The notes beneath the pieces were generated by a model. The model was not told the origin of the DNA, ran no database searches, and saw only the letters and a list, made by a program, of their open reading frames with translations. A DNA stretch of 64,000 bases from Planctomycetota bacterium (GTDB taxonomy: Bacteria > Planctomycetota > Phycisphaerae > UBA1845 > UTPLA1): NCBI GenBank assembly GCA_016235815.1, contig JACRIM010000048.1, positions 62,001-126,000 of the forward strand, in the 5' to 3' direction. Made by a program: the position numbers and the translations under genes. Of this stretch, positions 1 through 64,000 are shown one piece after another. Every line of letters begins with the position of its first letter. Position 1 is the stretch's first letter.

Positions 1-1
1 G

Positions 2-376
2 AAGTTCGCCGGGCAATGTGTAGACGAACTGGTATCGCGCGTTCGGCACTATGCTTTTCACCCACCAGGCCTACTGGAAAGGCTCCATCGTGACTGGGCA
101 CGCGGCCTTGCACGGTCCTGGGCAGATCGGAAGAGCTTTGAAGCATACATAGAGCGGCTTTGTGCTGAACTCGCCGTCAAGAACTGGGCGATGGGAGCTG
201 GGCCGTTGCAGCCGGGCGAGAAATACCAAATCCCTCGCGAGAACAGAGACTTTCGATTTCAAGAACTCACGTTCTCGTTATTATCTGATGGCTGTGTTTG
301 GATCGATGCCCTATTCGATGGGAAGCCGTTAGAGTTCCGTGCAGACGACGACTGGCGTGATTGGGAATTATTCTAA
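2..376 (+). CDS. C-terminal end of an unrecognised protein (5' end outside window)
   Basis: The reading frame is open from base 2 to the TAA at 374-376 and has no start at the window edge, so it is the last 124 residues of a longer gene. A later ATG at 191 would leave only 61 residues, and the residues upstream of it look like coding sequence of the same character (charged, helix-prone, with an 'RLHRDWARGLARSW' stretch). The tail is acidic and aromatic, ending 'DDDWRDWELF'. I recognise no family. The partner of a degenerate repeat found downstream of the Rhs cluster lies 40 bases after the stop. Confidence 0.6.
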   Translation, partial: KFAGQCVDELVSRVRHYAFHPPGLLERLHRDWARGLARSWADRKSFEAYIERLCAELAVKNWAMGAGPLQPGEKYQIPRENRDFRFQELTFSLLSDGCVWIDALFDGKPLEFRADDDWRDWELF

Positions 377-732
377 GTTCGACTTTCGCATTTAGGGCAG
401 AAAAGGGGGCCGAATAGGGGTCATTCAACATCGTTTGGGCGAAAAAGGGCAAGGTTTTTTCCGCCCTCCACGACCAGAAGTAGATCCCAGCGCTGAACAT
501 CGGGAAATAGCGAAGTGTGTGCGCCGACGCTACACCTTCACCACCACAATCCCATACGGCGCACTCAGCCCCGTGCTCGGCCCGGTGATCGTGGTGACAG
601 ACTGCACGGACAGAGACGGCGCCACACCCACCGTCGCCTACCTCCCTAGAGCGGAGCCTCGGGCGATCCAACAAAATCCTCTCGCCCGCACCGTTTTTTT
701 TCACAACCACCCGGCGCGGTAAGATAACAACC
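377..732. other. Intergenic region before the ECF sigma factor
   Basis: This 356-base stretch holds one degenerate repeat copy at 416-454 and a T8 run at about 694-701. Several short overlapping frames are open on both strands but none resembles a known protein or has a convincing ribosome-binding site. The promoter of the sigma factor gene presumably lies here, but I cannot point to one. Confidence 0.4.
416..454 (+). repeat. Degenerate dispersed repeat, copy 1
   Basis: It shares the block AGGGGTCATTC and a following TTGGG-GAAAAAGGGCA-GG block with 31373-31419, in the same orientation and with similar spacing. Each copy lies just downstream of a gene that looks accessory. The origin is not clear; it may be a decayed REP-like or transposon-end sequence. 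Confidence 0.35.
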
Positions 733-1323
733 GTGTTGGGCCAGACCACAACCCATGCCTCCCTCCTTGCACGCCTGTCGGCCGGTGCCGACAAGGGCGC
801 CTGGGCCGAGTTCTTCGACCGCTATGCCGAGTTGATCCGCGGCTTCGCCCGGCGTCAGGGTGTACAGGCCGCCGAATGCGACGACGTGCTGCAAGACGTG
901 CTGGTCTCCCTCTCCAGCGCCATGCCCGGTTTCGTCTATGACCCGGCCAGGGGAAAATTCCGCTCCTACCTCAAGACCGCCGTCATCCGCGTAATTTATC
1001 GAAGATCGTGTCAGAACAAGGGCGCCGTCAACCTAGAGGATATTGAGAACCTCACGGCCGCCGGTGCGACCGATGAGGCCATCGAGTCCCAATGGGAAGC
1101 CGAGTGGCGGCAATACCACCTGCGATTGGCGATGAAGTCGGTCGGCGCGGAGTTCAACAGCACCGACCTGAAGGCCTTCGAACGCTACGGCCTGGCCGGT
1201 GAGGATGCGAAGACCACCGCCGCGGCCCTCGGTATCACCGTCGAGCAGGTCTATCAGGCGAAGTCGCGCATCCTGAAGAGGCTCGGCGAAGTGATCGAGC
1301 AACAGGTGCGCGAAGAAGGCTGA
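733..1323 (+). CDS. ECF-type RNA polymerase sigma factor
   Basis: This 196-residue protein has the two-domain sigma layout. A region-2-like helical block spans about residues 25-90 ('AECDDVLQDVLVSL', then 'FRSYLKTAVIRVIYRR'). A region-4-like helix-turn-helix follows at about 145-190 ('AKTTAAALGITVEQVYQAKSRI'). It would direct RNA polymerase to a small regulon. The start is GTG. The gene ends 29 bases before the kinase gene on the same strand, an arrangement common in planctomycetes, where a Ser/Thr kinase is thought to act with the sigma factor. No anti-sigma factor is visible. I am sure of the family; the regulon cannot be inferred. Confidence 0.85.
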   Translation: MLGQTTTHASLLARLSAGADKGAWAEFFDRYAELIRGFARRQGVQAAECDDVLQDVLVSLSSAMPGFVYDPARGKFRSYLKTAVIRVIYRRSCQNKGAVNLEDIENLTAAGATDEAIESQWEAEWRQYHLRLAMKSVGAEFNSTDLKAFERYGLAGEDAKTTAAALGITVEQVYQAKSRILKRLGEVIEQQVREEG

Positions 1324-1352
1324 TCGCGCGATCCCCGGCACGAGTACCCGCT

Positions 1353-4016
1353 ATGTCATCCATCGGAGTCGATTGGTTCCGCGATGCCGATTCGCTCGTC
1401 GGCGAACTGCGCCGCGCCGGATACGGGCCGGCCGACATACCCACCATTCCCGGCTTCGACGACCTTCGCGAGATTCGCCGCGGCGGCCAGGGCATCGTCT
1501 TCTCCGCAACCCAGCGATCAACCCGGCGCCGCGTCGCGATCAAAGTCCTGCTCGATGGCGCACTCGCCTCCGTCACCGGTCGCCGCCGATTCGAGCGCGA
1601 GATCGACCTCGTCGCCGGCCTGCGCCATCCCAACATCGTCAGCGTGCACGACAGCGGCCAGACCCCCGACGGCCGTATGTACTTCGTCATGGAATTCGTC
1701 GACGGCGTGCCGCTCGATCAATGGCTCGCCAAAGAAGTGGGGCAAGCGCCCGCCGACCTCCCCCGCCTCCTGCAACTCATGATCCTCGTCTGCGATGCGA
1801 TCCACCACGCCCACCTTCGCGGCGTCATCCACCGCGACATCAAACCGGGAAACATCCTTGTGGACGAAGTCGGCATGCCCCACGTCTGCGACTTCGGTCT
1901 CGCAAAGGCCCTTGCCGGTTCGGCCGCCGAGCGCGACGACGACATCTCCATGAGCGTCACCGGCCAGTTCATGGGCTCACTTCCCTGGGCCAGCCCCGAA
2001 CAGATCGAAGGCACGCAGTCGCGCATCGACGTCCGCACCGATGTCTATTCCCTCGGCGCCGTCCTGTATCAAGTTCTCGCCGGCCGTCTGCCACACGACA
2101 CCAGCGGCGGCATCCGCCAACTCTTCGACAAGATCGCGAACATCGAGCCGTCTCCCCCCAGCGCCTTCGCACGCGCGCTCGACGACGAGATCGACACCAT
2201 CGTCATGAAGGCCCTCGCCAAAGACACCGATCGCCGTTACCAAAGCGCGGGCGAACTCGCCGACGACCTGCGGCACTACCTCGCCGGCGAGCCGATCCAG
2301 GCCAAGCGTGACAGTGCCTGGTACACCTTGCGAAAAACCGTCCGCCGCTATCAGGCCATCACCACCATCGCAGCCGTCGCAGCCGTCGGACTCACCATCG
2401 CCCTTACCGTGTCGCTCTGGTCCTGGCGCGACGCGACCCGCGCCCGCGACGAAGCACGCACCGAGGCTTCCCAACGCGCTGCCATCGACGGCTTCCTCCG
2501 AAAGATGCTAACCTCGGTCGACCCCGGTCGCGACGGCCGCGACGTCCGCCTGCTCGATGTGATCGACCGCGCCGCGGCGGAGATCCCGGCCACGATGCGC
2601 GATCAGCCCCACGTGGCGGCGCAGATCCACGGCACACTTGGCTCGACCTACGCATCGCTGGGCAAGTATGAACCGGCGGAAAAGAACCTCCGCGCCGGCT
2701 ACGAACTGCTCCGCAAAGAACACCCCGACGAAACCCGCGAGACCTTGGAGTTGATTGCGCCCCTCTCCGGCGTGGTCGCGGCGCGCGGCCGACTGGAGGA
2801 GGCGGAATCAATCGCCCGCAAAACACTTGCTGACGCGAAGCGAATCCTCGGTGACAATGACGCGCTGACCCTTCAACTGCGCGAAGACCTCGGCCACGTC
2901 CTCAATGAGCGCGGAAATACCAAGGAAGCCGAAGAACAGTTACGCATCGCACTGGCCGGTCAACGGCGCGTCCACGGCGATTCGGATCACCGCACGCTGA
3001 CAACAATGGACGAACTCGCGGTCCTCCTGAAACGGCAGAATCGATACCCCGAGTCAGAGGCCCTTTTCCGCGATGCGCTGGATCGACAAACTCGGTCGTC
3101 CGGACCCAAGGCCCCCGGCACGCTCACGTTGCAGGGCAATTTCGCCCTCATGCTCCAATCGCAGGGAAAGCTCGATGAGGCGGAGTCGCTCCTGGAAAAA
3201 ACGCTGCACGCCCAAACCGCGCTGCTCGGCGAGGATCACCCCGACACCCAGACCACCATGTCCAACTACGCCACGTTATTAATCGAGCGACGCAAACCCA
3301 ACGAAGCCGCGACGATTCTCCAGCGGGTCGTCGACATCTCCACGCGAACGCTCGGCGCCGACAACCCCGCAACGCTCACCGTCATGAACAATCTTGGAAA
3401 AGCCGTCCAGGATGCAGGCCGCTACGAGGATGCCGAATCGCTGTTCCGCAAGGCACTCGACGCCCGACGGCGTGTGCTCGGCCCCGAGCATTCCAGCACA
3501 CTCCTGACAACCGGCAACCTTGCATCCGTGCTTTCCCTGCGCGGCCGCACCGCCGAGTCCACCGAGTTGCAGCAGCAGGTCCTCGACGCACGCCGAAAGG
3601 CCCTCGGCGACACGCACTTCGACACCCTCGTCTCCTTCAACAACGTCGGCATGAGCCTGCAAAAAATCGGCCACCTCGACGAAGCGGCCAAACGATTCCG
3701 CGAAGCGGTCGACAACGCCAGAAAAGGTCTGCCGCAAGGGCACTTCGCCATCGGTCTCTTTCTCGGAAATCTCGGACGCTGCGAAATCGCGCTCAACCAC
3801 GATGCCGCCGCCGCCGACTGCCTCATCGAAGCCTGCGAGATCCTGCAAAAGGCCTTCGGTGCCGATGACCCGCGCACGCAGCAGAACATCAAGAGTCTCG
3901 TGGAATTGCTCGACAAACTGCGCGACGCGGAACGGGCCAAACCGTGGCGCGAACTGCTCAAACCCGCCCCGCCGCCGACCGAGAAGCCCGCCACATCAGC
4001 AGCGGCCCATTCTTGA
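1353..4016 (+). CDS. Membrane Ser/Thr protein kinase with C-terminal TPR array
   Basis: This 887-residue protein starts with a eukaryotic-type kinase domain (about 34-312). It has the glycine loop 'RRGGQGIVF' near 42-50, the VAIK lysine at 64, the catalytic loop 'HRDIKPGN' at 160-167, DFG at 180-182 and an APE-like 'ASPEQ' segment. A single transmembrane helix follows at about 335-357 and then a charged linker. About ten tetratricopeptide repeats of the kinesin-light-chain style (recurring 'EA..L...AL..R....G..HP.TL') run from about 415 to 860. The kinase is predicted to face the cytoplasm with the TPR array on the far side of the membrane. It probably works with the adjacent ECF sigma factor; the substrate is unknown. 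Confidence 0.93.
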   Translation: MSSIGVDWFRDADSLVGELRRAGYGPADIPTIPGFDDLREIRRGGQGIVFSATQRSTRRRVAIKVLLDGALASVTGRRRFEREIDLVAGLRHPNIVSVHDSGQTPDGRMYFVMEFVDGVPLDQWLAKEVGQAPADLPRLLQLMILVCDAIHHAHLRGVIHRDIKPGNILVDEVGMPHVCDFGLAKALAGSAAERDDDISMSVTGQFMGSLPWASPEQIEGTQSRIDVRTDVYSLGAVLYQVLAGRLPHDTSGGIRQLFDKIANIEPSPPSAFARALDDEIDTIVMKALAKDTDRRYQSAGELADDLRHYLAGEPIQAKRDSAWYTLRKTVRRYQAITTIAAVAAVGLTIALTVSLWSWRDATRARDEARTEASQRAAIDGFLRKMLTSVDPGRDGRDVRLLDVIDRAAAEIPATMRDQPHVAAQIHGTLGSTYASLGKYEPAEKNLRAGYELLRKEHPDETRETLELIAPLSGVVAARGRLEEAESIARKTLADAKRILGDNDALTLQLREDLGHVLNERGNTKEAEEQLRIALAGQRRVHGDSDHRTLTTMDELAVLLKRQNRYPESEALFRDALDRQTRSSGPKAPGTLTLQGNFALMLQSQGKLDEAESLLEKTLHAQTALLGEDHPDTQTTMSNYATLLIERRKPNEAATILQRVVDISTRTLGADNPATLTVMNNLGKAVQDAGRYEDAESLFRKALDARRRVLGPEHSSTLLTTGNLASVLSLRGRTAESTELQQQVLDARRKALGDTHFDTLVSFNNVGMSLQKIGHLDEAAKRFREAVDNARKGLPQGHFAIGLFLGNLGRCEIALNHDAAAADCLIEACEILQKAFGADDPRTQQNIKSLVELLDKLRDAERAKPWRELLKPAPPPTEKPATSAAAHS

Positions 4017-4053
4017 GACGCCGCCGGAATTGACCTAAGATACCCGCCCCATT

Positions 4054-4140
4054 GGAGAGGTGTCCGAGTGGCTGAAGGAGCCGCATTCGAAATGCGGTCT
4101 GCGGGTAACTGCAGCGGGGGTTCGAATCCCTCCCTCTCCG
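4054..4140 (+). tRNA. tRNA-Ser (anticodon CGA)
   Basis: An 87-nt cloverleaf with acceptor GGAGAGG pairing CCTCTCC (4133-4139). The anticodon stem CCGCA/TGCGG encloses the loop TTCGAAA, giving anticodon CGA for UCG codons. The long variable arm is typical of class II tRNA-Ser, and the T-loop reads GTTCGAATC. CCA is not encoded. Confidence 0.95.
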
Positions 4141-4386
4141 GTCGAAGAAGTTTGTCATTTCGTTCGTGGTCGCGATTCCTTGCGGCGCGGTGATCGGCGT
4201 GATAACGTCACGTTGCTGAGTTTTGAGCCAATTTGAAAAATGTACACGTGCCGGTGATGGGTCGGCGCGACACGAGGTTTTCCGAAGCGGTCGACGGGTC
4301 GGTTGATAGGTTGTCCGGCCTCAACATGGTTGCCGATGGCTTCGCAATGGAGTGCGGTGGGCGAAGCCGGGTCCCAGGGAGTTCGC

Positions 4387-5553
4387 GTGCCCCGAAGTCG
4401 AATCACCTCGCTACCGTCGCTCGAACGGCTCGCCATTCTCCACGAATCCGGCGCCGTGGATGACACACTCGATCCGCATCTCTCACACGACGAACTGTGC
4501 GATCTCCATCGCGCGCTTCTCCTCGGCCGAATCTGGGATGAGCGAATGATCACCCTCTCCCGCCAGGGCCGCATCGCCACCTATCCCCCGACACGCGGAC
4601 AGGAAGCCGCATCCATCGGACCCGCAATTGCAATGGACCCCGGCGACTGGCTCGTGCCGTCGTTCCGCGAAATGCCCGCCATGCTGCTGCGCGGCTGGCC
4701 GATGAAGAAGCTCATCCTCGGCTGGTGGGGCGGCCACGAATACGGCGCATCGCCGCCCGACGGCGTGAATATCCTCCCGATCTGCGGGCCGGTCGCGACG
4801 CAGCTCCAACACGCGGCCGGCGTGGCGTGGGGGCTTAAGCTGTCGGGCACGCGCGACGCCGTTGTTGCCTTTGTCGGCGACGGCGGAACGAGCGAAGGCG
4901 ACTTTCACGAAGCCATGAACATCGCCGGCGTTTTTCGATTGCCCCTCGTCACCATCGTACAAAACAACCAGTGGGCCATCTCGCTCCGCCGCGACATGCA
5001 GACGGCCGCCGAAACCATCGCGCAAAAGGCCCTGGCCTATGGCTTCGGAGGTGTGCAGGTCGATGGCAACGACGCACTGGCAATGGTCGTCGCAACACGA
5101 GAAGCGCTCGAGCGCGCTCGAAACGGCGGCGGCCCGACATTGATCGAAGCCGTCACCTATCGCCTCGGTGAGCACTCCACATCGGACAACTCGATGAAGT
5201 ATCGCACGCGCGAAGAAGTGGATGCATGGGCCGCGCGCGATCCACTGTCGCGAATGGCCGCCTATCTACGGGATCGCGCCATCGTGACGGACGCCATGAC
5301 CGCTCAGTGGGAAGACGAGATTCACGAGGAAATCACGACAGCCGTCGCGGACGCCGAATCCTACGAACCAGACCCGGCCGAGCCGTTCGAGCATTGCTTT
5401 GCGACAATGCCGCCCGATTTGATCGCCCAACGGTCGGCGTTCCTCGCGCAGCGCGACGATGCAATGGGAATCGCGGCCTCCCATCGTGCACGAGCGGATC
5501 GAGTGGAACCGTCGGTCGCCGCCACACCCGACACGAACGTTGTAATACCGTAA
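4387..5553 (+). CDS. Thiamine-diphosphate-dependent 2-oxoacid (pyruvate-type) dehydrogenase E1 component, alpha subunit
   Basis: The protein belongs to the E1 alpha family of pyruvate and branched-chain 2-oxoacid dehydrogenases, which decarboxylate a 2-oxoacid using ThDP. The ThDP motif is clear at about residues 164-194 of the 388-residue form: 'GDGGTSEGDFHEAMN' and, about 15 residues later, 'QNNQWAIS'. The region around the phosphorylation loop ('YRLGEHSTSDNSMKYR') also fits. I chose GTG 4387 because AGGGAG lies 5 bases upstream; GTG 4357, ATG 4336 and TTG 4303 are in frame but less well placed. No E1 beta, E2 or E3 gene lies next to it; the next gene is convergent. The substrate cannot be read from the sequence. 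Confidence 0.85.
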   Translation: MPRSRITSLPSLERLAILHESGAVDDTLDPHLSHDELCDLHRALLLGRIWDERMITLSRQGRIATYPPTRGQEAASIGPAIAMDPGDWLVPSFREMPAMLLRGWPMKKLILGWWGGHEYGASPPDGVNILPICGPVATQLQHAAGVAWGLKLSGTRDAVVAFVGDGGTSEGDFHEAMNIAGVFRLPLVTIVQNNQWAISLRRDMQTAAETIAQKALAYGFGGVQVDGNDALAMVVATREALERARNGGGPTLIEAVTYRLGEHSTSDNSMKYRTREEVDAWAARDPLSRMAAYLRDRAIVTDAMTAQWEDEIHEEITTAVADAESYEPDPAEPFEHCFATMPPDLIAQRSAFLAQRDDAMGIAASHRARADRVEPSVAATPDTNVVIP

Positions 5554-5557
5554 CGCG

Positions 5558-7426
5558 TTACGGCACCAACACATCCGTGAAGAGAATCACGTCCACACCG
5601 TTCACCTTGCCGTCGTGATTCATATCCGCGCGGCAGGATGGCTTGCCAATCAGGACAAGATTGACGAATCCCGCGATGTCGTTCGGTTGGATGAACCCAT
5701 TGCAGTTGATATCACCCGCAAGAATGCCGGGGCACGCCGGGCCTTCGCAATCATCGGGAATGGTGTTGCCGTTGCAGTCCGCCTCTCCGCATGAGTCGAT
5801 AAGCCCATTCGTATTGCAATCCAGACCGGGATTGCCGGCGATTTCACAGGTATCGGGAATCTGGTTCGCGTTGCAGTCAACGCTGAAGCCGGACCCAATG
5901 TCGCAGCTGTCGGGGATGTTGTTCCCGTTGCAATCCGGATCGGTGGCCGACGCAATGTCGCAACTATCCGGCTTGCCGTTGTGATTGCAGTCCGGAAGGC
6001 AGTTGCTCGTGCAAAAGAAGGGTCCGCCCGGCGCCGGGTTGCCCACCGGCAATTCGCAAACATCAAGCTTCCCGTTCCCGTTGCAATCGCGCGTCGGATT
6101 CGTCGTGATGTCACAAACATCAGGGATGCCGTTGCCGTTGCAATCCGGGTCGCAGACGTCCAGGTTTCCGTTGTTGTCGCAATCCAACGCTGGGTTCCCC
6201 TGAATCTCCTGCCAGTCAGGAATCGTATTGTTGTTGCAATCCGCGGCGGCCGGCGAAGGACCAAGAATCGTGACGGTCATGTTCGTCGGCACGCCCGGCT
6301 TGAAAAGGCCGAGGTTAATCTGCGCATTCGCAACCGGCGGCGTATTCACATCCACCCGAAAGTTGTAAAGCGAACCCCAGCGAATCGCGTTCGCATTGAC
6401 ATTCACACCGTGCGACTGCGTCGCCCATGTGAACTCTCCGGCGGCATACGACGACGACCAATCCGTCACCGAATACGGCTCACCACTGTGGCAGTTCACG
6501 TCGTGGAATCCCACGTTCTGTCGCGGTGTGTGCGATTCGAGCGGAATACCAAAGGTGCCGACGCTCCGGTCGGAATTGAGATTCTCCACCGCATACTCGT
6601 AACGCCAGAAACCATTGCCAAGCGCGGTGGCCTTCGCGGCGACTATGATTCGACCGTCTCCCGGCACGTCGGCATTGGCCATGGCCACGGAAGCGTCGTA
6701 ATCCTGCCACGCCTTGATGCCCGGCGAGTAAAGGACCGTGCTGCCGAAAACGCTCGGAACGAATGTAAAACTGCCCGGCGGAGATTCGCCAATCAGGATT
6801 CGAATATAGGATGCGTTGTTTGTCCCATTGCCGGCCGCGGCGTCATCCGCGCTCACGTAGTGCGCCTCGGCAAAGTACAACGCGCCCACGTTCAGCGAAG
6901 GAATCAAGTCCGCGTCTCGCACCTGAATCCGCCGGTCAATGTTGAGGTCGACCAGTGGCGGCGATGTGAACGGATACGGAAACACTCCCGTTGACGCATT
7001 CACATCCGACCTGGGACCCAACAAGTTCTGCTGCCCGTTAAGCCCCGCCGAATATGGATCCGAACACCCCGGAAACAAATAACTCGAATCCCCGTTCGGC
7101 TGCGTGCACAACTGACACAAACTCTCATTGGTGGACGCAAACCCGTGCTTCAGCCACGACATGCCGATCTGCTCGAACCGGCCATCCTTCAATCGATACA
7201 TATTCTGCGCAATGACGGGGTGCGCGCTGGTCGTCGCGATCCACGAGAGCGGCGCATCACCAAGGTTGCACGAGGTCGTCGCAATCGAATACGCGGTGAT
7301 GTCGCCAACCCGCGCCCATCGGCGAATGTCGTAAATCAGCGCAACGACCACGTCCGGCCCCGCCGCCGCGGAAACGCCGGGCAATGAGACAAGCGTAATC
7401 ACAATCAGGAAAATCCGGCGCGCCAA
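5558..7426 (-). CDS. Secreted protein with calcium-binding 'DCNxNxIPDxCD' repeats and C-terminal dockerin-like module
   Basis: A 622-residue exported protein. The N-terminal signal peptide ('RRIFLIVITLVSLPGVSAAA') leads into about 390 residues of unrecognised sequence. About nine short Asp/Asn/Cys repeats of the form 'DCNGNGIPDVCD' follow, resembling thrombospondin type-3 calcium-binding repeats. The last 55 residues contain two EF-hand-like loops ('GDINCNGFIQPNDI' and 'ADMNHDGKVNGVDV') in a dockerin-like pair. The start is TTG at 7426-7424 because GGAGGTGG ends a few bases upstream; a GTG 24 bases earlier lacks a site. No cohesin or enzyme domain is seen, so the role (surface or extracellular) is inferred only. 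Confidence 0.8.
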   Translation of the reverse strand: MARRIFLIVITLVSLPGVSAAAGPDVVVALIYDIRRWARVGDITAYSIATTSCNLGDAPLSWIATTSAHPVIAQNMYRLKDGRFEQIGMSWLKHGFASTNESLCQLCTQPNGDSSYLFPGCSDPYSAGLNGQQNLLGPRSDVNASTGVFPYPFTSPPLVDLNIDRRIQVRDADLIPSLNVGALYFAEAHYVSADDAAAGNGTNNASYIRILIGESPPGSFTFVPSVFGSTVLYSPGIKAWQDYDASVAMANADVPGDGRIIVAAKATALGNGFWRYEYAVENLNSDRSVGTFGIPLESHTPRQNVGFHDVNCHSGEPYSVTDWSSSYAAGEFTWATQSHGVNVNANAIRWGSLYNFRVDVNTPPVANAQINLGLFKPGVPTNMTVTILGPSPAAADCNNNTIPDWQEIQGNPALDCDNNGNLDVCDPDCNGNGIPDVCDITTNPTRDCNGNGKLDVCELPVGNPAPGGPFFCTSNCLPDCNHNGKPDSCDIASATDPDCNGNNIPDSCDIGSGFSVDCNANQIPDTCEIAGNPGLDCNTNGLIDSCGEADCNGNTIPDDCEGPACPGILAGDINCNGFIQPNDIAGFVNLVLIGKPSCRADMNHDGKVNGVDVILFTDVLVP

Positions 7427-7735
7427 GACTCCACCTCCGTAGTTCCACACTGCATGACCGGCGGCGGAGCGAGGGTGCCGATGAACCGATGCACGCGAAC
7501 GGGAATTGCTTCTCTAATCGAGCAATTATACGTCGGACCCCAGTGCCACTTCCCAAACCGACGTCCGAGAATCGGGGCGGACCGAACGCCGGGTGCTGAA
7601 ATCAAAGGCGACAAAACGAGTCTCTGTGCACAGACCCGCCCTTCGGTCGGCCGACTTGCCGGCTTGCCTCACATTCAGGCCGAAAAGCGGCTTTCGTTGG
7701 TTATCCGGGCATCGGCGGGTAGGATTTCCCGGAGA
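7427..7735. other. Intergenic region with a short inverted repeat
   Basis: No gene is seen. AATTGCT (7504-7510) and AGCAATT (7521-7527) form an inverted repeat. Read on the minus strand, TATAAT falls at 7525-7530, so this could be the -10 box of the secreted calcium-repeat gene, although no good -35 box is visible. The rest precedes tRNA-Arg. Confidence 0.35.
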
Positions 7736-7809
<74 letters not shown>

Positions 7810-7859
7810 GTGGATCGGCACATGACGGACACGTTTATCGCGCAAAAGGAGGTTCAACC

Positions 7860-9101
7860 ATGCCGCGCTACCCGCGTCTACTCCCCTTCATTCTGGGTTT
7901 CGGACTTGTACTAACGCTTTCTTCGACAGCCTTCGCCACCAGCGGCACGCCGACATGGACGCTCTCCACCGTCAGCGCCCTCGACCCCAACACCGCCGCT
8001 TCCTCACCCGACCTTGCCTTCGATCACTACGGCACGGCCTCGCTCAGTTGGACCGCAACTTCCACCATGGCCGGCACCAACTTCGTTCGCCATTCACAAT
8101 TCACTCCGCTCGGTTTCTGGAGCCACCGCGAAATCGCCAACGGTCCCGGTGTCGGTCTGCGCACGGCCATCACCTTCGATCGCGCCGAGCGACCAACGCT
8201 CGCCTGGGTCAATGACAACGGAACCGTCTTTGGACAATTCAACTACGGCGCCAACCAATCCGTCGCCGCTTCCGGAGCAAACGTCGCCCGCCCGGTCGTC
8301 GCCCTCACCACCGATCTCACCGGCTCGCTCCGCGGAATGTTCAACAACGCCGCCGTCGGTTCCACGTCGTCCATCGGTTACAGCAACCCGAACTTCAACT
8401 CAGCCGCCATGATGAGCCTCTCCGGCGTTTCCGTCGTGCTGGATTCGCAAATGGTCGTTGACGATCGCGGCCTTCGACACGTCGCGTCACGCGCCGCTCT
8501 TTCCGCCGGCGGGCAGGGCGTTGTACTCGCATCCGAATCCCCCGGCGGACTCTGGTCCAGCGCCACCTTCACCACCGCCGACTTCGTCGACGGCATCGAC
8601 ATCGGCGTGGATCCCGCCGACGGCCGCCTCGCCATTGCCTACACGACCTACACCGGCACAACCTCACGCCTGCAATACACGAAATTCAACAACGGATCCC
8701 TTGCAACCACGACAATCCAAACCAGCAACTCGAATCGCTTCGAAGACATCTCCCTCGCCTTCGATGCCTCCGACAGCCGACCCGCAATCGCCTATGAAAT
8801 GCGAACCCCCTCGACCCAGGAGCTGTGGTACACATTCCTCAATCAAGCACTCTCGTGGCAGTCCGCCTCCGTGGACACCTCCATCGTCATGGACTCCCCG
8901 ATCGGCCTCCCCCGTGCCCCCTCGCTGGCATTCGACGACTTCGGCACAAGCTGGCCCGCCATCGCCTACGTCAATCAGGGCGTGCCCAATGAAGTGTTGA
9001 CCGTCGCCTTCGACCCGCCAGCCCCCGAGCCGGCCGCTGCAGGACTCCTCATCGTCACCCTGCTTGCCGATCGACCGCGTCGCCCGAGGCAAACTCGCTA
9101 G
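7860..9101 (+). CDS. Exported protein of unknown function with PEP-CTERM-like tail
   Basis: A 413-residue protein starting after an excellent ribosome-binding site (AAAAGGAGG, 7 bases before ATG). Residues 1-26 form a signal peptide ending 'STAFA'. The body has repeated 'PSLAFD..G...IAY' segments spaced about 50-60 residues apart, which suggests a beta-propeller-like fold. The C-terminus reads 'PEPAAAGLLIVTLLA' followed by a basic end ('RPRRPRQTR'). This matches the Pro-Glu-Pro, hydrophobic helix, basic tail pattern of PEP-CTERM sorting signals handled by exosortases. No exosortase gene lies in the window. The function is unknown. Confidence 0.75.
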   Translation: MPRYPRLLPFILGFGLVLTLSSTAFATSGTPTWTLSTVSALDPNTAASSPDLAFDHYGTASLSWTATSTMAGTNFVRHSQFTPLGFWSHREIANGPGVGLRTAITFDRAERPTLAWVNDNGTVFGQFNYGANQSVAASGANVARPVVALTTDLTGSLRGMFNNAAVGSTSSIGYSNPNFNSAAMMSLSGVSVVLDSQMVVDDRGLRHVASRAALSAGGQGVVLASESPGGLWSSATFTTADFVDGIDIGVDPADGRLAIAYTTYTGTTSRLQYTKFNNGSLATTTIQTSNSNRFEDISLAFDASDSRPAIAYEMRTPSTQELWYTFLNQALSWQSASVDTSIVMDSPIGLPRAPSLAFDDFGTSWPAIAYVNQGVPNEVLTVAFDPPAPEPAAAGLLIVTLLADRPRRPRQTR

Positions 9102-9152
9102 AATACACCCGTTTCGGGAACCTTCGTCACGTTCAATACGTTAGTAAACAAA

Positions 9153-10457
9153 ATGACAAGACGGCTGGCACAACTGAAGGTCATTCACGCCGTCGCACGA
9201 TGGCTGCGCCGCGCCGGCCCCGTCAAAAGCCTCATCGTCGCCGTCGCCCTGGTAAACGTCGTCTTCTTCGGCTGCATTCAGTGGACCGAAGGCACGCGCT
9301 GGGGCCAGCGACCGATCGAATCCAAACCCCCCGAAACCGTCGTCGATCGCCAGATTCGCGTCCGCCTCCTCGGCCGGCAGCCGCGCCCCAACTTCGACCT
9401 CACCGTCACATCGCCCTTCGCCATCACCGACACCGCCACCGGCAAGGCCATCCTTCCCGAGAACCCGGCCGTCGATAACGCCGCCGTCCGCCCGACCTCC
9501 ACACAAGGCCTGCAGATCGGAACGAAAACCATCCCCTCCGCCGACATCCTCATCGCCCCGATCCGCGACGCCTCGCTCGTCATCAACGGCCAAACCTATC
9601 GCGGCCAGCTTCGCATCCTCCGGCAGAACGACGGCCTCATGGTCGTGAACCATCTCGACATGGAGGCCTATCTCCGCGGAGTCCTGCGCGGCGAAATCCC
9701 GCGAAGCTTCCACGCCGAGTCCTTCAAGGCCCAGTGCGTCGCCGCCCGAACCTACGCCCTGTATCAAAAGAAGAACGCCCCCGAAAGCAAGCTCTTCGAC
9801 GTCTACGACGACGAAGGCAGCCAGATGTACGTCGGCGTGCGCGGCGAAGACGCCGTCGCCGATCGCGCCGTGCAATCCACCGTCGGCGAAGTTTGCACCT
9901 GGTTTAACGGCCAGTCGTCCGACATCTTCTGCACGTACTACTCCTCAGCCTGCGGCGGCCTCTCCCAACCCGTGCGCAATGTGAAGCCCAACGACCCCGA
10001 CGTCCCGCCCCTGCGCGGCGGCGTCGCCTGCAACGACTGCACCAATGCCAAGTTCTACCGCTGGGACCCGGTGAAGCTCACCCGCGCCGAGATCACCAAG
10101 AAACTCCTCGCCCGCTACCCATCGCTCAAGAAACTCGGCACCGTCACTGATCTCGTCCCGAAACAGACAACGTCCGACGGCCGAATCGTCCGCCTCGAAA
10201 TCGTCGGCTCCGGCGGCACAAAAGAAACCCTCGTCGGCGAAGACTTCCGCCTCGCCATGGGCGGCCGCTTCCTCAAGTCGACCAACTTCAAGATCGAACC
10301 CACCAAAGACGGCTTCACCTTCAAAAACGGCCGAGGCTTCGGCCACGGCATGGGCCTCTGCCAATACGGCATGGACGGCAAAGCCAAGAGCGGCATGGAC
10401 TACAAACAAATCCTCCAGACCTACTACCCCGGCGCGCTCGTCAAGAAGCTGTATTAA
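9153..10457 (+). CDS. SpoIID/LytB domain protein (peptidoglycan-acting, membrane-anchored)
   Basis: This 434-residue protein has an N-terminal hydrophobic segment (about residues 27-46, 'SLIVAVALVNVVFFGC') that could be a membrane anchor or a weak lipobox. The SpoIID/LytB domain spans about 160-430. Its hallmarks are the 'LDMEAYLRGVLRGEIP' motif, 'FKAQCVAARTYAL', a 'CGGLSQPV' segment and the C-terminal 'GRGFGHGMGLCQYGM'. Relatives are lytic transglycosylases or amidase enhancers acting on peptidoglycan, often on denuded glycan strands. The catalytic Glu is probably the one in 'RGEIP'. The gene stands alone between a PEP-CTERM-like gene and the abiE pair; no sporulation genes are nearby. Confidence 0.87.
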   Translation: MTRRLAQLKVIHAVARWLRRAGPVKSLIVAVALVNVVFFGCIQWTEGTRWGQRPIESKPPETVVDRQIRVRLLGRQPRPNFDLTVTSPFAITDTATGKAILPENPAVDNAAVRPTSTQGLQIGTKTIPSADILIAPIRDASLVINGQTYRGQLRILRQNDGLMVVNHLDMEAYLRGVLRGEIPRSFHAESFKAQCVAARTYALYQKKNAPESKLFDVYDDEGSQMYVGVRGEDAVADRAVQSTVGEVCTWFNGQSSDIFCTYYSSACGGLSQPVRNVKPNDPDVPPLRGGVACNDCTNAKFYRWDPVKLTRAEITKKLLARYPSLKKLGTVTDLVPKQTTSDGRIVRLEIVGSGGTKETLVGEDFRLAMGGRFLKSTNFKIEPTKDGFTFKNGRGFGHGMGLCQYGMDGKAKSGMDYKQILQTYYPGALVKKLY

Positions 10458-10660
10458 GACCGCACCGCGCGCAAGTGCGGCGCGATGTTACAGGGGGAGA
10501 GTCGCCACCTTCTTTGTCGGCAGGAGATTCTCGTTCGAGCCGAGCGCGACCCCGTCCATGCCGAGTACGGTTGTCATCGAGTCGCCGAATCCAATTTGAA
10601 GCTCCCCGAATACTCTGCCGGCCTGATAATCCCGCCCTTGTGGAGTATTGGACGGCGAAT

Positions 10661-10688
10661 GTCAAGTTTTTTAGCAATAAAACTTGAC
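10661..10688. promoter_or_regulatory. Perfect inverted repeat overlapping the abiE promoter (candidate AbiEi operator)
   Basis: GTCAAGTTTT (10661-10670) and AAAACTTGAC (10679-10688) form a perfect 10-bp inverted repeat around an 8-bp spacer. The right arm covers the first five bases of the -35 hexamer. In known AbiE systems the antitoxin AbiEi represses its own promoter through inverted repeats, so this is the likely binding site. A weaker 7-bp pair AATACTC/GAGTATT (10609-10615, 10643-10649) lies just upstream. Confidence 0.7.
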
Positions 10689-10712
10689 ACATCGTCCGGC
10701 CTTTCCCATAAT
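10684..10712 (+). promoter_or_regulatory. Sigma70-type promoter of abiEi-abiEii
   Basis: TTGACA (10684-10689), a 17-base spacer and CATAAT (10707-10712) form a near-consensus promoter. Transcription should start about 7 bases after the -10 box, at or next to the ATG at 10719, so the mRNA may be leaderless. No Shine-Dalgarno sequence precedes the ATG. Confidence 0.7.
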
Positions 10713-10718
10713 TCAAAC

Positions 10719-11459
10719 ATGGACAACAAGCCAAAATCTCCGTCAGCCGCCGCTGCCACGCTCATTCGCCGACGAATTGAGCGGGGCGGCGAGCGATTGT
10801 TGCGGCTCGACGACTTTCGCGACCTTCCCTTCGCGGCCGCCGCGCAGGCGCTTTCACGCATGGCGCGCGAAGGGGTCATTGAGCGGCTGAGCAAAGGAAT
10901 CTACTACCGCTCCCGGCCGACCACGTTTGGCAAAAGCCGTCCCAATCCTGCCGCCATCCGAAGCCTTGCGACGACACGCAATATCGTGTTCCCGTCCGGC
11001 ATCGCGGCCGCCAGTCGCCTGGGTTTCACAACGCAGAACCCGCGGCGCGAGGAACTCTCCACCACCGCGCTGAGCCTTCCGCGAAAACTTTTCGGCCAGG
11101 ATGCGTTGATCCACACGCGCCGCCCCGAGGCGTGGTCGCGGCTTCCCGCAACGGACGCGGCGATTCTTGACTTCCTGCGCAACCGTGGCAAAACAGGAGA
11201 GCTATCGCCGAAGGAGACGATCGATCGCATGAAAAAACTCCTTGCAGAGCCGGGCCGCTACGCGCGACTACTTACCATCGCAGACACCGAGCCTCCTCGC
11301 GTGCGCGCGATGCTCGGTGCGTTTGGCGAATTGCTTTGCCAATCAAATGAGAAACTCGCTCGCCTGCGGAACTCGTTGAACCCGTTCTCACGTTTTGATT
11401 TTGGGATCTTCGCCGGCTTGCCGAATGCGAAGAACTGGCAAGCCAAGAGAACGCGCTGA
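10719..11459 (+). CDS. abiEi: AbiEi-like antitoxin of a type IV toxin-antitoxin pair
   Basis: A 246-residue protein. The N-terminal winged helix-turn-helix (about 10-65) contains 'AAAQALSRMAREGVIERLSKGIYYR', in which an Arg/Lys-rich wing precedes 'GIYYR'. This is characteristic of AbiEi/DUF6088 antitoxins, which repress their own operon and neutralise AbiEii. The C-terminal part is helical and presumably carries the antitoxin activity. ATG 10719 is chosen because it sits directly after the promoter; the frame is open further upstream but that part overlaps the operator. The toxin gene starts one base after the stop codon. The pair is a probable phage-defence or stability module. Confidence 0.8.
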   Translation: MDNKPKSPSAAAATLIRRRIERGGERLLRLDDFRDLPFAAAAQALSRMAREGVIERLSKGIYYRSRPTTFGKSRPNPAAIRSLATTRNIVFPSGIAAASRLGFTTQNPRREELSTTALSLPRKLFGQDALIHTRRPEAWSRLPATDAAILDFLRNRGKTGELSPKETIDRMKKLLAEPGRYARLLTIADTEPPRVRAMLGAFGELLCQSNEKLARLRNSLNPFSRFDFGIFAGLPNAKNWQAKRTR

Positions 11460-11460
11460 C

Positions 11461-12423
11461 ATGCGACTATTCGAGCACAGGGATTTTGAGCAGGCCATAC
11501 TCCAAGCGGCGGAACACTTCCGCACCCGTGGACTACGTCCGGCCATCATCGAAAAGGACTACTACGTTACCGAGGCACTTCGCTCCATCGCCGCCGTTTC
11601 CGGCGACAAGATCATTTTCAAGGGCGGCACCAGTCTTTCTAAGGGCTGGAACTTGATTGAGCGATTCTCGGAGGACATCGACATTTTTCTCGACCCGGAG
11701 GCCTTCAATCCACCGCTGGGGAAAAACGGTATTAACCGCGAATTGAGAAATCTGCGAGACATGGTGGACCAACATCCGGCATTCACGTTTCTTCCCGAGG
11801 CCGGCAAGACGATCGGCGGCTTCGGACGCAGCGACGCGTTCTCATACGTTCAACGATTCAGCGGGCCGGGTGAAGTGCCCAACAGAATCTTGCTTGAAGC
11901 CGGTACGGCCGGCGGCCGGGAGCCGACCGAAGACGTGCAGCTTCGCTCGTATTTGTCTCAGTTCCTCAAAGAGACGCGGCACACGCTCGGAGCCGAAGAC
12001 GAGCAATCCTTTCCGATGCGGTTACTTCACTTCCGCCGCACCTTTGTCGAGAAGATGTTCGCCATTCATGCCAAAGTCGAAATCTTCAAGCGCGACGGCC
12101 GACCTATCGGCACTTACGCGCGGCACTATTACGACCTGTTCCAACTTGCCGCTCAGCCCGAAGTCCGCGCCATGCTTGGCTCCGGCGAATACGCAAAGAT
12201 CAAAGCCGACTACGACCGTGTCAGCAAAGAACACTTTGATCGTGACTACCTTCCGCCCAAAAACATGAGCTTCGCCGGAAGCGATGCCCTTTTCCCAACC
12301 GGCAACTTGCTCGCCATGATCCGTAAGGACTACGAGGCCCAATGCCAAGTCCTTTGCTTCGGAACAAACCCGTCATGGGACGACGTGCAAATGCGTTTCG
12401 CCGAACTGCAATCACTTCTATGA
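11461..12423 (+). CDS. abiEii: AbiEii/AbiGii-type nucleotidyltransferase toxin
   Basis: A 320-residue protein of the AbiEii nucleotidyltransferase family, in which the toxin transfers nucleotides and halts growth when not neutralised. The signature 'GGTSLSKGWNLIERFSEDID' at about residues 53-72 combines the GG-T/S motif with the 'EDID' acidic metal site. An early 'IIEKDYYVTEAL' and a later 'RHYYDLFQL' motif are also typical. The start ATG 11461 follows the antitoxin TGA after one base, implying translational coupling. No mobile-element genes flank the pair. Confidence 0.85.
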   Translation: MRLFEHRDFEQAILQAAEHFRTRGLRPAIIEKDYYVTEALRSIAAVSGDKIIFKGGTSLSKGWNLIERFSEDIDIFLDPEAFNPPLGKNGINRELRNLRDMVDQHPAFTFLPEAGKTIGGFGRSDAFSYVQRFSGPGEVPNRILLEAGTAGGREPTEDVQLRSYLSQFLKETRHTLGAEDEQSFPMRLLHFRRTFVEKMFAIHAKVEIFKRDGRPIGTYARHYYDLFQLAAQPEVRAMLGSGEYAKIKADYDRVSKEHFDRDYLPPKNMSFAGSDALFPTGNLLAMIRKDYEAQCQVLCFGTNPSWDDVQMRFAELQSLL

Positions 12424-12591
12424 CGCCGCCGGCGCAAAGTAACATCGCATGCCGAAACCCGCTGGACATCGCGGGCTTCGGCACATCCGACACCCCCGCT
12501 TTGCAATTGAGAGCACCCACATTCTGGCGGCGGCGAAGTGGCCGTTGCAAATGCTACATGGCGGTCCGAATGCGGTAGACTCCTCTCCGTT

Positions 12592-13722
12592 ATGGCCACC
12601 TCGCACGCCCAATACCTCGATCTCGTCTCCGGCCGAAAGCGCGGACCGTTGCAATCCCTCGCTCGCGCCCTGCTCGCACCGCCCGCCTTCGCCTATCGCG
12701 GCATCATCGCCCTGCGAAACACCTGGTACGACGCCTTCTCCTTCGCCGCCCGGCGCGCAACTCGGCCGGTCATCTCCATCGGCAACATCACCGTTGGCGG
12801 AACCGGCAAGACGCCGATGACCGCGAAGGTCGCCACTCTGCTCATCGATCGCGGCAAACGCGTCGCCATCCTCTCGCGCGGCTACAAGGGCGGATCGATC
12901 CCCTTCGATGAAGAAACGCGTGATGCCGCCGCCGCCCAATTCGCCGCCCAGAGCGATGAGGCCCGCGTGCTCAAGCGCCGCTGCCCCAGGGCACAGGTGT
13001 TCCTCAACCCCGATCGCGCCGCCTCGGCCGACGCCGCCATCGCCGATGGCGCCGACTGCCTGATCCTCGACGACGGCTTCCAGCATCGCCGCCTGGCCCG
13101 CGACCTCGACATCGTGCTGATCGACGCCACCAACCCCTTCGGTCACGGCCACATCCTGCCGCGCGGTCTCCTGCGCGAACCGCTCTCGAGCCTTCGCCGC
13201 GCCGGACTCATCGTCATCACCCGCAGTGATGAAGTCAGTGAACCGGCCTTGGCCGAGATTCGTCGTGTGGCCGACCGCGCGTCGGGCGGCAAACCGATGA
13301 TCCTCGCCGAGCAGCGAATCGACGGCTTCCTCGATGTAAAGGGGCGCGTGGTGGCAGAGGCCGACACAGCCTCGATGCAGGCCGTCATCTTCGCGGGCAT
13401 CGGCAACTTCGCCAGCTTCCGCCGCTGCGTCGAGCGAATGGGCGTCCGCGTGCTCGCCGCCTACGAATTCCCCGACCATCACTACTACACCGCCGAAGAG
13501 ATCGACGGGCTCGCCGATACCGCCGCAACGGCGGAAGCGAACGTGTTGCTCACAACTGAGAAGGACGCGGTAAAGCTGGTCGGCCGATGGAAGGATGAGC
13601 GAGCCAAACTGCTGGCGCTCAATCTCACGATTCACTTAAAAGACAGTGGCGACGCGGTGCTTCAGGAGTCAATTGAAAAGGCGCTGGCTCGCGGCACCCT
13701 CACACCGACGACTCCGCCGTAA
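12592..13722 (+). CDS. lpxK: Tetraacyldisaccharide 4'-kinase (lipid A biosynthesis)
   Basis: LpxK phosphorylates the 4' position of the tetraacyldisaccharide-1-phosphate precursor of lipid A at the inner membrane. The 376-residue protein has the family's Walker A loop 'GNITVGGTGKTPMT', the downstream 'ILSRGYKG' motif, 'DCLILDDGFQHRRLARD' and 'LPRGLLREP'. ATG 12592 gives the usual N-terminus; an in-frame ATG at 12538 would add 18 residues without similarity. It indicates an outer membrane with lipid A. The gene is convergent with rnc, and the two coding ends overlap by 23 bp. Confidence 0.93.
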   Translation: MATSHAQYLDLVSGRKRGPLQSLARALLAPPAFAYRGIIALRNTWYDAFSFAARRATRPVISIGNITVGGTGKTPMTAKVATLLIDRGKRVAILSRGYKGGSIPFDEETRDAAAAQFAAQSDEARVLKRRCPRAQVFLNPDRAASADAAIADGADCLILDDGFQHRRLARDLDIVLIDATNPFGHGHILPRGLLREPLSSLRRAGLIVITRSDEVSEPALAEIRRVADRASGGKPMILAEQRIDGFLDVKGRVVAEADTASMQAVIFAGIGNFASFRRCVERMGVRVLAAYEFPDHHYYTAEEIDGLADTAATAEANVLLTTEKDAVKLVGRWKDERAKLLALNLTIHLKDSGDAVLQESIEKALARGTLTPTTPP

Positions 13723-14410
13723 TCACCTGCAAGTCGACAAGCGCATTGTACGCGGCCTTCTGCTCGGCCTCTTTCTTGCTCGGCCCCCAGGCGCTGGTGT
13801 ATCGCCGCCCGTCAATCCGCACGGCGATCTCAAAACACTTGCTGTGATCCGGGCCTTTCTCGTCGAGCAGCTCATAAACCGGCGTCACGCCGCGCGTCTT
13901 CTGAGCGTGCTGCTGCAACTGCGACTTGAAGTTCTGCTGGTGCTCGCTCGCGACCGCCTCTTCAATGAACGGTGTCACATGCTGCAGGATGAACTCCGAC
14001 GTGCGCTCCAGCCCGCCGTCTATCGCCATCGCGGCGATCAGCGCCTCCAGCACCGCGGCCGCCAGCGACGTCGGCAGCTTGTTGCGACTGGTGATGCCGT
14101 TGCCCAAAAACAGGAACGACGGCAGATCGAGCTTCTCCGCCATCTCGGCGCAGGTCTTCCGCGAGACGACCGCCGACTTGATCTTCGTCAGTGGGCCTTC
14201 AAGCGAATCGGGATAGTTGTCGTAGAGATAGCGGCACACCACCATGCCGAGGATCGAGTCCCCAAGAAACTCCATCCGCTCGTTGCTCGCCAGCCGATTC
14301 GGCGCAACCGATGCGTGCGTCAGGGCCGCCGCAAGGAGCGAAGGATCCTTGAATTGGTAACCAATTGCCTTTTGGCAACGATCCAGCAGATCGCCGGGCG
14401 TCTCAGCCAT
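13700..14410 (-). CDS. rnc: Ribonuclease III
   Basis: RNase III cleaves double-stranded RNA in rRNA and mRNA processing. The 236-residue protein has the nuclease signature 'NERMEFLGDSILGMVV' (about 43-58) and a C-terminal dsRNA-binding domain (about 160-230, with 'GPDHSKCFEIAVRIDGR' and 'SKKEAEQKAAYNAL'). The second metal-binding segment reads 'SLAAAVLEALIAA', where the family normally has 'ILADxxEALIG'. The Glu (E. coli E117) is kept, but the Asp matching E. coli D114 is Ala. The first motif's Glu and Asp (E38/E41 and D45 region) are intact. The enzyme is probably still active, perhaps with altered metal dependence. Confidence 0.92.
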   Translation of the reverse strand: MAETPGDLLDRCQKAIGYQFKDPSLLAAALTHASVAPNRLASNERMEFLGDSILGMVVCRYLYDNYPDSLEGPLTKIKSAVVSRKTCAEMAEKLDLPSFLFLGNGITSRNKLPTSLAAAVLEALIAAMAIDGGLERTSEFILQHVTPFIEEAVASEHQQNFKSQLQQHAQKTRGVTPVYELLDEKGPDHSKCFEIAVRIDGRRYTSAWGPSKKEAEQKAAYNALVDLQVITAESSV

Positions 14411-14602
14411 GAAATGGACCTGACTCGTAACAATGCCATCAGGCCGATGGCGAAAGCCGCTCGCTGAGTCGGAGCGGGCGGTTTTCGCAATAAGCCCAGC
14501 CGATCGGAGCGACCTAAAGCCGGTCTCAAACCCCCGACAGGCAAGTTCATTATACTATCGGTCGCACCCTGACTCAACTGAACATCTCGCCGGAGACCAC
14601 TC

Positions 14603-15901
14603 ATCAATACCACCAATCCGCCACCGCTGTCACCGGAACCCGCACTGGCAGGCCCGTCTCCCCTGGATGATCTGCCGTTCCTCACCGCCGATGTCCCGCC
14701 CATTCCCGCGGCCATCAAGCGCCGTTATGAGGACTTTGCCGTCGAAGAAATCCCCGCCTACGAACCGGCCGGCGTCGGCGACCACATCTACTTCACCATC
14801 GAGAAGCAGGGACTTTCCACCATGCGCGCGGTCAGTGACATTGCCCGCGCGCTCGGCGTCGCGACGCACGACATCGGCCTCGCGGGCCTGAAGGATGCGC
14901 GAGCCGTCACCGTGCAGATGCTCAGCCTCGAACACATCGACCCCCAGCGCATCGCCGACCTCAACATCCCGCGCATCAAAGTCCTAAACGTCACCCGCCA
15001 TCGCAACAAACTGAAGATCGGCCATCTGCGCGGAAACAAATTCCGCATTCGCCTGCGCAATGTCGAGATGAAGCGCGCCGATGACGTGCGCGCCATGTGC
15101 GACATCCTCCATCGTCGCGGCGTGCCGAACTACTTCGGACAACAGCGCTTCGGCCTGCGCGGCGACACATGGGAAATCGGCCGCGCTGTCCTCCAACGCG
15201 ATCATGTCACCGCCGTCGACCTCATGCTCGGTCGACCCGGCCCGCATGACAGCGGCGACGTGCTCAAGGCCCGGCAACTCTACGAAGCCGGCAACTTCGA
15301 AGCCGCCGCGAAGGCCTGGCCCTATGGTTTCCGCGACTGCGCCCGCGCCACCCGCGCCATGGCCAAGTCGCACGGAAAGCACGTCCGCGCCTATCACGCG
15401 ATCGACCTGCGGCTGAAGAAGTTCTTCGTCAACGCCTACCAATCGCACCTGTTCAATCTCGTCCTCGCCAAGCGCATTCACGAGTTCGACCGTGTGCTCA
15501 CCGGTGACCTTGCCTACAAACACGAAAACGGCGCGGTCTTCCGCGTCGAAGACGAAGCCGCCGAGGCCCCGCGCGCCGCCGCCTTCGAAATCTCCGCCAC
15601 CGGCCCCCTCTTCGGCTTCCGAATGACCGAGCCAGAAGGCGCCCCGGGCGAAATCGAGCAAAAGGTCCTCGCCGAACAGGGCATGACCGCCGATTCCTTC
15701 CGCCCAGGTCGGGACATGAAATTCCAGGGGACGCGCAGGCCGCTCCGGTTCCGCCCCGAGGGCCTCGAAGTCGAGGCGACCGAGGACCGGTTCGGGCCTT
15801 ATCTGGAGCTTCGATTTACGCTGCCGTCCGGCTGCTACGCAACGATGCTGCTCCGGGAAATCTGCAAGTCGAGCCTGGCCGAGGGGTTGGAGGAAGAGTA
15901 G
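14603..15901 (+). CDS. truD: tRNA pseudouridine(13) synthase TruD, apparent non-standard start
   Basis: TruD converts U13 of tRNA to pseudouridine. The catalytic motif 'GLAGLKDARAVTVQ' is present (Asp near residue 98), and 'NAYQSHLFNLVLAKR' matches the conserved active-site segment. The conserved N-terminal piece 'IKRRYEDFAVEEIP' lies upstream of the first in-frame ATG (14822), so that ATG cannot be the true start. The frame opens after a TGA at 14579-14581 and contains no ATG, GTG or TTG before 14822. ATC at 14603 has GGAG 7 bases upstream and is my best guess; CTG codons at 14627, 14645 and 14663 are alternatives. Confidence 0.85.
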   Translation: MNTTNPPPLSPEPALAGPSPLDDLPFLTADVPPIPAAIKRRYEDFAVEEIPAYEPAGVGDHIYFTIEKQGLSTMRAVSDIARALGVATHDIGLAGLKDARAVTVQMLSLEHIDPQRIADLNIPRIKVLNVTRHRNKLKIGHLRGNKFRIRLRNVEMKRADDVRAMCDILHRRGVPNYFGQQRFGLRGDTWEIGRAVLQRDHVTAVDLMLGRPGPHDSGDVLKARQLYEAGNFEAAAKAWPYGFRDCARATRAMAKSHGKHVRAYHAIDLRLKKFFVNAYQSHLFNLVLAKRIHEFDRVLTGDLAYKHENGAVFRVEDEAAEAPRAAAFEISATGPLFGFRMTEPEGAPGEIEQKVLAEQGMTADSFRPGRDMKFQGTRRPLRFRPEGLEVEATEDRFGPYLELRFTLPSGCYATMLLREICKSSLAEGLEEE

Positions 15902-16089
15902 GCCGCGGCGCGTGTGAATTGTTCGACCCCGCCAAACCGCCTGCCCCAACATCCCCTGCGGGCCGTCGGCAATTTTTGCCGATCTAAGGTTGATCGGCAG
16001 GCGGAAAACTCGCATAATCCTGACCGTTGGAATGCACGAACCGGCGCGGTTCCCCGCAGTATACATCTTGCAGTCGCAGGGAGGATCAA

Positions 16090-17016
16090 ATGAGTACGGT
16101 ACGGAAACTGGTTCTACTGGGTGGGTTTTGCTCTCTCTTCGTAGTGAACACCGGATGCGTTTCGCGGGATGAATTCCTGCGAACCGAGTTCGCCCGGCGA
16201 AAGGCCGCCGAGCGCGCCGATGCGCTCGAGCGCGATCTCGCCGACGAACGCAACAAGGTGCTCGCCCTTGAGTCTGAACGCGAATCGATGAAACGCGAAC
16301 TCGATTCCAAGACAGCGCTTTATGAAACGGCCAAGGCAGAGAACGACCGCCTGACGGCCTTCGCCGACAAACTGCAGCGCCAAATGGACGAGCTGCTCAA
16401 GAAAGGCGTCGGCAACATCGAAGTCGTGCAACTCCCGCCCGAGTTGGACAAGGCCCTCAAGGAATTCGCCGCCAAGTATCCCGACATGGTCGAATACGAC
16501 GCCAAGCACGGTGCCGTCCGCTGGAAGAGCGACCTGACCTTCGCCAAGGGCAGCGACGAAGTAAAGGAAGAAGCCAAGAAGAGCCTCGCCGCTTTTGCAC
16601 AGATCGTCGGTTCATCGGCCGCAAGCAACTTCGATGTCGTCGTCGTCGGCCACACCGACAATCTGCCGATCGGCCCGATCACCGGCAAGAAGCACCCGAC
16701 AAACTGGCACCTCTCGACCCACCGCGCCATCGCCGTCATGTACACCCTCAAGCAGGGTGGCGTTGATTACCAGCGAATGGGTTGCATGGGCTACGGCGAG
16801 TTCCGACCGCGCGTGCCGAATCCGCCCCGAGGCGGCGCCGATGAGAATCGCCGCGTCGAGATCTTCCTCGTCTCCGGCAAGGACCACGTCCCCGGCATGG
16901 ACACCTCGATGTACACCAACCCCGGCAACGGCGGCATCTACGCAAAGATGAGCGACACGGAAAAGGCCGGCTCCACCAAGACGGCCAGCACCGAAGAAGA
17001 GCCGGTAAATCCGTAA
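16090..17016 (+). CDS. OmpA-family lipoprotein (peptidoglycan-associated)
   Basis: A 308-residue protein with GGGAGG upstream of ATG 16090. The N-terminal signal peptide ends in a Cys ('FVVNTGC'), an imperfect lipobox, so it is probably an outer-membrane lipoprotein. A coiled coil covers about residues 30-105 ('RKAAERADALERDLADERNK'). The C-terminal OmpA domain (about 150-275) shows 'VVVVGHTDNLPIG', 'NWHLSTHRAIAVMYTL', 'GYGEFRPRVPN' and 'ENRRVEIFL', which bind peptidoglycan diaminopimelate. It resembles the Pal/MotB-like group and probably tethers the outer membrane to the wall. A strong terminator follows. Confidence 0.88.
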   Translation: MSTVRKLVLLGGFCSLFVVNTGCVSRDEFLRTEFARRKAAERADALERDLADERNKVLALESERESMKRELDSKTALYETAKAENDRLTAFADKLQRQMDELLKKGVGNIEVVQLPPELDKALKEFAAKYPDMVEYDAKHGAVRWKSDLTFAKGSDEVKEEAKKSLAAFAQIVGSSAASNFDVVVVGHTDNLPIGPITGKKHPTNWHLSTHRAIAVMYTLKQGGVDYQRMGCMGYGEFRPRVPNPPRGGADENRRVEIFLVSGKDHVPGMDTSMYTNPGNGGIYAKMSDTEKAGSTKTASTEEEPVNP

Positions 17017-17033
17017 GACCGATTCACAACCCC

Positions 17034-17059
17034 TGTGGCATAGGCGTCTCGCCTGTGCC
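17034..17059. repeat. TGTGG-hairpin repeat
   Basis: After TGTGG (17034-17038), CATAGGCG (17039-17046) pairs with CGCCTGTG (17050-17057) around a TCT loop. One position would be a G-U wobble in RNA. It has the same architecture as the copies at 23609, 26771, 26802, 49888 and 50104. Confidence 0.6.
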
Positions 17060-17110
17060 GACGGAGTTCGAATCAGCCGATTGTTTGACGAGTAGTTGTA
17101 GTGAATCACA

Positions 17111-17146
17111 AACGCCCGGTGACAAACGTCGCCGGGCGTTTTTTTT
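17111..17146 (+). terminator. Rho-independent terminator after the OmpA-like gene
   Basis: AACGCCCGG (17111-17119) pairs with CCGGGCGTT (17132-17140) as a perfect 9-bp stem, followed by a T run to 17146. It lies 95 bases after the OmpA-like stop codon. Confidence 0.85.
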
Positions 17147-17182
17147 CTACGAGCTAATCGCTAACGATCCTTGTGGCGCCGA

Positions 17183-17377
17183 TGGAACATCCGCCTGGGT
17201 TGACTATCAGTCAGTGGGTTCCACCGGGCTCCAAAGTACACTGTAATTGCATGAGTCAATTGACACGACCACCACACCAACAGGCCGGGCTTCAGCCGGC
17301 CAGCGTTTTGCCACCAACTTCAGTTGGTGGGACCGGTCCACCACCACACTTCACACAACAGCCGGCTTCAGCCGGAC
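17183..17377. repeat. Cluster of palindromes with a CTTCAG centre
   Basis: In the non-coding stretch 17147-17431 three palindromes share a CTTCAG core but have different arms. They are at about 17283-17301 (GGCCGG arms, one bulge), 17311-17330 (CCACCAACT/AGTTGGTGG, perfect) and 17362-17375 (CCGGCT/AGCCGG, perfect). Just before them, 17188-17200 carries CATCCGCCTGGGT, also found inside an interrupted TGTGG repeat near 26736. No gene is seen here. Confidence 0.55.
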
Positions 17378-17431
17378 TTCTGATGAGAAGAAAGTTCCCT
17401 CGCCCTTCCGCAGAGTGTTACGATTCCCCCA

Positions 17432-17887
17432 ATGCCCGACGCCCCAACTTCAAGCACGCGCCGCTCCTGGCCCTACCTCGCCGCCCCTCTCCACGTATAC
17501 CTGATGGTCATGCTGCCCATCTGCGGCCTGCAGGTGTTTCTCATTTTCCTGAGATGTCCGTTGTGGATGCACCTGTCCTCGGGCGTGGTACTGCTGATCT
17601 CGCTCTACGGCCTCATCCGCGGCTACGTCCGCCGACTGGTCATCACACCCGAAGGGGCAAGCCTGCGCGGGCTGTTCTCGCACATCAACATCGCATGGAA
17701 AGACGTGCGGCGAGTAGGCGTCTACGTTCCCGGCGGCGGCGTGGGCACCACCGAATATTTCTACATCACCACGCGCAACCACGAACCCGCCGGAAAATGG
17801 GACATCGGCGAGCACACGATTCAGATTCAGAATAGAGAGGGGTTGGAGCTTTTGTTCCACGCACTCGAAAACGGACTCTGGTCCTGA
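17432..17887 (+). CDS. Small membrane protein with PH-like domain
   Basis: A 151-residue protein with two predicted transmembrane helices at about 20-42 ('LHVYLMVMLPICGLQVFLIF') and 48-62. A soluble beta-rich C-terminal half then reads 'RRLVITPEGASLRGLF', 'IAWKDVRRVGVY' and 'LLFHALENGLW'. That pattern resembles bacterial PH (bPH/YdbS-like) domains on membrane stubs. The call is from the pattern only. The gene precedes the AIPR gene on the same strand, 157 bases away, and its GC-rich codon use matches the chromosome rather than that neighbour. Confidence 0.65.
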   Translation: MPDAPTSSTRRSWPYLAAPLHVYLMVMLPICGLQVFLIFLRCPLWMHLSSGVVLLISLYGLIRGYVRRLVITPEGASLRGLFSHINIAWKDVRRVGVYVPGGGVGTTEYFYITTRNHEPAGKWDIGEHTIQIQNREGLELLFHALENGLWS

Positions 17888-17908
17888 ATTGAGTGGTTAT
17901 AAATCCAC

Positions 17909-17936
17909 TTGACGTCGCGCTTGTTGGCAATATCAT
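17909..17936 (+). promoter_or_regulatory. Candidate promoter for the AIPR gene
   Basis: TTGACG (17909-17914), a 16-base spacer and TATCAT (17931-17936) resemble a sigma70 promoter. It would give a leader of about 100 bases before the AIPR start at 18045. Confidence 0.4.
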
Positions 17937-18044
17937 TCACCCGTCCTCAGAAGGGCTCTTGTTGCAGCGTGTGACGGAGCGGCATTCCGTAGGACTAATT
18001 AGGCGACGAGATCATTGCGATTCGTTTGCCAAGGAGAACAATTG

Positions 18045-19247
18045 ATGACCGCGCTACGATTTCCAACCCAACAGTTTCGTTCAATCCCATCTCCAACCGA
18101 AGATAAGCCGACGTCGAAGAGCCCAAGGATTGGCATCTTCTATACCCATTGTGCAAGTGTTCCGGTCGAACTGTGGAATTGGCGTGAGGTAAATCCTCGC
18201 GAGGTAAATCGTCGAAGTTCCGTCTACCGTTCGATTTGCCAAACTTTGACCCAAGAGCCACATCGCTTTCACGAGCGAAACCGAGGAATCACAATTGTTG
18301 CTGACGACCTTTCCTTCGACGACAAACACAAGGAAGTCGTCTTGCATCTTTCTGATTCAAAACTCCATGGAGTTGTCGACGGTGCCCATACTCTTGATGC
18401 GATTCTTGAAGCCCAAAAACAGTCGCAGGAGGATGGGTGGCCATCTTATGTATTCGTGAAGGCTTTTGTTGGAGTCGATGCAGATCAGATTGCAGAAATA
18501 GCAGGCGGCCTTAACACGAGCCAACAAGTTGACCTTAAGAGTCTTGAAAACTTGCGGGAGCACTTTGATGAACTCCAGAGAGTGCTCGCAAGAGAAAGCT
18601 ATGCGGATTCTATCGCATACAAGATGAATGAGGTTAAGCCCGTCGATGTCAGAGAAATTCTTTACTATCTGGCTGTATTTGATTGCGACGAGTATTCAAA
18701 AACAAAGCATCCCGTCGCCCTGTTTGGGCGCAAGGAAGGAATTGTCAGACGATTTGCGGAGCAAGCTGTAGACCCCAATACTGGAGGATCGTTTCGGGTA
18801 TTGATTTCAAAAGCGCCTGAAATACTCCGCCTGCGGGACCTTATCGAGCAAAAAGCCCTTACTTTCCCAATTGGCCGATACAAAGTCGGTAAGGGAACCC
18901 GTGTTCGAAGTCAGACGCACAAAGAAAACCACTTGGTATTTCTAAACGAAGACGTTAGTGGCAAAGTACCATTAGGCTGGATAATGCCAATGCTTGCGGG
19001 GTTTCGGGCGAACGTCGATTGGCAAACCCCCCCTGGCACATTCTCTTGGACGGTACCGATCGATGAACTATTAGACACGTGCATTGAAGAACTAGTGCAA
19101 GGAATTCAGGACGTGCATGAAAACGAGAATAGTCGGCCAGAGTATGTTGGGCGTAATGCAATTGCATGGCGGATGAGCTACAACGTAGTTGCCCAAGCAA
19201 TTCTTCGCTGGCAGCTTGATCGAGAACGTCGATTTGTGCGCAAGTAG
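18045..19247 (+). CDS. AIPR-family (abortive infection phage resistance) protein
   Basis: A 400-residue protein. The segment 'FHERNRGITIVADDL' (about 80-95), followed by 'KLHGVVDGAHTLDAIL' (about 116-131), matches the core of AIPR proteins, a family named from plasmid phage-resistance loci and found in defence regions. The family's molecular activity is not established to my knowledge. ATG 18045 is chosen because AGGAGA lies about 9 bases upstream; the frame extends back to 18015. The base composition is visibly more AT-rich than the flanking housekeeping genes, with AGA, ATT and TTG codons common, which suggests horizontal transfer. A hairpin follows and a Uma2-like nuclease gene is convergent. 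Confidence 0.75.
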   Translation: MTALRFPTQQFRSIPSPTEDKPTSKSPRIGIFYTHCASVPVELWNWREVNPREVNRRSSVYRSICQTLTQEPHRFHERNRGITIVADDLSFDDKHKEVVLHLSDSKLHGVVDGAHTLDAILEAQKQSQEDGWPSYVFVKAFVGVDADQIAEIAGGLNTSQQVDLKSLENLREHFDELQRVLARESYADSIAYKMNEVKPVDVREILYYLAVFDCDEYSKTKHPVALFGRKEGIVRRFAEQAVDPNTGGSFRVLISKAPEILRLRDLIEQKALTFPIGRYKVGKGTRVRSQTHKENHLVFLNEDVSGKVPLGWIMPMLAGFRANVDWQTPPGTFSWTVPIDELLDTCIEELVQGIQDVHENENSRPEYVGRNAIAWRMSYNVVAQAILRWQLDRERRFVRK

Positions 19248-19260
19248 CCCCAAGAACTTC

Positions 19261-19302
19261 GTATTGCGATCTTCGGCTGGGTCTAGCCGGAGATCGCAAT
19301 AC
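19261..19302. terminator. Long hairpin between convergent AIPR and Uma2-like genes
   Basis: GTATTGCGATCT (19261-19272) pairs perfectly with AGATCGCAATAC (19291-19302). Inside it CGGCT (19274-19278) pairs with AGCCG (19285-19289). There is no clean T run, so factor-independent termination is uncertain, but its place between convergent genes fits a bidirectional terminator. The right arm touches the last base of the Uma2-like stop codon. Confidence 0.6.
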
Positions 19303-19865
19303 TATCCTTTAAAATTTGTCCGAAAAAACAGACCGTGGTCAAACGCGAACCCCGGCACCGCCGTAGTCGTAATACTGCGATGGCCCCGAGAGCTAAGTTC
19401 TTGGTACACGCTGTTCCGATTCACTAAATACTTCACCGATTCGGTCGCTGGGTCGGCTATCCAATAATCGGCCACTCCTGCTACCGCGTAATCATGTCGC
19501 TTCGTGATTGTGTCACAGGCGCGGGAAAGCGGTGATACAACCTCAATCACGAGGTCGGGCAAATCGTTTACTCGATCGGTGATACGGGCCGCCTTTTCAT
19601 TGCGCAGAAATATCACATCGGGGCAATACACGATCGTGTCCGATAGTCGCACATCGACTTGATGAACAACTTTGCCGATCGGATTAGATTCAAGATAACT
19701 GCTCAATTGGAAAACAATCTCGAGTACAGCGCGCTGATGTTTCACGCTACGACTCGGCCAGGCAATCACTACGCCGTCAATCAATTCATAGAGCTTCCTG
19801 CATTCAGGGAGCGCCATGTACTCATCAGCCGACATGCGAAGCCCGGCAAGATTCGGCTCGTCCAT
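19302..19865 (-). CDS. Uma2-family (DUF820) restriction-endonuclease-fold protein
   Basis: A 187-residue protein of the Uma2 family of PD-(D/E)XK-fold putative nucleases, abundant in cyanobacteria and planctomycetes. Family hallmarks are 'MSADEYMALPE', 'YELIDGVVI', 'KHQRAVLEIVFQL', 'VYCPDVIFL' and 'LPDLVIEVVSP' followed by a Lys-containing 'TKRHDYAVAGVADYWIAD'. The Asp of 'CPDV' and the Glu-x-Val of 'VIEVV' are the likely catalytic acids. ATG 19865 avoids overlap with ndk; an in-frame ATG at 19919 would overlap ndk by 29 bp. Its cellular role is unknown. Confidence 0.75.
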   Translation of the reverse strand: MDEPNLAGLRMSADEYMALPECRKLYELIDGVVIAWPSRSVKHQRAVLEIVFQLSSYLESNPIGKVVHQVDVRLSDTIVYCPDVIFLRNEKAARITDRVNDLPDLVIEVVSPLSRACDTITKRHDYAVAGVADYWIADPATESVKYLVNRNSVYQELSSRGHRSITTTAVPGFAFDHGLFFRTNFKG

Positions 19866-19890
19866 ATCGTAGTCGAATCCAATCAAGCGA

Positions 19891-20361
19891 CTACTCCGGA
19901 TCCCCCGCCGACGTGTCATACACCCACCGCTCCGTCGCCCGCTCGTAGCCGATCAACTCATCAGCCTTGAAGTACAACCCGATCTCAAACTGCGCCGCCT
20001 CTGGCGAATCCGACCCATGGATCAGGTTGTAGCTGTTCGACAAACCGAAGTCCCCGCGAATCGTCCCCGGCTCGGCCTTGCTGCCGAACGTCGCCCCCAT
20101 CATCTTTCGCGAAACCGTGATCGCGTTCACCGCCTGCAACACCATCACCACCACCGGGCTGCTCGTGATATACGCGACGAGTCGATCGTAAAACGGCTTG
20201 CCCTTGTGAACGGCGTAGTGCTTCTCGGCCAGCTCGCGCGAGACCTTCATGACCTTCATGCCGACAATCTGAAAGCCCTTCTCCTCAAATCGCGTAATGA
20301 TCCGGCCCGACAGGCCGCGCTGGAGAGAATCAGGCTTGAGAATAATGAGTGTGCGTTCCAT
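19891..20361 (-). CDS. ndk: Nucleoside diphosphate kinase
   Basis: Ndk transfers the gamma phosphate between nucleoside triphosphates and diphosphates through a phospho-histidine. The 156-residue protein begins 'MERTLIILKPDSLQRG' and has the active-site motif 'NLIHGSDSPEAAQFEI' with the catalytic His. It is slightly longer than the usual ~140 residues because of a C-terminal extension. The gene stands on the minus strand downstream of a TPR gene, from which it is separated by about 75 bases. Confidence 0.95.
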   Translation of the reverse strand: MERTLIILKPDSLQRGLSGRIITRFEEKGFQIVGMKVMKVSRELAEKHYAVHKGKPFYDRLVAYITSSPVVVMVLQAVNAITVSRKMMGATFGSKAEPGTIRGDFGLSNSYNLIHGSDSPEAAQFEIGLYFKADELIGYERATERWVYDTSAGDPE

Positions 20362-20436
20362 GTTGGTTTTTCTCCGTGGGTTTTAATTTTGAATCGGGGA
20401 TTTTAGGGGAACACGCCGGCGCGGGAAAGGCGTGCA

Positions 20437-21597
20437 TCACTCCATCCCCGCAACCTGCTCGTTGATCGCCAGCGCCTGCGCCCGATGCAGCTCCGCCCGT
20501 TCACCGTCCGACTCGATCATCGCCGCGTGCAGATCCGCCATCGCCGTCATCACCATCGCATCGCACGGCATCAGCGCATCCGAAATCGTCAACGCCTCCA
20601 TCGCGTCTTCAAGGCTCCCCGCCGCCGCGAAGGCCGCGCCAAGATTGGTGTAACCGTCAGCCTCACCCGGCCGCAACGCCGAAAACACCGCGAAACACCG
20701 CGCCGCATCGAGCGGCTCATCGAAATCCAGCAACACCACACCGAGGTTGAACCACCCGCTCGGCACCGCCGGCTCCAGTCGCGTGAACGCCGTCCACGCA
20801 TCGCGGGCCTCAGTCAACCGCCCGGCCCGCTGCGCCAACGTCGCCAGGTTGTAATACCCCCGCGCATGATCGGGTTGCAGCGCCACCAGTTCGCGGAACT
20901 GCGTCGACGCCTCGCCAAACGCGCCGCGCCGATAAAGCAGCACGCCATAGTTGTAGCGCGCCAGAGCATCGCGCGGCGCGAGTTTCACCAGCGATTCATA
21001 ACACGAGGCGGCGTCATCAAGGCGACCCAGCGCCGTCAGCGCCGCGGCACGACCCGCCATCGCCGCCGTGTTCCTTTTCGACCGCGCGAGCAGGTTGTCA
21101 TAAGCCCGCAGTGCCGCAGCCGCCCGGCCCGCTTCCAGGTCGCGCTTCGCGGCGATCAACTCAGCCGGCGCGGACTCCGCCGCGTCAAGGCGAAGCTTCA
21201 CGGATTCAAGATCAAGATGCGCGGCCACATCCGTCCACTTCACCGTCGGCGGCTCCACGAAACGGCGAGCCGATTTCTTCCCCGCCTTCTTCGCGGGTCT
21301 CGCTACAGCGACGGGTTCAACCTTCGGCGGCGCCGGCTTGGCCGGCGGAGAATCGAGCAGCGTGTCACGGGAGTGCCGAACCCACTTGGACGGCGTCGGC
21401 TCTTCGGTGGCGGATAGATAGGTCCACAATCCGCCGACGAGCACGGCGAAGATCAGAAGCGACAGCGGAATGAACCAGCGCGAGGCCACGGGCGGAATCG
21501 TCGCCGCTTCACGCGCCCGCGTCAAAAAAGGGGCAACGAGCATGATCGCGCGAAAAAGAATTTCGCGGCGCTGCTCGCTGCAGGTCGTCTTCCCCAC
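20437..21597 (-). CDS. Membrane-anchored TPR protein
   Basis: A protein of up to 386 residues. One transmembrane helix ('FIPLSLLIFAVLVGGLWTYL', about residues 43-62) is followed by a Pro/Lys-rich linker and at least six tetratricopeptide repeats (about 150-375, for example 'ALARYNYGVLLYRRGAFGEA' and 'ARGYYNLATLAQRAGRLTEA'). Such proteins are scaffolds; no partner can be named. The start is uncertain: ATG 21597 is the longest frame and ATG 21543 is equally plausible. It is divergent from selB across 139 bases, which must hold both promoters. Confidence 0.8.
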   Translation of the reverse strand: MGKTTCSEQRREILFRAIMLVAPFLTRAREAATIPPVASRWFIPLSLLIFAVLVGGLWTYLSATEEPTPSKWVRHSRDTLLDSPPAKPAPPKVEPVAVARPAKKAGKKSARRFVEPPTVKWTDVAAHLDLESVKLRLDAAESAPAELIAAKRDLEAGRAAAALRAYDNLLARSKRNTAAMAGRAAALTALGRLDDAASCYESLVKLAPRDALARYNYGVLLYRRGAFGEASTQFRELVALQPDHARGYYNLATLAQRAGRLTEARDAWTAFTRLEPAVPSGWFNLGVVLLDFDEPLDAARCFAVFSALRPGEADGYTNLGAAFAAAGSLEDAMEALTISDALMPCDAMVMTAMADLHAAMIESDGERAELHRAQALAINEQVAGME

Positions 21598-21736
21598 CGG
21601 CGGTCGCCAAGCGGCATGGGCCGCTTCGTGCGACGGCTAGTGAACTTCAGACGCCCCTCCACTGATACCATTGTATACGGCAATTTCGTGAAATCGACCC
21701 CCACGACATGATCACTTCCGCGATAAAATCCGACCA

Positions 21737-23731
21737 ATGACCGCCGCCGCACCCAACACGACCACTCGCGCCTGCATCCTCGGAACCGCCGGCCACATCG
21801 ACCACGGCAAATCCAGCCTCGTCAAAGCCCTCACCGGCACCGACCCCGACCGCCTCCCCGAAGAACAGGCCCGCGGCATGACCATCGAACTCGGGTATGC
21901 CCACCTGGCGCTCGCCGATTCCAAAGGCCGACCGCTCCAAATCGGCATCGTCGACGTCCCCGGCCACGAGCGATTCGTCCGCACGATGGTCGCCGGCGCA
22001 ACCGGCGTCGATCTCGCCATGCTCGTCGTCGCCGCCGACGACGGCGTCATGCCGCAGACCCGCGAACATGTCGATATTCTCAATCTGCTCGGCCTCCCCA
22101 TCGGGCTTATCGCGATCAGCAAGTCGGACATGGTTCCATCAGATCGCATCACCGACGTAAAGGCACAACTCGACGAATTGCTTCGCGGCACACCACTGGC
22201 CGAGTGGCCGCGCGTGGCATGCTCCGCGAAAACCGGCACTGGCCTCGACGATGTTCGCGCAACGATTGTCGCTCTGGTGGATCGCCTTCCTTCACGCGAA
22301 CGCGGGCCGATCTTTCGCCTTGCCATCGATCGCGTATTCGCCGTGCACGGTCGCGGCACCGTTATCACCGGTTCAGTGTTGAGCGGCGCGGTCACAGCCG
22401 GCGCATCACTCGAATTGCAGCCCGCCGGCCTGCCCTGCAAAGTCCGCGAAGTGCAGTCGTTTGGCAGCGCTGTCACCGACGCCGGCGCGGGGCAACGTGC
22501 CGCCTTAAATCTCACCGGCATCGAACGCGAACGAATCGACCGCGGCATGGAGCTTGCAACGCCCGGGTTCCTCACGCCCGCCCGCTACGTTGACGCCCGC
22601 GTGCGCATGCTCACTCGCAGCGGAAAACCCTTCGCCTCGCACCAGCGCGTCCGAGTCTGCATGGGCACGACCGAGGCCATGGCCATGCTCGTCGTGGTCG
22701 GCGGCGACGCCATCCCCCCGGGCGAAAGCACCCTCGTGCAATTCCGCTTCCAAACGCCCGTCGTCTGCGCCTATGGCCAACGATTCATCCTGCGAAACGA
22801 AACGGCTCAACTCACCATCGGCGGCGGCGTCCTCGTGCGCCCCTCATCGCGACGATTTCGACCCTCACACGCCGACGAACTCGAATCTCTCCACCGCGCT
22901 GAATCGCCAGAAACATTGGTACGTTTCGAAGAAGCCCTTCGACAGGCTGGCTTCTCGCCGCGCACCGACATTCGCATCGCCTGCGAGATCGGCATCGCGC
23001 CGACAGAAGTTGCTGCCCAGCGTGAACGGTTGCGTCAAGCCGGCAAACTCGCCGCGCTCACCGGCGGCCCACTCGTCCACATCGACACACTTGCTGCTGT
23101 CGAGGCCCGCGCCGCCGCCTATCTCAAACGCCATCACGCCGCAAACCCACAGGAGCCGGGCGTCCTTCGCGATCGTTTCATCACCTGGCTCGATCGACGT
23201 ACGACACCGGGCGGCGGAAAATCACTGCTCAGCCGCCTCGAAGCATCCGGCATCGCCCATGCCAAAGGCCCCTACATCGCCCATCGCGACTTCCGCCCGG
23301 CGCTCTCGCCCGAAGACGCCGCGCTCATGGAACAAGTCGTCTCCGAAATCCTCGCCGCCCGTCTCGATCCACCGTTGCTGGCCGCTCTGAAATCCGCCGT
23401 CGGCCTATCGAAGCAGCGACTCAAAGTCCTCGAAGATTTGGCCAAGACCGAGCCGCGGTTGGTGATGTTCGAGCCGCAGCACTATATTTCCGCGAACGTC
23501 ATGGCAGACCTCAAACAATGCCTCCGCGAACTGGGCAACGGCCGCCGATTCAAAATGGCCGAGGTGCGCGATGCACTGCAAGCCCGCGTCAGCGAATCGC
23601 AGTCCGCATGTGGCACAGGTTCTCAACCTGTGTCGCGCCGCGTCGTGCAACCCCTGCTGGAGCATCTCGACCGCGTCGGCTTCACCCGCCGCGTCGGCGA
23701 CGAGCGAATCCTCCTGGATACCACCCGATGA
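21737..23731 (+). CDS. selB: Selenocysteine-specific translation elongation factor SelB
   Basis: SelB is a GTPase that delivers Sec-tRNA to UGA codons marked by a SECIS element. The 664-residue protein starts with an EF-Tu-like G domain: 'GTAGHIDHGKSSLVKALTG' (G1), 'DVPGHERFVRTM' (G3) and 'SKSD' in place of NKxD. Beta-barrel domains follow ('VHGRGTVITGSV'), then C-terminal winged helices that bind SECIS (about 390-660). Near the C-terminus it contains 'ACGTGSQPVSRR', encoded by an inserted TGTGG-hairpin repeat. The TGA stop overlaps the selA ATG (ATGA), implying coupled translation. selD and tRNA-Sec are not in the window. Confidence 0.95.
   Translation: MTAAAPNTTTRACILGTAGHIDHGKSSLVKALTGTDPDRLPEEQARGMTIELGYAHLALADSKGRPLQIGIVDVPGHERFVRTMVAGATGVDLAMLVVAADDGVMPQTREHVDILNLLGLPIGLIAISKSDMVPSDRITDVKAQLDELLRGTPLAEWPRVACSAKTGTGLDDVRATIVALVDRLPSRERGPIFRLAIDRVFAVHGRGTVITGSVLSGAVTAGASLELQPAGLPCKVREVQSFGSAVTDAGAGQRAALNLTGIERERIDRGMELATPGFLTPARYVDARVRMLTRSGKPFASHQRVRVCMGTTEAMAMLVVVGGDAIPPGESTLVQFRFQTPVVCAYGQRFILRNETAQLTIGGGVLVRPSSRRFRPSHADELESLHRAESPETLVRFEEALRQAGFSPRTDIRIACEIGIAPTEVAAQRERLRQAGKLAALTGGPLVHIDTLAAVEARAAAYLKRHHAANPQEPGVLRDRFITWLDRRTTPGGGKSLLSRLEASGIAHAKGPYIAHRDFRPALSPEDAALMEQVVSEILAARLDPPLLAALKSAVGLSKQRLKVLEDLAKTEPRLVMFEPQHYISANVMADLKQCLRELGNGRRFKMAEVRDALQARVSESQSACGTGSQPVSRRVVQPLLEHLDRVGFTRRVGDERILLDTTR
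23609..23632 (+). repeat. TGTGG-hairpin repeat inside selB
   Basis: After TGTGG (23609-23613), CACAGGTT (23614-23621) and AACCTGTG (23625-23632) form a perfect 8-bp stem with a CTC loop. It lies in frame within selB, in the linker between winged-helix modules, and adds residues around 'CGTGSQPV'. Confidence 0.75.
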
Positions 23732-25119
23732 ACGCCGATCTTTCACGCCTGCCATCGATGACCGTCCTGCTCAAGGCGGCGGAGTCCTTCAACGGCCTGC
23801 GAACCGAGTCGCGCGTCGTCGTCACCGAATCATTGCGCATTGTGATGGACGCCCTCCGTGCAGAGGCCGCCGCCGGTTCCTGCGACACGCGCATCGAGTC
23901 CATCCTGGCCCGCGCCCGCGCGCACATCCAATCGCGCGGCGCGACCCGCCTCGTCCGCGTCATCAACGCCACCGGCATCGTCCTGCACACCGGCCTTGGT
24001 CGAAGCGTCCTCGCCGACGCCGCCGTCCAGCGTGTCACCGCCGCTGCAACGGGTTATTGCAATCTCGAAATCGACCTCGACACCGGCAAACGCGGTCAAC
24101 GCGGCGCCTTTGCCGAGCAAATCCTCTGCCGCCTCACCGGCGCCGAAGCCGCCCTCATCGTCAACAACAACGCCGCCGCCACCATGCTCGTTCTGCACGG
24201 CATCGCCAAAGGCCGCGAGGTCATCGTCTCGCGCGGGCAACTCATCGAAATCGGCGGCTCCTATCGACTGCCCGAGGTCATGTCCGCCGGCGGTGCAATC
24301 CTCCGCGAGGTCGGCACGACCAACAAAACGCATCTGGCCGACTACGAACGCGCCATGTCCGGCGCGACCGCCATGCTCATGCACGTTCACACCAGCAACT
24401 ATCGCGTCGTCGGTTTCGCGGAAAACCCGACCGTGCCCGAACTGGTCGAACTCGCCCATCGCCATCACGTGACGATGTTCGATGACCTCGGCAGCGGCGC
24501 CCTCCTCGATGACGAGCTCTGGAAGCTCGCCAACGAACCCACCGCCGCGCAGAGCCTGCGAAGCGGATCCGATGTCGTAGCCTTCAGCGGCGACAAACTC
24601 CTCGGCGGCCCACAAGCCGGCATCCTGCTGGGAAAGAAATCCGTCATCGAACAACTCCGTCGCGACCCCATGACCCGCGCCCTCCGAATCGGAAAACTCA
24701 CCGCCGCCGCGCTGGAAGCAACGCTCGAACTTTATCAATCTCCCGATGAAGCAACGCGACGCATCCCAACACTCGCGGCCCTCGCGGAAGCCGCTGACTC
24801 ACTCACCGCCCGCGCCGCTCGCCTCGCCGATGCGTTGAAGAAACGCCTCCCGACCGAGTCATTCACCGTCCGCCGCGACGAAAGCTTCGCCGGTGGCGGT
24901 TCGCTCCCAGCCTGGGCCATGCCGACCGCAGTCGTCGAATGGCGACATGCCGGCAATGCCTCGCTCGACGATCTCGCCCATCGCCTCCGCATGGGCCAAC
25001 CCGCCGTCTTGCCGCGCATCGCCGATGACGCCATGCTGTTCGACGCCCGCACCATCGACGACAATGAAATCGACGAACTGGCCGACGCCGTAAAGACCGC
25101 CGCAGTGGGTGGCGAATAG
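23728..25119 (+). CDS. selA: L-seryl-tRNA(Sec) selenium transferase SelA
   Basis: SelA is a PLP enzyme that converts Ser-tRNA(Sec) to Sec-tRNA(Sec) using selenophosphate. The 463-residue protein has the family N-terminal helical region, then 'RVINATGIVLHTGLGRS', 'AALIVNNNAAATML', 'EVGTTNKTHLADYERA' and the PLP-lysine motif 'FSGDKLLGGPQAG' (Lys near residue 290). ATG 23728 overlaps the selB stop. The order selB-selA is the reverse of the common selA-selB arrangement. Together the pair shows that this organism, or its ancestor, makes selenoproteins. Confidence 0.95.
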   Translation: MNADLSRLPSMTVLLKAAESFNGLRTESRVVVTESLRIVMDALRAEAAAGSCDTRIESILARARAHIQSRGATRLVRVINATGIVLHTGLGRSVLADAAVQRVTAAATGYCNLEIDLDTGKRGQRGAFAEQILCRLTGAEAALIVNNNAAATMLVLHGIAKGREVIVSRGQLIEIGGSYRLPEVMSAGGAILREVGTTNKTHLADYERAMSGATAMLMHVHTSNYRVVGFAENPTVPELVELAHRHHVTMFDDLGSGALLDDELWKLANEPTAAQSLRSGSDVVAFSGDKLLGGPQAGILLGKKSVIEQLRRDPMTRALRIGKLTAAALEATLELYQSPDEATRRIPTLAALAEAADSLTARAARLADALKKRLPTESFTVRRDESFAGGGSLPAWAMPTAVVEWRHAGNASLDDLAHRLRMGQPAVLPRIADDAMLFDARTIDDNEIDELADAVKTAAVGGE

Positions 25120-25170
25120 CAAATGACAAATTGCAAATTACAAAATGAACATCGCAATGCCATGCCCTCT

Positions 25171-25262
25171 GTGCCGCTGTGCCTTCGTACCTATGTGCCT
25201 TTCACTATCACCTTGTTTCCTGTTCCCTGTGTGCCTTTGTGCCTCTGTGCCTCCGTGCCTGT
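25171..25262 (+). repeat. Octamer tandem array, unit GTGCCTNN
   Basis: Four units at 25171-25202 (GTGCCGCT, GTGCCTTC, GTACCTAT, GTGCCTTT) are followed, after 28 bases, by four more at 25231-25262 (GTGCCTTT, GTGCCTCT, GTGCCTCC, GTGCCTGT). It fills most of the selA-apgM intergenic space, ends 8 bases before the apgM ATG and occupies the place where a ribosome-binding site should be. The same unit recurs at 53113-53191. Confidence 0.8.
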
Positions 25263-25270
25263 GAGCTTCA

Positions 25271-26473
25271 ATGCCTGAGACCACCAAGTACGCCATCATC
25301 CTCCCCGACGGCGCTGCCGATGAACCCGTCCCCGAACTCGGAGGCAAGACCCCGCTCGAAGCCGCCCAGATTCCCTACATCGACTCCATCGTCGAGAGCG
25401 GCCGCATCGGCAGCGTTCGCACCGTCCCCGAGGGCTTCGTCCCCGGCAGTGATGTCGCCACCATGTCGCTGCTCGGCTACGACGTGCGCAAGCACTACAC
25501 CGGCCGCGCCCCCATCGAGGCCGTCGCGCAAAACATCCGCCTGAAGCCCGAAGACGTCGTCTTCCGCTGCAACTTCGTGAACGTCACCAACGGCGAGATG
25601 ACCGACTTCACCGCCGGCCACATCTCCACGCCCGAGGCCGACCGCATCATCAAGGACCTGAACGCGAAACTCTCCGGCGAAGGCGTGACGTTTTACACCG
25701 GCGTTTCGTATCGCAATCTCATGGTCATGCCCGACCCCGATGCGCTCGATGTCGCCTGCATGCCGCCGCACGACATCCCGAACGAAGCCGTCGCGTCATA
25801 CCTGCCGAAAGGCAAAGGCGCGAAGCGGATCAACGAGCTGATGGAGAAGGCCTCGCGCATCGTCGCCGAGCACGACGTGAACCACGTGCGACGCGACCTC
25901 GGCGAACCGCCCGCGACGAACGTCTGGTTCTGGGGGCAGGGCGTCGTGCCGATCATGCCGCGCTTTCGCCAACGCTTCGGCATCCGCGGCGCCTGCATCG
26001 CCGCCGTCGATCTGATTCGCGGGCTTGGCAAACTCCTCGGCTGGACCCTCATCGACGTGCCCGGCGCGACCGGCTACCTCGACACCGATTACGAAGCAAA
26101 AGGCAAATACGCCGTCAAAGCGCTCGACGAATTCGACCTCGTCGCCGTCCACATCGAAGCCCCCGACGAAGCCGGCCACATGGGCGACGCGCGGGAAAAA
26201 GTAAAGGCCCTGGAGCGCATAGACGAATGCGTCGTCGGCCCGGTGCTGGAAAAGCTCCGCACCTTCGACAACTGGCGCATCCTCGTCGCACCCGACCACC
26301 CCACTCCCGTCGGCCGCCGCACCCACACCGCCACCCCGCCCCCCTTCGGCATGACCGGCAGCAACGTCGCCCGCGTCGTCGGCCACGACAGCTTCACCGA
26401 GCGCAACGCCGCAGCAAGCGACCTGCACATCGAAGCGGGCCATGAATTAATGGAATACTTCCTGCGGTCGTAA
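25271..26473 (+). CDS. apgM: Cofactor-independent phosphoglycerate mutase, archaeal type
   Basis: The enzyme interconverts 2- and 3-phosphoglycerate in glycolysis without 2,3-bisphosphoglycerate. It belongs to the alkaline-phosphatase superfamily ApgM branch (about 400 residues, as here), not the longer GpmI branch. 'YAIILPDGAAD' carries the first metal-binding Asp, 'GSDVATMSLLGYD' the catalytic Ser, and 'VHIEAPDEAGHMGD' and 'ILVAPDHPTPVGRRTHT' the later metal ligands. No Shine-Dalgarno is visible because the octamer array abuts the start, so translation may rely on coupling or an unstructured leader. Confidence 0.92.
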   Translation: MPETTKYAIILPDGAADEPVPELGGKTPLEAAQIPYIDSIVESGRIGSVRTVPEGFVPGSDVATMSLLGYDVRKHYTGRAPIEAVAQNIRLKPEDVVFRCNFVNVTNGEMTDFTAGHISTPEADRIIKDLNAKLSGEGVTFYTGVSYRNLMVMPDPDALDVACMPPHDIPNEAVASYLPKGKGAKRINELMEKASRIVAEHDVNHVRRDLGEPPATNVWFWGQGVVPIMPRFRQRFGIRGACIAAVDLIRGLGKLLGWTLIDVPGATGYLDTDYEAKGKYAVKALDEFDLVAVHIEAPDEAGHMGDAREKVKALERIDECVVGPVLEKLRTFDNWRILVAPDHPTPVGRRTHTATPPPFGMTGSNVARVVGHDSFTERNAAASDLHIEAGHELMEYFLRS

Positions 26474-26718
26474 GCTGCCGCACAATCCGAACACCATGCG
26501 CGAATCTGGTTGCACTCCCCGTACCAATGTAAAAGTAAGTTCCGGCTCCCCGGCCTTCCTACCTTCAATTATTTTTTCGTCTTAACCTCCGCCCCGGCCG
26601 GAACATGCGGGCGGCTTGCTGTTCCGCCCGAAGAAAATTATTTGCCTTTCTTGCGACACCGGTTATTCTTGCTATTGAAGTGCTCGGGCGACCGGGGGAG
26701 TGCTTCGGGCCAATGTGT

Positions 26719-26763
26719 TGTGGCACCGGTCAAAGATCCGCCTGGGTGGATTTCCAACCGGTA
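26719..26763 (+). repeat. TGTGG-hairpin repeat interrupted by 20 bases
   Basis: TGTGGCACCGGT (26719-26730) is separated from TTTCCAACCGGTA (26751-26763) by 20 bases starting CAAAGATCC. Without that segment it would match the intact copy at 26771-26794. Part of the segment (ATCCGCCTGGGT) recurs near 17189. Confidence 0.55.
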
Positions 26764-26770
26764 TGTCAGG

Positions 26771-26794
26771 TGTGGCACCGGTTTCCAACCGGTG
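26771..26794 (+). repeat. TGTGG-hairpin repeat
   Basis: After TGTGG (26771-26775), CACCGGTT (26776-26783) and AACCGGTG (26787-26794) form a perfect 8-bp stem around a TCC loop. Confidence 0.75.
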
Positions 26795-26801
26795 AGTCAG
26801 G

Positions 26802-26825
26802 TGTGACACAGGTTTCCAACCTGTG
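26802..26825 (+). repeat. TGTGG-hairpin repeat (TGTGA variant)
   Basis: CACAGGTT (26807-26814) and AACCTGTG (26818-26825) form a perfect 8-bp stem around a TCC loop. The upstream flank is TGTGA. The last G is the first base of the only in-frame upstream start of the Rhs frame (GTG 26825). Confidence 0.75.
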
Positions 26826-29800
26826 TGCATGGCTTATTGAAAGGAGCCTCGCCGTGTATTTTCCCATATTTACCCCCCCCCCGTGTCCGAAATAGCCACT
26901 CGGCTCCCATTGTCGCGGCCCTGATTGCCTTCCTCGCGGTGGCTGCGCCGGCCCTTGCTGTTGACGCTCCCAAGGGCGCGGCCCGCCGCTGGGAAGCCTC
27001 ACTGCCGGTCGGCCTCTATGGTCAGGTGAATCTCCGCACCGGCCGGGTGCTGACCACAATCCCGATCACCGGCTGGCCGGGTCGCGGGCCGAGCATTCAG
27101 TTCAACCTTTACCACAACCAAGTCTCCGCCTGGGGGCCTATCGGCATCGTTCCCGGGGACGGCGACCTCGATGACATGCTCACCGGTGGCGACTTCGACC
27201 CCATGCTCGATATCGTGCTCACGCCATCTGAAGAACAGACGCCTCTCGACCTCGCCATCGGCGATTTCGATGGCAGCGGCATCGTCGATGTCACCGATAT
27301 GGGCGAATTCCTCGATGCCCTCGAAGGCGGCGGCGCGGCCGCGGCTTCCGGCGGCGGTCCGGTGGAACCCTGCACCCCCGACTGGCGACACAGCTACTCC
27401 GCGAAGGTCGAACTCAGCATGACCGGCGTCTGGCTCACGCGCGACGACGGCACTATCGACGCCTTCACGTGGGATGAGACCGATCCCGCCGGCGAACGCT
27501 TGAAGCCGCCGCCCGGCGTGTTCGACACGATGTACTACAACTATGCCAACGACGGCTTCACGCTCGTCAGCAAGAACCAGTGGAAGGCCTACTTCAAGTG
27601 GCATGAGGCCACGCCCGATTGGTATCGGCTCGAATGGATTTCCGATGCCGCACTGGCAAACGGCCAGCCCGCCAACAAGGTGCTCTGCCACTACGAGCCC
27701 AGCCCGAGCAACATCTTCACCTACGGCAAACTCATTTCCGTCGAGGACGCCACCCGTACCGGCAGCCCCCTCGCCGGCCGCAAGTTGCTCTTTTCCTACA
27801 ACAGCCTCGGCAAGTTGAAGGAGATCACCGATCCGATCAATCGCCATTGGAAATTGCTTTATGAGGTCTCAGGCGTTCCGAACAACCCGACACAGGAGGG
27901 CACGGGCTATCTGCGCGCCGTCGAAGACCCGATGACCTATCGCATCACCGTGGCCTACAACGGCGTCTGCGACCTGGCCAGCGTGGCCGACAAGAACGGC
28001 GACGCCTACGGCTTTGAGTATCACAACGGGCGCCTTATGACGATCACCGATCCGTCGCCGTTCACGTCTCAGACGCAAGTGTTTTCGTATTACAAGATCA
28101 TGTTCTCAAACGACCAGTTCTGCGAATACACCGACCGGCGTGGGGAGCACTGGTACACGATGTTTGATACGGTCACCGGCAACCTCATGGAAGTGGAGGA
28201 CCCGCTCGGTCACCCACAGAGCCTGGATTACGACGATCTGACCGTGCATCCGACGATGCACGAGCCGGTTACCTACACCGATGCGCTCGACCATACATGG
28301 GAATTCGAGTGGGATGCGGAGGGGAATCTTCTCAATTCGGAAGACCCGCTCGGCAACCTGACGGCCTTCACCTATGACAGTCTGAACAACTTGACCACGA
28401 TCACGCCGCCGGGAGCGACACCGGGCACTACTAACCTCGCCAAGCGCACGACAATGGAGTACGCAGATGTGCTGAACCCGACGAAGGCAACCAAGATCAA
28501 GGAGCCTGCCGCGACGGTCGGCGGCGCCGTGCCCGAGACGATCATCGAGCACTTCGGCATCGGCCTGTCTCACGGCCTGTTGAAGAAGGTCACGCCGCCG
28601 CCGGCGAATGCAACAGCGCCGGTGGAGACGGGGAAGAAATATGTTTGGCAAAACAGTCAGTCAAGCGGAGGGTTTCGACTCGAAGAAGGTTACGCGGAGG
28701 GATTCCCTGGTTCGGTTGACTTGAGTTCTCCTGCGTCCGTGTCTGGTACATCGTCGAGCAACGGGGCAGGGCAAACCATCGGATCGTCGAACACCGTTAC
28801 GTGCCCTGACCTTTCGCACGACGGTAATGGGAATGCAATAGTTGTAAATTGCGGTTATTGCACTCTGTTCGCTCCACCAGATCCTGAGGCAGGACTATTT
28901 AACGACGGGCGGCCAAAGGTCTGCCTCCCGCCGGATCAATTCGACGACAGTTTTCCTCTTCGTTCGGGCTGTTTTACATCGTTGCTTCCGTATCGCCCGA
29001 TGGGACAACCGGTCAGCCAGCGCTGGTGTACGCTGTATCCCAACCCACAATTACCGGCTCAGCCTCGCGATATCGATTACCAATGGGACAGCCTTGGCCG
29101 TTTGCGAAATGTTGAAATCAAATCGTCCGAAGTGACCGGCGACATTAATAATCCGATCAGCCGGGAGTTTCAATATGATCCGGACTGGTCTACAGGGACT
29201 AACACCACGACTGGCCCGGACGGACAAGTGACCGTGGTCTCCACCGACGCGGCGGGGCGCGTGACCTCGTGGGTGCGAAAGATCGGGACCACCGAAATCA
29301 TGCGAATCGACACGACGTACTATGACAACAACCGGCTCGATACGATTACTCGGGCCAACGGCACGCGAACCAAGCACATCTACGACGATACCGGACGGCT
29401 TACCTTCATCAAGCACGAACGGCAGACCGGCCCATCAACATGGGTTCGCCTGCATGAACTGCAGTACGTCTGGACCACGGACAGCCTTGTAGACTATATC
29501 TTCGAGACCGATGAGGCGGGAACCCCCAGCGTGATTGATTTTATCTACGACAACCGTAATCGGCTTACCGAAGAAAAACGAACGGGAGCAACGTTCCCGT
29601 ATTGGTACGTGTACGCATACGACTTGGCAGGTAATCGGACGAGCAAAATCCAGAAGAATGTCCTCAATGACGCACCGATTGAGACGACACTATATACCTA
29701 TGATGTCAACAATCCATCGGTTTACGGCGGGTTGCTCGGCTCGCAGGGCAACCGCCTGATGAAAAGTGTTGCCACCAATCATGTGACCAGCAGTGTAGTC

Positions 29801-30916
29801 ACTCGGTGGTATGAATACGACCGGCGGGGTCGCGCCAAGGTAGTTATTCGCCAATACTCGGGCGACGAATGGTTCCACGGCACCCGGATCGCCTATGATT
29901 CCCGGGAACTGGTGTGGATGACGCTGGCCTTTCGGTGGAAGGTGAATGCCCAGGGCAATCCCGTCAACTGTGAGTACGAATCGGCCATGGAATACCGCTA
30001 CGACAACGGTCGGCGGCGATACTTGACGCGGCCGCTGGAGTTGGAGACATTCCTGCCGACCTCGCCGACGGCGGGGACGTGGCATGACTATGATGCCAGC
30101 GACATCTGGAATGATTACACAATCGCCATGAACGGCCAGACGCCGACGATCACGAACTTCCTCTCGCACGAACCGGGCATCGCCCAGCGCGACGCGGCCA
30201 CGTCGGCAATCAGTTACCTGCATGGCAACCTGATCGGCACCACGGAAGTTATGTCGAACGGCAGCGGCACCAACACGCGCCGAACGGTGTTCTCCGCCTT
30301 CGGTGAACCCGTCTATGAGAACGGAAGTCCCGACACGCGCTACGGTTATGCCGGGGCATGGGGATATCAGGAGGCAGGTTCAACCGACCCCCTCGCCGAA
30401 CTCGGCTGGCTCCACGTTGGCGCTCGATACTACGACCCCGCCGCCGGGCGATTTATGCAGCGCGATCCGATTGGCGTATGGGGTGGGTCAAATACGTATG
30501 CCTATGTCGGAAATTCCCCTGCGGGCCGTATCGACCCATCAGGACTCCAAGGAATAATGCTGCCAGGTTATCCACAGAATCCATTTACAAGTGAACCTTT
30601 GCCTGGTCACCCAGGTTATCGTGGACCGCCGCCACGTCCTTGGATTCCACCTCATAGGCTCATTGACTGCGCGGAAAGTCAGAGAGGTAAGAATGGTAAC
30701 GATAGTGATCACCACGCTTTTGGCGTTTATGAGACCGGGAGAACCGTAGGTATGATGTCAGGTCCCCTGTATTATCCAGTAGGTGCAATGGCATCAGGTT
30801 TGAGCGCCATAGGCCTAACTATCGGTGAATTAATATTTCCATCGTCCGATTGGCAAGATGACATCACGGCTAACTGGACAGGCTTCGCAGAGTTCTTAGA
30901 TAACCCACCCTCATAA
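26825..30916 (+). CDS. Rhs/YD-repeat protein with variable C-terminal tail (candidate polymorphic toxin)
   Basis: The open frame encodes 1363 residues. A signal peptide ends 'FLAVAAPALAVDA' near residue 46. An embedded dockerin-like loop 'IGDFDGSGIVDVTDMGEF' lies near 140. YD-type repeats run through the body. The Rhs core 'RYYDPAAGRFMQRDPIG' and 'NTYAYVGNSPAGRIDPSGL' end near residue 1241. The last 122 residues (from 30548) are AT-richer, unrelated to the core and contain a Gly/Ala-rich hydrophobic stretch, as in toxin tips of polymorphic Rhs systems. The start is problematic: GTG 26825 is in frame but lacks a ribosome-binding site, while GTG 26854, preceded by AAAGGAG, is out of frame by one base because of the C10 tract. 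Confidence 0.85.
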   Translation: MHGLLKGASPCIFPYLPPPRVRNSHSAPIVAALIAFLAVAAPALAVDAPKGAARRWEASLPVGLYGQVNLRTGRVLTTIPITGWPGRGPSIQFNLYHNQVSAWGPIGIVPGDGDLDDMLTGGDFDPMLDIVLTPSEEQTPLDLAIGDFDGSGIVDVTDMGEFLDALEGGGAAAASGGGPVEPCTPDWRHSYSAKVELSMTGVWLTRDDGTIDAFTWDETDPAGERLKPPPGVFDTMYYNYANDGFTLVSKNQWKAYFKWHEATPDWYRLEWISDAALANGQPANKVLCHYEPSPSNIFTYGKLISVEDATRTGSPLAGRKLLFSYNSLGKLKEITDPINRHWKLLYEVSGVPNNPTQEGTGYLRAVEDPMTYRITVAYNGVCDLASVADKNGDAYGFEYHNGRLMTITDPSPFTSQTQVFSYYKIMFSNDQFCEYTDRRGEHWYTMFDTVTGNLMEVEDPLGHPQSLDYDDLTVHPTMHEPVTYTDALDHTWEFEWDAEGNLLNSEDPLGNLTAFTYDSLNNLTTITPPGATPGTTNLAKRTTMEYADVLNPTKATKIKEPAATVGGAVPETIIEHFGIGLSHGLLKKVTPPPANATAPVETGKKYVWQNSQSSGGFRLEEGYAEGFPGSVDLSSPASVSGTSSSNGAGQTIGSSNTVTCPDLSHDGNGNAIVVNCGYCTLFAPPDPEAGLFNDGRPKVCLPPDQFDDSFPLRSGCFTSLLPYRPMGQPVSQRWCTLYPNPQLPAQPRDIDYQWDSLGRLRNVEIKSSEVTGDINNPISREFQYDPDWSTGTNTTTGPDGQVTVVSTDAAGRVTSWVRKIGTTEIMRIDTTYYDNNRLDTITRANGTRTKHIYDDTGRLTFIKHERQTGPSTWVRLHELQYVWTTDSLVDYIFETDEAGTPSVIDFIYDNRNRLTEEKRTGATFPYWYVYAYDLAGNRTSKIQKNVLNDAPIETTLYTYDVNNPSVYGGLLGSQGNRLMKSVATNHVTSSVVTRWYEYDRRGRAKVVIRQYSGDEWFHGTRIAYDSRELVWMTLAFRWKVNAQGNPVNCEYESAMEYRYDNGRRRYLTRPLELETFLPTSPTAGTWHDYDASDIWNDYTIAMNGQTPTITNFLSHEPGIAQRDAATSAISYLHGNLIGTTEVMSNGSGTNTRRTVFSAFGEPVYENGSPDTRYGYAGAWGYQEAGSTDPLAELGWLHVGARYYDPAAGRFMQRDPIGVWGGSNTYAYVGNSPAGRIDPSGLQGIMLPGYPQNPFTSEPLPGHPGYRGPPPRPWIPPHRLIDCAESQRGKNGNDSDHHAFGVYETGRTVGMMSGPLYYPVGAMASGLSAIGLTIGELIFPSSDWQDDITANWTGFAEFLDNPPS
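26873..26882 (+). repeat. Poly-C tract (10 C) at the 5' end of the Rhs gene
   Basis: Ten consecutive C lie between the well-placed GTG 26854 and the signal-peptide coding region. With 10 C, translation from GTG 26854 stops at TAG 26893-26895 after 13 codons. With 9 or 12 C, it would run into the 1300-residue Rhs frame. Confidence 0.8.
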
Positions 30917-30976
30917 ACATTTGGGATCATTTGTCATGCTTGCAAAATTAAGGCTGATTCACTTGGACGCTGTGTT

Positions 30977-31351
30977 ATGCGAAAAGTAATTGGAGTACTA
31001 TTACTTGGTGTAGTCGTTATTTTTGTTGTTGTCTTTACTTGTCGCCCTGCATGGGAGCTGGAGTTTCAGGGCACGTCATCCGATTCCGTTCGAATCAGCG
31101 TATATAGAGGAGCCGTATTGGTTGACCAAATCGATTGTCAGGTTCCAAACGCGATTACAACAAAGAGCCGTATTCGCCTCGATAGTAGTAAGGTGAAGTT
31201 GCCTATAGGGTGGCTAGAGGAATCCGATTTTACATTATTCCCTGGTAGGGCTGTAATACGTGTCGGAGACGCAAGGGTCATCCTTCAGGAGAACGGCATC
31301 TCTGTTACAAAAGTGAGTGTCCCTCACACGAATCTGAAACAAATACCATGA
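30977..31351 (+). CDS. Small membrane-anchored protein, candidate immunity partner of the Rhs tail
   Basis: A 124-residue protein with an N-terminal signal anchor at about 4-22 ('VIGVLLLGVVVIFVVVF'), followed by a short beta-rich domain with no family I recognise. It starts 60 bases after the Rhs stop on the same strand and shares the AT-rich composition of the Rhs tail, not of the Rhs body. Small genes directly after an Rhs toxin tip often encode the cognate immunity protein; a membrane anchor would suit a toxin acting in the envelope. The role is inferred from position and composition. Confidence 0.6.
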   Translation: MRKVIGVLLLGVVVIFVVVFTCRPAWELEFQGTSSDSVRISVYRGAVLVDQIDCQVPNAITTKSRIRLDSSKVKLPIGWLEESDFTLFPGRAVIRVGDARVILQENGISVTKVSVPHTNLKQIP

Positions 31352-31372
31352 AATTCGCTCACGGGGGGGAAA

Positions 31373-31419
31373 AGGGGTCATTCTACTTTTCCGTTGACTT
31401 GGGAAGAAAAAGGGCACGG
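31373..31419 (+). repeat. Degenerate dispersed repeat, copy 2
   Basis: Shares AGGGGTCATTC and a TTGGGA-GAAAAAGGGCA block with 416-454, same orientation. It lies 22 bases after the candidate immunity gene. The remaining bases to 31613 show no gene. Confidence 0.35.
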
Positions 31420-31613
31420 CGACCGACTGAGGCGGCAACCAATTAGGGTATGAGACACCTGGGCCTAAGAGATCATTCTACGTTGTTTAGGCCCACCACC
31501 ATGATATTCGAATGCGTCGATCCGCAGCAACGGCCTCAACGTCGAAGCCGACGACTTGCGTATGGCTGAGGCGCATGAGTTAGTGGCATACCTTGTGTGC
31601 TCGTGATAAATCG

Positions 31614-32519
31614 CTAGCCGCGAAACACCACCCCCGCATACCCCACCGCATCCGTCGGCCGCTCCCCATACCGCTCGCGCAAAACTTCGTAACTCGTGGT
31701 GTGTTCGAGCAATTCGCCGCGCTCGGCCCCCATCGCCTTGCACGCCGCGATCGTCGCCGCGACGGCCCCCGCGCCGCAGGCATTCCAGTTCGTCCGCGCT
31801 TCCTTCACAACCTCTCCCTCGTTCAATGAAAGCATCACGTCGATCATTCGCCGATCGTTGATGTCTTTCGCCCAGCGAAGCGCCTCCGCGCCGACGCCGC
31901 GCGGCGCAAAACCATAACTCGGCCCGTAGTGCGTCAGATCGGTCGACGCGAGAAAGATGACATCCATCGCGGCATCCTTGCACAAGCGTCCGACCGCAGC
32001 CCCGACCGCCGCCGCATTCTCAATCGCCGGAACCATGATCGGCACGATCCGCGACTCCGGAAGCAGGTGCTGCATAAACGGCACTTCCACTTCGATACTG
32101 TGCTCGCGGGCATGAACGCGCGGCGCAGCCTCAATCAAATCCGACCCCTCGCAGAGCCGACTCGCCAGCGACTCATCGACCGTCGCCAAACCCAGCGGCG
32201 TCTCCCACGCTCCCGATGGATACAAATACGACTCCGGCCCTTCCAGCCCCACGTGAATCGCCCCAAACACAACAACCACGTCGGGCTGTCGCTGCCCCGC
32301 GATGGCATCGATCACCCGCGCCGCGACCGCCCCGCTGCATACCCATCCCGCATGAGGAACAACTCCGCCAACGATTCGCCCGCGACCCGAATCGCGCCGC
32401 CCGTCGCGCGCCACCGCAAGACAATTCCCCACCTCCCGCACGCACGCCTCGCGTTCCCGCGGATAGAACATCCCCGCAACGGCCGGCTTGCGAATCAGTG
32501 ATGGGTCTCCCTGTGGCAT
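31614..32519 (-). CDS. MEMO1 / AmmeMemoRadiSam system protein B family protein
   Basis: A 301-residue protein of the MEMO family, related in fold to class III extradiol dioxygenases. Motifs in order are 'RKPAVAGMFYP', 'GGVVPHAGWVCSG' with the first metal-type His, 'VVVFGAIHVG', 'HAREHSIEVEVPFMQHLLP', 'FLASTDLTHYGPSYGF' and 'CGAGAVAATIAAC'. The conserved His residues and the Cys near the C-terminus are present. The usual partners (AMMECR1 and a radical SAM protein) are not adjacent. The biochemical role of the family in bacteria is unclear. Confidence 0.88.
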   Translation of the reverse strand: MPQGDPSLIRKPAVAGMFYPREREACVREVGNCLAVARDGRRDSGRGRIVGGVVPHAGWVCSGAVAARVIDAIAGQRQPDVVVVFGAIHVGLEGPESYLYPSGAWETPLGLATVDESLASRLCEGSDLIEAAPRVHAREHSIEVEVPFMQHLLPESRIVPIMVPAIENAAAVGAAVGRLCKDAAMDVIFLASTDLTHYGPSYGFAPRGVGAEALRWAKDINDRRMIDVMLSLNEGEVVKEARTNWNACGAGAVAATIAACKAMGAERGELLEHTTSYEVLRERYGERPTDAVGYAGVVFRG

Positions 32520-32570
32520 AACGAATGATGGGTGGCTGAATTATAGCGGGACGACCGAGTTACTTACTGC

Positions 32571-33467
32571 TCAAAGCGACTCCAACTCCTCCACCGTCCG
32601 CGGCCAATCCTCCTTCAGCAGCCGCGACCACGATCGATCCGCCAGCACCTTCCCGCCCGTCTGACAGCGCGGGCAGTAATTCGTCTCATTCTCGGCGTAT
32701 CGAATCCGCTGCACCGGCACACGACACGCCGGGCAAGGCTTCCCAAACTTCCCATGCACCGCAAAGTCCGGCCGAAACGCCGTCACATCCCCAGGCCCAG
32801 GAAATTTCGTCGCGAATTCCGCGCGCAGCCGATCCATCCACGTGCGCAGCGTCGTCTGCATCGCCGCGTGCAATCGCGCAATCTCCTCATCCTTCAGCCG
32901 CCCGGTCAACTGCACCGGCGACAATCCCGCCGCATGAAGAATCTCATCGCCATAGGCATTACCAATCCCCGCGATCAACCGCGGATCGGTGAGCGTTCGC
33001 TTCAGCGTGTGATTGCCGCGTCGCAGCAATTCCGAAAACGCGCCGACCGAAACCTCCAACGGCTCCACCCCGCCCGGATCGTGCAGCGCCAGCGCGCCCT
33101 CGCCGCGCACCACATGCAGCGACGCCCGTTTCTGCGTCGACGCCTCGGTCAACACAACGCACCCGTTCGGAAAGTCGAAACACGCCAGACCGATCTTCCC
33201 CGGCACCTTCGCCCCCCGCGCCTTCCACCCCATCCGCCCGGCAATCATCAGGTGGATCACCAAAAACAGGTCCCCCTCAAGCCCGACAACCACCCGCTTG
33301 CCGATTCGCCGAATCGCCACGACCCGCCGCCCGACGGCCGCGTCGATCGTCGGCTCCGTGGATCGGACCAGAAACGGGCTTCCCACCCGGACCCGCTCCA
33401 ACGCCTGCCCAAGGATTCGCTGCTCAAGGCAGCCGCGATACAGCTCAATATCCGGCAGCTCGGGCAT
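32571..33467 (-). CDS. mutM: Fpg/MutM-type formamidopyrimidine-DNA glycosylase
   Basis: The enzyme excises oxidised purines from DNA and cleaves the abasic site. The 298-residue protein starts 'MPELPDIELY', giving the catalytic Pro2 and Glu3; position 6 is Asp where classic Fpg has Glu. 'RRIGKRVVVG' supplies the catalytic Lys, 'IAGIGNAYGDEIL' is the helix-two-turn-helix motif, and the C-terminal zinc finger has four Cys ('CPAC' and 'YCPRC'). ATG 33467 is chosen to give the N-terminal Pro; a longer frame to 33563 would bury it. The exact substrate class (Fpg versus Nei-like) is not certain. Confidence 0.9.
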   Translation of the reverse strand: MPELPDIELYRGCLEQRILGQALERVRVGSPFLVRSTEPTIDAAVGRRVVAIRRIGKRVVVGLEGDLFLVIHLMIAGRMGWKARGAKVPGKIGLACFDFPNGCVVLTEASTQKRASLHVVRGEGALALHDPGGVEPLEVSVGAFSELLRRGNHTLKRTLTDPRLIAGIGNAYGDEILHAAGLSPVQLTGRLKDEEIARLHAAMQTTLRTWMDRLRAEFATKFPGPGDVTAFRPDFAVHGKFGKPCPACRVPVQRIRYAENETNYCPRCQTGGKVLADRSWSRLLKEDWPRTVEELESL

Positions 33468-33769
33468 GTGCGCAACTATAAATCTGGCATGGGTTTGTGA
33501 GAAGCAGCCGGCAGCAACCCGTCGCCATCGCCAGGCCGCCGCGGGCCGTGGTCCCCATACCAATTCCGCTGCGATTCAGGGGAATGGTCCCGCCCCAAGT
33601 TCCGTTGTAGACGAAGGAACCGTGCGGTGCGTCCCTCAAAAACCGCCCGCGCACGACCAGTAACAACCGGTAAGATGCTCGCCCCGCCGGCCGCGATTCC
33701 CGCATCGCGGCCCGGGCGACTCAGATACGAATCGTGTTCAAACTCACATTCATGAAGGAGTTACCGTCT
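33468..33769. other. Intergenic region
   Basis: About 300 bases between divergent mutM and the thioredoxin-fusion gene. They must hold both promoters, but I see no clear promoter boxes, RNA or repeat. Confidence 0.3.
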
Positions 33770-34996
33770 ATGAAGATTCGCACGTTTGCCATGCTGGCCG
33801 CCGTAGCGGCCCTGTTCGCCTCGCCCGCCCTCCGCGCCGGCGAGCCGACCGAAGATGAAATTCTCGACATTGTCAAAGCCGCCGACGATGCCACCAAAGA
33901 AGTCCAGTCCGTCGCCTACGAGGCCGAACTCTTTGGTGAAGGCGCACTGGCTGAACAGACTCCACACATCAAAGGCACGTTCAAGATGAAAAAGCCCAAG
34001 GGCAGCATGTTGAGCGCCCTTTCCGGCGGCGGTTTCCCCCCGATGCGCTGCGAAGGCTCACTCAAGCGACCGGGCGGCGACGAAACGATTACGTTCCGTA
34101 TTGCCACCGATGGCAAGACCGCATACGTCATTGATGACGACAAGAAGACCTTTACCAAGGCCGAGATGCCGGATGCTCAGCAGTTGTTACGGCCAGCGTT
34201 GGCGCTGCGATTCTTCGAGTACGCTCACCCGACACCCTTCTCCGACGAGATCAAGGCCGATTCTCGAAAGTACGAAGGCACGAAGAAAATCGGCGATGAA
34301 GAATGCCATGTCATATACATTACCTACTCAAAGGCTCAGGGCGGCCTGGAAGCCCGCTGGTATTTTTCCAAGAAGGACAGTCTTCCGCGCCGCGTGGATC
34401 GAATCGAGAAACGAGATGACGAAGTCGGTGCCCGCTGCCTTCAAATAACCAAGCTCGAGGTCGACCCCGAATTCAAGAAGAGCACCTTCAAGCTCAAGCA
34501 GCCCGAAGGCTACAAAGAGCGCGAGGTCGAAGGCAACGATGAGCCTGAAGAGCCGCAGCTTCTCGCCGTCGGCAGCAAGGCCCCCGACTTTGAACTCTCC
34601 ACCCCCGACGGCAAGACCGTCAGCCTCAAGGATCTCAAGGGCAATGTCGTCGTCCTCGACTTCTGGGCCACCTGGTGCGGGCCTTGCAAGGTCGCCATGC
34701 CCGGCGTCCAGAAGCTGCACGAGCAGTTCAAGGACAAGCCAGTCAAGATCTTCGGCGTGAACACATGGGAGCGCGGCGGCGACCCGGCGAAGTTCATGAA
34801 GGAAAAGAACTACACCTACGGTCTGCTCCTCAAGGGCGACAAGACCGCCGACAAGTACAAAGTCAGCGGCATCCCCACCTTCTACGTCATCGACCCGAAC
34901 GGCAAGATCGTTCACGCGTCGAGCGGCATGAAGCCCGGCCACGAGAAGGAACTGCAGAAGATCATCGAGAAGGCCATGAAAGACGCCGACGCCTGA
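33770..34996 (+). CDS. Exported fusion of a LolA-like domain and a TlpA/ResA-type thioredoxin
   Basis: A 408-residue protein with GAAGGAG 9 bases before ATG 33770. A signal peptide (about 1-22, ending 'SPALRAG') is followed by a beta-rich domain (about 25-245) resembling outer-membrane lipoprotein-sorting or DUF2092 proteins ('TDGKTAYVIDDDKKTF', 'LEARWYFSKKDSLPRRVD'). The C-terminal thioredoxin-like domain (about 265-405) has 'APDFELSTPDGKTVSLKDL', the redox site 'FWATWCGPCK' and the cis-Pro segment 'VSGIPTFYVID'. It is probably a periplasmic thiol-disulfide reductase. A strong terminator follows. Confidence 0.85.
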   Translation: MKIRTFAMLAAVAALFASPALRAGEPTEDEILDIVKAADDATKEVQSVAYEAELFGEGALAEQTPHIKGTFKMKKPKGSMLSALSGGGFPPMRCEGSLKRPGGDETITFRIATDGKTAYVIDDDKKTFTKAEMPDAQQLLRPALALRFFEYAHPTPFSDEIKADSRKYEGTKKIGDEECHVIYITYSKAQGGLEARWYFSKKDSLPRRVDRIEKRDDEVGARCLQITKLEVDPEFKKSTFKLKQPEGYKEREVEGNDEPEEPQLLAVGSKAPDFELSTPDGKTVSLKDLKGNVVVLDFWATWCGPCKVAMPGVQKLHEQFKDKPVKIFGVNTWERGGDPAKFMKEKNYTYGLLLKGDKTADKYKVSGIPTFYVIDPNGKIVHASSGMKPGHEKELQKIIEKAMKDADA

Positions 34997-35026
34997 TCGT
35001 TTGATTATCAGATAGGAAGATCACCC

Positions 35027-35061
35027 AAGCCCCGGCCGAGAAATCGTCCGGGGCTTTTTTT
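35027..35061. terminator. Terminator between the thioredoxin-fusion gene and recG
   Basis: AAGCCCCGG (35027-35035) pairs with CCGGGGCTT (35048-35056), followed by a T run to 35061. The T run overlaps the recG stop codon (35060-35062). It serves the plus-strand gene; on the minus strand recG ends just before it. Confidence 0.85.
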
Positions 35062-37183
35062 ATCCAATCCCCGCCACCTGCAACATCTCAACATGCCGCG
35101 ACACCAACGCCGCCCGCAGCCCCTCGTGCTCCGCGCGACGCAAACCCGGGTCACCGCGCACGATCTGCCCCGCGTCGCGCTGCGCCAGCCGAAGCAGATC
35201 GGCGTCCTCGATCAAATCCGCCACCCGCAGCTCCGGCAATCCATGCTGCCGAAGACCGAGCATCTCGCCCGGACCGCGAATCCGCAAATCCTCCTCGGCG
35301 ACCTTGAATCCGTCCGTCGTCTTCGCCAGCACCGCCAGACGCTGATGCTCCGCCGCCGCGGGCGTCTCCGTCAGCAGAAAACAATGACTGCGATGCGCCC
35401 CGCGACCGACGCGCCCGCGAAGCTGATGCAACTGCGACAACCCAAACCGCTCGGCGTGTTCGATCACCATGCACGTCGCGTTCGGCACATCAATCCCCAC
35501 CTCGATCACCGTCGTCGCCACCAACACCGCGATCGTCCCCGCCGCGAATTCCCGCATCACCGTCGTCCGCTCTTCACTCTCCATCCGCCCATGCAGCAAA
35601 CCGACCGCGTGCCGCGAAAACACCCGCTGGCTCAGCCGCTTGAATTCCGTCGTCGCCGCCTTCGACTCCGATTTATCCGACTCATCGATCAACGGATACA
35701 CCACATACGCCTGCCGCCCCGCCTCCAATTCGCGGCGCACCGATTCCCACGCCGTCTCATGCCGCCCCGGCCCCATCACCTGCGTCGAGATCGGCGTCCG
35801 CCCCGGCGGCAATTCTTCAATCGTCGTCACATCCAGATCGCCGAAAACCGTCAACGCCAGCGTCCGCGGAATCGGCGTCGCCGTCATCACCAGATAGTGC
35901 GGCGCAGGCCCCTTGCTTCGGATCGTCGCCCGCTGCCTTACGCCGAAGCGATGCTGCTCATCAATCACCACAAGGCCAAGCCGTGCGAACGCCACATCCC
36001 CCTGAAGCAGCGCGTGCGTCCCGACGACAATGTCCATCTCGCCTTGCGATATCGATGCAAGCATTTCCTTCCGCTGCCGCGCCGGCATCCCGCCGACAAG
36101 CAGCCCATGCCGCACACGACTGCCCTCCAGATACGTCGCAATCGCCCGCGCATGTTGCTGCGCCAGCAATTCCGTCGGCGCCATGATCGCCACCTGGTGT
36201 TTATTCGCCACGGCCGTCAGCGCTGCATACAACGCCACCACCGTTTTTCCGCAACCGACATCACCCTGCAACAATCGATGCATCGGCCGCGTCGTCGCCA
36301 GATCCGTCGCAATCTCCTTGACCGCCCGATCCTGACCGGCCGTCAACCGAAATGGAAACCGCCGTCGAATCCTCTGATCGATCTGCGGAGTGCACGGCAT
36401 CGCAGCGGCCGTCTCCAGCGCCGTGCGATTCCGCCGCGCCAGCGTCACGGCGATCCGCATCAACAGCAGCTCGTCATAGGCCAGCCGCTTCCGCGCCGCC
36501 GCCAACTCACGCTCATCCGTCGGCCGATGAATCGCCCCCAGTGCCTGCCGCCTCGGGATAAGCCGACGCTGCCGCGCGAACTCCGGCGGATACCACTCAC
36601 GAACCTGCCCCACCATGCGATCCAGATTCGCCGCGATCAACCGTGCGATCAGCCTGCTCGGCACTTCCATCGTCGCGGGATACACCGGCTCCAGTCTCGG
36701 CGGCAATTTCTCATTCACCGGCTGCGCGTCACTGCCGAGAACCTCAAACCGCGGATTCACCATCTGCGGCAACTGCATGAACTCGGTGATCTTGCCCGTC
36801 GCGCGGATGTGCGTGCCCTGCTCCAGCTTGTCCAGCACATACTGCGCGTTGAACCACGTGAGCGAACATCGGCCCGTGTTATCCACAAGCGTCGCCGTCA
36901 CGCGACTGTTTCGCCGCCCACCCTGCGATCGAATCGCCGCGATGCGCCCGACGACCGTCGCAATCATCCCTTCATCGAGATTTTCGATGGTGCGAAACTC
37001 GTGCCGCTCATGCCGCGCAGGCAGGTAATCCAGCAGATTGCCGACGGTCTTGATGCCCAGTTTGGCGAACTGTTCGGCGCGGCGAGGCCCGACGCCCGGC
37101 AGGAATTGAATGCTGTCCTCCAACAAGACGTCCCGCGGCGCGCCCGCCCGAGTCGTCATGGAAGTGGACGCCGCGCCGCTCAT
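35060..37183 (-). CDS. recG: ATP-dependent DNA helicase RecG
   Basis: RecG remodels stalled replication forks and Holliday junctions. The 707-residue protein has the N-terminal 'FLPGVGPRRAEQFAKLG' helix-hairpin-helix and an OB-fold wedge domain (about 85-170). The superfamily 2 helicase core has 'GDVGCGKTVVAL' (Walker A), 'VIDEQHRFGV' (DExH-type box), 'MTATPIPRTLALT' and 'QLRGRVGRG' (motif VI). ATG 37183 overlaps the TGA of the upstream LysM gene (ATGA), so the two are translationally coupled. A longer frame to 37264 exists but would run through that gene. Confidence 0.95.
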   Translation of the reverse strand: MSGAASTSMTTRAGAPRDVLLEDSIQFLPGVGPRRAEQFAKLGIKTVGNLLDYLPARHERHEFRTIENLDEGMIATVVGRIAAIRSQGGRRNSRVTATLVDNTGRCSLTWFNAQYVLDKLEQGTHIRATGKITEFMQLPQMVNPRFEVLGSDAQPVNEKLPPRLEPVYPATMEVPSRLIARLIAANLDRMVGQVREWYPPEFARQRRLIPRRQALGAIHRPTDERELAAARKRLAYDELLLMRIAVTLARRNRTALETAAAMPCTPQIDQRIRRRFPFRLTAGQDRAVKEIATDLATTRPMHRLLQGDVGCGKTVVALYAALTAVANKHQVAIMAPTELLAQQHARAIATYLEGSRVRHGLLVGGMPARQRKEMLASISQGEMDIVVGTHALLQGDVAFARLGLVVIDEQHRFGVRQRATIRSKGPAPHYLVMTATPIPRTLALTVFGDLDVTTIEELPPGRTPISTQVMGPGRHETAWESVRRELEAGRQAYVVYPLIDESDKSESKAATTEFKRLSQRVFSRHAVGLLHGRMESEERTTVMREFAAGTIAVLVATTVIEVGIDVPNATCMVIEHAERFGLSQLHQLRGRVGRGAHRSHCFLLTETPAAAEHQRLAVLAKTTDGFKVAEEDLRIRGPGEMLGLRQHGLPELRVADLIEDADLLRLAQRDAGQIVRGDPGLRRAEHEGLRAALVSRHVEMLQVAGIG

Positions 37184-37521
37184 GGAATGATCAACTTCAT
37201 GCCGACCGGCAGATCGTTCGGATCGCGAAGTCGGCGCTTGTTGGCAAGCCAGATTCTCCGCCACTGCCCCCGGTCGTTGTAAAACCGCTCCGAGAGCAGC
37301 AGCAACGTCTCACCGGGCTGCACGACGTGAATGCGCCCCGGCATGTTCGCCGAATCCACGAACTCATCCGTCGGCGTCGTCGGTGGCGGCGGCGCAACCA
37401 CCTGCCGAACCGGAGCCGTCGTCGTCGTCTCCTTCACCGGCGGCTCGGTCTTGCTCTCCTCGTTACAACCCCAGAGCAGGCACAACGCGAGAAAGCTGAA
37501 ATGAACTCGGCGAGGCATCAT
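37180..37521 (-). CDS. LysM-domain lipoprotein
   Basis: A 113-residue protein with a signal peptide and lipobox ('LCLLWGC', Cys near residue 19), a Thr/Pro-rich linker and a C-terminal LysM domain (about 63-112). The domain shows 'IHVVQPGETLLLLSERFYND' and ends 'LPVGMKLIIP'. LysM binds the glycan chains of peptidoglycan, so this is probably an envelope protein facing the periplasm. Its stop overlaps the recG start. The pairing with a DNA helicase has no obvious functional meaning and may only reflect shared transcription. Confidence 0.85.
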   Translation of the reverse strand: MMPRRVHFSFLALCLLWGCNEESKTEPPVKETTTTAPVRQVVAPPPPTTPTDEFVDSANMPGRIHVVQPGETLLLLSERFYNDRGQWRRIWLANKRRLRDPNDLPVGMKLIIP

Positions 37522-37694
37522 GGTTAGTTACACAGCAACAAGTCGAGCATTTCCCCCGTGAATACCGGACCCATTCTCCCACCCGCCCCTGCGTTGTCAA
37601 CGCGACCCGCCCGCTCGCCGATGTAGGTACGCAGCCCGGGATCGGTCCGCGCGGAGAATCCGCGCCCATGCCGTCCGGCCGACGGAGTCACCGC

Positions 37695-40037
37695 ATGGCG
37701 CTTCCACTCTACATCATCACGCTTATCCTCAGTTCGTCGCTCCTCTTCTTCGTGCAGCCCATGGTCGGCAAAATGATTCTGCCGCTGCTCGGCGGCACAC
37801 CCGCCGTCTGGAACACCTGCATGGTCTTCTTCCAGGCGTGTCTGCTCGCGGGGTACGCCTACGCCCACGGCAGCGGCGCATGGCTCGGTGCCAGAAAGCA
37901 GGCCTGGCTGCACCTCACGTTGCTCGCTGTCCCGCTACTCGTGTTGCCCATCGGATTCGGCGCCGATGTCTCACCACCCGCCAGCGGCAACCCCGTGCTC
38001 TGGCTCCTCGTGCAACTCACCCTTTGCGCCGGACTTCCATTCTTCGTCGTGTCGGCCAGCGCCCCGCTTCTCCAAAAATGGTTCGCCCAGACCGGCCACC
38101 CGTCGGCGAAAGACCCATACTTCCTCTATGCCGCCAGCAACGTCGGCAGCCTCGGCGCACTCCTCGGCTATCCGCTGCTCGTCGAACCAAACATGGCGCT
38201 CGGCGCTCAGACCACCGCATGGTCGGTCGGCTATGGGCTGCTCGTCGTCGCGTTCATCTGTTGCGCGATCGCCTTGTGGCGGTCCAAGAGCAGCATCGCG
38301 ACACCGGACGCCGCACTTGATTCCTCGCCGCGCGTCTCCATGGGTTGGCCGCGACGCCTGCACTGGATCATCCTCGCCGCCGTGCCGTCGAGCCTCATGC
38401 TCGGCGTCACTACACACGTCACCACCAACGTTGCCGCCGTACCACTCCTCTGGGTCGTGCCGCTGGCGATCTATCTGCTCACATTCATCATGGTCTTCGC
38501 CGCACGCCCACCGATCTCGCATCGCGCCATGGTGCAGTCATTCCCGTTCGTCGTTGTCGTGCTCGGTCTGCTTTTCTTCGCCCCGCCGCAGGAGCTGGGC
38601 TGGTACGTCATCCCGATCCACCTCGGCGCATTCTTCGTGGCTGCGATGGTCTGCCACGGCGAACTAGCCCGCTGCCGACCCGGCACGCAGCACCTCACCG
38701 AATACTACTTGTGGATGTCCTTCGGCGGCGTCCTCGGTGGCCTCTTCAACGCCATCGTCGCCCCGCTCACATTCAACTCCATCGCCGAATACCCACTAGC
38801 CGTCGTCGCTGCCTGCATGTTGATGCCGCGCACCTCCGCGACTCCACCCTCAAGACTCAAGTCTCAGGACTCAAGACTCAGGTCTCAGGTCTCAAGACTC
38901 AGGTCTCAGGTCTCTCTCCTCGACTTCGCCATGCCCCTCGGCGTCGGCCTCATCGCCCTCGCCATCGTCACCGGCCTCAAGATGTCCGCCGTGCCGCTCA
39001 CCTGGCTCTCGCTGATGGCAGTCTTCTTCATCCCCGCGTTCCTCTCCTTCCAGTTCAAGGAGTCGCCCATCCGCTTCGGACTCGCCATCGGTGTCGTTCT
39101 TCTCGTCACCGCGTTCTACGCCGAATCGGGCAGCGGCGATGTGCTCGCCATCGAGCGAAACTTTTTCGGTGTGAAGAAGGTGATGTTCAGCCCCGACGGC
39201 CGCACGCGCCTCCTCGCCCACGGTACCACCAACCACGGATCACAGGCCGTCGACGCTGCGATGCAGGACGAGCCGCTCGCCTATTTCCACCGCCGCGGCC
39301 CGCTCGGCGATGTTTTCAAGACGATCGCCGATGAAGGATCGCGCCGCCCGGTCGGCATCATCGGCCTCGGTGTCGGTTCCATCGCCGCCTACGCCTCACC
39401 GAATCAGCAGTTCACCTATTACGAAATCGACCCCGCAGTCGAAGTCATGGCCCGCAACGAAACATTCTTCACATTCCTTTCGAAGTGTCGCGGCACCGTG
39501 GACGTCGTCCTTGGCGACGGCCGCCTCACCATCGCCCGCGCCCCCGACAAACACTTCGGCCTCATCATCCTCGATGCCTTCAGCTCCGACGCCATCCCGA
39601 CGCACCTGCTCTCGCTCGAAGCCATGAACGTTTATCTCTCCAAGCTCGCCGACGACGGCCTACTCGCCTTCCACATCTCCAACGGCTTCCTGAACCTCGA
39701 ACCCGTCGTCGCCCGCCTCGCCGATCAGGCGCATCTGGCCTGCATCAGCCGATCGGATCGTGGCGTGCGCCGGGATGAACTCGCCGACGGCCAGCTTGCA
39801 GCTCATTACGTGGTCATGTCGCGCATACCCGAGCGGCTCGCTGCGCTGGAGTCGAAACCGCGCTGGCATCGCTGCGAAACGTCGAAGGACGTGCCGGTAT
39901 GGACGGATCAATACTGTGACATCCTCGGCGTCCTGCGCCTGCCGCAGCCTGGCACCGAGCCTGCTCACATGGCGCAGCGACCGCCGCCGCGCGAACCATC
40001 ACGCGAGGACGACAGCGGCGAATTGAAGGTCAGATAA
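37695..40037 (+). CDS. Polytopic membrane protein with spermidine-synthase-like methyltransferase fold
   Basis: A 780-residue protein. About eight or more transmembrane helices occupy residues 1-380 ('LYIITLILSSSLLFFVQPMV', 'TCMVFFQACLLAGYAYAHG'), and a few more follow to about 485. The soluble C-terminal half has the Rossmann SAM-type motif 'VGIIGLGVGSIAAY', 'YYEIDPAVEVMARN', 'VVLGDGRLTIARAP' and 'LIILDAFSSDAIPTHLL', as in spermidine synthases. Fused membrane forms are common in bacteria and their substrate is unknown. A tandem heptamer array encodes residues about 385-406 ('RLKSQDSRLRSQVS'), inserted between membrane segments. Start ATG 37695 begins the hydrophobic N-terminus. Confidence 0.85.
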   Translation: MALPLYIITLILSSSLLFFVQPMVGKMILPLLGGTPAVWNTCMVFFQACLLAGYAYAHGSGAWLGARKQAWLHLTLLAVPLLVLPIGFGADVSPPASGNPVLWLLVQLTLCAGLPFFVVSASAPLLQKWFAQTGHPSAKDPYFLYAASNVGSLGALLGYPLLVEPNMALGAQTTAWSVGYGLLVVAFICCAIALWRSKSSIATPDAALDSSPRVSMGWPRRLHWIILAAVPSSLMLGVTTHVTTNVAAVPLLWVVPLAIYLLTFIMVFAARPPISHRAMVQSFPFVVVVLGLLFFAPPQELGWYVIPIHLGAFFVAAMVCHGELARCRPGTQHLTEYYLWMSFGGVLGGLFNAIVAPLTFNSIAEYPLAVVAACMLMPRTSATPPSRLKSQDSRLRSQVSRLRSQVSLLDFAMPLGVGLIALAIVTGLKMSAVPLTWLSLMAVFFIPAFLSFQFKESPIRFGLAIGVVLLVTAFYAESGSGDVLAIERNFFGVKKVMFSPDGRTRLLAHGTTNHGSQAVDAAMQDEPLAYFHRRGPLGDVFKTIADEGSRRPVGIIGLGVGSIAAYASPNQQFTYYEIDPAVEVMARNETFFTFLSKCRGTVDVVLGDGRLTIARAPDKHFGLIILDAFSSDAIPTHLLSLEAMNVYLSKLADDGLLAFHISNGFLNLEPVVARLADQAHLACISRSDRGVRRDELADGQLAAHYVVMSRIPERLAALESKPRWHRCETSKDVPVWTDQYCDILGVLRLPQPGTEPAHMAQRPPPREPSREDDSGELKVR
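38849..38911 (+). repeat. Heptamer tandem array CTCARRN (9 units) inside a coding region
   Basis: Nine contiguous 7-base units: CTCAAGA, CTCAAGT, CTCAGGA, CTCAAGA, CTCAGGT, CTCAGGT, CTCAAGA, CTCAGGT, CTCAGGT. The total is 63 bases, exactly 21 codons, so the reading frame of the membrane spermidine-synthase-like gene is kept. The same units recur at 48305-48381, 53229-53263 and 53352-53379, always in this orientation. Confidence 0.9.
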
Positions 40038-40127
40038 GCGCGGTCAGGCCGATGGTGGTCACTATGCGACCGAACGACGGCAGTCGCGTCGATCAAAAGA
40101 AACCAGCTTGTGCTCGAATCGGCGCGA

Positions 40128-40160
40128 CGGGACTGCCCGCAGGCGCGGTGGGCAGTCCCG
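40128..40160. terminator. Perfect hairpin between convergent genes
   Basis: CGGGACTGCCC (40128-40138) and GGGCAGTCCCG (40150-40160) form a perfect 11-bp stem with an 11-base loop. It lies between the convergent membrane-synthase gene and the secreted calcium-repeat gene. No T run follows on either strand, so its function as a terminator is inferred from position. Confidence 0.5.
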
Positions 40161-40255
40161 CGCCGGCGGGGCATCAGACATTCCTCATGGTCCGCACAGC
40201 GGATACGGCAACTGAGCTACAGGGGTCTCGAAGCAGATCACATTCCATTTTGGAG

Positions 40256-43200
40256 TTACGGCATGATCAATCCCAACTCTGCGAGTTTGTTGACGTAGGC
40301 TTGGAACTGCTCGCTCGGCGACAGTTCGCAGTCCGGCCCCCAGCATTGGGCGAAGGACCAATCGAAGAGGGCTTCCCAAGCGGCGTCTTGGTTCGGAGCC
40401 TGATTCATCGCCGCCATGTCCGGGCCGACGAAAGATCCGTCGCCATCCATCGAATCATTTGCACCCGCTTCGGTGGAACCCGCTCCCTTACGGTTGGGGC
40501 TCGGATTGCCGTTCGATATGGACATTTCCATTCCGCCTTCGCATTCATCCGGCACGCCGTTTGAGTTGGTGTCCTCGCTGAACTCGGACGCGATGTCGCA
40601 CTCATCGAGGATGCCGTTCTCGTTGCAGTCGAAGCTGCCGTAGGGCGGCGGGAGGGTGAGGTTGCATTCGTCGGGCATCGTGTCGCCGTTGCAATCGTCG
40701 CTGACGAAGGTGTCGCCGTCGGGGTCGGTCGGGTCGATGTCGCAGTCGTCGGGGACGCCGTTGGCGTTGCAGTCGTACTCGCATTCGTCGGGCGTGCCGT
40801 TGAGATTGCAATCGTAGCTCCCTGCGATGCCGTTGCAGGTGTTGCCGCCGCCGCAGAGTACGTCGGCGTCGTCGGGTCGGCCGTTGGCGTTGCAGTCTTT
40901 CTCACATTCGTCGGGGATGCCGTTGCTGTTCACGTCGGTGCTGGTGGATTGCGTGATGTCCCATGCGTCGGGGATTGAGTTGGCGTTGCAGTCGGATTCG
41001 CACTCGTCGGGAATGCTGTTGCCGTTCACGTCGGCGCTCACGAGTCCGTCGCCGTCGGGGTCATTCGTATTGATGTCGCATTCGTCGGGGATGAAGTTGT
41101 TGTTGCATTCTTGGCTCACGCCGTCTGCGATGTCGTTGGCGTCGGGGATTTCGTTGGCGTTGCAGTCGGGAAGGCTGCGCCCCGAAGGCTGGCAAGTGGC
41201 ACCTTGGAGAAGCCTCGATATGAATAAGCGAATATCTCTGGAGTCAACAATGCCGTTAGTATCAAGGTCGCCAGCACAGATTATTTTCGGCGAGGCAACG
41301 GGGATAAGCAAAAGCTGTACAAAAGCCGGTATATCAGTTAAACTTACCATGCCATCGCTATTAATATCACCAGAACAGCATGTTGTTGCTATTGGGATTT
41401 GTGATACATACCAGTCCATATAGGCCCCCGTGGGAACCTTGGGATTGACCTTGAATCCTTCCAGAAATAGCCTAAATCCTTTGTCCTTTATTTCTCCAAC
41501 TGACATGTATGGGTTGGGTGTCCCAATTCCAGTGCACTGGCTTGAGTCGAAATCTATCTTGATTAGGCTTGCATCGTTGACAAAATGCGATTTCATTGTC
41601 GCATGAGATAGAATTCTGGAAAAAACGTACGCACCGAGTTGACTTCCATTGGTCAGTGAAATGCCGGGGATTGGTGGGTTTGCAGGCGCAACGTCCCAAG
41701 TGGCACACGAGTTTGGTATCCTAATCTGGAGAAGCCAGCCAAGTGATGCAAGTACATTGTATTGAATGTTGTCGCACGACCATTGCCAGTATGGTTCTGA
41801 CCCGCATGTCGTCCAAATGTAGTCATTAATGTCAAGCAATGCCGATACAATGATCTCATGATACCCGAGGTGTTGTGAGCAGTCTTTCAGTCCATGACGC
41901 CAGCCGCCGTATTTCACAGTATAGGTTGAGCCACACGCCGCAGAGGCGCACTCAACACTGCACGCAAAATCATCGTTAGGATTATTGCAGAGTTCAAATG
42001 TGGCACAAGACGTGCAAGTTCCAAAGCAACCCGTATTCTGATTATGAAGCAAATTATACAGCCCAACATCGGTTATGGCGGCATCTAGTGCATCGGCGCC
42101 GCATTTCTGCGCCATAAATGCCATCTTTAAGTACATGGCGAACTTATTTCCGCAGTACCTGTTGCATTGTACGTCCTGCTTTAGACCGACGGGTGCGTTG
42201 GGGCATGCGGAGCTATCATACCAGCAAGATGCGCGAAGTGAGTACCAAATTGATCGGATCTCGCCCGCAATGTCTTGACGCCCGGAAACCTTATAATATT
42301 CGTACAGTCCTCGCATGACGGCCATCGGAGTTTGTGGATCGTGGAGGCACGGATCGCCGTCAGGGCAGCACGAATAATAAGTGGTCTCCGTCACATTCGG
42401 AAATCGCTGTCGAAAACTCATTAGTACCGAAACTGCCTGTTTCAGTTTGTTGTCGTAGTTGAAGTAGTCAGACCTACGCTTTACATACTTCAGGAGTGAC
42501 GACCCATAGTACAGATCGTCTCCCCAGGCACGGTATAGATTGTGCCAAATGATCGGTTGAGGTGATTCGCCACAGATGCCAGTGTTGCATTCGTAACATC
42601 CTAGTGTCGGACGGGCTGTGATTGACGCGCTAACCGCGCCCACGGCCGCTTCAATCACATCTGAGTACGATCCCCCTGCGCAGGTGAGTATATTGCCGGT
42701 CCCTGGACAAGCCTGTGCTGCTTGCAAGTTCGGAGAAAGGTACGGTGCAATTATTTCCGCAACACACTCCGAACTTCCAGTCGGCCAAGTCAAACAAGTT
42801 CGTGGCGTGTTTGTCTCGCGGACCAACTTTAGCTTCGCTCCCCAAGGCCACAGAATACCTTGCTGCAAGTCGGCGACCGAATTTGAAGATTCCGAGATTG
42901 CTGAATATACTCCAAAGTCAGAGACAGTCAGGACTTCTCTCGTCGGATCAAAGTGGAAGATGAACGTGTGCCCTGCGGTGAGGGTCCCAACATTCTTCAA
43001 GAACCTCACGAAGAATGCCCTTCCCGCCTTTAATTGACAAATTGTGTCACTACAACAGCCATTTGTTTCACAAGGCTGAAAGCCTAATCCTTGAGGTATC
43101 GAACAGCGATACCACGCATAGGCTGGAATGCCAGGCATGCCTTGACAAGGGATTGTGACTGCTGGACATATTCCTGGGCAAGTTCCCGGCGCAAAACATC

Positions 43201-43312
43201 CTCCCCCAACGGCCTCACATGTGGCAGCCGAACATGGTTGCGCTCTTGCTTTGCTATTAATAACCAAGAGACAAAGGACCGCAATTGCCCACCACTGCAT
43301 TCTGCTGGACAT
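40256..43312 (-). CDS. Large secreted cysteine-rich protein with dockerin-like and calcium-binding repeats
   Basis: A 1018-residue exported protein. A signal peptide (about 1-24, ending 'INSKARA') leads into a Cys-rich region of about 620 residues that I do not recognise. A dockerin-like pair follows ('SGDINSDGMVSLTDIPAFV' and 'AGDLDTNGIVDSRDIRLFI', about 645-700). About ten short Asp/Asn-rich repeats ('DCNANSIPDAWDI', 'DCNGDTMPDECN') run to about 925, and the end is a plain helical tail. The first two thirds (41200-43312) are visibly AT-richer than the repeat-coding third, suggesting a chimeric origin. It is probably an extracellular or cell-surface protein; no catalytic motif is seen. Confidence 0.8.
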   Translation of the reverse strand: MSSRMQWWAIAVLCLLVINSKARAQPCSAATCEAVGGGCFAPGTCPGICPAVTIPCQGMPGIPAYAWYRCSIPQGLGFQPCETNGCCSDTICQLKAGRAFFVRFLKNVGTLTAGHTFIFHFDPTREVLTVSDFGVYSAISESSNSVADLQQGILWPWGAKLKLVRETNTPRTCLTWPTGSSECVAEIIAPYLSPNLQAAQACPGTGNILTCAGGSYSDVIEAAVGAVSASITARPTLGCYECNTGICGESPQPIIWHNLYRAWGDDLYYGSSLLKYVKRRSDYFNYDNKLKQAVSVLMSFRQRFPNVTETTYYSCCPDGDPCLHDPQTPMAVMRGLYEYYKVSGRQDIAGEIRSIWYSLRASCWYDSSACPNAPVGLKQDVQCNRYCGNKFAMYLKMAFMAQKCGADALDAAITDVGLYNLLHNQNTGCFGTCTSCATFELCNNPNDDFACSVECASAACGSTYTVKYGGWRHGLKDCSQHLGYHEIIVSALLDINDYIWTTCGSEPYWQWSCDNIQYNVLASLGWLLQIRIPNSCATWDVAPANPPIPGISLTNGSQLGAYVFSRILSHATMKSHFVNDASLIKIDFDSSQCTGIGTPNPYMSVGEIKDKGFRLFLEGFKVNPKVPTGAYMDWYVSQIPIATTCCSGDINSDGMVSLTDIPAFVQLLLIPVASPKIICAGDLDTNGIVDSRDIRLFISRLLQGATCQPSGRSLPDCNANEIPDANDIADGVSQECNNNFIPDECDINTNDPDGDGLVSADVNGNSIPDECESDCNANSIPDAWDITQSTSTDVNSNGIPDECEKDCNANGRPDDADVLCGGGNTCNGIAGSYDCNLNGTPDECEYDCNANGVPDDCDIDPTDPDGDTFVSDDCNGDTMPDECNLTLPPPYGSFDCNENGILDECDIASEFSEDTNSNGVPDECEGGMEMSISNGNPSPNRKGAGSTEAGANDSMDGDGSFVGPDMAAMNQAPNQDAAWEALFDWSFAQCWGPDCELSPSEQFQAYVNKLAELGLIMP

Positions 43313-43454
43313 GGCATTTCTCCATTATACATGTTATCAGAAAACAAAGGCTCGAAACAAGGGCTGCACGTTCGAATGACTGCTGCTTGCGATTGTAATG
43401 GGTCTACTTGATCGAACGACTGCAATATGCAACACTTCGCTGGTGAGTAAATTC

Positions 43455-44723
43455 ATGGCAAATGCGATTCGCCGCCGGCCTTCATTGGCAGTTTTTCTTG
43501 GATGCCTGCTTGCCTATCACCTAAACTTTCGTGTCTTGGTGGAAGTGGATTGTTTGCCTGCGCCCTACACCGCTTGGCAACTGGTTAAACACGGCACCTT
43601 TGACCTCACCAGCTATCCCGAGGCCGACGGACACATCAACAGTTTAGCGATGCTTACGTCCGATGGACAGCTTTTGTCGAGATATCCTCCGGGATGCAGT
43701 TTGGCGTGTTTGCCCACCATTCTGCCGGTTGCATTGGTGATGAGCGACACGCCGCCAAAGCGAGTCATGATGCATCTGGGAAAGTTGGCGGCGGCGATTT
43801 GGGTCAGCGGCGCGGTCATGCTTTTCTATCAAGTTGTGCGCGCTCATTGGCCGCAGGCGACGACAAGCGCCACGGTGCTTTTTGCCTTTGGAACCAACTT
43901 GGCGAGCGTGGCCAGTCAGGGAGCCTGGGGCCACGGCCCCGCAGTGTTTTTTGTCATGCTCGCGAGTTGGTTCTGGTTGAATCGCGATGGTGCGGAAATG
44001 GCTGCTTGGCGGGCATTTGCCATAGGGTTTTCTCTCGGCGCTGCGATTAGTTGCCGATACGGCATTGCCATTCAGGGAGCATTTGCAGCGTTGGCCTTCA
44101 TTTGGCTGAGATGGTGGCGTCAATTGATACCTTTGGCACTGGGTGCGTCACTGCCCATCGTTGCCCTAATGCTGTTCAACTCCTATTACTTCAATGCTCC
44201 CTTGTCCGGTGGGTACCGCGCTGAGTCGTCGTTTGGTTGGAACGGGCTTTCGCCCATTGTGGCGCTCTTGGTCTCACCGTCGAGAGGATTGTTGGTCTTT
44301 ACTCCCGCTTTGCTAGTTCCATTCATCGGCGTTCAATGGATCGGCAAGGAGGTTCGCACGAACCGAGAGCGCGCTGTCTTTTTATTCACTACCGTTGCTG
44401 CGGCAATCGGTACGACGATTTTCTATGGTTGCTGGTGGTGCTGGTGGAACGGGTGGAGTTACGGCCCTCGGTTCCTGATTGAGTGCCTGCCTGCATGGGT
44501 CATGCTTTATGCAGCCGCTCGGCAATGGGGGCAACACGCAGGGCGGCGCGCGATTATTCGCTCACTCGTCGGACTCTCCGTCGCGATTCATGTCGGGGGT
44601 ATGATTAATCGAACCGGCTACAAGTCATGGCATAAAGCTTTCGACGCCGGTCGTGTTTCCGTGTGGAATCTGCGCGAAAGTCTAATCATCTATCAATTTC
44701 GAGGGATTTTCAGGTCCATGTAA
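43455..44723 (+). CDS. Polytopic membrane protein, possible GT-C type glycosyltransferase
   Basis: A 422-residue protein with about nine to eleven predicted transmembrane helices (for example 'LAVFLGCLLAYHLNFRVLV', 'PSRGLLVFTPALLVPFIGV', 'AAAIGTTIFYGCWWCWWNGW'). The early 'VEVDCLPAPYTAWQLVKHG' loop and the later 'GYRAESSFGWNGLSP' and 'WSYGPRFLIECLPAWVM' segments resemble lipid-linked-sugar glycosyltransferases and their uncharacterised relatives. No single signature proves this. ATG 43455 begins a basic N-terminus before the first helix; the frame is open from 43398. Surface-polysaccharide genes lie 1.5-5 kb downstream. Confidence 0.65.
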   Translation: MANAIRRRPSLAVFLGCLLAYHLNFRVLVEVDCLPAPYTAWQLVKHGTFDLTSYPEADGHINSLAMLTSDGQLLSRYPPGCSLACLPTILPVALVMSDTPPKRVMMHLGKLAAAIWVSGAVMLFYQVVRAHWPQATTSATVLFAFGTNLASVASQGAWGHGPAVFFVMLASWFWLNRDGAEMAAWRAFAIGFSLGAAISCRYGIAIQGAFAALAFIWLRWWRQLIPLALGASLPIVALMLFNSYYFNAPLSGGYRAESSFGWNGLSPIVALLVSPSRGLLVFTPALLVPFIGVQWIGKEVRTNRERAVFLFTTVAAAIGTTIFYGCWWCWWNGWSYGPRFLIECLPAWVMLYAAARQWGQHAGRRAIIRSLVGLSVAIHVGGMINRTGYKSWHKAFDAGRVSVWNLRESLIIYQFRGIFRSM

Positions 44724-44936
44724 CGCGTTCGGTCGATCCTAAAAAGCCGGATGCCTCATCAAAAACCGGTACGAGGTGCGTCTACCCCATCCACCCACAA
44801 ATTACCAATTTTGATGCCCGTTCGCCCCATGGCCCAACCTCCATGACGAGACCCCCATTCGTCAAATCAAATTGTCGCCGACAGCCCTCGTGATCGACTC
44901 GCGCCATCACGCTTTGCACCAGCGCGAGCGTTGATC

Positions 44937-46001
44937 CTACACGTTGAACCGGAAGTTGATGATGTCGCCGTCCAGCACGATGTAGTGCTTTGGCTCCAGC
45001 CGGACCTTGTTCGCCGCCTTGGCCCCGCGCATGTCCTTGTTGGCCTTGAGATCGTCGAAGGCCACGACTTCCGCCTTGATGAAACCGCGCTGGATGTCGC
45101 TGTGAATCTTGCCGGCCGCCTCGACGGCTTCCATGTTGCGAAAGATGGTCCACGCCCTGACCTCGTCCTCGCCACACGTCAGAAACGAGCACAACCCCAC
45201 GGCGTCGTAGCACGTGCGAATCAGTCGCAGCTTCGCCGCCTCCTTCAGGCCCAGGTCCGCGAGAAACGCCGTGCGGTCCGCATCTTCCAGCCGCGCGATC
45301 TCCGCCTCAATCTCCGCCGACATCGCAATCGTCGCACGGGCATGTTCGTGTTGAAACGGCGCATCCGCCGCCACCTGCGACTCCCCGACGTTGACAACCA
45401 CCAGCACCGGCTTGAGCGTCAGAAATCCAAAGCTCGTCGCGATGCCGCGCTCCTCATCGTTATGGATCGCCGTCGAGACCGGTGCTTCCTTCTCCAGAGC
45501 CTCGCGCACGCGCTTCATCATCGCCAACTCGCGAATCTCCGCGTCGCGCGTCTTCGTCGGCTTGAGTACGCTCTTCTCCAGCTTCTCAATCCGATTCATC
45601 ACCTGCTCAAGGTCTGCGAAGATCAGTTCCGTGTGCAACTCGTCGATGTCGGCCTTGGCGTTCACGCGATTGCGATAGGCCGCCACGCTGTCAGACTCAA
45701 AGGCCCGCACCACCATCACGATCCCGTCGCACTTGCGAACCGTCGCCATCGCCTTGCGAAACTCGGCCTGCCCATGCGCATCCGCCAGGCTCACACCCGG
45801 CAGATCGATGAACTCCAGATGCGCCGGCGTGTACTTCTTGGGCTTGTAAATCTCCGCGAGATAATCCAGCCGCGGATCTGGCACCGCCACCGACGCGATG
45901 CGCTCGCCCGGAGCATGAGTCGGGTCAAGACGCTGCCCGCTGACGGCATCAAAGAGCGTGGATTTTCCAGACTGGGGAGGACCAATGAGTGCAAATTTCA
46001 T
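44937..46001 (-). CDS. ychF: Redox-regulated ATPase YchF (Obg-related GTPase family)
   Basis: YchF is a universally conserved P-loop protein that associates with the ribosome and prefers ATP. The 354-residue protein has 'LIGPPQSGKSTLFDAVSG' (G1), 'FIDLPGVSLADAHGQ' (G3), the YchF-specific 'VVVNVGES' in place of NKxD, and a C-terminal TGS-like domain ('GLCSFLTCGEDEVRAWTIF' and 'KHYIVLDGDIINFRF'). Length and layout match the family, though sequence around the G domain is divergent. Confidence 0.9.
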   Translation of the reverse strand: MKFALIGPPQSGKSTLFDAVSGQRLDPTHAPGERIASVAVPDPRLDYLAEIYKPKKYTPAHLEFIDLPGVSLADAHGQAEFRKAMATVRKCDGIVMVVRAFESDSVAAYRNRVNAKADIDELHTELIFADLEQVMNRIEKLEKSVLKPTKTRDAEIRELAMMKRVREALEKEAPVSTAIHNDEERGIATSFGFLTLKPVLVVVNVGESQVAADAPFQHEHARATIAMSAEIEAEIARLEDADRTAFLADLGLKEAAKLRLIRTCYDAVGLCSFLTCGEDEVRAWTIFRNMEAVEAAGKIHSDIQRGFIKAEVVAFDDLKANKDMRGAKAANKVRLEPKHYIVLDGDIINFRFNV

Positions 46002-46175
46002 GGACGCATTCTAATGGGAATCGCGGAACTTGTGGACCAGTGGACGCAGGCAACGTTGGGGACAATCCGAACACAGGGCGCCAGTCGAAGTCGAAGATCC
46101 GCCGTGGCGGGAGTCGCCGCGGAGACCCCTGTGGCATGTCGACAACCGCAACAATCTCGGAGTACAAGCCAAGCC

Positions 46176-47039
46176 CTACGCCCGCTCCGCAAAATCAAAC
46201 TCCCGCCGCGAAAACCACAACCACCCCAGCGCCAGCACGGCAAACGAAAACAGCGACGCCTGCACAAAGCTCCAGTCAAACGGGTTGCGATTCATCAGCA
46301 GACAATCCCGATAGGCCCGGATGATCGGCGTCATCGGGTTCAACTGAATCACCGCCCGCTTCCACGCCGCCGTCGGCTCCAACTGATACACCACGCAGGT
46401 CACGAACATCCACAGTTGAATAAACGATCGAAACAAAAAGCCCACATCACGATAAAACAGATTCGCCATCGAAAGCAGCAACCCGATGCCCACCGTCAAC
46501 GCAAGCTGCACCACGATCACCACCGGCAACGCCAGCATCGGCCAGCCAATCTCGAAGCGCCACGCCCCCCCGCCAAAGTGCACAACCAACGCAAAAACAA
46601 TCAGCACAACAGTCGAGATCGCGAAGTCAATAAACGCGCTCCCTACCGCCGCCACCGGGAACACCTCGCGCGGGAAATAAATCTTCGTAATAAGCTGCCG
46701 ATTGGAGACGAGCGAGATCGTCGCCGCCTGCAAGCTGTTCGCGAAAAACGTCCACGGCACCAGCCCCGACAGCGCAAACAGCGAATACGGCAGCGACGCG
46801 TGCCCCGTCAAAGTCTGCGGATTAAGCTGACTCACCGTGCCGAACACAAACGTGAAGATGCCCATCATCATCACCGGCGGAATCACCGCCCACGCCGCGC
46901 CAAGCATCGAATGCTTGTAGCGAACGCGAATGTCGCGCCACGTCAGCATCCACGTCAATTCACGATAAGCCCCCAACCGCCGCAGGCGCGGAATCACCCC
47001 GACGGCCCCGGCGACTTGTGACGTGACGACTGAACTCAT
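46176..47039 (-). CDS. ABC-2 type permease for surface polysaccharide export
   Basis: A 287-residue integral membrane protein of the Wzm/TagG/KpsM permease family. The N-terminal 'YRELTWMLTWRDIRVRYKHS' amphipathic segment is typical, followed by six predicted helices and the conserved 'LVPWTFFANSL' and 'YQLEPTAAWKRAVIQLNPMT' segments. It would move a lipid-linked polysaccharide across the inner membrane together with an ATPase (Wzt-like), but no ATPase gene is adjacent; the next gene on the strand is a glycosyltransferase 86 bases upstream. The missing partner may be encoded elsewhere. Confidence 0.88.
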   Translation of the reverse strand: MSSVVTSQVAGAVGVIPRLRRLGAYRELTWMLTWRDIRVRYKHSMLGAAWAVIPPVMMMGIFTFVFGTVSQLNPQTLTGHASLPYSLFALSGLVPWTFFANSLQAATISLVSNRQLITKIYFPREVFPVAAVGSAFIDFAISTVVLIVFALVVHFGGGAWRFEIGWPMLALPVVIVVQLALTVGIGLLLSMANLFYRDVGFLFRSFIQLWMFVTCVVYQLEPTAAWKRAVIQLNPMTPIIRAYRDCLLMNRNPFDWSFVQASLFSFAVLALGWLWFSRREFDFAERA

Positions 47040-47125
47040 CCTGCAACCGGCTCCCCGCGCGCCCTTAGTACAGTGGAGCGGGCCTCCGTGCCCGCTTCCC
47101 TGAACAGCGCAACGCAGTCAGGCGA

Positions 47126-48250
47126 TCAAGCGACCGCCATCCCCGCCAGAGAGCTATATCGGTCTGCATATCGCCCCAGGCTGACGGGCAAACTGTGCGC
47201 GGCCGCCACGTGCCCCCGCGCCGCACGGCCCAGGCAATTTCGGCGCGTCGCATCACCAAGCAATCGCGTGATCGCCTCGGCCAGGGCCACCGCATCCGCC
47301 GCCGGCACCAGCACCCCCGTTCGCTCGTGCTCGATCAACTCGCCATTCCCACCCACATCCGTCGCGATGCACGCCACTCCCGTCGCCATCGCCTCCAACA
47401 GCGCATTCGAGCACCCCTCCCACAGCGACGGCAACACAAACAAGTCCGCCGCCCGATACCACGCCGCAAGATCCTCGCGCTCCCCAACGAAGCGCACATC
47501 CACATCCCGAAGCGCAACCGCCGCCCGCTGCATCGCGCCGCCAAGATAATCCCGCCCCACGAAAACAAAGCTCGCCTCGCGAGCGCCGCCGCTCAGCCGC
47601 TCTACCGCGCGAAGCAGATACTCATGCCCCTTCACCGGCTTGAGATTCCCCACCGAAATCACCACCGCCCGATCAACCGGAAGCCGCAGCCCCGTTCGAA
47701 TCGTCCGTTTGTCATCCGCCGGGCAGAAGCAAGTCGTATCAACACCGTTCGGCATCGACTCAAAGAAATCCCCGGGAAGCCCCAGAGCCTCACACACCGG
47801 CCGCACCGCCCGACGGCTCACCGTCCACCGCGCATCACACCGCAACAGCGCCTCGCGAATCACCCGCGCCCGCCACGCACTCCACGCCGGCCGCGCCGAC
47901 TCCAGCCCATGAAAACTGAACGCCACACGCACGCCCTGCGAAAGCTCCGCCGCCGCAACGGCGTCCACCAGCATCGCAAAGTTCCGCACATGAAGAACAT
48001 CCACCCCCTGCTCGCGCACCACCCGCGCCAAGCGCCGCGACCACATCGGGTCGGGCCACCGCGTCGGCTCGCGACAAATCGTCACATGCTCAGGAAGCGC
48101 CGGCTCAGTGTGGCACAGACTATTCGTCTGCGCCGTCACAATCACATGCCGAAACCGCGACAACCCCCGTGCAATCTGAAGCAACTGCCGCTCCATCCCG
48201 CCGGTCTCAAGCTGCGATATCGGATGACAAATCGTAACCACACGCGCCAT
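47126..48250 (-). CDS. Glycosyltransferase family 4 protein
   Basis: A 374-residue GT-B fold enzyme. 'HPISQLETGGMERQLLQIARGL' near the N-terminus is the acceptor-side glycine motif. 'VISVGNLKPVKGHEYLLRAV' begins the donor domain, and 'LPSLWEGCSNALLEAMATGV' carries the E-x7-E motif that retains the nucleotide-sugar. It probably adds a sugar during surface polysaccharide synthesis, fitting the ABC-2 permease downstream on the same strand. ATG 48250 is chosen because it begins the family-like N-terminus; a longer frame to 48316 runs into the heptamer array. Confidence 0.9.
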   Translation of the reverse strand: MARVVTICHPISQLETGGMERQLLQIARGLSRFRHVIVTAQTNSLCHTEPALPEHVTICREPTRWPDPMWSRRLARVVREQGVDVLHVRNFAMLVDAVAAAELSQGVRVAFSFHGLESARPAWSAWRARVIREALLRCDARWTVSRRAVRPVCEALGLPGDFFESMPNGVDTTCFCPADDKRTIRTGLRLPVDRAVVISVGNLKPVKGHEYLLRAVERLSGGAREASFVFVGRDYLGGAMQRAAVALRDVDVRFVGEREDLAAWYRAADLFVLPSLWEGCSNALLEAMATGVACIATDVGGNGELIEHERTGVLVPAADAVALAEAITRLLGDATRRNCLGRAARGHVAAAHSLPVSLGRYADRYSSLAGMAVA

Positions 48251-48304
48251 GCGTCTACATCGGCGGTATGGAGCAAGATCGTCGAACCCGTGTGAAGCTC
48301 GCGC

Positions 48305-48381
48305 CTCAAGCCTCAAGCCTCAAGCCTCAAGCCTCAGAACTCAGGTCTCAGGACTCAAGACTCAAGACTCAGGTCTCAAGA
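48305..48381 (+). repeat. Heptamer tandem array CTCARRN (11 units)
   Basis: Eleven contiguous 7-base units, beginning with four CTCAAGC, then CTCAGAA, CTCAGGT, CTCAGGA, CTCAAGA twice, CTCAGGT and CTCAAGA. It fills the space between the GT4 start and the pyk stop codon and ends 6 bases before the pyk coding end. The first four identical units suggest recent expansion. Confidence 0.9.
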
Positions 48382-48387
48382 CTCCCC

Positions 48388-49839
48388 TCACCCCGTAATC
48401 ACCGGCATCCCATCCGCCGTCCCCCCAACAAGGTGAATCAGCAGCGCATTCGTCGCCCCCACCTCTTTCAACCGCGTCCCCGCCACCACCACGATCAAGT
48501 CCCCGCGCTTCGCCGCCCCATGCGACAACAACGCCTCGTCCACATCGCGCAACATCTCCGTGATCCGCTCCTTCCGCGCAAGCTGAAACGGCCGCACGCC
48601 GTAGTACATGCACATCCGCCGACAAACATGCTCATCCGGCGAAAGCCCCACCACCGGCACACCGAGCCGACTCTTGCTGAGCAGCCGCGCCGTATTCCCC
48701 GTCTGCGTCCACACCGCCACCAGCTTCGCATGAAGCTCCCGCGCCAGAAGCGCAGCCCCGTGCGCCACCGCCGTCGCCACCGGCCGCAAACTCGCCGACA
48801 CGTCCACCTGCCCCGCCTCCCCCGCTTCATCAACAAACGACTCCGTCTCCGCCGCGATGCTCGCCATCATCGCCACGCTCTCCACCGGATACTTGCCCAC
48901 CGACGTCTCCGCACTGAGCATCACCGCGTCGGCCGAATCGAGAATCGCGTTGGCCACGTCGCTCACCTCGGCCCGCGTCGCCGTCGGGCTGGACACCATC
49001 GACTGCAACATCTGCGTCGCGATGATCGCCGGCTTCCCCGCCTTTCGGCAGAGCCGCGTGATGCGTTTCTGAATGATCGGCACCTGCGCCAGCTCCATCT
49101 CCACGCCCATGTCCCCGCGGGCCACCAACACCGCGTCCGCCGACTCGATGATCTCCTCCAGATGCCGCGCAGCCTGCGGCGTCTCGATCTTCGCCACGAC
49201 GCGCGACTCACAGTTCGACAGCGGCATCAGATCGCGCAGCTCCCGCAGATCGGCCGCCGTGCGCACAAACGACATCGCGATGTAATCGAGCTGGTTCTCC
49301 ATGGCCCACGCCAAGTCAGTGCGATCCTTGTCGGTCAGCGCCGACATCACCAGATCGGTGTCCGGCACGTTCACACCCTTGCGCGAACTGACCGCCCCGC
49401 CAACCTCGCACATGCACTGAAGCGATTTCCCCGACGTACTCTCCACGCGCAGCCGCACGTTGCCATCATCGATCAGCAGCCGATGCCCCGCCTTCGCCTC
49501 GCCGACCAACTCCGGCCGGTTCGTGGAGATGCGCTCGCGCGTGCCCGCTACATGCTCGCGAACGACCTCAATCCGATCCCCCGGCATAAGCATGAACGAC
49601 CCGCCCTCAACCGTATCCACGCGAATCTTCGGCCCGCACAAATCCCCCATCACCGCCACATGCACGCCGCGCTGCGCCCGCACCGCCTTGATCCTCTCCA
49701 GCGCCACCGCATGTTGGGCAAGCTCGCCATGCGAAAAGTTCAACCGAAACACATTCACCCCGGCGTCGATCAACTGCCCAAGCTTCTCCGAAGAATCCGA
49801 CGCAGGGCCGATGGTGGCGATGATGCGTGTGTGAATCAT
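48388..49839 (-). CDS. pyk: Pyruvate kinase
   Basis: Pyruvate kinase makes ATP and pyruvate from phosphoenolpyruvate. The 483-residue protein starts 'MIHTRIIATIGPASDS', with 'GVNVFRLNFSHG' (the Arg/Asn/Ser substrate and K+ site), 'GDLCGPKIRV', the catalytic 'RVVAKIETPQAARHLEEI' (Lys), 'DAVLVARGDMGVEM' and 'KPAIIATQMLQSM'. The C-terminal regulatory domain is present ('VAVWTQTGNTARLLSKSR'). ATG 49839 gives the standard N-terminus; the frame stays open upstream to 50112 but without family-like sequence. Confidence 0.95.
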   Translation of the reverse strand: MIHTRIIATIGPASDSSEKLGQLIDAGVNVFRLNFSHGELAQHAVALERIKAVRAQRGVHVAVMGDLCGPKIRVDTVEGGSFMLMPGDRIEVVREHVAGTRERISTNRPELVGEAKAGHRLLIDDGNVRLRVESTSGKSLQCMCEVGGAVSSRKGVNVPDTDLVMSALTDKDRTDLAWAMENQLDYIAMSFVRTAADLRELRDLMPLSNCESRVVAKIETPQAARHLEEIIESADAVLVARGDMGVEMELAQVPIIQKRITRLCRKAGKPAIIATQMLQSMVSSPTATRAEVSDVANAILDSADAVMLSAETSVGKYPVESVAMMASIAAETESFVDEAGEAGQVDVSASLRPVATAVAHGAALLARELHAKLVAVWTQTGNTARLLSKSRLGVPVVGLSPDEHVCRRMCMYYGVRPFQLARKERITEMLRDVDEALLSHGAAKRGDLIVVVAGTRLKEVGATNALLIHLVGGTADGMPVITG

Positions 49840-49887
49840 ATTCAAGAGCCTACGACAAAAATAACAACGCCTGTCCGAAGAATGTCG

Positions 49888-49911
49888 TGTGGCACCGGCT
49901 AATAGCCGGTG
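49888..49911 (+). repeat. TGTGG-hairpin repeat
   Basis: After TGTGG (49888-49892), CACCGGCT (49893-49900) and AGCCGGTG (49904-49911) form a perfect 8-bp stem around an AAT loop. Confidence 0.75.
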
Positions 49912-50103
49912 CGCCATGCTGGTGCGTAATTCCCATCTCGCACCCATATCGGCGGGTCGAAGAGTCGCCCGGGAGACAATCCCTTCCCGCGAATCGCAAC
50001 CCGCAGGGCTGGTTGTACTCAACCCACCACGTTCGCTCAATTCTCTCAACGAACCAACGCCAACCACCTGCACAGGCTCGCCGTCGAACAGGCCCGGCCA
50101 TCC

Positions 50104-50136
50104 GGGTGGCATGGGTCAACCTTGTTGACCCGTGGC
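50104..50136 (+). repeat. GGTGG-hairpin repeat (longer stem)
   Basis: After GGTGG (50105-50109), CATGGGTCAAC (50110-50120) pairs with GTTGACCCGTG (50124-50134) around a CTT loop. One position would be a G-U wobble. The layout matches the TGTGG family with an 11-bp stem. Confidence 0.65.
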
Positions 50137-50317
50137 GATTGTGAGAAAAGCCCCGCCCTTCGGGGGGCATAATGTCGTTGAGCTGGCCCATACCACCGTT
50201 TGCAATCGCCGCTGCAGAATCGGTATAATTATCTCTACTTACGACAGATGCACAGGGAAGGATAACCCTGCGGGCCCCGCCAAACGCTGACGGGACATCA
50301 TGAAAAGGAGCATCGAC

Positions 50318-52663
50318 GTGTTCGTCATCACGCATTCGCATCGCCTCCTTTCGGCCCGCGCCCTCGTCGCGATCGCCGCCGCATTCTGGTTCGCGGCCAA
50401 TCCCACATCCTCCCTCTCAGAAGAACTGCAAAACCGCCAGGCCCCCGGCAACACACCCGAAGGACTTGCCGCCTCCGATTGGTCGAGCATCCGCGCCGCC
50501 TACGAATCCAATCGCCACAATGCCTTCGCAGCCGAGGGCGGCTTCGTCGCCCGCAATCCCGGCCAGCAATGGCGAACCCGTTTCGACGGGCGAGGCTTCA
50601 TAACATCGCCCGATTCCGGCGGCTGGTCGTGGGGATTGGAACTGGTGAGCTACGACCGCGGCGATCAGAGCCGCGACCGTGAGGGAGTGGGTTCGCAATC
50701 GCGGTGTATGGAGACAAATGGCAATCGCGTGTCGTACGAGTGGGACGACACACTCACCGAGTGGTACATCAACGACCCACGCGGCCTCGAACACGGCTAC
50801 ACCGTGCACCAGCGGCCGAAGGGCGCCGGCGACCGGTTGTCCCTGACTCTGGCCGTCCGAGGTGGCTTGCGCCCAAACGTGAGCAACCACGGCCGCGACG
50901 TGGCGTTCGTGAATGCGAACGGCGCGGCGGTGGTGAACTACAACGGTCTGACGGTGCTGGATGCCGACGGCGTCGCGCTGCCTGCGTGGTTAGAAGCGGC
51001 GGGCGACGGCCTGCGCCTGAATGTGGACGATCGCAAGGCGCGCTACCCGCTGACGGTCGACCCCATCGCCCAACAGGCCTACCTCAAGGCATCAAATACC
51101 GGGGCGAGCGACTACTTTGGCTGCTCCGTGGCCATGTCGGGCGACACAGTGGTGGTCGGGGCATATGGCGAGGCCAGCAACGCCACGGGCGTGAACGGCA
51201 ATCAGGCCAACAACGGTGCCACAAATTCCGGCGCGGTGTATGTCTTCGTACGCAGCGGCGAAGTCTGGAGCCAGCAGGCCTACCTCAAGGCCTCGAACAC
51301 GAGCGAGAGTGACTACTTCGGCTTGTCGCTGGCTGCAAGCGGCGACACCGTGGTGATCGGGGCATATCTCGAAGACAGCAACGCTACGGGCGTGAATGGT
51401 AATCATGCCGACAACAGCGCCACGAATTCCGGCGCTGTGTATGTTTTCGTCCGTAACGGCACAACTTGGAGCCAGCAAGCCTACCTAAAGGCGTCGAACA
51501 CCGGTGCCTTCGACAACTTTGGCAATTGGGTGGCCGTATCGGGCGACACGGTGGTGGTCGGAGCGTATGGCGAAGACAGCAGCGCTACGGGCGTGAACGG
51601 CAACCAAGCCGACAACAGTGCGGATAATTCAGGTGCTGCGTACATCTTCGTCCGCAGTGGTACGACTTGGAGCCAGCAGGCGTACCTCAAGGCGTCGAAC
51701 ACTGGTGTGAGTGACCTTTTCGGCTTGTCAGTGGCCGTGTCAGGCGATTCGGTGGTGATCGGTGCGTATAGCGAGGACAGCAACGCCACGGGCGTGAATG
51801 GCAACCAGGCCGACAACAGCACTGCAAATTCCGGCGCTGCGTACGTCTTCGTCCGCAGCGGCACGACCTGGAACCAGCAAGCGTATCTCAAAGCATCAAA
51901 CACCGGCGCTGACGACGAATTTGGCAGGTTGTTGGCTGTGTCGGGCGACACGGTCGTGGTCGCGTCGTATGCCGAGGACAGCAACGCCACGGGCGTGGAC
52001 GGTATCCAGACCGACAACAGTGCGTCTGCGGCCGGCGCGGCTTACGTCTTCGTACGCAGCGGGACGACCTGGGGCCAGCAGGCTTATCTCAAGGCGTCGA
52101 ACACAGATGCAGGCGATTTCTTCGGAGTCTCGGTGGCCGTGTCCGGCGACACGATCGTGGTCGGGGCGAATCAGGAAGACAGCAACGCCACGGGCGTGGA
52201 TGGCAACCAGACCGACAACAGTGCTGCCAATTCCGGCGCGGCGTACATCTTTGTGCGTAACGGCACGACTTGGAGTCAGCGGGCCTACCTCAAGGCATCA
52301 AATACCGAACTGGGCGACTTCTTCGGCGTCTCGGTGGCCGTGTCAGGTGACGCGGTGGTAGTCGGGGCGTATCAAGAGGACAGTAGCGCCACAGGAGTGA
52401 ACGGAAACCAGGCAGACAACAGTGCCCTAAAGTCCGGCTCGGCGTATGCCTTCAACGGCGTAGGTTGTCCAACCTTGGGCAACATGAACTGCAACTGCGC
52501 ACTGGACCCACTCGACATCGACGCATTCGTCCAAGCCCTACTCGACCCCATCGACTATGCGACAACCCACCCAACCTGCAACATCCTCCGCGGCGACATG
52601 CAACCCGACGGCAACGTCGACGGCGCCGACATCCAGGGCTTCATCAACCTCCTGTTTCCCTGA
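50318..52663 (+). CDS. Secreted seven-bladed FG-GAP (integrin-like propeller) protein with dockerin-like C-terminus
   Basis: A 781-residue exported protein. GTG 50318 follows AAAAGGAG by 7 bases; ATG 50300 is in frame but contains that site. A signal peptide (about 1-35) leads into a Trp-rich domain. Seven near-identical repeats of about 67 residues follow, each starting 'QAYLKASNT', then 'DYFG', 'SGDTVVVGAY' and 'GAVYVFVR'. This matches FG-GAP repeats of integrin-type beta-propellers, and seven copies would close one propeller. Two dockerin-like loops end the protein ('NCNCALDPLDIDAFV', 'GDMQPDGNVDGADIQGFI'). A surface adhesion or scaffolding role is inferred. Confidence 0.85.
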   Translation: MFVITHSHRLLSARALVAIAAAFWFAANPTSSLSEELQNRQAPGNTPEGLAASDWSSIRAAYESNRHNAFAAEGGFVARNPGQQWRTRFDGRGFITSPDSGGWSWGLELVSYDRGDQSRDREGVGSQSRCMETNGNRVSYEWDDTLTEWYINDPRGLEHGYTVHQRPKGAGDRLSLTLAVRGGLRPNVSNHGRDVAFVNANGAAVVNYNGLTVLDADGVALPAWLEAAGDGLRLNVDDRKARYPLTVDPIAQQAYLKASNTGASDYFGCSVAMSGDTVVVGAYGEASNATGVNGNQANNGATNSGAVYVFVRSGEVWSQQAYLKASNTSESDYFGLSLAASGDTVVIGAYLEDSNATGVNGNHADNSATNSGAVYVFVRNGTTWSQQAYLKASNTGAFDNFGNWVAVSGDTVVVGAYGEDSSATGVNGNQADNSADNSGAAYIFVRSGTTWSQQAYLKASNTGVSDLFGLSVAVSGDSVVIGAYSEDSNATGVNGNQADNSTANSGAAYVFVRSGTTWNQQAYLKASNTGADDEFGRLLAVSGDTVVVASYAEDSNATGVDGIQTDNSASAAGAAYVFVRSGTTWGQQAYLKASNTDAGDFFGVSVAVSGDTIVVGANQEDSNATGVDGNQTDNSAANSGAAYIFVRNGTTWSQRAYLKASNTELGDFFGVSVAVSGDAVVVGAYQEDSSATGVNGNQADNSALKSGSAYAFNGVGCPTLGNMNCNCALDPLDIDAFVQALLDPIDYATTHPTCNILRGDMQPDGNVDGADIQGFINLLFP
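51071..52448 (+). repeat. Seven tandem ~200-bp coding repeats (FG-GAP units)
   Basis: Seven head-to-tail copies of a roughly 200-base unit within the FG-GAP gene, recognisable by the recurring CTCAAGGC-TCAAACAC-type segment and by 'SGDTVVVGAY' in translation. Similarity at DNA level suggests recent duplication or gene conversion between units. Confidence 0.8.
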
Positions 52664-52709
52664 CTCGGCCCGCACACCCGCCTTTGCCCCGCTAAGCAAC
52701 CTCGCCCGA

Positions 52710-52741
52710 TTTCGACTTTTCGACGTTTCGATTTTTCGACT
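52710..52741 (+). repeat. Octamer tandem array TTTCGANN (4 units)
   Basis: TTTCGACT, TTTCGACG, TTTCGATT and TTTCGACT follow each other directly, then a partial TTTCC unit. It opens the repeat mosaic downstream of the FG-GAP gene. Confidence 0.8.
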
Positions 52742-52810
52742 TTTCCCCTTACCCCAACCCGCGCCCGGGCCACGACTTACGACCACAAAAAAAATAACCT
52801 GCAAATCCCC

Positions 52811-52838
52811 TTGCCACCGCCCGGCCGCGCACTATATT
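52811..52838 (+). promoter_or_regulatory. Promoter-like element inside the repeat mosaic
   Basis: TTGCCA (52811-52816), a 16-base GC-rich spacer and TATATT (52833-52838). It is followed at 52873-52880 by AAAGGAGG and at 52887 by ATG, so the full set of expression signals is present. Confidence 0.45.
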
Positions 52839-52886
52839 AGTTAGGTATTTGTTCGTATTCTCTCGGCCCGACAAAGGAGGCCCCGC

Positions 52887-53495
52887 ATGATCCGCGCCCA
52901 AGTATATGCCGGCCGTTGCGCAGCAACCGTACTCTCCCCCTGGACCCTCAGCCCCTTGATCCCTTGGACCCCCGATCCCCCGGCCCCCAATTCCCGAGTC
53001 TCCGGAGATGTACGCCGGCAAACGCCAGCAAACGACACCTGTTTTCTCAATCCGCCTATCAAATTGCCGCAATTACAACCCCACCCCCGGCGTCGCGCAG
53101 CGACCCCTTCCGCCCCTCAGTGCCTCAGTGCCGCAGTTTACCCTCCGCGGCGGGGGCCTCAGTGCCTTTGTGCCTTCCTCTGTTCCCTGTCGCAGACCCG
53201 ACCCGGCGGGTTCCCCGTTCCCTCTTCCCTCAGGCCTCAAGACTCAGGACTCAGGACTCAAGACTTTTTTGCGGCCTTTTGCGGTCTTTTGCACCAATTT
53301 GCGGGGGGATTTTTTGAAAAGCCGCGCAGCGCAGCGACCAGCCTCCTGCGCCTCAAGACTCAGGACTCAAGCCTCAGGACCTCCTCACCCCCGGGCGCAA
53401 AAAAAGCCCCAGGAGTCTCACTCCCGGGGCCTTCAGAGTTTGCGATCAAGATTCCGTCCGCGTCGAACTACGCCCGCGGATGGCTGTTGTCGTAG
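52887..53495 (+). CDS. Doubtful 202-codon frame composed of tandem repeats
   Basis: ATG 52887 has a near-perfect ribosome-binding site (AAAGGAGG, 6 bases upstream) and a promoter-like element further up. The frame stays open through several repeat arrays and overlaps the 3' end of the recombinase gene. The predicted protein is low-complexity ('LRPQDSGLRTQDFF', 'LRLKTQDSSLRTSS') with no family. The other two plus-strand frames are also open for long stretches here, so openness proves little. It may be the intact 5' end of a gene whose body has been replaced by repeats. Confidence 0.25.
   Translation: MIRAQVYAGRCAATVLSPWTLSPLIPWTPDPPAPNSRVSGDVRRQTPANDTCFLNPPIKLPQLQPHPRRRAATPSAPQCLSAAVYPPRRGPQCLCAFLCSLSQTRPGGFPVPSSLRPQDSGLRTQDFFAAFCGLLHQFAGGFFEKPRSAATSLLRLKTQDSSLRTSSPPGAKKAPGVSLPGPSEFAIKIPSASNYARGWLLS
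52936..52995 (+). repeat. Imperfect 7-9-base tandem array (CCCCTTGAYC-like)
   Basis: Successive variants of a C-rich unit: CCCTGGACC, CCCCTTGATC, CCTTGGACC, CCCGATC, CCCCGGCC, CCCAATT. Unit length drifts between 7 and 10 bases, so this family is more decayed than its neighbours. Confidence 0.6.
53113..53191 (+). repeat. Octamer tandem array GTGCCTNN, second locus
   Basis: GTGCCTCA and GTGCCGCA, then after about 26 bases GTGCCTTT and GTGCCTTC, ending with TGTTCCCTGT. The same unit and the same TGTTCCCTGT end occur in the selA-apgM spacer (25171-25262). Confidence 0.7.
53229..53263 (+). repeat. Heptamer tandem array CTCARRN (5 units)
   Basis: CTCAGGC, CTCAAGA, CTCAGGA, CTCAGGA, CTCAAGA in direct succession, followed at once by a T run and the TTTTGCGG array. 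Confidence 0.9.
53266..53310 (+). repeat. Decamer tandem array TTTTGCGGYC
   Basis: TTTTGCGGCC, TTTTGCGGTC, TTTTGCACCA and a final partial ATTTGCGGGG make about four 10-base units. Confidence 0.7.
53352..53379 (+). repeat. Heptamer tandem array CTCARRN (4 units)
   Basis: CTCAAGA, CTCAGGA, CTCAAGC, CTCAGGA in direct succession, in the same orientation as the other CTCARRN arrays. Confidence 0.88.
53399..53430 (-). terminator. Rho-independent terminator of the recombinase gene
   Basis: On the minus strand an 11-bp stem (arms 53420-53430 and 53406-53416, one G-U pair, loop of 3) is followed by seven T. It lies 38 bases past the recombinase stop codon. Confidence 0.85.
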
Positions 53496-54502
53496 TCGCG
53501 CTTCAACTGCTGCGTCGTCAGGTGCGTATACACCTGCGTCGTGCTGATCGACTGGTGGCCGAGCAGCTCCTGCACGCTTCGCAGATCCGCACCATTGTTC
53601 AGCATGTGCGTCGCGAAGGTGTGCCGCAGCGTGTGCGGGCTGATCGACGGGTCAAGCCCGCAGACCAGCAGATACTTGTCGAGCTTCCGGCGAACGCTTC
53701 GCGTGCTGAGGCGCTGGCCGTGCTTGTTCACATAGAGGGCCGACTTGTCGAAGGTCGTGCTTCGCGGGTCGGTCATTCGCATATCGAGATACTTGCGGAT
53801 GGCTCGGAGGGCCGTCGGGCCGATCGGCGTCAGGCGCTCCTTGCGACCCTTGCCGCGAATGCGAAGGCACTCGCCCGGCGTATCGACGTCTTCGACGTTC
53901 AAAGCGACCAGCTCGCTCACGCGAACGCCGGTCGAATAGAGCGTCTCAAGCATCGCCCGGTCGCGGGCCCCGAGCAGCGTCGTGTCATCGGGCGTCGAGA
54001 GAAGCTTGCGCACCTGCTCGATGTCGAGGAACTTCGGCAGACGCTTCTCCTGCTTCGGCGTGCGGATGGCCGCGACGGGGTTCGTCGTGATCATGCTCTT
54101 CCGCATCAGGAATTTGTAGAAGCTGCGAAGCGTCGCGAGCTTTCGCGCCGCCGTCGCCTTGGAGTATTCACGCTCATGCAGGAACGTGAGAAACGATCGA
54201 ATCTGATTCGAGTCGGCCTTGAGCAGCTTGTCGCGAAGCACGGCCACTTCCTGCGTCGTCTGCGCCGGTGCGACCGCCACCGCCGTGCCGCCCGACATGC
54301 CGGGCCGCGCTGCGGCAAAGGCCGACTGCGGCGTGCCCCGCGTCGGAAGCGATACGCGCGCCGCGGCCTCGGGTCCGCCCAGCAGATACTGGCCGAACTG
54401 GAAGAGGTCGGCGGCATAACACTTTCCCGTGTGCGGGGAGAAGTGCCGCTCGAATCTCAGGTAGTTGAGAAAGTCTGTGACGAGTGGATGTTCTTGACTC
54501 AT
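53468..54502 (-). CDS. Tyrosine recombinase XerC/XerD-like
   Basis: A 344-residue site-specific recombinase of the XerCD family, which resolves chromosome dimers at dif sites. The N-terminal SAM-like core-binding domain is followed by the catalytic domain with all expected residues: Arg in 'STGVRVSELV', Lys in 'RGKGRKERLTPIG', 'HTLRHTFATHML' (His-x-x-Arg), His in 'LLGHQSISTTQ' and the nucleophile Tyr in 'QVYTHL'. It is longer than the usual ~300 residues because of a Gly/Ala/Pro-rich insertion at about 50-90 ('FAAARPGMSGGTAVAV'). ATG 54502 gives the normal N-terminus. It is probably the chromosomal Xer protein; XerC versus XerD cannot be decided. Confidence 0.9.
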   Translation of the reverse strand: MSQEHPLVTDFLNYLRFERHFSPHTGKCYAADLFQFGQYLLGGPEAAARVSLPTRGTPQSAFAAARPGMSGGTAVAVAPAQTTQEVAVLRDKLLKADSNQIRSFLTFLHEREYSKATAARKLATLRSFYKFLMRKSMITTNPVAAIRTPKQEKRLPKFLDIEQVRKLLSTPDDTTLLGARDRAMLETLYSTGVRVSELVALNVEDVDTPGECLRIRGKGRKERLTPIGPTALRAIRKYLDMRMTDPRSTTFDKSALYVNKHGQRLSTRSVRRKLDKYLLVCGLDPSISPHTLRHTFATHMLNNGADLRSVQELLGHQSISTTQVYTHLTTQQLKRDYDNSHPRA

Positions 54503-54661
54503 AATCGCGGAACTCTTTTCGGCGAAAATCCTGACTGTTCCTTGTCCAACCTGGCCGGCCGCACTCCGCGACCTACCCACCGTTCACAGGTTCCGTACTT
54601 GAGCGGAATCACCGCCCCCACGTCCGAGTCTCCGACCCGGACAAAAGCCCTATCGGGCGTA

Positions 54662-54871
54662 TCACGCCCTCAGTTCATCTATCTCCAGTTCAATTCTTCG
54701 ACCCATCTGATAACTCAGCACGGCCGCATCAAACCAGTCAAAATCGGTCTTGGCGTCGGCCGCAAGGCTCGCAAACGCCCCGATCACGTCGGCTTCATTC
54801 CCCGGCTGGTACCGAAAAAGATAGCGCTGGCCGCCCTTGACCAGCGAAAGTTGCCGAACGGTCTCATTCAT
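54662..54871 (-). CDS. Small hypothetical protein
   Basis: A 69-residue protein with no recognised domain; mixed alpha/beta and acidic at the C-terminus ('RRIELEIDELRA'). Its ATG overlaps the TGA of the upstream lipoprotein gene (ATGA), making it the third member of a coupled operon. That coupling is the main support that it is expressed. Confidence 0.65.
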   Translation of the reverse strand: MNETVRQLSLVKGGQRYLFRYQPGNEADVIGAFASLAADAKTDFDWFDAAVLSYQMGRRIELEIDELRA

Positions 54872-55593
54872 AACGGATACTCCATCGTGTTATCAGGCAT
54901 GACGACCGCGTTCCTCCATTGCTCATTCGTCATGAGCCGGTCAATGGCGTCATGCCAGCAAAATCGGAGAAACAGGGTCTGCACTTTGATGTATTCCCGC
55001 CAGCCAAGGGGGGAATCCTGTTCGCTGCGGGGGGCGGCGTATTTCTTCACCGCATCCGTCACGTTGGAATGGGTGCCGTTATAGACAATCTGAATCTGAT
55101 CGCGAGGCAATGTTGCGTCGGCCATGCTCCGAAGCGTGATCGGCTGCGCCATGCGCTCGGCATGGACCGGGTCCACGGCGACAGGAGCGGATCGGGGCAC
55201 GGCATATACCTGAATTGCGAGGCCGACTACTGGAGTATAGGCGTCGTATTCCGTGATCCCCGCAACAAAGATCGCATCCGCACCCACGGCATCCGCAACC
55301 GCAATGGCATGGGCCGGGGATTCCACCTGCATCCGACCCTGCGAAGCCAGGAGCGCCACCACACGGCTGACCGGCAGGACGTTCACGCCTTCCACATACG
55401 TCAACTCCGACGCAAGCAAGTCGGCCGCCTTCACCGGGTCGAAGCTCGGTTCACCGCTGAAGTTCAGCACCGGAGCAACCGCGAAGGTCATGTTCCGCGC
55501 ATAAGGATTCGACACCGTCGTCACCGCATCGCCATGCTTACAGCCGGCAACCAGTGGAATCACAAAGAATATGGATGAAAGTAGGCGAGTCAT
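54868..55593 (-). CDS. Lipoprotein with CsgG/TolB-N-like fold, function unknown
   Basis: A 241-residue protein with a lipoprotein signal ('SSIFFVIPLVAGC', Cys near residue 17). The body begins 'NMTFAVAPVLNFSGEPSFDP' and has 'ADLLASELTYVEGVNVLPVS' and 'ADAIFVAGITEYDAYTPVV', a pattern resembling outer-membrane lipoproteins of the CsgG or TolB N-terminal-domain type. ATG 55593 overlaps the TGA of the upstream TolB-like gene, and its own stop overlaps the next start. It is probably an envelope component working with the propeller protein. Confidence 0.75.
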   Translation of the reverse strand: MTRLLSSIFFVIPLVAGCKHGDAVTTVSNPYARNMTFAVAPVLNFSGEPSFDPVKAADLLASELTYVEGVNVLPVSRVVALLASQGRMQVESPAHAIAVADAVGADAIFVAGITEYDAYTPVVGLAIQVYAVPRSAPVAVDPVHAERMAQPITLRSMADATLPRDQIQIVYNGTHSNVTDAVKKYAAPRSEQDSPLGWREYIKVQTLFLRFCWHDAIDRLMTNEQWRNAVVMPDNTMEYPL

Positions 55594-56765
55594 GGCTGCG
55601 TCTCGGCCTCCTCCTGTTTCGCCTCGGCCGCATGGCGCGGCGCGGCAACCGGCGCCGCCGCGGGTTGCGCAGGCGCGGCGACCGGCCGGAAAGGCTTGAT
55701 GCTCCAGATCGTTTCGCTTTGATCGAGCTTCGCCGTGAAGTAGATGCGATCGTCGGCCGACCACATCGGTGAATAGTTCTCACCACGGCCATTGGTCAAT
55801 CGAATGAGCCCACGACCATCAACATCAATCATCGCGATGTCAGCGCGACCGGCACCGGTGATGCGCGGCTCCGGGGCCCCATCGGAACCTGCCGACGGTG
55901 AAACCAATGCGAATGCGATCTGCGAGCCATCCATCGACCACGACGGAGCAATGCAGGCGAATTGCGTGTTACTGACGACTTCGGTGGGCGGCGTTGGTTC
56001 ACCGTCAACAAGCGTCATCGTCCAGATGCTGAACCAGCGGCTTCCGCGCCGGCGCGCCTTTTGATAAGCAATCCGATCGCCCTTCGGCGACCACGCCGGA
56101 AACAACCCTTCGCCGATGATGCGTTTCGCGCCGGGGTTCTCCAAATCGATGATCCACAATTCGCCGGCCGAGTCCTTCGGATTGATGCGGCAATAAACAA
56201 GCTGTTCGCCGTCGGGCGACCAACTGGGGTGCAGTTCGGGCATGGGGCTGTTGGTAAGTTGAGTCGGGTTGCGGCCCGAGGAGTCCATCATCCAGACATC
56301 CCATTGGCCGGAGCGATCGCTGGTGAAGGCTATGCGCGTACCATCGGGCGAAAACACGGGTTGGGCATCATTGAAGTCGCCATCAGTAAGCTGCGTGAGC
56401 GTGGCGCCATCCGTCGGCTTCACATAGAGGTGGCTCATGCGCGAATGCCGCGTGGAGGCAAAGACAAGCTGCTTGCCCGCGGCGTCCACGGATGGATCGA
56501 AGTCGGCCCCCTCGCTGCCGGTCGTGTGCTGCTGAATGTTGATCGCGGCCTTGCCCTCAAACGAGATGTCCTGCAACGCGCCGCCCCGGCCAAAGAGGCG
56601 AAGATCGCGGGAATCATCAAGTCCGGCGTCTTCGACATGGGCGGTTTGCGCGGGGGCGTTTGCTTTCGAGCTGGTGGCCGAGCCGTTTGTCCAGGCGCAA
56701 CCATGCAAAGCCACCGGCGCGATAGCCGCGATGAGCACGACGAGATGGGTTCGAGCGTGTAGCAA
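55590..56765 (-). CDS. TolB-like PD40 beta-propeller lipoprotein
   Basis: A 391-residue protein with a signal peptide and lipobox ('APVALHGC'). About five to six PD40/WD40-like blades follow ('QPVFSPDGTRIAFTSDRSG', 'HPSWSPDGEQLVYCRIN', 'FPAWSPKGDRIAYQKARR', 'SPMWSADDRIYFTAKL'), as in the C-terminal propeller of TolB. The classical TolB N-terminal domain is absent here but may correspond to the next gene's product. The tail is Ala/Pro/Glu-rich. The start is TTG 56765, preceded by GGGAG at 7 bases; upstream ATG or GTG codons give no signal peptide at the N-terminus. Confidence 0.8.
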   Translation of the reverse strand: MLHARTHLVVLIAAIAPVALHGCAWTNGSATSSKANAPAQTAHVEDAGLDDSRDLRLFGRGGALQDISFEGKAAINIQQHTTGSEGADFDPSVDAAGKQLVFASTRHSRMSHLYVKPTDGATLTQLTDGDFNDAQPVFSPDGTRIAFTSDRSGQWDVWMMDSSGRNPTQLTNSPMPELHPSWSPDGEQLVYCRINPKDSAGELWIIDLENPGAKRIIGEGLFPAWSPKGDRIAYQKARRRGSRWFSIWTMTLVDGEPTPPTEVVSNTQFACIAPSWSMDGSQIAFALVSPSAGSDGAPEPRITGAGRADIAMIDVDGRGLIRLTNGRGENYSPMWSADDRIYFTAKLDQSETIWSIKPFRPVAAPAQPAAAPVAAPRHAAEAKQEEAETQP

Positions 56766-57005
56766 ACAAAGACTCCCGCCGGACGCGTAGGCGCCGCGCA
56801 GCCGCGCGACTTTGTCCGATAAGCCGCCGGGGTGTCTATCGACGCGCCGGATGGAGCGACTTGAAGAATGGAAGGGAAGCAACCACCTGTAATGCCTTGA
56901 CAGTGCAGGGATTGCGCAAGAGACCGCAGCGGCGACGCACGCCGGATTTGCCGCCGCGTGCGCAAATGCTGCGCGATGGCCGTGCACGCGGCCCAAGAGG
57001 ATTTG

Positions 57006-58058
57006 CTATGGCTGAGCTGCCGCCAGTCTCGCCTGGAGTTCACCGCGAAGCTTGATGGCGGCCTGGTTCTCCGGGTCGGCGTTGATGGTGTCATTCAGGC
57101 GGTCGACGGCATCGCGCACAGCGCCAAGTTCGGCCTCGATGGCGGCGACGAGTACCTGCAACTTGTAGTTCTTCGAATCATGGGCGACACCCTTGAGGCC
57201 GCTTTCCCGGGCCTTCATGAGATTCATGCGGCGATCGATGTCCGCCTTTTCACGCCAGGTCAGGGACATCTCATACAACGCGACAGGGTCTTTCGGATTC
57301 TCTTCGAGCTTCTGTGAAAAGAGCTTGATCTTGAGCTCGACGGCTTCAACGAGGTTCTTGATGTCCTCATTCCGGAAGGGGTCGGTGCGGGCCTTGGCGT
57401 TCAGAAGACCAATGGCGCGATCAGCTCCTTTCACGGCGGTTTCGTAATCTTTGGTGGCCGTCGCGATGCGGGCCAACGCCAACTGAATCCCGGCATCGTT
57501 TGGCGCGAGCGATTCCGCGTCCTTCGCCGTGGCGACGGTCTGCTTATCGTTTTTTAATCCCAGATAGGCATCGGCCAGGTCCATGGTTATCTGAGCGCGA
57601 AGCGGCCTGCCGTCCTGCTCCATGGGAGCGAGCTTCTTGGCTCGCTCGAGCGGCAGCACGGCAAGGCGATGCATTCGCGAATCTTTGTAGGCCCGCCCGA
57701 TGGCGGCGTTGCCGCGATAGTCGTTCTTGCCTTCGGCGGTCTGGTTGAATTCGGTCAGCAGCTTGATCGCCTCGGCCCCGCGCTTGGGGCGCGCTTCAAG
57801 AAAGAGCAAGCCTTTGATCAAGGAAAGCTTCTCAACATCCGGCTTGATTTGCTCGGCCTTGGTCATGAAGTTGTAGGCCTCCTGATAATCCCCGGCGTCG
57901 TAGCGACGAATCGCCTCGTCCACCATTTGCTCGGGCGTAAGCCCCGCGACGGGTTTCGGAGCGGCGTCCGGCGGTGGCATCTGGGCGACCGCCTGACGCT
58001 CGACGGCCATGATCGCGCACAACACAAGTGACCCACGAAGGATTCGAACGAGTGACAT
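57006..58058 (-). CDS. Exported TPR protein
   Basis: A 350-residue protein starting after AGGTAGATC. A signal peptide (about 1-25, ending 'ERQAVAQ') is followed by tetratricopeptide-type helical repeats over most of the length ('DEAIRRYDAGDYQEAYNFMT', 'DLADAYLGLKNDKQTVATA', 'LARIATATKDYETAVKGADRA'). It probably acts as a periplasmic scaffold. It lies 241 bases upstream of the TolB-like gene on the same strand and could belong to the same transcript. Confidence 0.8.
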   Translation of the reverse strand: MSLVRILRGSLVLCAIMAVERQAVAQMPPPDAAPKPVAGLTPEQMVDEAIRRYDAGDYQEAYNFMTKAEQIKPDVEKLSLIKGLLFLEARPKRGAEAIKLLTEFNQTAEGKNDYRGNAAIGRAYKDSRMHRLAVLPLERAKKLAPMEQDGRPLRAQITMDLADAYLGLKNDKQTVATAKDAESLAPNDAGIQLALARIATATKDYETAVKGADRAIGLLNAKARTDPFRNEDIKNLVEAVELKIKLFSQKLEENPKDPVALYEMSLTWREKADIDRRMNLMKARESGLKGVAHDSKNYKLQVLVAAIEAELGAVRDAVDRLNDTINADPENQAAIKLRGELQARLAAAQP

Positions 58059-58242
58059 GATCTACCTCACATTGAAATCGCGCAGCCCTGTCGGCCTTGC
58101 CCTGCTTCTACGCGGCTCCAACCATGGAAGTTCGGGTGGAATGCGAGCGTATCTCCTTGCCCGACACACCATTATAGACACGGTCGGGATATCACGCTAA
58201 CGAAGGCGGCCACGGCGCCCGGCGCGCCCGATTCCGAAACCC

Positions 58243-58689
58243 TTAGCCATGAATGGATAGCGAGTCCTCCTGGGCCGGGGCATTGGCGCCAACGGTCGGA
58301 GCAGATCCAACGAGGGTGCCGATGCGCTCAAGCAGGAGCCGCCACGTTTCGCGCTGATGTTCGAGAATCTGCAGGGCCTCGTCCAGGGCCTTTACATCGC
58401 GATGTAGATTCGCATCGAGCAAACGCTGATAGACAAAATGATAGAGCCTGGACAACTGTTCACAGAGTTCGGCGTTGATTTCGGGGCGAAGGCCGTTCTG
58501 CATTTCCGTGACAATCTTCTGCACGCGGATCAGTTTTTCGCATGCCGTCTCAATGTCTTTCTTGAGAAGCGCCTCGCGGGCCTGGCGCCCGAACCGTATC
58601 GCGCCGTCATACAGCATCATCTGAAGCTGCTCCGGCTGCGCCGTGAGGACGGCATTTCGAAGGTACTCGTTGGAAGCGTGCATGCTCAT
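58243..58689 (-). CDS. fliS: Flagellar export chaperone FliS
   Basis: FliS binds flagellin in the cytoplasm and prevents early polymerisation before export. The 148-residue protein begins 'NEYLRNAVLTAQPEQLQMML' after a short head and continues 'YDGAIRFGRQAREALLKKD', the family's conserved N-terminal helices. Its position directly after fliD on the same strand is the usual order. A short unstructured tail (about 128-148) is extra. Confidence 0.93.
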   Translation of the reverse strand: MSMHASNEYLRNAVLTAQPEQLQMMLYDGAIRFGRQAREALLKKDIETACEKLIRVQKIVTEMQNGLRPEINAELCEQLSRLYHFVYQRLLDANLHRDVKALDEALQILEHQRETWRLLLERIGTLVGSAPTVGANAPAQEDSLSIHG

Positions 58690-58803
58690 ACAATTCGTGC
58701 GACTCCCGCCCTATTGATCGGACCTTGCAGGACGTCGATTCAGCGAAAACACAATGGAGCCGGTGGTATTAGAGGATGGTCCCAGAACCGCGCACCGCAT
58801 TCA

Positions 58804-61800
58804 TCAGCCAATTCTGATCGACGAAATGCCGGCCAACGCCGACTGCTGGCCCTGGAGCCTCGCGAGGATGGATTCTGTTGCATTGAATTGTGCAAACAGT
58901 CGTTCACGCCGTCGCTCAAGCAGCGTCTGCATCTGGCTGATGCGGTTCGTGAGCAATTCCTGTGAGTTCTTAATGTTGTCTTCCTGAACACTGACGACGC
59001 CGGTGCCGGCATCAGTCAGACGCTTCATCTCTTTCTCAATGACGTGACCAAAGCCGTTGGTCGCGGTTGTGAAGAGCGCCTGCACCGCGTCGGGGTTCTC
59101 GGTGAGGGCCTTTTTGAACTTGGCCTCATCAAAGCGCGCTGAGTTACCGTTGGAAAGTTCTACGCCGATGGAACTGAGCCGATTGAACGGCGGAGTCAGC
59201 CCCGGTGCGACGCGATTAAGGATTTCGACCAGCTTTGCACGGATGGCCCGGACCGTGGAATCGCCCGACAGGATGCTCCGCGTGTTTGTCGTCTCGTCGA
59301 AGCGCGTTACGTCGTCGATCGTCGTAAATGCGGCGTTGAGCGCACTGACAAACAGATTGATATCTTTTGATACCGACTCCGTATCCGCTGCGACCGACAC
59401 GGTCACCGGCTTCGAACTCAACCCGACAAGGTCGAGCCGCACATTGGGAACCGCATCGGTCAGCGTATTGGAGGCACTGTTAATCACCAGCGGCGCGTCG
59501 GCATCGGCCGGGCCGAGCAGGACCGTCGCATCGCGGGCCTGCACCAGATTCGTAAAGGCAAGACCCGTCGCGCCGGAGTCAATGGACAATTCCCCGTCCA
59601 GCCCGGAGATCGAACTGGAAAGGCTGAGGCGAAACGGACGACCGCTCGATGCATCGCGAAAAATTGTGGAGTTCACTGGTGCGCCGGCCGTCTTGATCTT
59701 TGCCACGACATCGTTGAGTGTGTCGCCACCGGTGATGGTGATCTTGTATTCGAAGGAGCCGTTGATGGTTGTTCCGCCGACTTGCGATTCGCCCAGGATG
59801 CCGAGTGCTTTCGCGGTGGAACCGCCCTCTTCGGACACCTTGATCTTGCCGCCGCCACCGGTGGTGTCCGTCAGCAACAACCCATCGCCGGTGGAATTGA
59901 TCGACGCGGTGATCCCGATACCGCGCGAGTTGATTTCATCGATGACATCCTGCAGCCGTTCTTCATTTCCCTGGGTAAGGTCCACGACAGCCGTCGCGCC
60001 ATTGGCCGCGGTGATGCGAAACTTGCCCGGAGGGACCCCGACGCCGCTGCGCAGGTCCTTCAGTCGCGTATTGGTTGAAACGTACTGCCGCTGGAGGTTG
60101 CCGCTGTCAACACTGTTTGCGGCCGAGTTGATCGCGATTTGCAAGTCAGCCGCCGCCGTTCCTGAAACATCGGAGATCGAGAGGTTGCCGACTCCACCGG
60201 TGGTATCGGTGATGGTCAGGCCCAGTCCGTTGTCCGACACGCGCGCGTTCACGCCGACGCCCGCGTTATTGATTGCCGCGATGACATCGGAAAGCGATTG
60301 CGCCGTTGAGACATCCACCGAGGCGGTCGCACCGGCACGATCGGTGATCTGAATCGTCCCGGCCTGCACGCCCGCGCCGCCGCGAAGGCTTCGCAGGAAA
60401 ACCGTGTTCAGGCCGCTGACAAGTCGTCGAGAGGTAATGAGATTTCCGCTGGCCGGCGTCAGCAGGCCGAGGTCCTCGGCGGCCTTGCTGTTGTTGAGCG
60501 CCGTCACTTGAAACGTGCCGGCGCCAGAGGATGTGTCGGTTAGCGACAATCCAAGTCCATCCGCCGAGACGGCGGCGACGAGTTTACCGCCATTTCCCGC
60601 CTTGCCGTTGATGACGCGGGCCAAATCGCCGACCGTGTCCACGTAGTAAATCTTTTTTCCGGTGATTTCCGAGGAGGTCGACGTGCCGAGGATGCCAAGC
60701 GCCTTGGCCGTGCCGACCGCGTTCACTTCTGAAATCTCAAAGGTCTTTTCACCGGTGGAGTTGTCTTTGATGTTGATGCCGTTGGCGCCGAGGGTAACCG
60801 TCAGATTCGCGCCCGCGGATTCGATGGCCGACTTCACATCGCCAAGCGTCACCGCTGATGACAGGTCGATGTCGCGCTCCGAGCCGTTGCGGGATTTGAC
60901 GTGAATCTTGCCCGCGGGAACTCCGCCGCCGCCGTTAAGCACGGACAGCGGTGTATCGAGCTGGATACGTTCCGAAATCGCAATATCCAGCGCTGTTCCG
61001 TCGGCGAGGCTGACCGAGAAATCCGCCGCGCCCACCAGGCGACGTATGCCGTTGCCATCGTTTAATTCATCAAGGCGGGTCGTGCCGGTGATACTGACGA
61101 GATTGGCGCCGGTGATCACGCCGGTCGCCGACGTGGCGAGGATGCCGAGATCCGCCGCCGAGTGAGAGGCACCGACTTCGACGACCGCAAGGCTGCCCGC
61201 CGCCAGGCCCGTTTGATCGGTCAACACCAGATGATCGCCTTCGATCTTGGCCCTGACGGATGCGCTGCTTTGGTTATTAACAAGCGCCACGACGTCGTTG
61301 AGCGTCACGGCCGTGGCGAGGTCGATCGTGGCGGCGCCGCCGGCTTTGTCGGTGATTTTGATCTTGCCATGCTGCACACCGGCTCCGCCGCGAAGGGCCG
61401 ACAACCGCGTGGCACGATTGAGCCGCGCCTGGGCCGTCTCAATGGACAGCGTGCCGGCGCCCACCGGCGTTGTATCCGCTGTTGAAAAGCCGGTCGAAAT
61501 GACTTGATGCGCGGCGGCGAGGTTCTTAACGGTGATCTGAAACTGCCCGGTCGGAGCGCCGGCCGAAGCGGTCGCGAGGATGCTCTGCTCATCCGAACTG
61601 ACGGCCTTGGCGGACTGAAACGTGTCCACATTCTTGAAGCGGGCCGAACTGTTGAGAATGGCGAGAAGATTCGCGGAGATCTTAAGCAGCGAGGTTCGCT
61701 GGTTGCCGAGATCGGTGACGCGGTTCCGAAGAAGCGTGATCGGCCGCTGTTGTACGGCGATCAGTGATTCGACAAGCTGATTGATCGGCAAGCCGGATAC

Positions 61801-61830
61801 CGGGCCGACGCCGGATGAAATTGATGACAT
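58804..61830 (-). CDS. fliD: Flagellar hook-associated protein 2 (filament cap) FliD, expanded
   Basis: FliD forms the cap at the filament tip and guides flagellin assembly. The N-terminal D0/D1 region ('SGVGPVSGLPINQLVESLI') and the C-terminal region ('LTENPDAVQALFTTATNGFG', then a coiled coil near 965-995) are standard. Between them are several copies of a module with 'LRGGAGVQAGTIQITDRAG' and 'VDVSTAQSLSDVIAAINNAG', the flagellin hook IN motif. At 1008 residues it is about twice the usual length; the extra size is in these repeats. The ATG is 1 of several but begins the family N-terminus. Confidence 0.92.
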   Translation of the reverse strand: MSSISSGVGPVSGLPINQLVESLIAVQQRPITLLRNRVTDLGNQRTSLLKISANLLAILNSSARFKNVDTFQSAKAVSSDEQSILATASAGAPTGQFQITVKNLAAAHQVISTGFSTADTTPVGAGTLSIETAQARLNRATRLSALRGGAGVQHGKIKITDKAGGAATIDLATAVTLNDVVALVNNQSSASVRAKIEGDHLVLTDQTGLAAGSLAVVEVGASHSAADLGILATSATGVITGANLVSITGTTRLDELNDGNGIRRLVGAADFSVSLADGTALDIAISERIQLDTPLSVLNGGGGVPAGKIHVKSRNGSERDIDLSSAVTLGDVKSAIESAGANLTVTLGANGINIKDNSTGEKTFEISEVNAVGTAKALGILGTSTSSEITGKKIYYVDTVGDLARVINGKAGNGGKLVAAVSADGLGLSLTDTSSGAGTFQVTALNNSKAAEDLGLLTPASGNLITSRRLVSGLNTVFLRSLRGGAGVQAGTIQITDRAGATASVDVSTAQSLSDVIAAINNAGVGVNARVSDNGLGLTITDTTGGVGNLSISDVSGTAAADLQIAINSAANSVDSGNLQRQYVSTNTRLKDLRSGVGVPPGKFRITAANGATAVVDLTQGNEERLQDVIDEINSRGIGITASINSTGDGLLLTDTTGGGGKIKVSEEGGSTAKALGILGESQVGGTTINGSFEYKITITGGDTLNDVVAKIKTAGAPVNSTIFRDASSGRPFRLSLSSSISGLDGELSIDSGATGLAFTNLVQARDATVLLGPADADAPLVINSASNTLTDAVPNVRLDLVGLSSKPVTVSVAADTESVSKDINLFVSALNAAFTTIDDVTRFDETTNTRSILSGDSTVRAIRAKLVEILNRVAPGLTPPFNRLSSIGVELSNGNSARFDEAKFKKALTENPDAVQALFTTATNGFGHVIEKEMKRLTDAGTGVVSVQEDNIKNSQELLTNRISQMQTLLERRRERLFAQFNATESILARLQGQQSALAGISSIRIG

Positions 61831-62220
61831 CGTGATTGCCTTTCGGGCGGGCGATGCACGGCGATGGGAATGCGATCAGCGGAGGCGGCGTCGGACGTCC
61901 GTCACGGCAGAGGGTCCGGGTTGCCGAGCGCGGTGCGGCTCGGCCGCGGCGAGGGCCGTAAGGCTCACGGCCTTGAATCGCTTCTTGCCGTTCACAAAGC
62001 AGGTCAGGATCAGCCCGTGCTTCACACATACCTCACGCTGCGATACTCGCGAATACATTCGTCCTTCTCCACGCGGCGAACGGCGATCTCGATCCCCCGG
62101 GGCCGGGTTAACGGCCCACGAGTTCTATCGGTCGAACCAGCGGGGCAAAAAAATCGGCGCGGCGCCCAGTGGACGCCGCGCCGTTTTTGCCGATTCGTTT
62201 GGGGCCGGTCAACCCGCGAC
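61831..62220. other. Intergenic region between fliC and fliD
   Basis: About 390 bases containing the fliC terminator and otherwise no recognised gene. A 60-codon minus-strand frame (61876-62058, 'MYSRVSQREVCVKHG') is open but matches no flagellar or regulatory family I know; CsrA and FlaG, which often lie here, are not seen. Confidence 0.45.
62149..62186. terminator. Bidirectional terminator downstream of fliC
   Basis: GGCGCGGCG (62156-62164) pairs with CGCCGCGCC (62174-62182) as a perfect 9-bp stem. The minus-strand transcript continues into a run of seven T, matching termination of fliC; the plus strand also has GTTTTT after the stem. Confidence 0.85.
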
Positions 62221-63699
62221 CTATCGCAGGAGGGCCAGCACGTTTTGCGGAATCTGATTCGCCAGACCCAGGATCTGCGTGGTGGACTGCACCAGGATCT
62301 GCGACCGCGTAAGGTTCGCAACTTCCGAAGCATAGTCCGTGTCGCGGATCGACGATTCCGACGCCTTCACATTTTCCAGCGCGACACGCTGGCTGTTGAG
62401 ATTCGTTTCAATCTGGTTCGCCTGGAATCCGCCAAGACGACCACTGAGGATCGCGACCTGCGTGATCGCGGCAGAGACGATGTCGGCGGCGGTCGGCTGT
62501 CGGGCCGCATCGGTGATGGCATTGGTGCCGCCTGTGCCGATCGTGTTCAGATAGCCGGAGGTCGTGCTGCCCAGATTCGATGATGTAATGGAGGGAATGC
62601 CGATGCTCACGAGTCCGTCGCTGTTCACCTGGGGGCCGATCTGGAAGTTGGCTCCGCCGCCGGTCACGCCGAAGGTGGTGCTGCCGAGCGTCGTGCCGAA
62701 TGCCGTGGAGAGATCCGCGACGACGTCGAGGCCGCTCGATCGGATGCGAGCCGTAAGGCCGGTGACGCTGGCCGCCTGCCCATTGAAGAGCACGCCGGCA
62801 TCGCGTCCGCCATCCTCATGGTCGCCCTTGTCGCCGATGGCGACGGTGAACTGACCGCTGATGGCCCGGACAGAGACGAACTCTTCGCTACCGTAGCCGA
62901 CACTGTTGAATTTGATTCCAATGGCGCTGTTGGTGCCGGTCTTGTTGACCGTGGCCGACACGCCGGTCAGCGACTTGAAGCCGGTGATGGCGGTGGCAAT
63001 CGAGCTGACCGTGGTGCCGGCCGTAAAGCTGAAAACTTCGGTGCCGAGTCGGCCGCGGACTTCAACCGTGACGGCATTGCCGCTCTTGAGGGTCGAGGTC
63101 GTGCCGGCCGCGGAGAGTCCGCTGGTACCGCCCTGTGTGATATTGAGAACGGCGGTCTGCGCGGACTGCGTCACCTGCACCGTGACGGGTAACCCGCCGC
63201 CCGACGGGATGCGGGCGCCGAAGACCTGCAACCGCTGCAAATTGGCCGTGTTCTGGCCGCTGATGGTGTATGCAAGCTCGCCATTCAGCAGCTTCTTGCC
63301 GTTGAACTGGGTCGAGTTTGCAATTCGGTTGATGCTTTCCAGAAGCGAGTCAACCTGAAGCTGATTCGCCTGAACCTCATCGTTGGACAGTGCACCCGAG
63401 TTCGACGACGCATTGACCAGGCGCTTGACTTCAAGCAGGAGCTTGGAGACTTCGCCCAGCGCCGCATCCGCCGTCGAGATGACGTTGATGGCTCGCGTCG
63501 AGTTGTCGATGGCCGTTGAGATGCCGCGGGTTTCAGACCGGAGCGATTCAGAGGCAATCAGGCCGGCCGGATCATCAGCGCCGCGGTTGATGCGAAGACC
63601 CGAGCTAAGGCGCTCAAGTCGCTTGGCCAGATCGTTCTGGTTGTTGTTCAGCTTGCTGATGGCTTGAAGTGCCGAGACGTTGGTATTGATCCGACTCAT
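62221..63699 (-). CDS. fliC: Flagellin
   Basis: Flagellin is the filament subunit. The 492-residue protein begins 'MSRINTNVSALQAISKLNNN' and continues 'LERLSSGLRINRGADDPAGL', and ends 'RDTDYASEVANLTRSQIL' and 'QIPQNVLALLR', the conserved D0/D1 helices. A central surface-exposed region (about 160-400) contains a flagellin IN-like motif. ATG 63699 has AGGGAGGA upstream; the longer frame to 63753 is not needed. It is followed by a terminator, so fliD and fliS probably have their own promoter. Confidence 0.95.
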   Translation of the reverse strand: MSRINTNVSALQAISKLNNNQNDLAKRLERLSSGLRINRGADDPAGLIASESLRSETRGISTAIDNSTRAINVISTADAALGEVSKLLLEVKRLVNASSNSGALSNDEVQANQLQVDSLLESINRIANSTQFNGKKLLNGELAYTISGQNTANLQRLQVFGARIPSGGGLPVTVQVTQSAQTAVLNITQGGTSGLSAAGTTSTLKSGNAVTVEVRGRLGTEVFSFTAGTTVSSIATAITGFKSLTGVSATVNKTGTNSAIGIKFNSVGYGSEEFVSVRAISGQFTVAIGDKGDHEDGGRDAGVLFNGQAASVTGLTARIRSSGLDVVADLSTAFGTTLGSTTFGVTGGGANFQIGPQVNSDGLVSIGIPSITSSNLGSTTSGYLNTIGTGGTNAITDAARQPTAADIVSAAITQVAILSGRLGGFQANQIETNLNSQRVALENVKASESSIRDTDYASEVANLTRSQILVQSTTQILGLANQIPQNVLALLR

Positions 63700-64000
63700 G
63701 GATTCCTCCCTGAATACCGCTTTCGCGACGACGCGAGAGCGTGCGAGGCACACAACCGTGTATGCCTTTGGTTTTGACTCGTTCGTAATCCGGCGTTTGC
63801 CGCGTCATTCGGGCAACACACACCGAACACAATGCAAGCCCGTCCGTTCGACCTCACGGTCACAACGAACCGACGGTCCTATCGGGCCACGCCGAGTCCG
63901 ACTTTCATTAGTCCCCGGAATAATTTGATTTTCTCCCCGGAAAAAGATGCGCGGAAGGGATGGGGGATTCCGAGAACCGCGCGAAACGCGGGCCGCGACG
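63700..64000. other. Upstream region of fliC, window edge
   Basis: No gene is seen on either strand. It contains the candidate flagellar promoter at 63879-63906 and an implied 5' leader of about 170 bases before the flagellin start. Confidence 0.4.
63879..63906 (-). promoter_or_regulatory. Sigma28 (FliA)-like promoter of fliC
   Basis: On the minus strand GAAAGTCG (63906-63899), a 12-base spacer and CCCGATAG (63886-63879) resemble the sigma28 pattern (AAAGT and CCGATA cores). The match is partial, but the location upstream of flagellin is appropriate. Confidence 0.4.

Follow-up and report, generated by a model that had tools for sequence, protein, structure and literature searches.

The heptanucleotide array that we found within a gene for a fused membrane enzyme is probably one copy of a dispersed, spreading (CTCARRN)n repeat that has been tolerated in a reading frame, and the CTCARRN family as a whole is most likely a tolerated selfish repeat rather than a switch. 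The array is located in the window, by which we mean the whole stretch of 64,000 nucleotides that was analysed. Its nine units amount to 63 nt, or 21 codons, lie wholly within the host open reading frame, and encode S-RLKSQDS-RLRSQVS-RLRSQVS, that is, three RLxSQxS heptapeptides. The host protein matches the NCBIfam model MFS_SpdSyn (NF037959) above its cut-off, a match to fused MFS/spermidine synthase. According to a codon-usage score, for which the long frames of this genome served as training set, the 5' and 3' flanks of the array are both coding and share the same frame. In a structure model of the host protein, built from a 25-sequence alignment and having a mean pLDDT of 85, the array residues form a loop with pLDDT values below 50 between predicted helices 374-384 and 418-439, and they are predicted to be disordered. 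Sequence, coding flanks and model together bear out the preliminary description, in which nine 7-base units were placed in frame between membrane segments.

Coordinates of the host gene and of the CTCARRN arrays in the window
Feature	Positions	Strand	Basis
Host gene, 789 aa: membrane part with multiple helices, then a spermidine-synthase-like domain (residues 472-678)	37668..40037	+	Open frame, NF037959, coding score, model
Nine-unit CTCARRN array, in frame, residues 394-414	38849..38911	+	Sequence; structure-model loop
CTCCACC, possible decayed tenth unit	38842..38848	+	Sequence; inference
Eleven-unit CTCARRN array, flanks without coding signal	48305..48380	+	Pattern search, flank coding score
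Five-unit CTCARRN array, non-coding, with TTTTGCGGCC repeats on its 3' side	53229..53262	+	Pattern search, flank coding score
Four-unit CTCARRN array, non-coding	53352..53378	+	Pattern search, flank coding score

Several lines of evidence show that the array is not an isolated feature. Firstly, the window contains 25 matches to the two-unit pattern, where shuffles give 0.04 on average, and the three other arrays listed in the table lack coding signal, in agreement with the earlier statement that the same unit is non-coding elsewhere. Secondly, the genome from which the window derives (4.58 Mb, draft) contains about 85 CTCARRN arrays of 2 to 33 units, as listed by end-pattern searches, so that the earlier proposal of a spreading sequence tolerated in a reading frame also holds. 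By the flank coding score, 37 of 84 arrays are clearly non-coding, and several contigs of this genome end near arrays. The units include CTCAAGA, CTCAGGA, CTCAAGC and CTCAGGT, and the arrays share their edges: a C, often GCGC, usually stands before them, and NCT usually comes next after the last unit (C in 73 and T in 63 of 84). Thirdly, at least one four-unit match is present in 8 of the 17 genomes of the same family, the genome studied here included, and a six-unit match in 6 of the 101 genomes of the class, with 139 such matches in this genome alone, so that long arrays are an exception within the class. In a genome of a related genus (G001), four-unit matches were used to sample 30 arrays. 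Of these, 27 are exactly four units long, whether coding or not, and nearly all of those examined consist of the same unit sequences. This genome has no six-unit match, and a whole-genome search with the two-unit pattern gave no run longer than four units among the first hundred matches listed. The four-unit pattern also occurs in 59 stretches of viral contigs (L208-L266), which may reflect host DNA or else genuine carriage by phages.

Other repeats were observed near the arrays. Decamer repeats of the TTTTGCGGCC type lie directly 3' of many non-coding arrays (for example at window positions 53267-53292), and TTCCCCG-like heptamers are often found 5' of such arrays. A short tandem repeat with a unit of 8 nt, TTTCGACT, is present at 52710-52745, and related TTTCGAC sequences are located upstream of several CTCARRN arrays. 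The window also contains a 201-bp tandem repeat in about seven copies (51070-52453) and a 729-aa open frame (35093-37282, +) antisense to a RecG-like helicase open reading frame (35060-37264, -), which is probably a codon-bias artefact. Shared repeats and palindromes beside arrays (GGTCCGC..GCGGACC and CCGCC..GGCGG) suggested a transposase-driven element; Y1 transposases are encoded in the genome, but no consistent link between them and the arrays emerged, and we dropped this candidate.

How can such a sequence be accommodated in genes? In all 4096 three-unit combinations the CTCARR strand is free of stop codons in every frame, and the opposite strand contains stops in all three frames. Consistent with this, the arrays judged to be coding by the flank score alone (14 in the genome studied here and 10 in G001, at 21 loci of the two genomes) comprise 24 in the sense and none in the antisense orientation. 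It should be noted that an open frame was not demanded of arrays in the 'coding antisense' class, and the lack of members is therefore no product of the definition. The sense-only placement is thus explained by the stop-free nature of one strand and by the stops in all frames of the other. In the case of the window gene, tolerance would be further helped by the hydrophilic and probably flexible nature of the heptapeptide and by its position in a loop between membrane helices; the peptide itself would then be neutral.

The proteins that carry in-frame arrays are diverse. They include MutL and UvrA (three arrays each), RadA, SMC, the delta' subunit of DNA polymerase III (HolB), an aminotransferase, one S9 and one M48 peptidase, two O-antigen-ligase-like proteins, a 3-beta-HSD/epimerase-type protein and an FtsX-like permease. 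The UvrA concerned is a 1726-aa protein with extra UvrA-like parts, and the SMC array lies just before the hinge. Any enrichment for DNA repair genes among the hosts would be a post hoc observation, and we do not claim one. Since the peptide recurs in many proteins as a loop or linker, and about five of these proteins act in DNA replication or repair, the heptapeptide might be seen as a functional module under selection that serves repeatedly as a linker or binding motif. Against this stand the large share of clearly non-coding arrays and the predicted disorder of the segment, and we consider such a role highly improbable.

The preliminary description also regarded the array as an insertion, and alignments of several host genes agree with this. 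MutL proteins of 16 and RadA proteins of 13 other genomes of the family contain the array sequence in no case, which identifies the arrays in these genes as insertions. The mutL gene (L118:5432-7582, -) has arrays of about 7, 10 and 3 units at 7130-7177, 6141-6209 and 5646-5665, respectively. At the third site almost all relatives are without any insert, and at the second the linker is variable in all aligned relatives. The RadA insert has about 31 residues; most relatives have none at this site, and two have unrelated inserts. In solved relatives, conserved segments flank the positions of the first MutL insert and of the RadA insert. As for the window gene, no other genome of the family carries it, and accordingly no exact empty site was found in DNA. 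Its relatives from other bacteria (about 39-54% identical) lack the array and have a shorter or unrelated loop at this position; relative to them, the window array is an insertion in a variable loop.

One of these relatives, L005 (gene 325-2568), has a heptamer array of another sequence, (AGAAAGY)n, at this loop between membrane helices: 22 of 24 bases match at a lag of 7, a score reached by 0 of 5000 shuffles. In L003, a near relative of L005, the loop is shorter by exactly 21 nt, i.e. three units. At least two lineages have thus accommodated heptamer arrays, of differing sequence, in this loop. A convincing period-7 signal among relatives of the host gene is confined to L005, together with L003; that of L041 is weak and was discarded, and other lags score similarly in other loops. 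These observations could be read to mean that slippage at a CTCA-rich seed, in a fast-evolving loop, built up the window array on the spot without any mobile or copying event, and that the other arrays arose independently. However, the same degenerate unit with shared edges occurs at about 85 places, and the arrays examined in G001 are nearly uniform in both length and unit sequence. Independent seeds would not yield one consensus, and we therefore regard growth in place as unlikely, and dispersal of a spreading repeat as the better account of the window array.

The number of units is labile. At all six site pairs of this genome that share both flanks it differs between the two members (7/5, 3/10, 8/22, 4/5, 2/4 and 8/4). 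The 4/5 pair (L117:3995-4021 and L118:3985-4018) belongs to two copies of a gene that share 91% identity over 1.1 kb, and the difference shifts the frame: in the four-unit copy an ATG with a Shine-Dalgarno-like sequence reads through to a protein of 358 aa, whereas in the other copy the fifth unit takes the upstream ATG out of the frame of the gene body. This bears on the possibility, already raised in the preliminary description, that the array acts as a phase-variable on/off switch, in which gain or loss of units by slippage would toggle the C-terminal spermidine-synthase-like domain and cells would profit from the resulting mixture. As in contingency loci, the repeat lies in frame and has a unit, 7 nt, that is not a multiple of three; the addition or removal of one or two units in the window gene was computed to truncate the protein to about 446-557 aa, with the stop falling ahead of the synthase-like domain or inside it. 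The arithmetic of the frame shift, the differing unit numbers of all six pairs and the altered frame of the duplicated gene, which is the predicted effect at another locus, speak for this part of the proposal.

On the other hand, coding arrays favour lengths that are neutral to the frame. Taking the element as 7n+2 nt, so that n = 1 mod 3 is neutral, a neutral length is seen in 10 of 12 coding and in 8 of 28 non-coding arrays of at least three units (Fisher p = 0.002), a comparison in which the coding arrays number only 12 and some of the non-coding arrays are duplicates of one another. The window array, with nine strict units, follows this rule only if the adjoining CTCCACC, possibly a decayed unit, is included, a post hoc count that gives n = 10 (1 mod 3). 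Such a bias suggests that frame shifts are selected against and does not resemble a programmed switch. It should be noted that frame selection alone cannot explain the four-unit preference in G001, since that preference also applies to non-coding arrays. Two further points argue against a switch: the hosts are mostly housekeeping proteins, unlike the surface structures that contingency loci typically encode, and the units of the array are degenerate rather than identical, which usually would lower slippage. Taken together, we consider a programmed switch quite unlikely.

Our preferred explanation, a spreading repeat tolerated in frame, would operate as follows. The repeat would have the form (CTCARRN)n, usually with C (often GCGC) before it and NCT at its end. 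Copies in the opposite orientation would stop all frames, and none is seen in genes; copies whose total length keeps the frame would survive there. After arrival, the number of units would change, probably by slippage or recombination, and most of the lengths surviving within genes would be frame-neutral. A more specific and rather unlikely version is that a coding cassette of roughly 30 bp, (CTCARRN)4CT, comprising ten codons and therefore frame-neutral, spreads by copying and adds the same flexible peptide to essential proteins; in genes such as the mutL gene described here it would now be growing unit by unit, so that repair genes could be switched by frame.

CTCARRN belongs with the known heptanucleotide repeats, in an unusually protein-invading form. 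Like other dispersed heptanucleotide tandem repeats (long simple sequence repeats), it occupies many loci, far above chance, and varies in unit number at paralogous pairs. The TAACTGA direct repeats of marine Beggiatoaceae are likewise dispersed over many loci per genome (MacGregor 2015, PMC4679880), and they share with CTCARRN one orientation that stops all frames and an open orientation that is found inside open reading frames. However, their unit sequence is different, and they are mostly located just upstream of start codons, with few cases in open reading frames, mainly at protein ends, whereas CTCARRN arrays lie in the interior of many conserved enzymes. The degenerate GGGAATC and GGGGAYT heptamers of Xanthomonas and Nostoc, present as 2-26 units at many loci (PMC4692102), resemble CTCARRN in their preference for four units and in differing in length between close relatives. 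These heptamers are G-rich, are under-represented in coding regions, and have a G-quadruplex explanation for their four units; G runs of this kind are absent from CTCARRN, although four units are preferred in G001 too. As selfish DNA, the palindromic elements of Rickettsia have entered many unrelated protein genes in frame and add a peptide that is compatible with protein function (Ogata 2000, reviewed in PMC10969869). CTCARRN shares the in-frame insertion into unrelated protein genes, but it is a simple, direct tandem heptamer repeat and not a palindrome of about 150 bp. Finally, the Nostoc tRNALeu intron contains a class II heptanucleotide repeat, NNTGAGT, which likewise varies in unit number but forms an RNA stem in this single intron (PMC4476775). 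The reverse complement of CTCARRA, TYYTGAG, fits this repeat in register, a likeness that might be coincidental for so short a motif.

Heptamer repeats have long been known in bacteria and are usually described as intergenic, whereas CTCARRN has entered the interior of many conserved proteins. This behaviour has a simple reason at the level of the genetic code, namely that one strand never stops, and it has left a measurable trace of frame selection. A frame shift at an array in mutL would remove mismatch repair. The movement of the repeat, and its possible switching, can thereby be tested directly by comparing sister strains.
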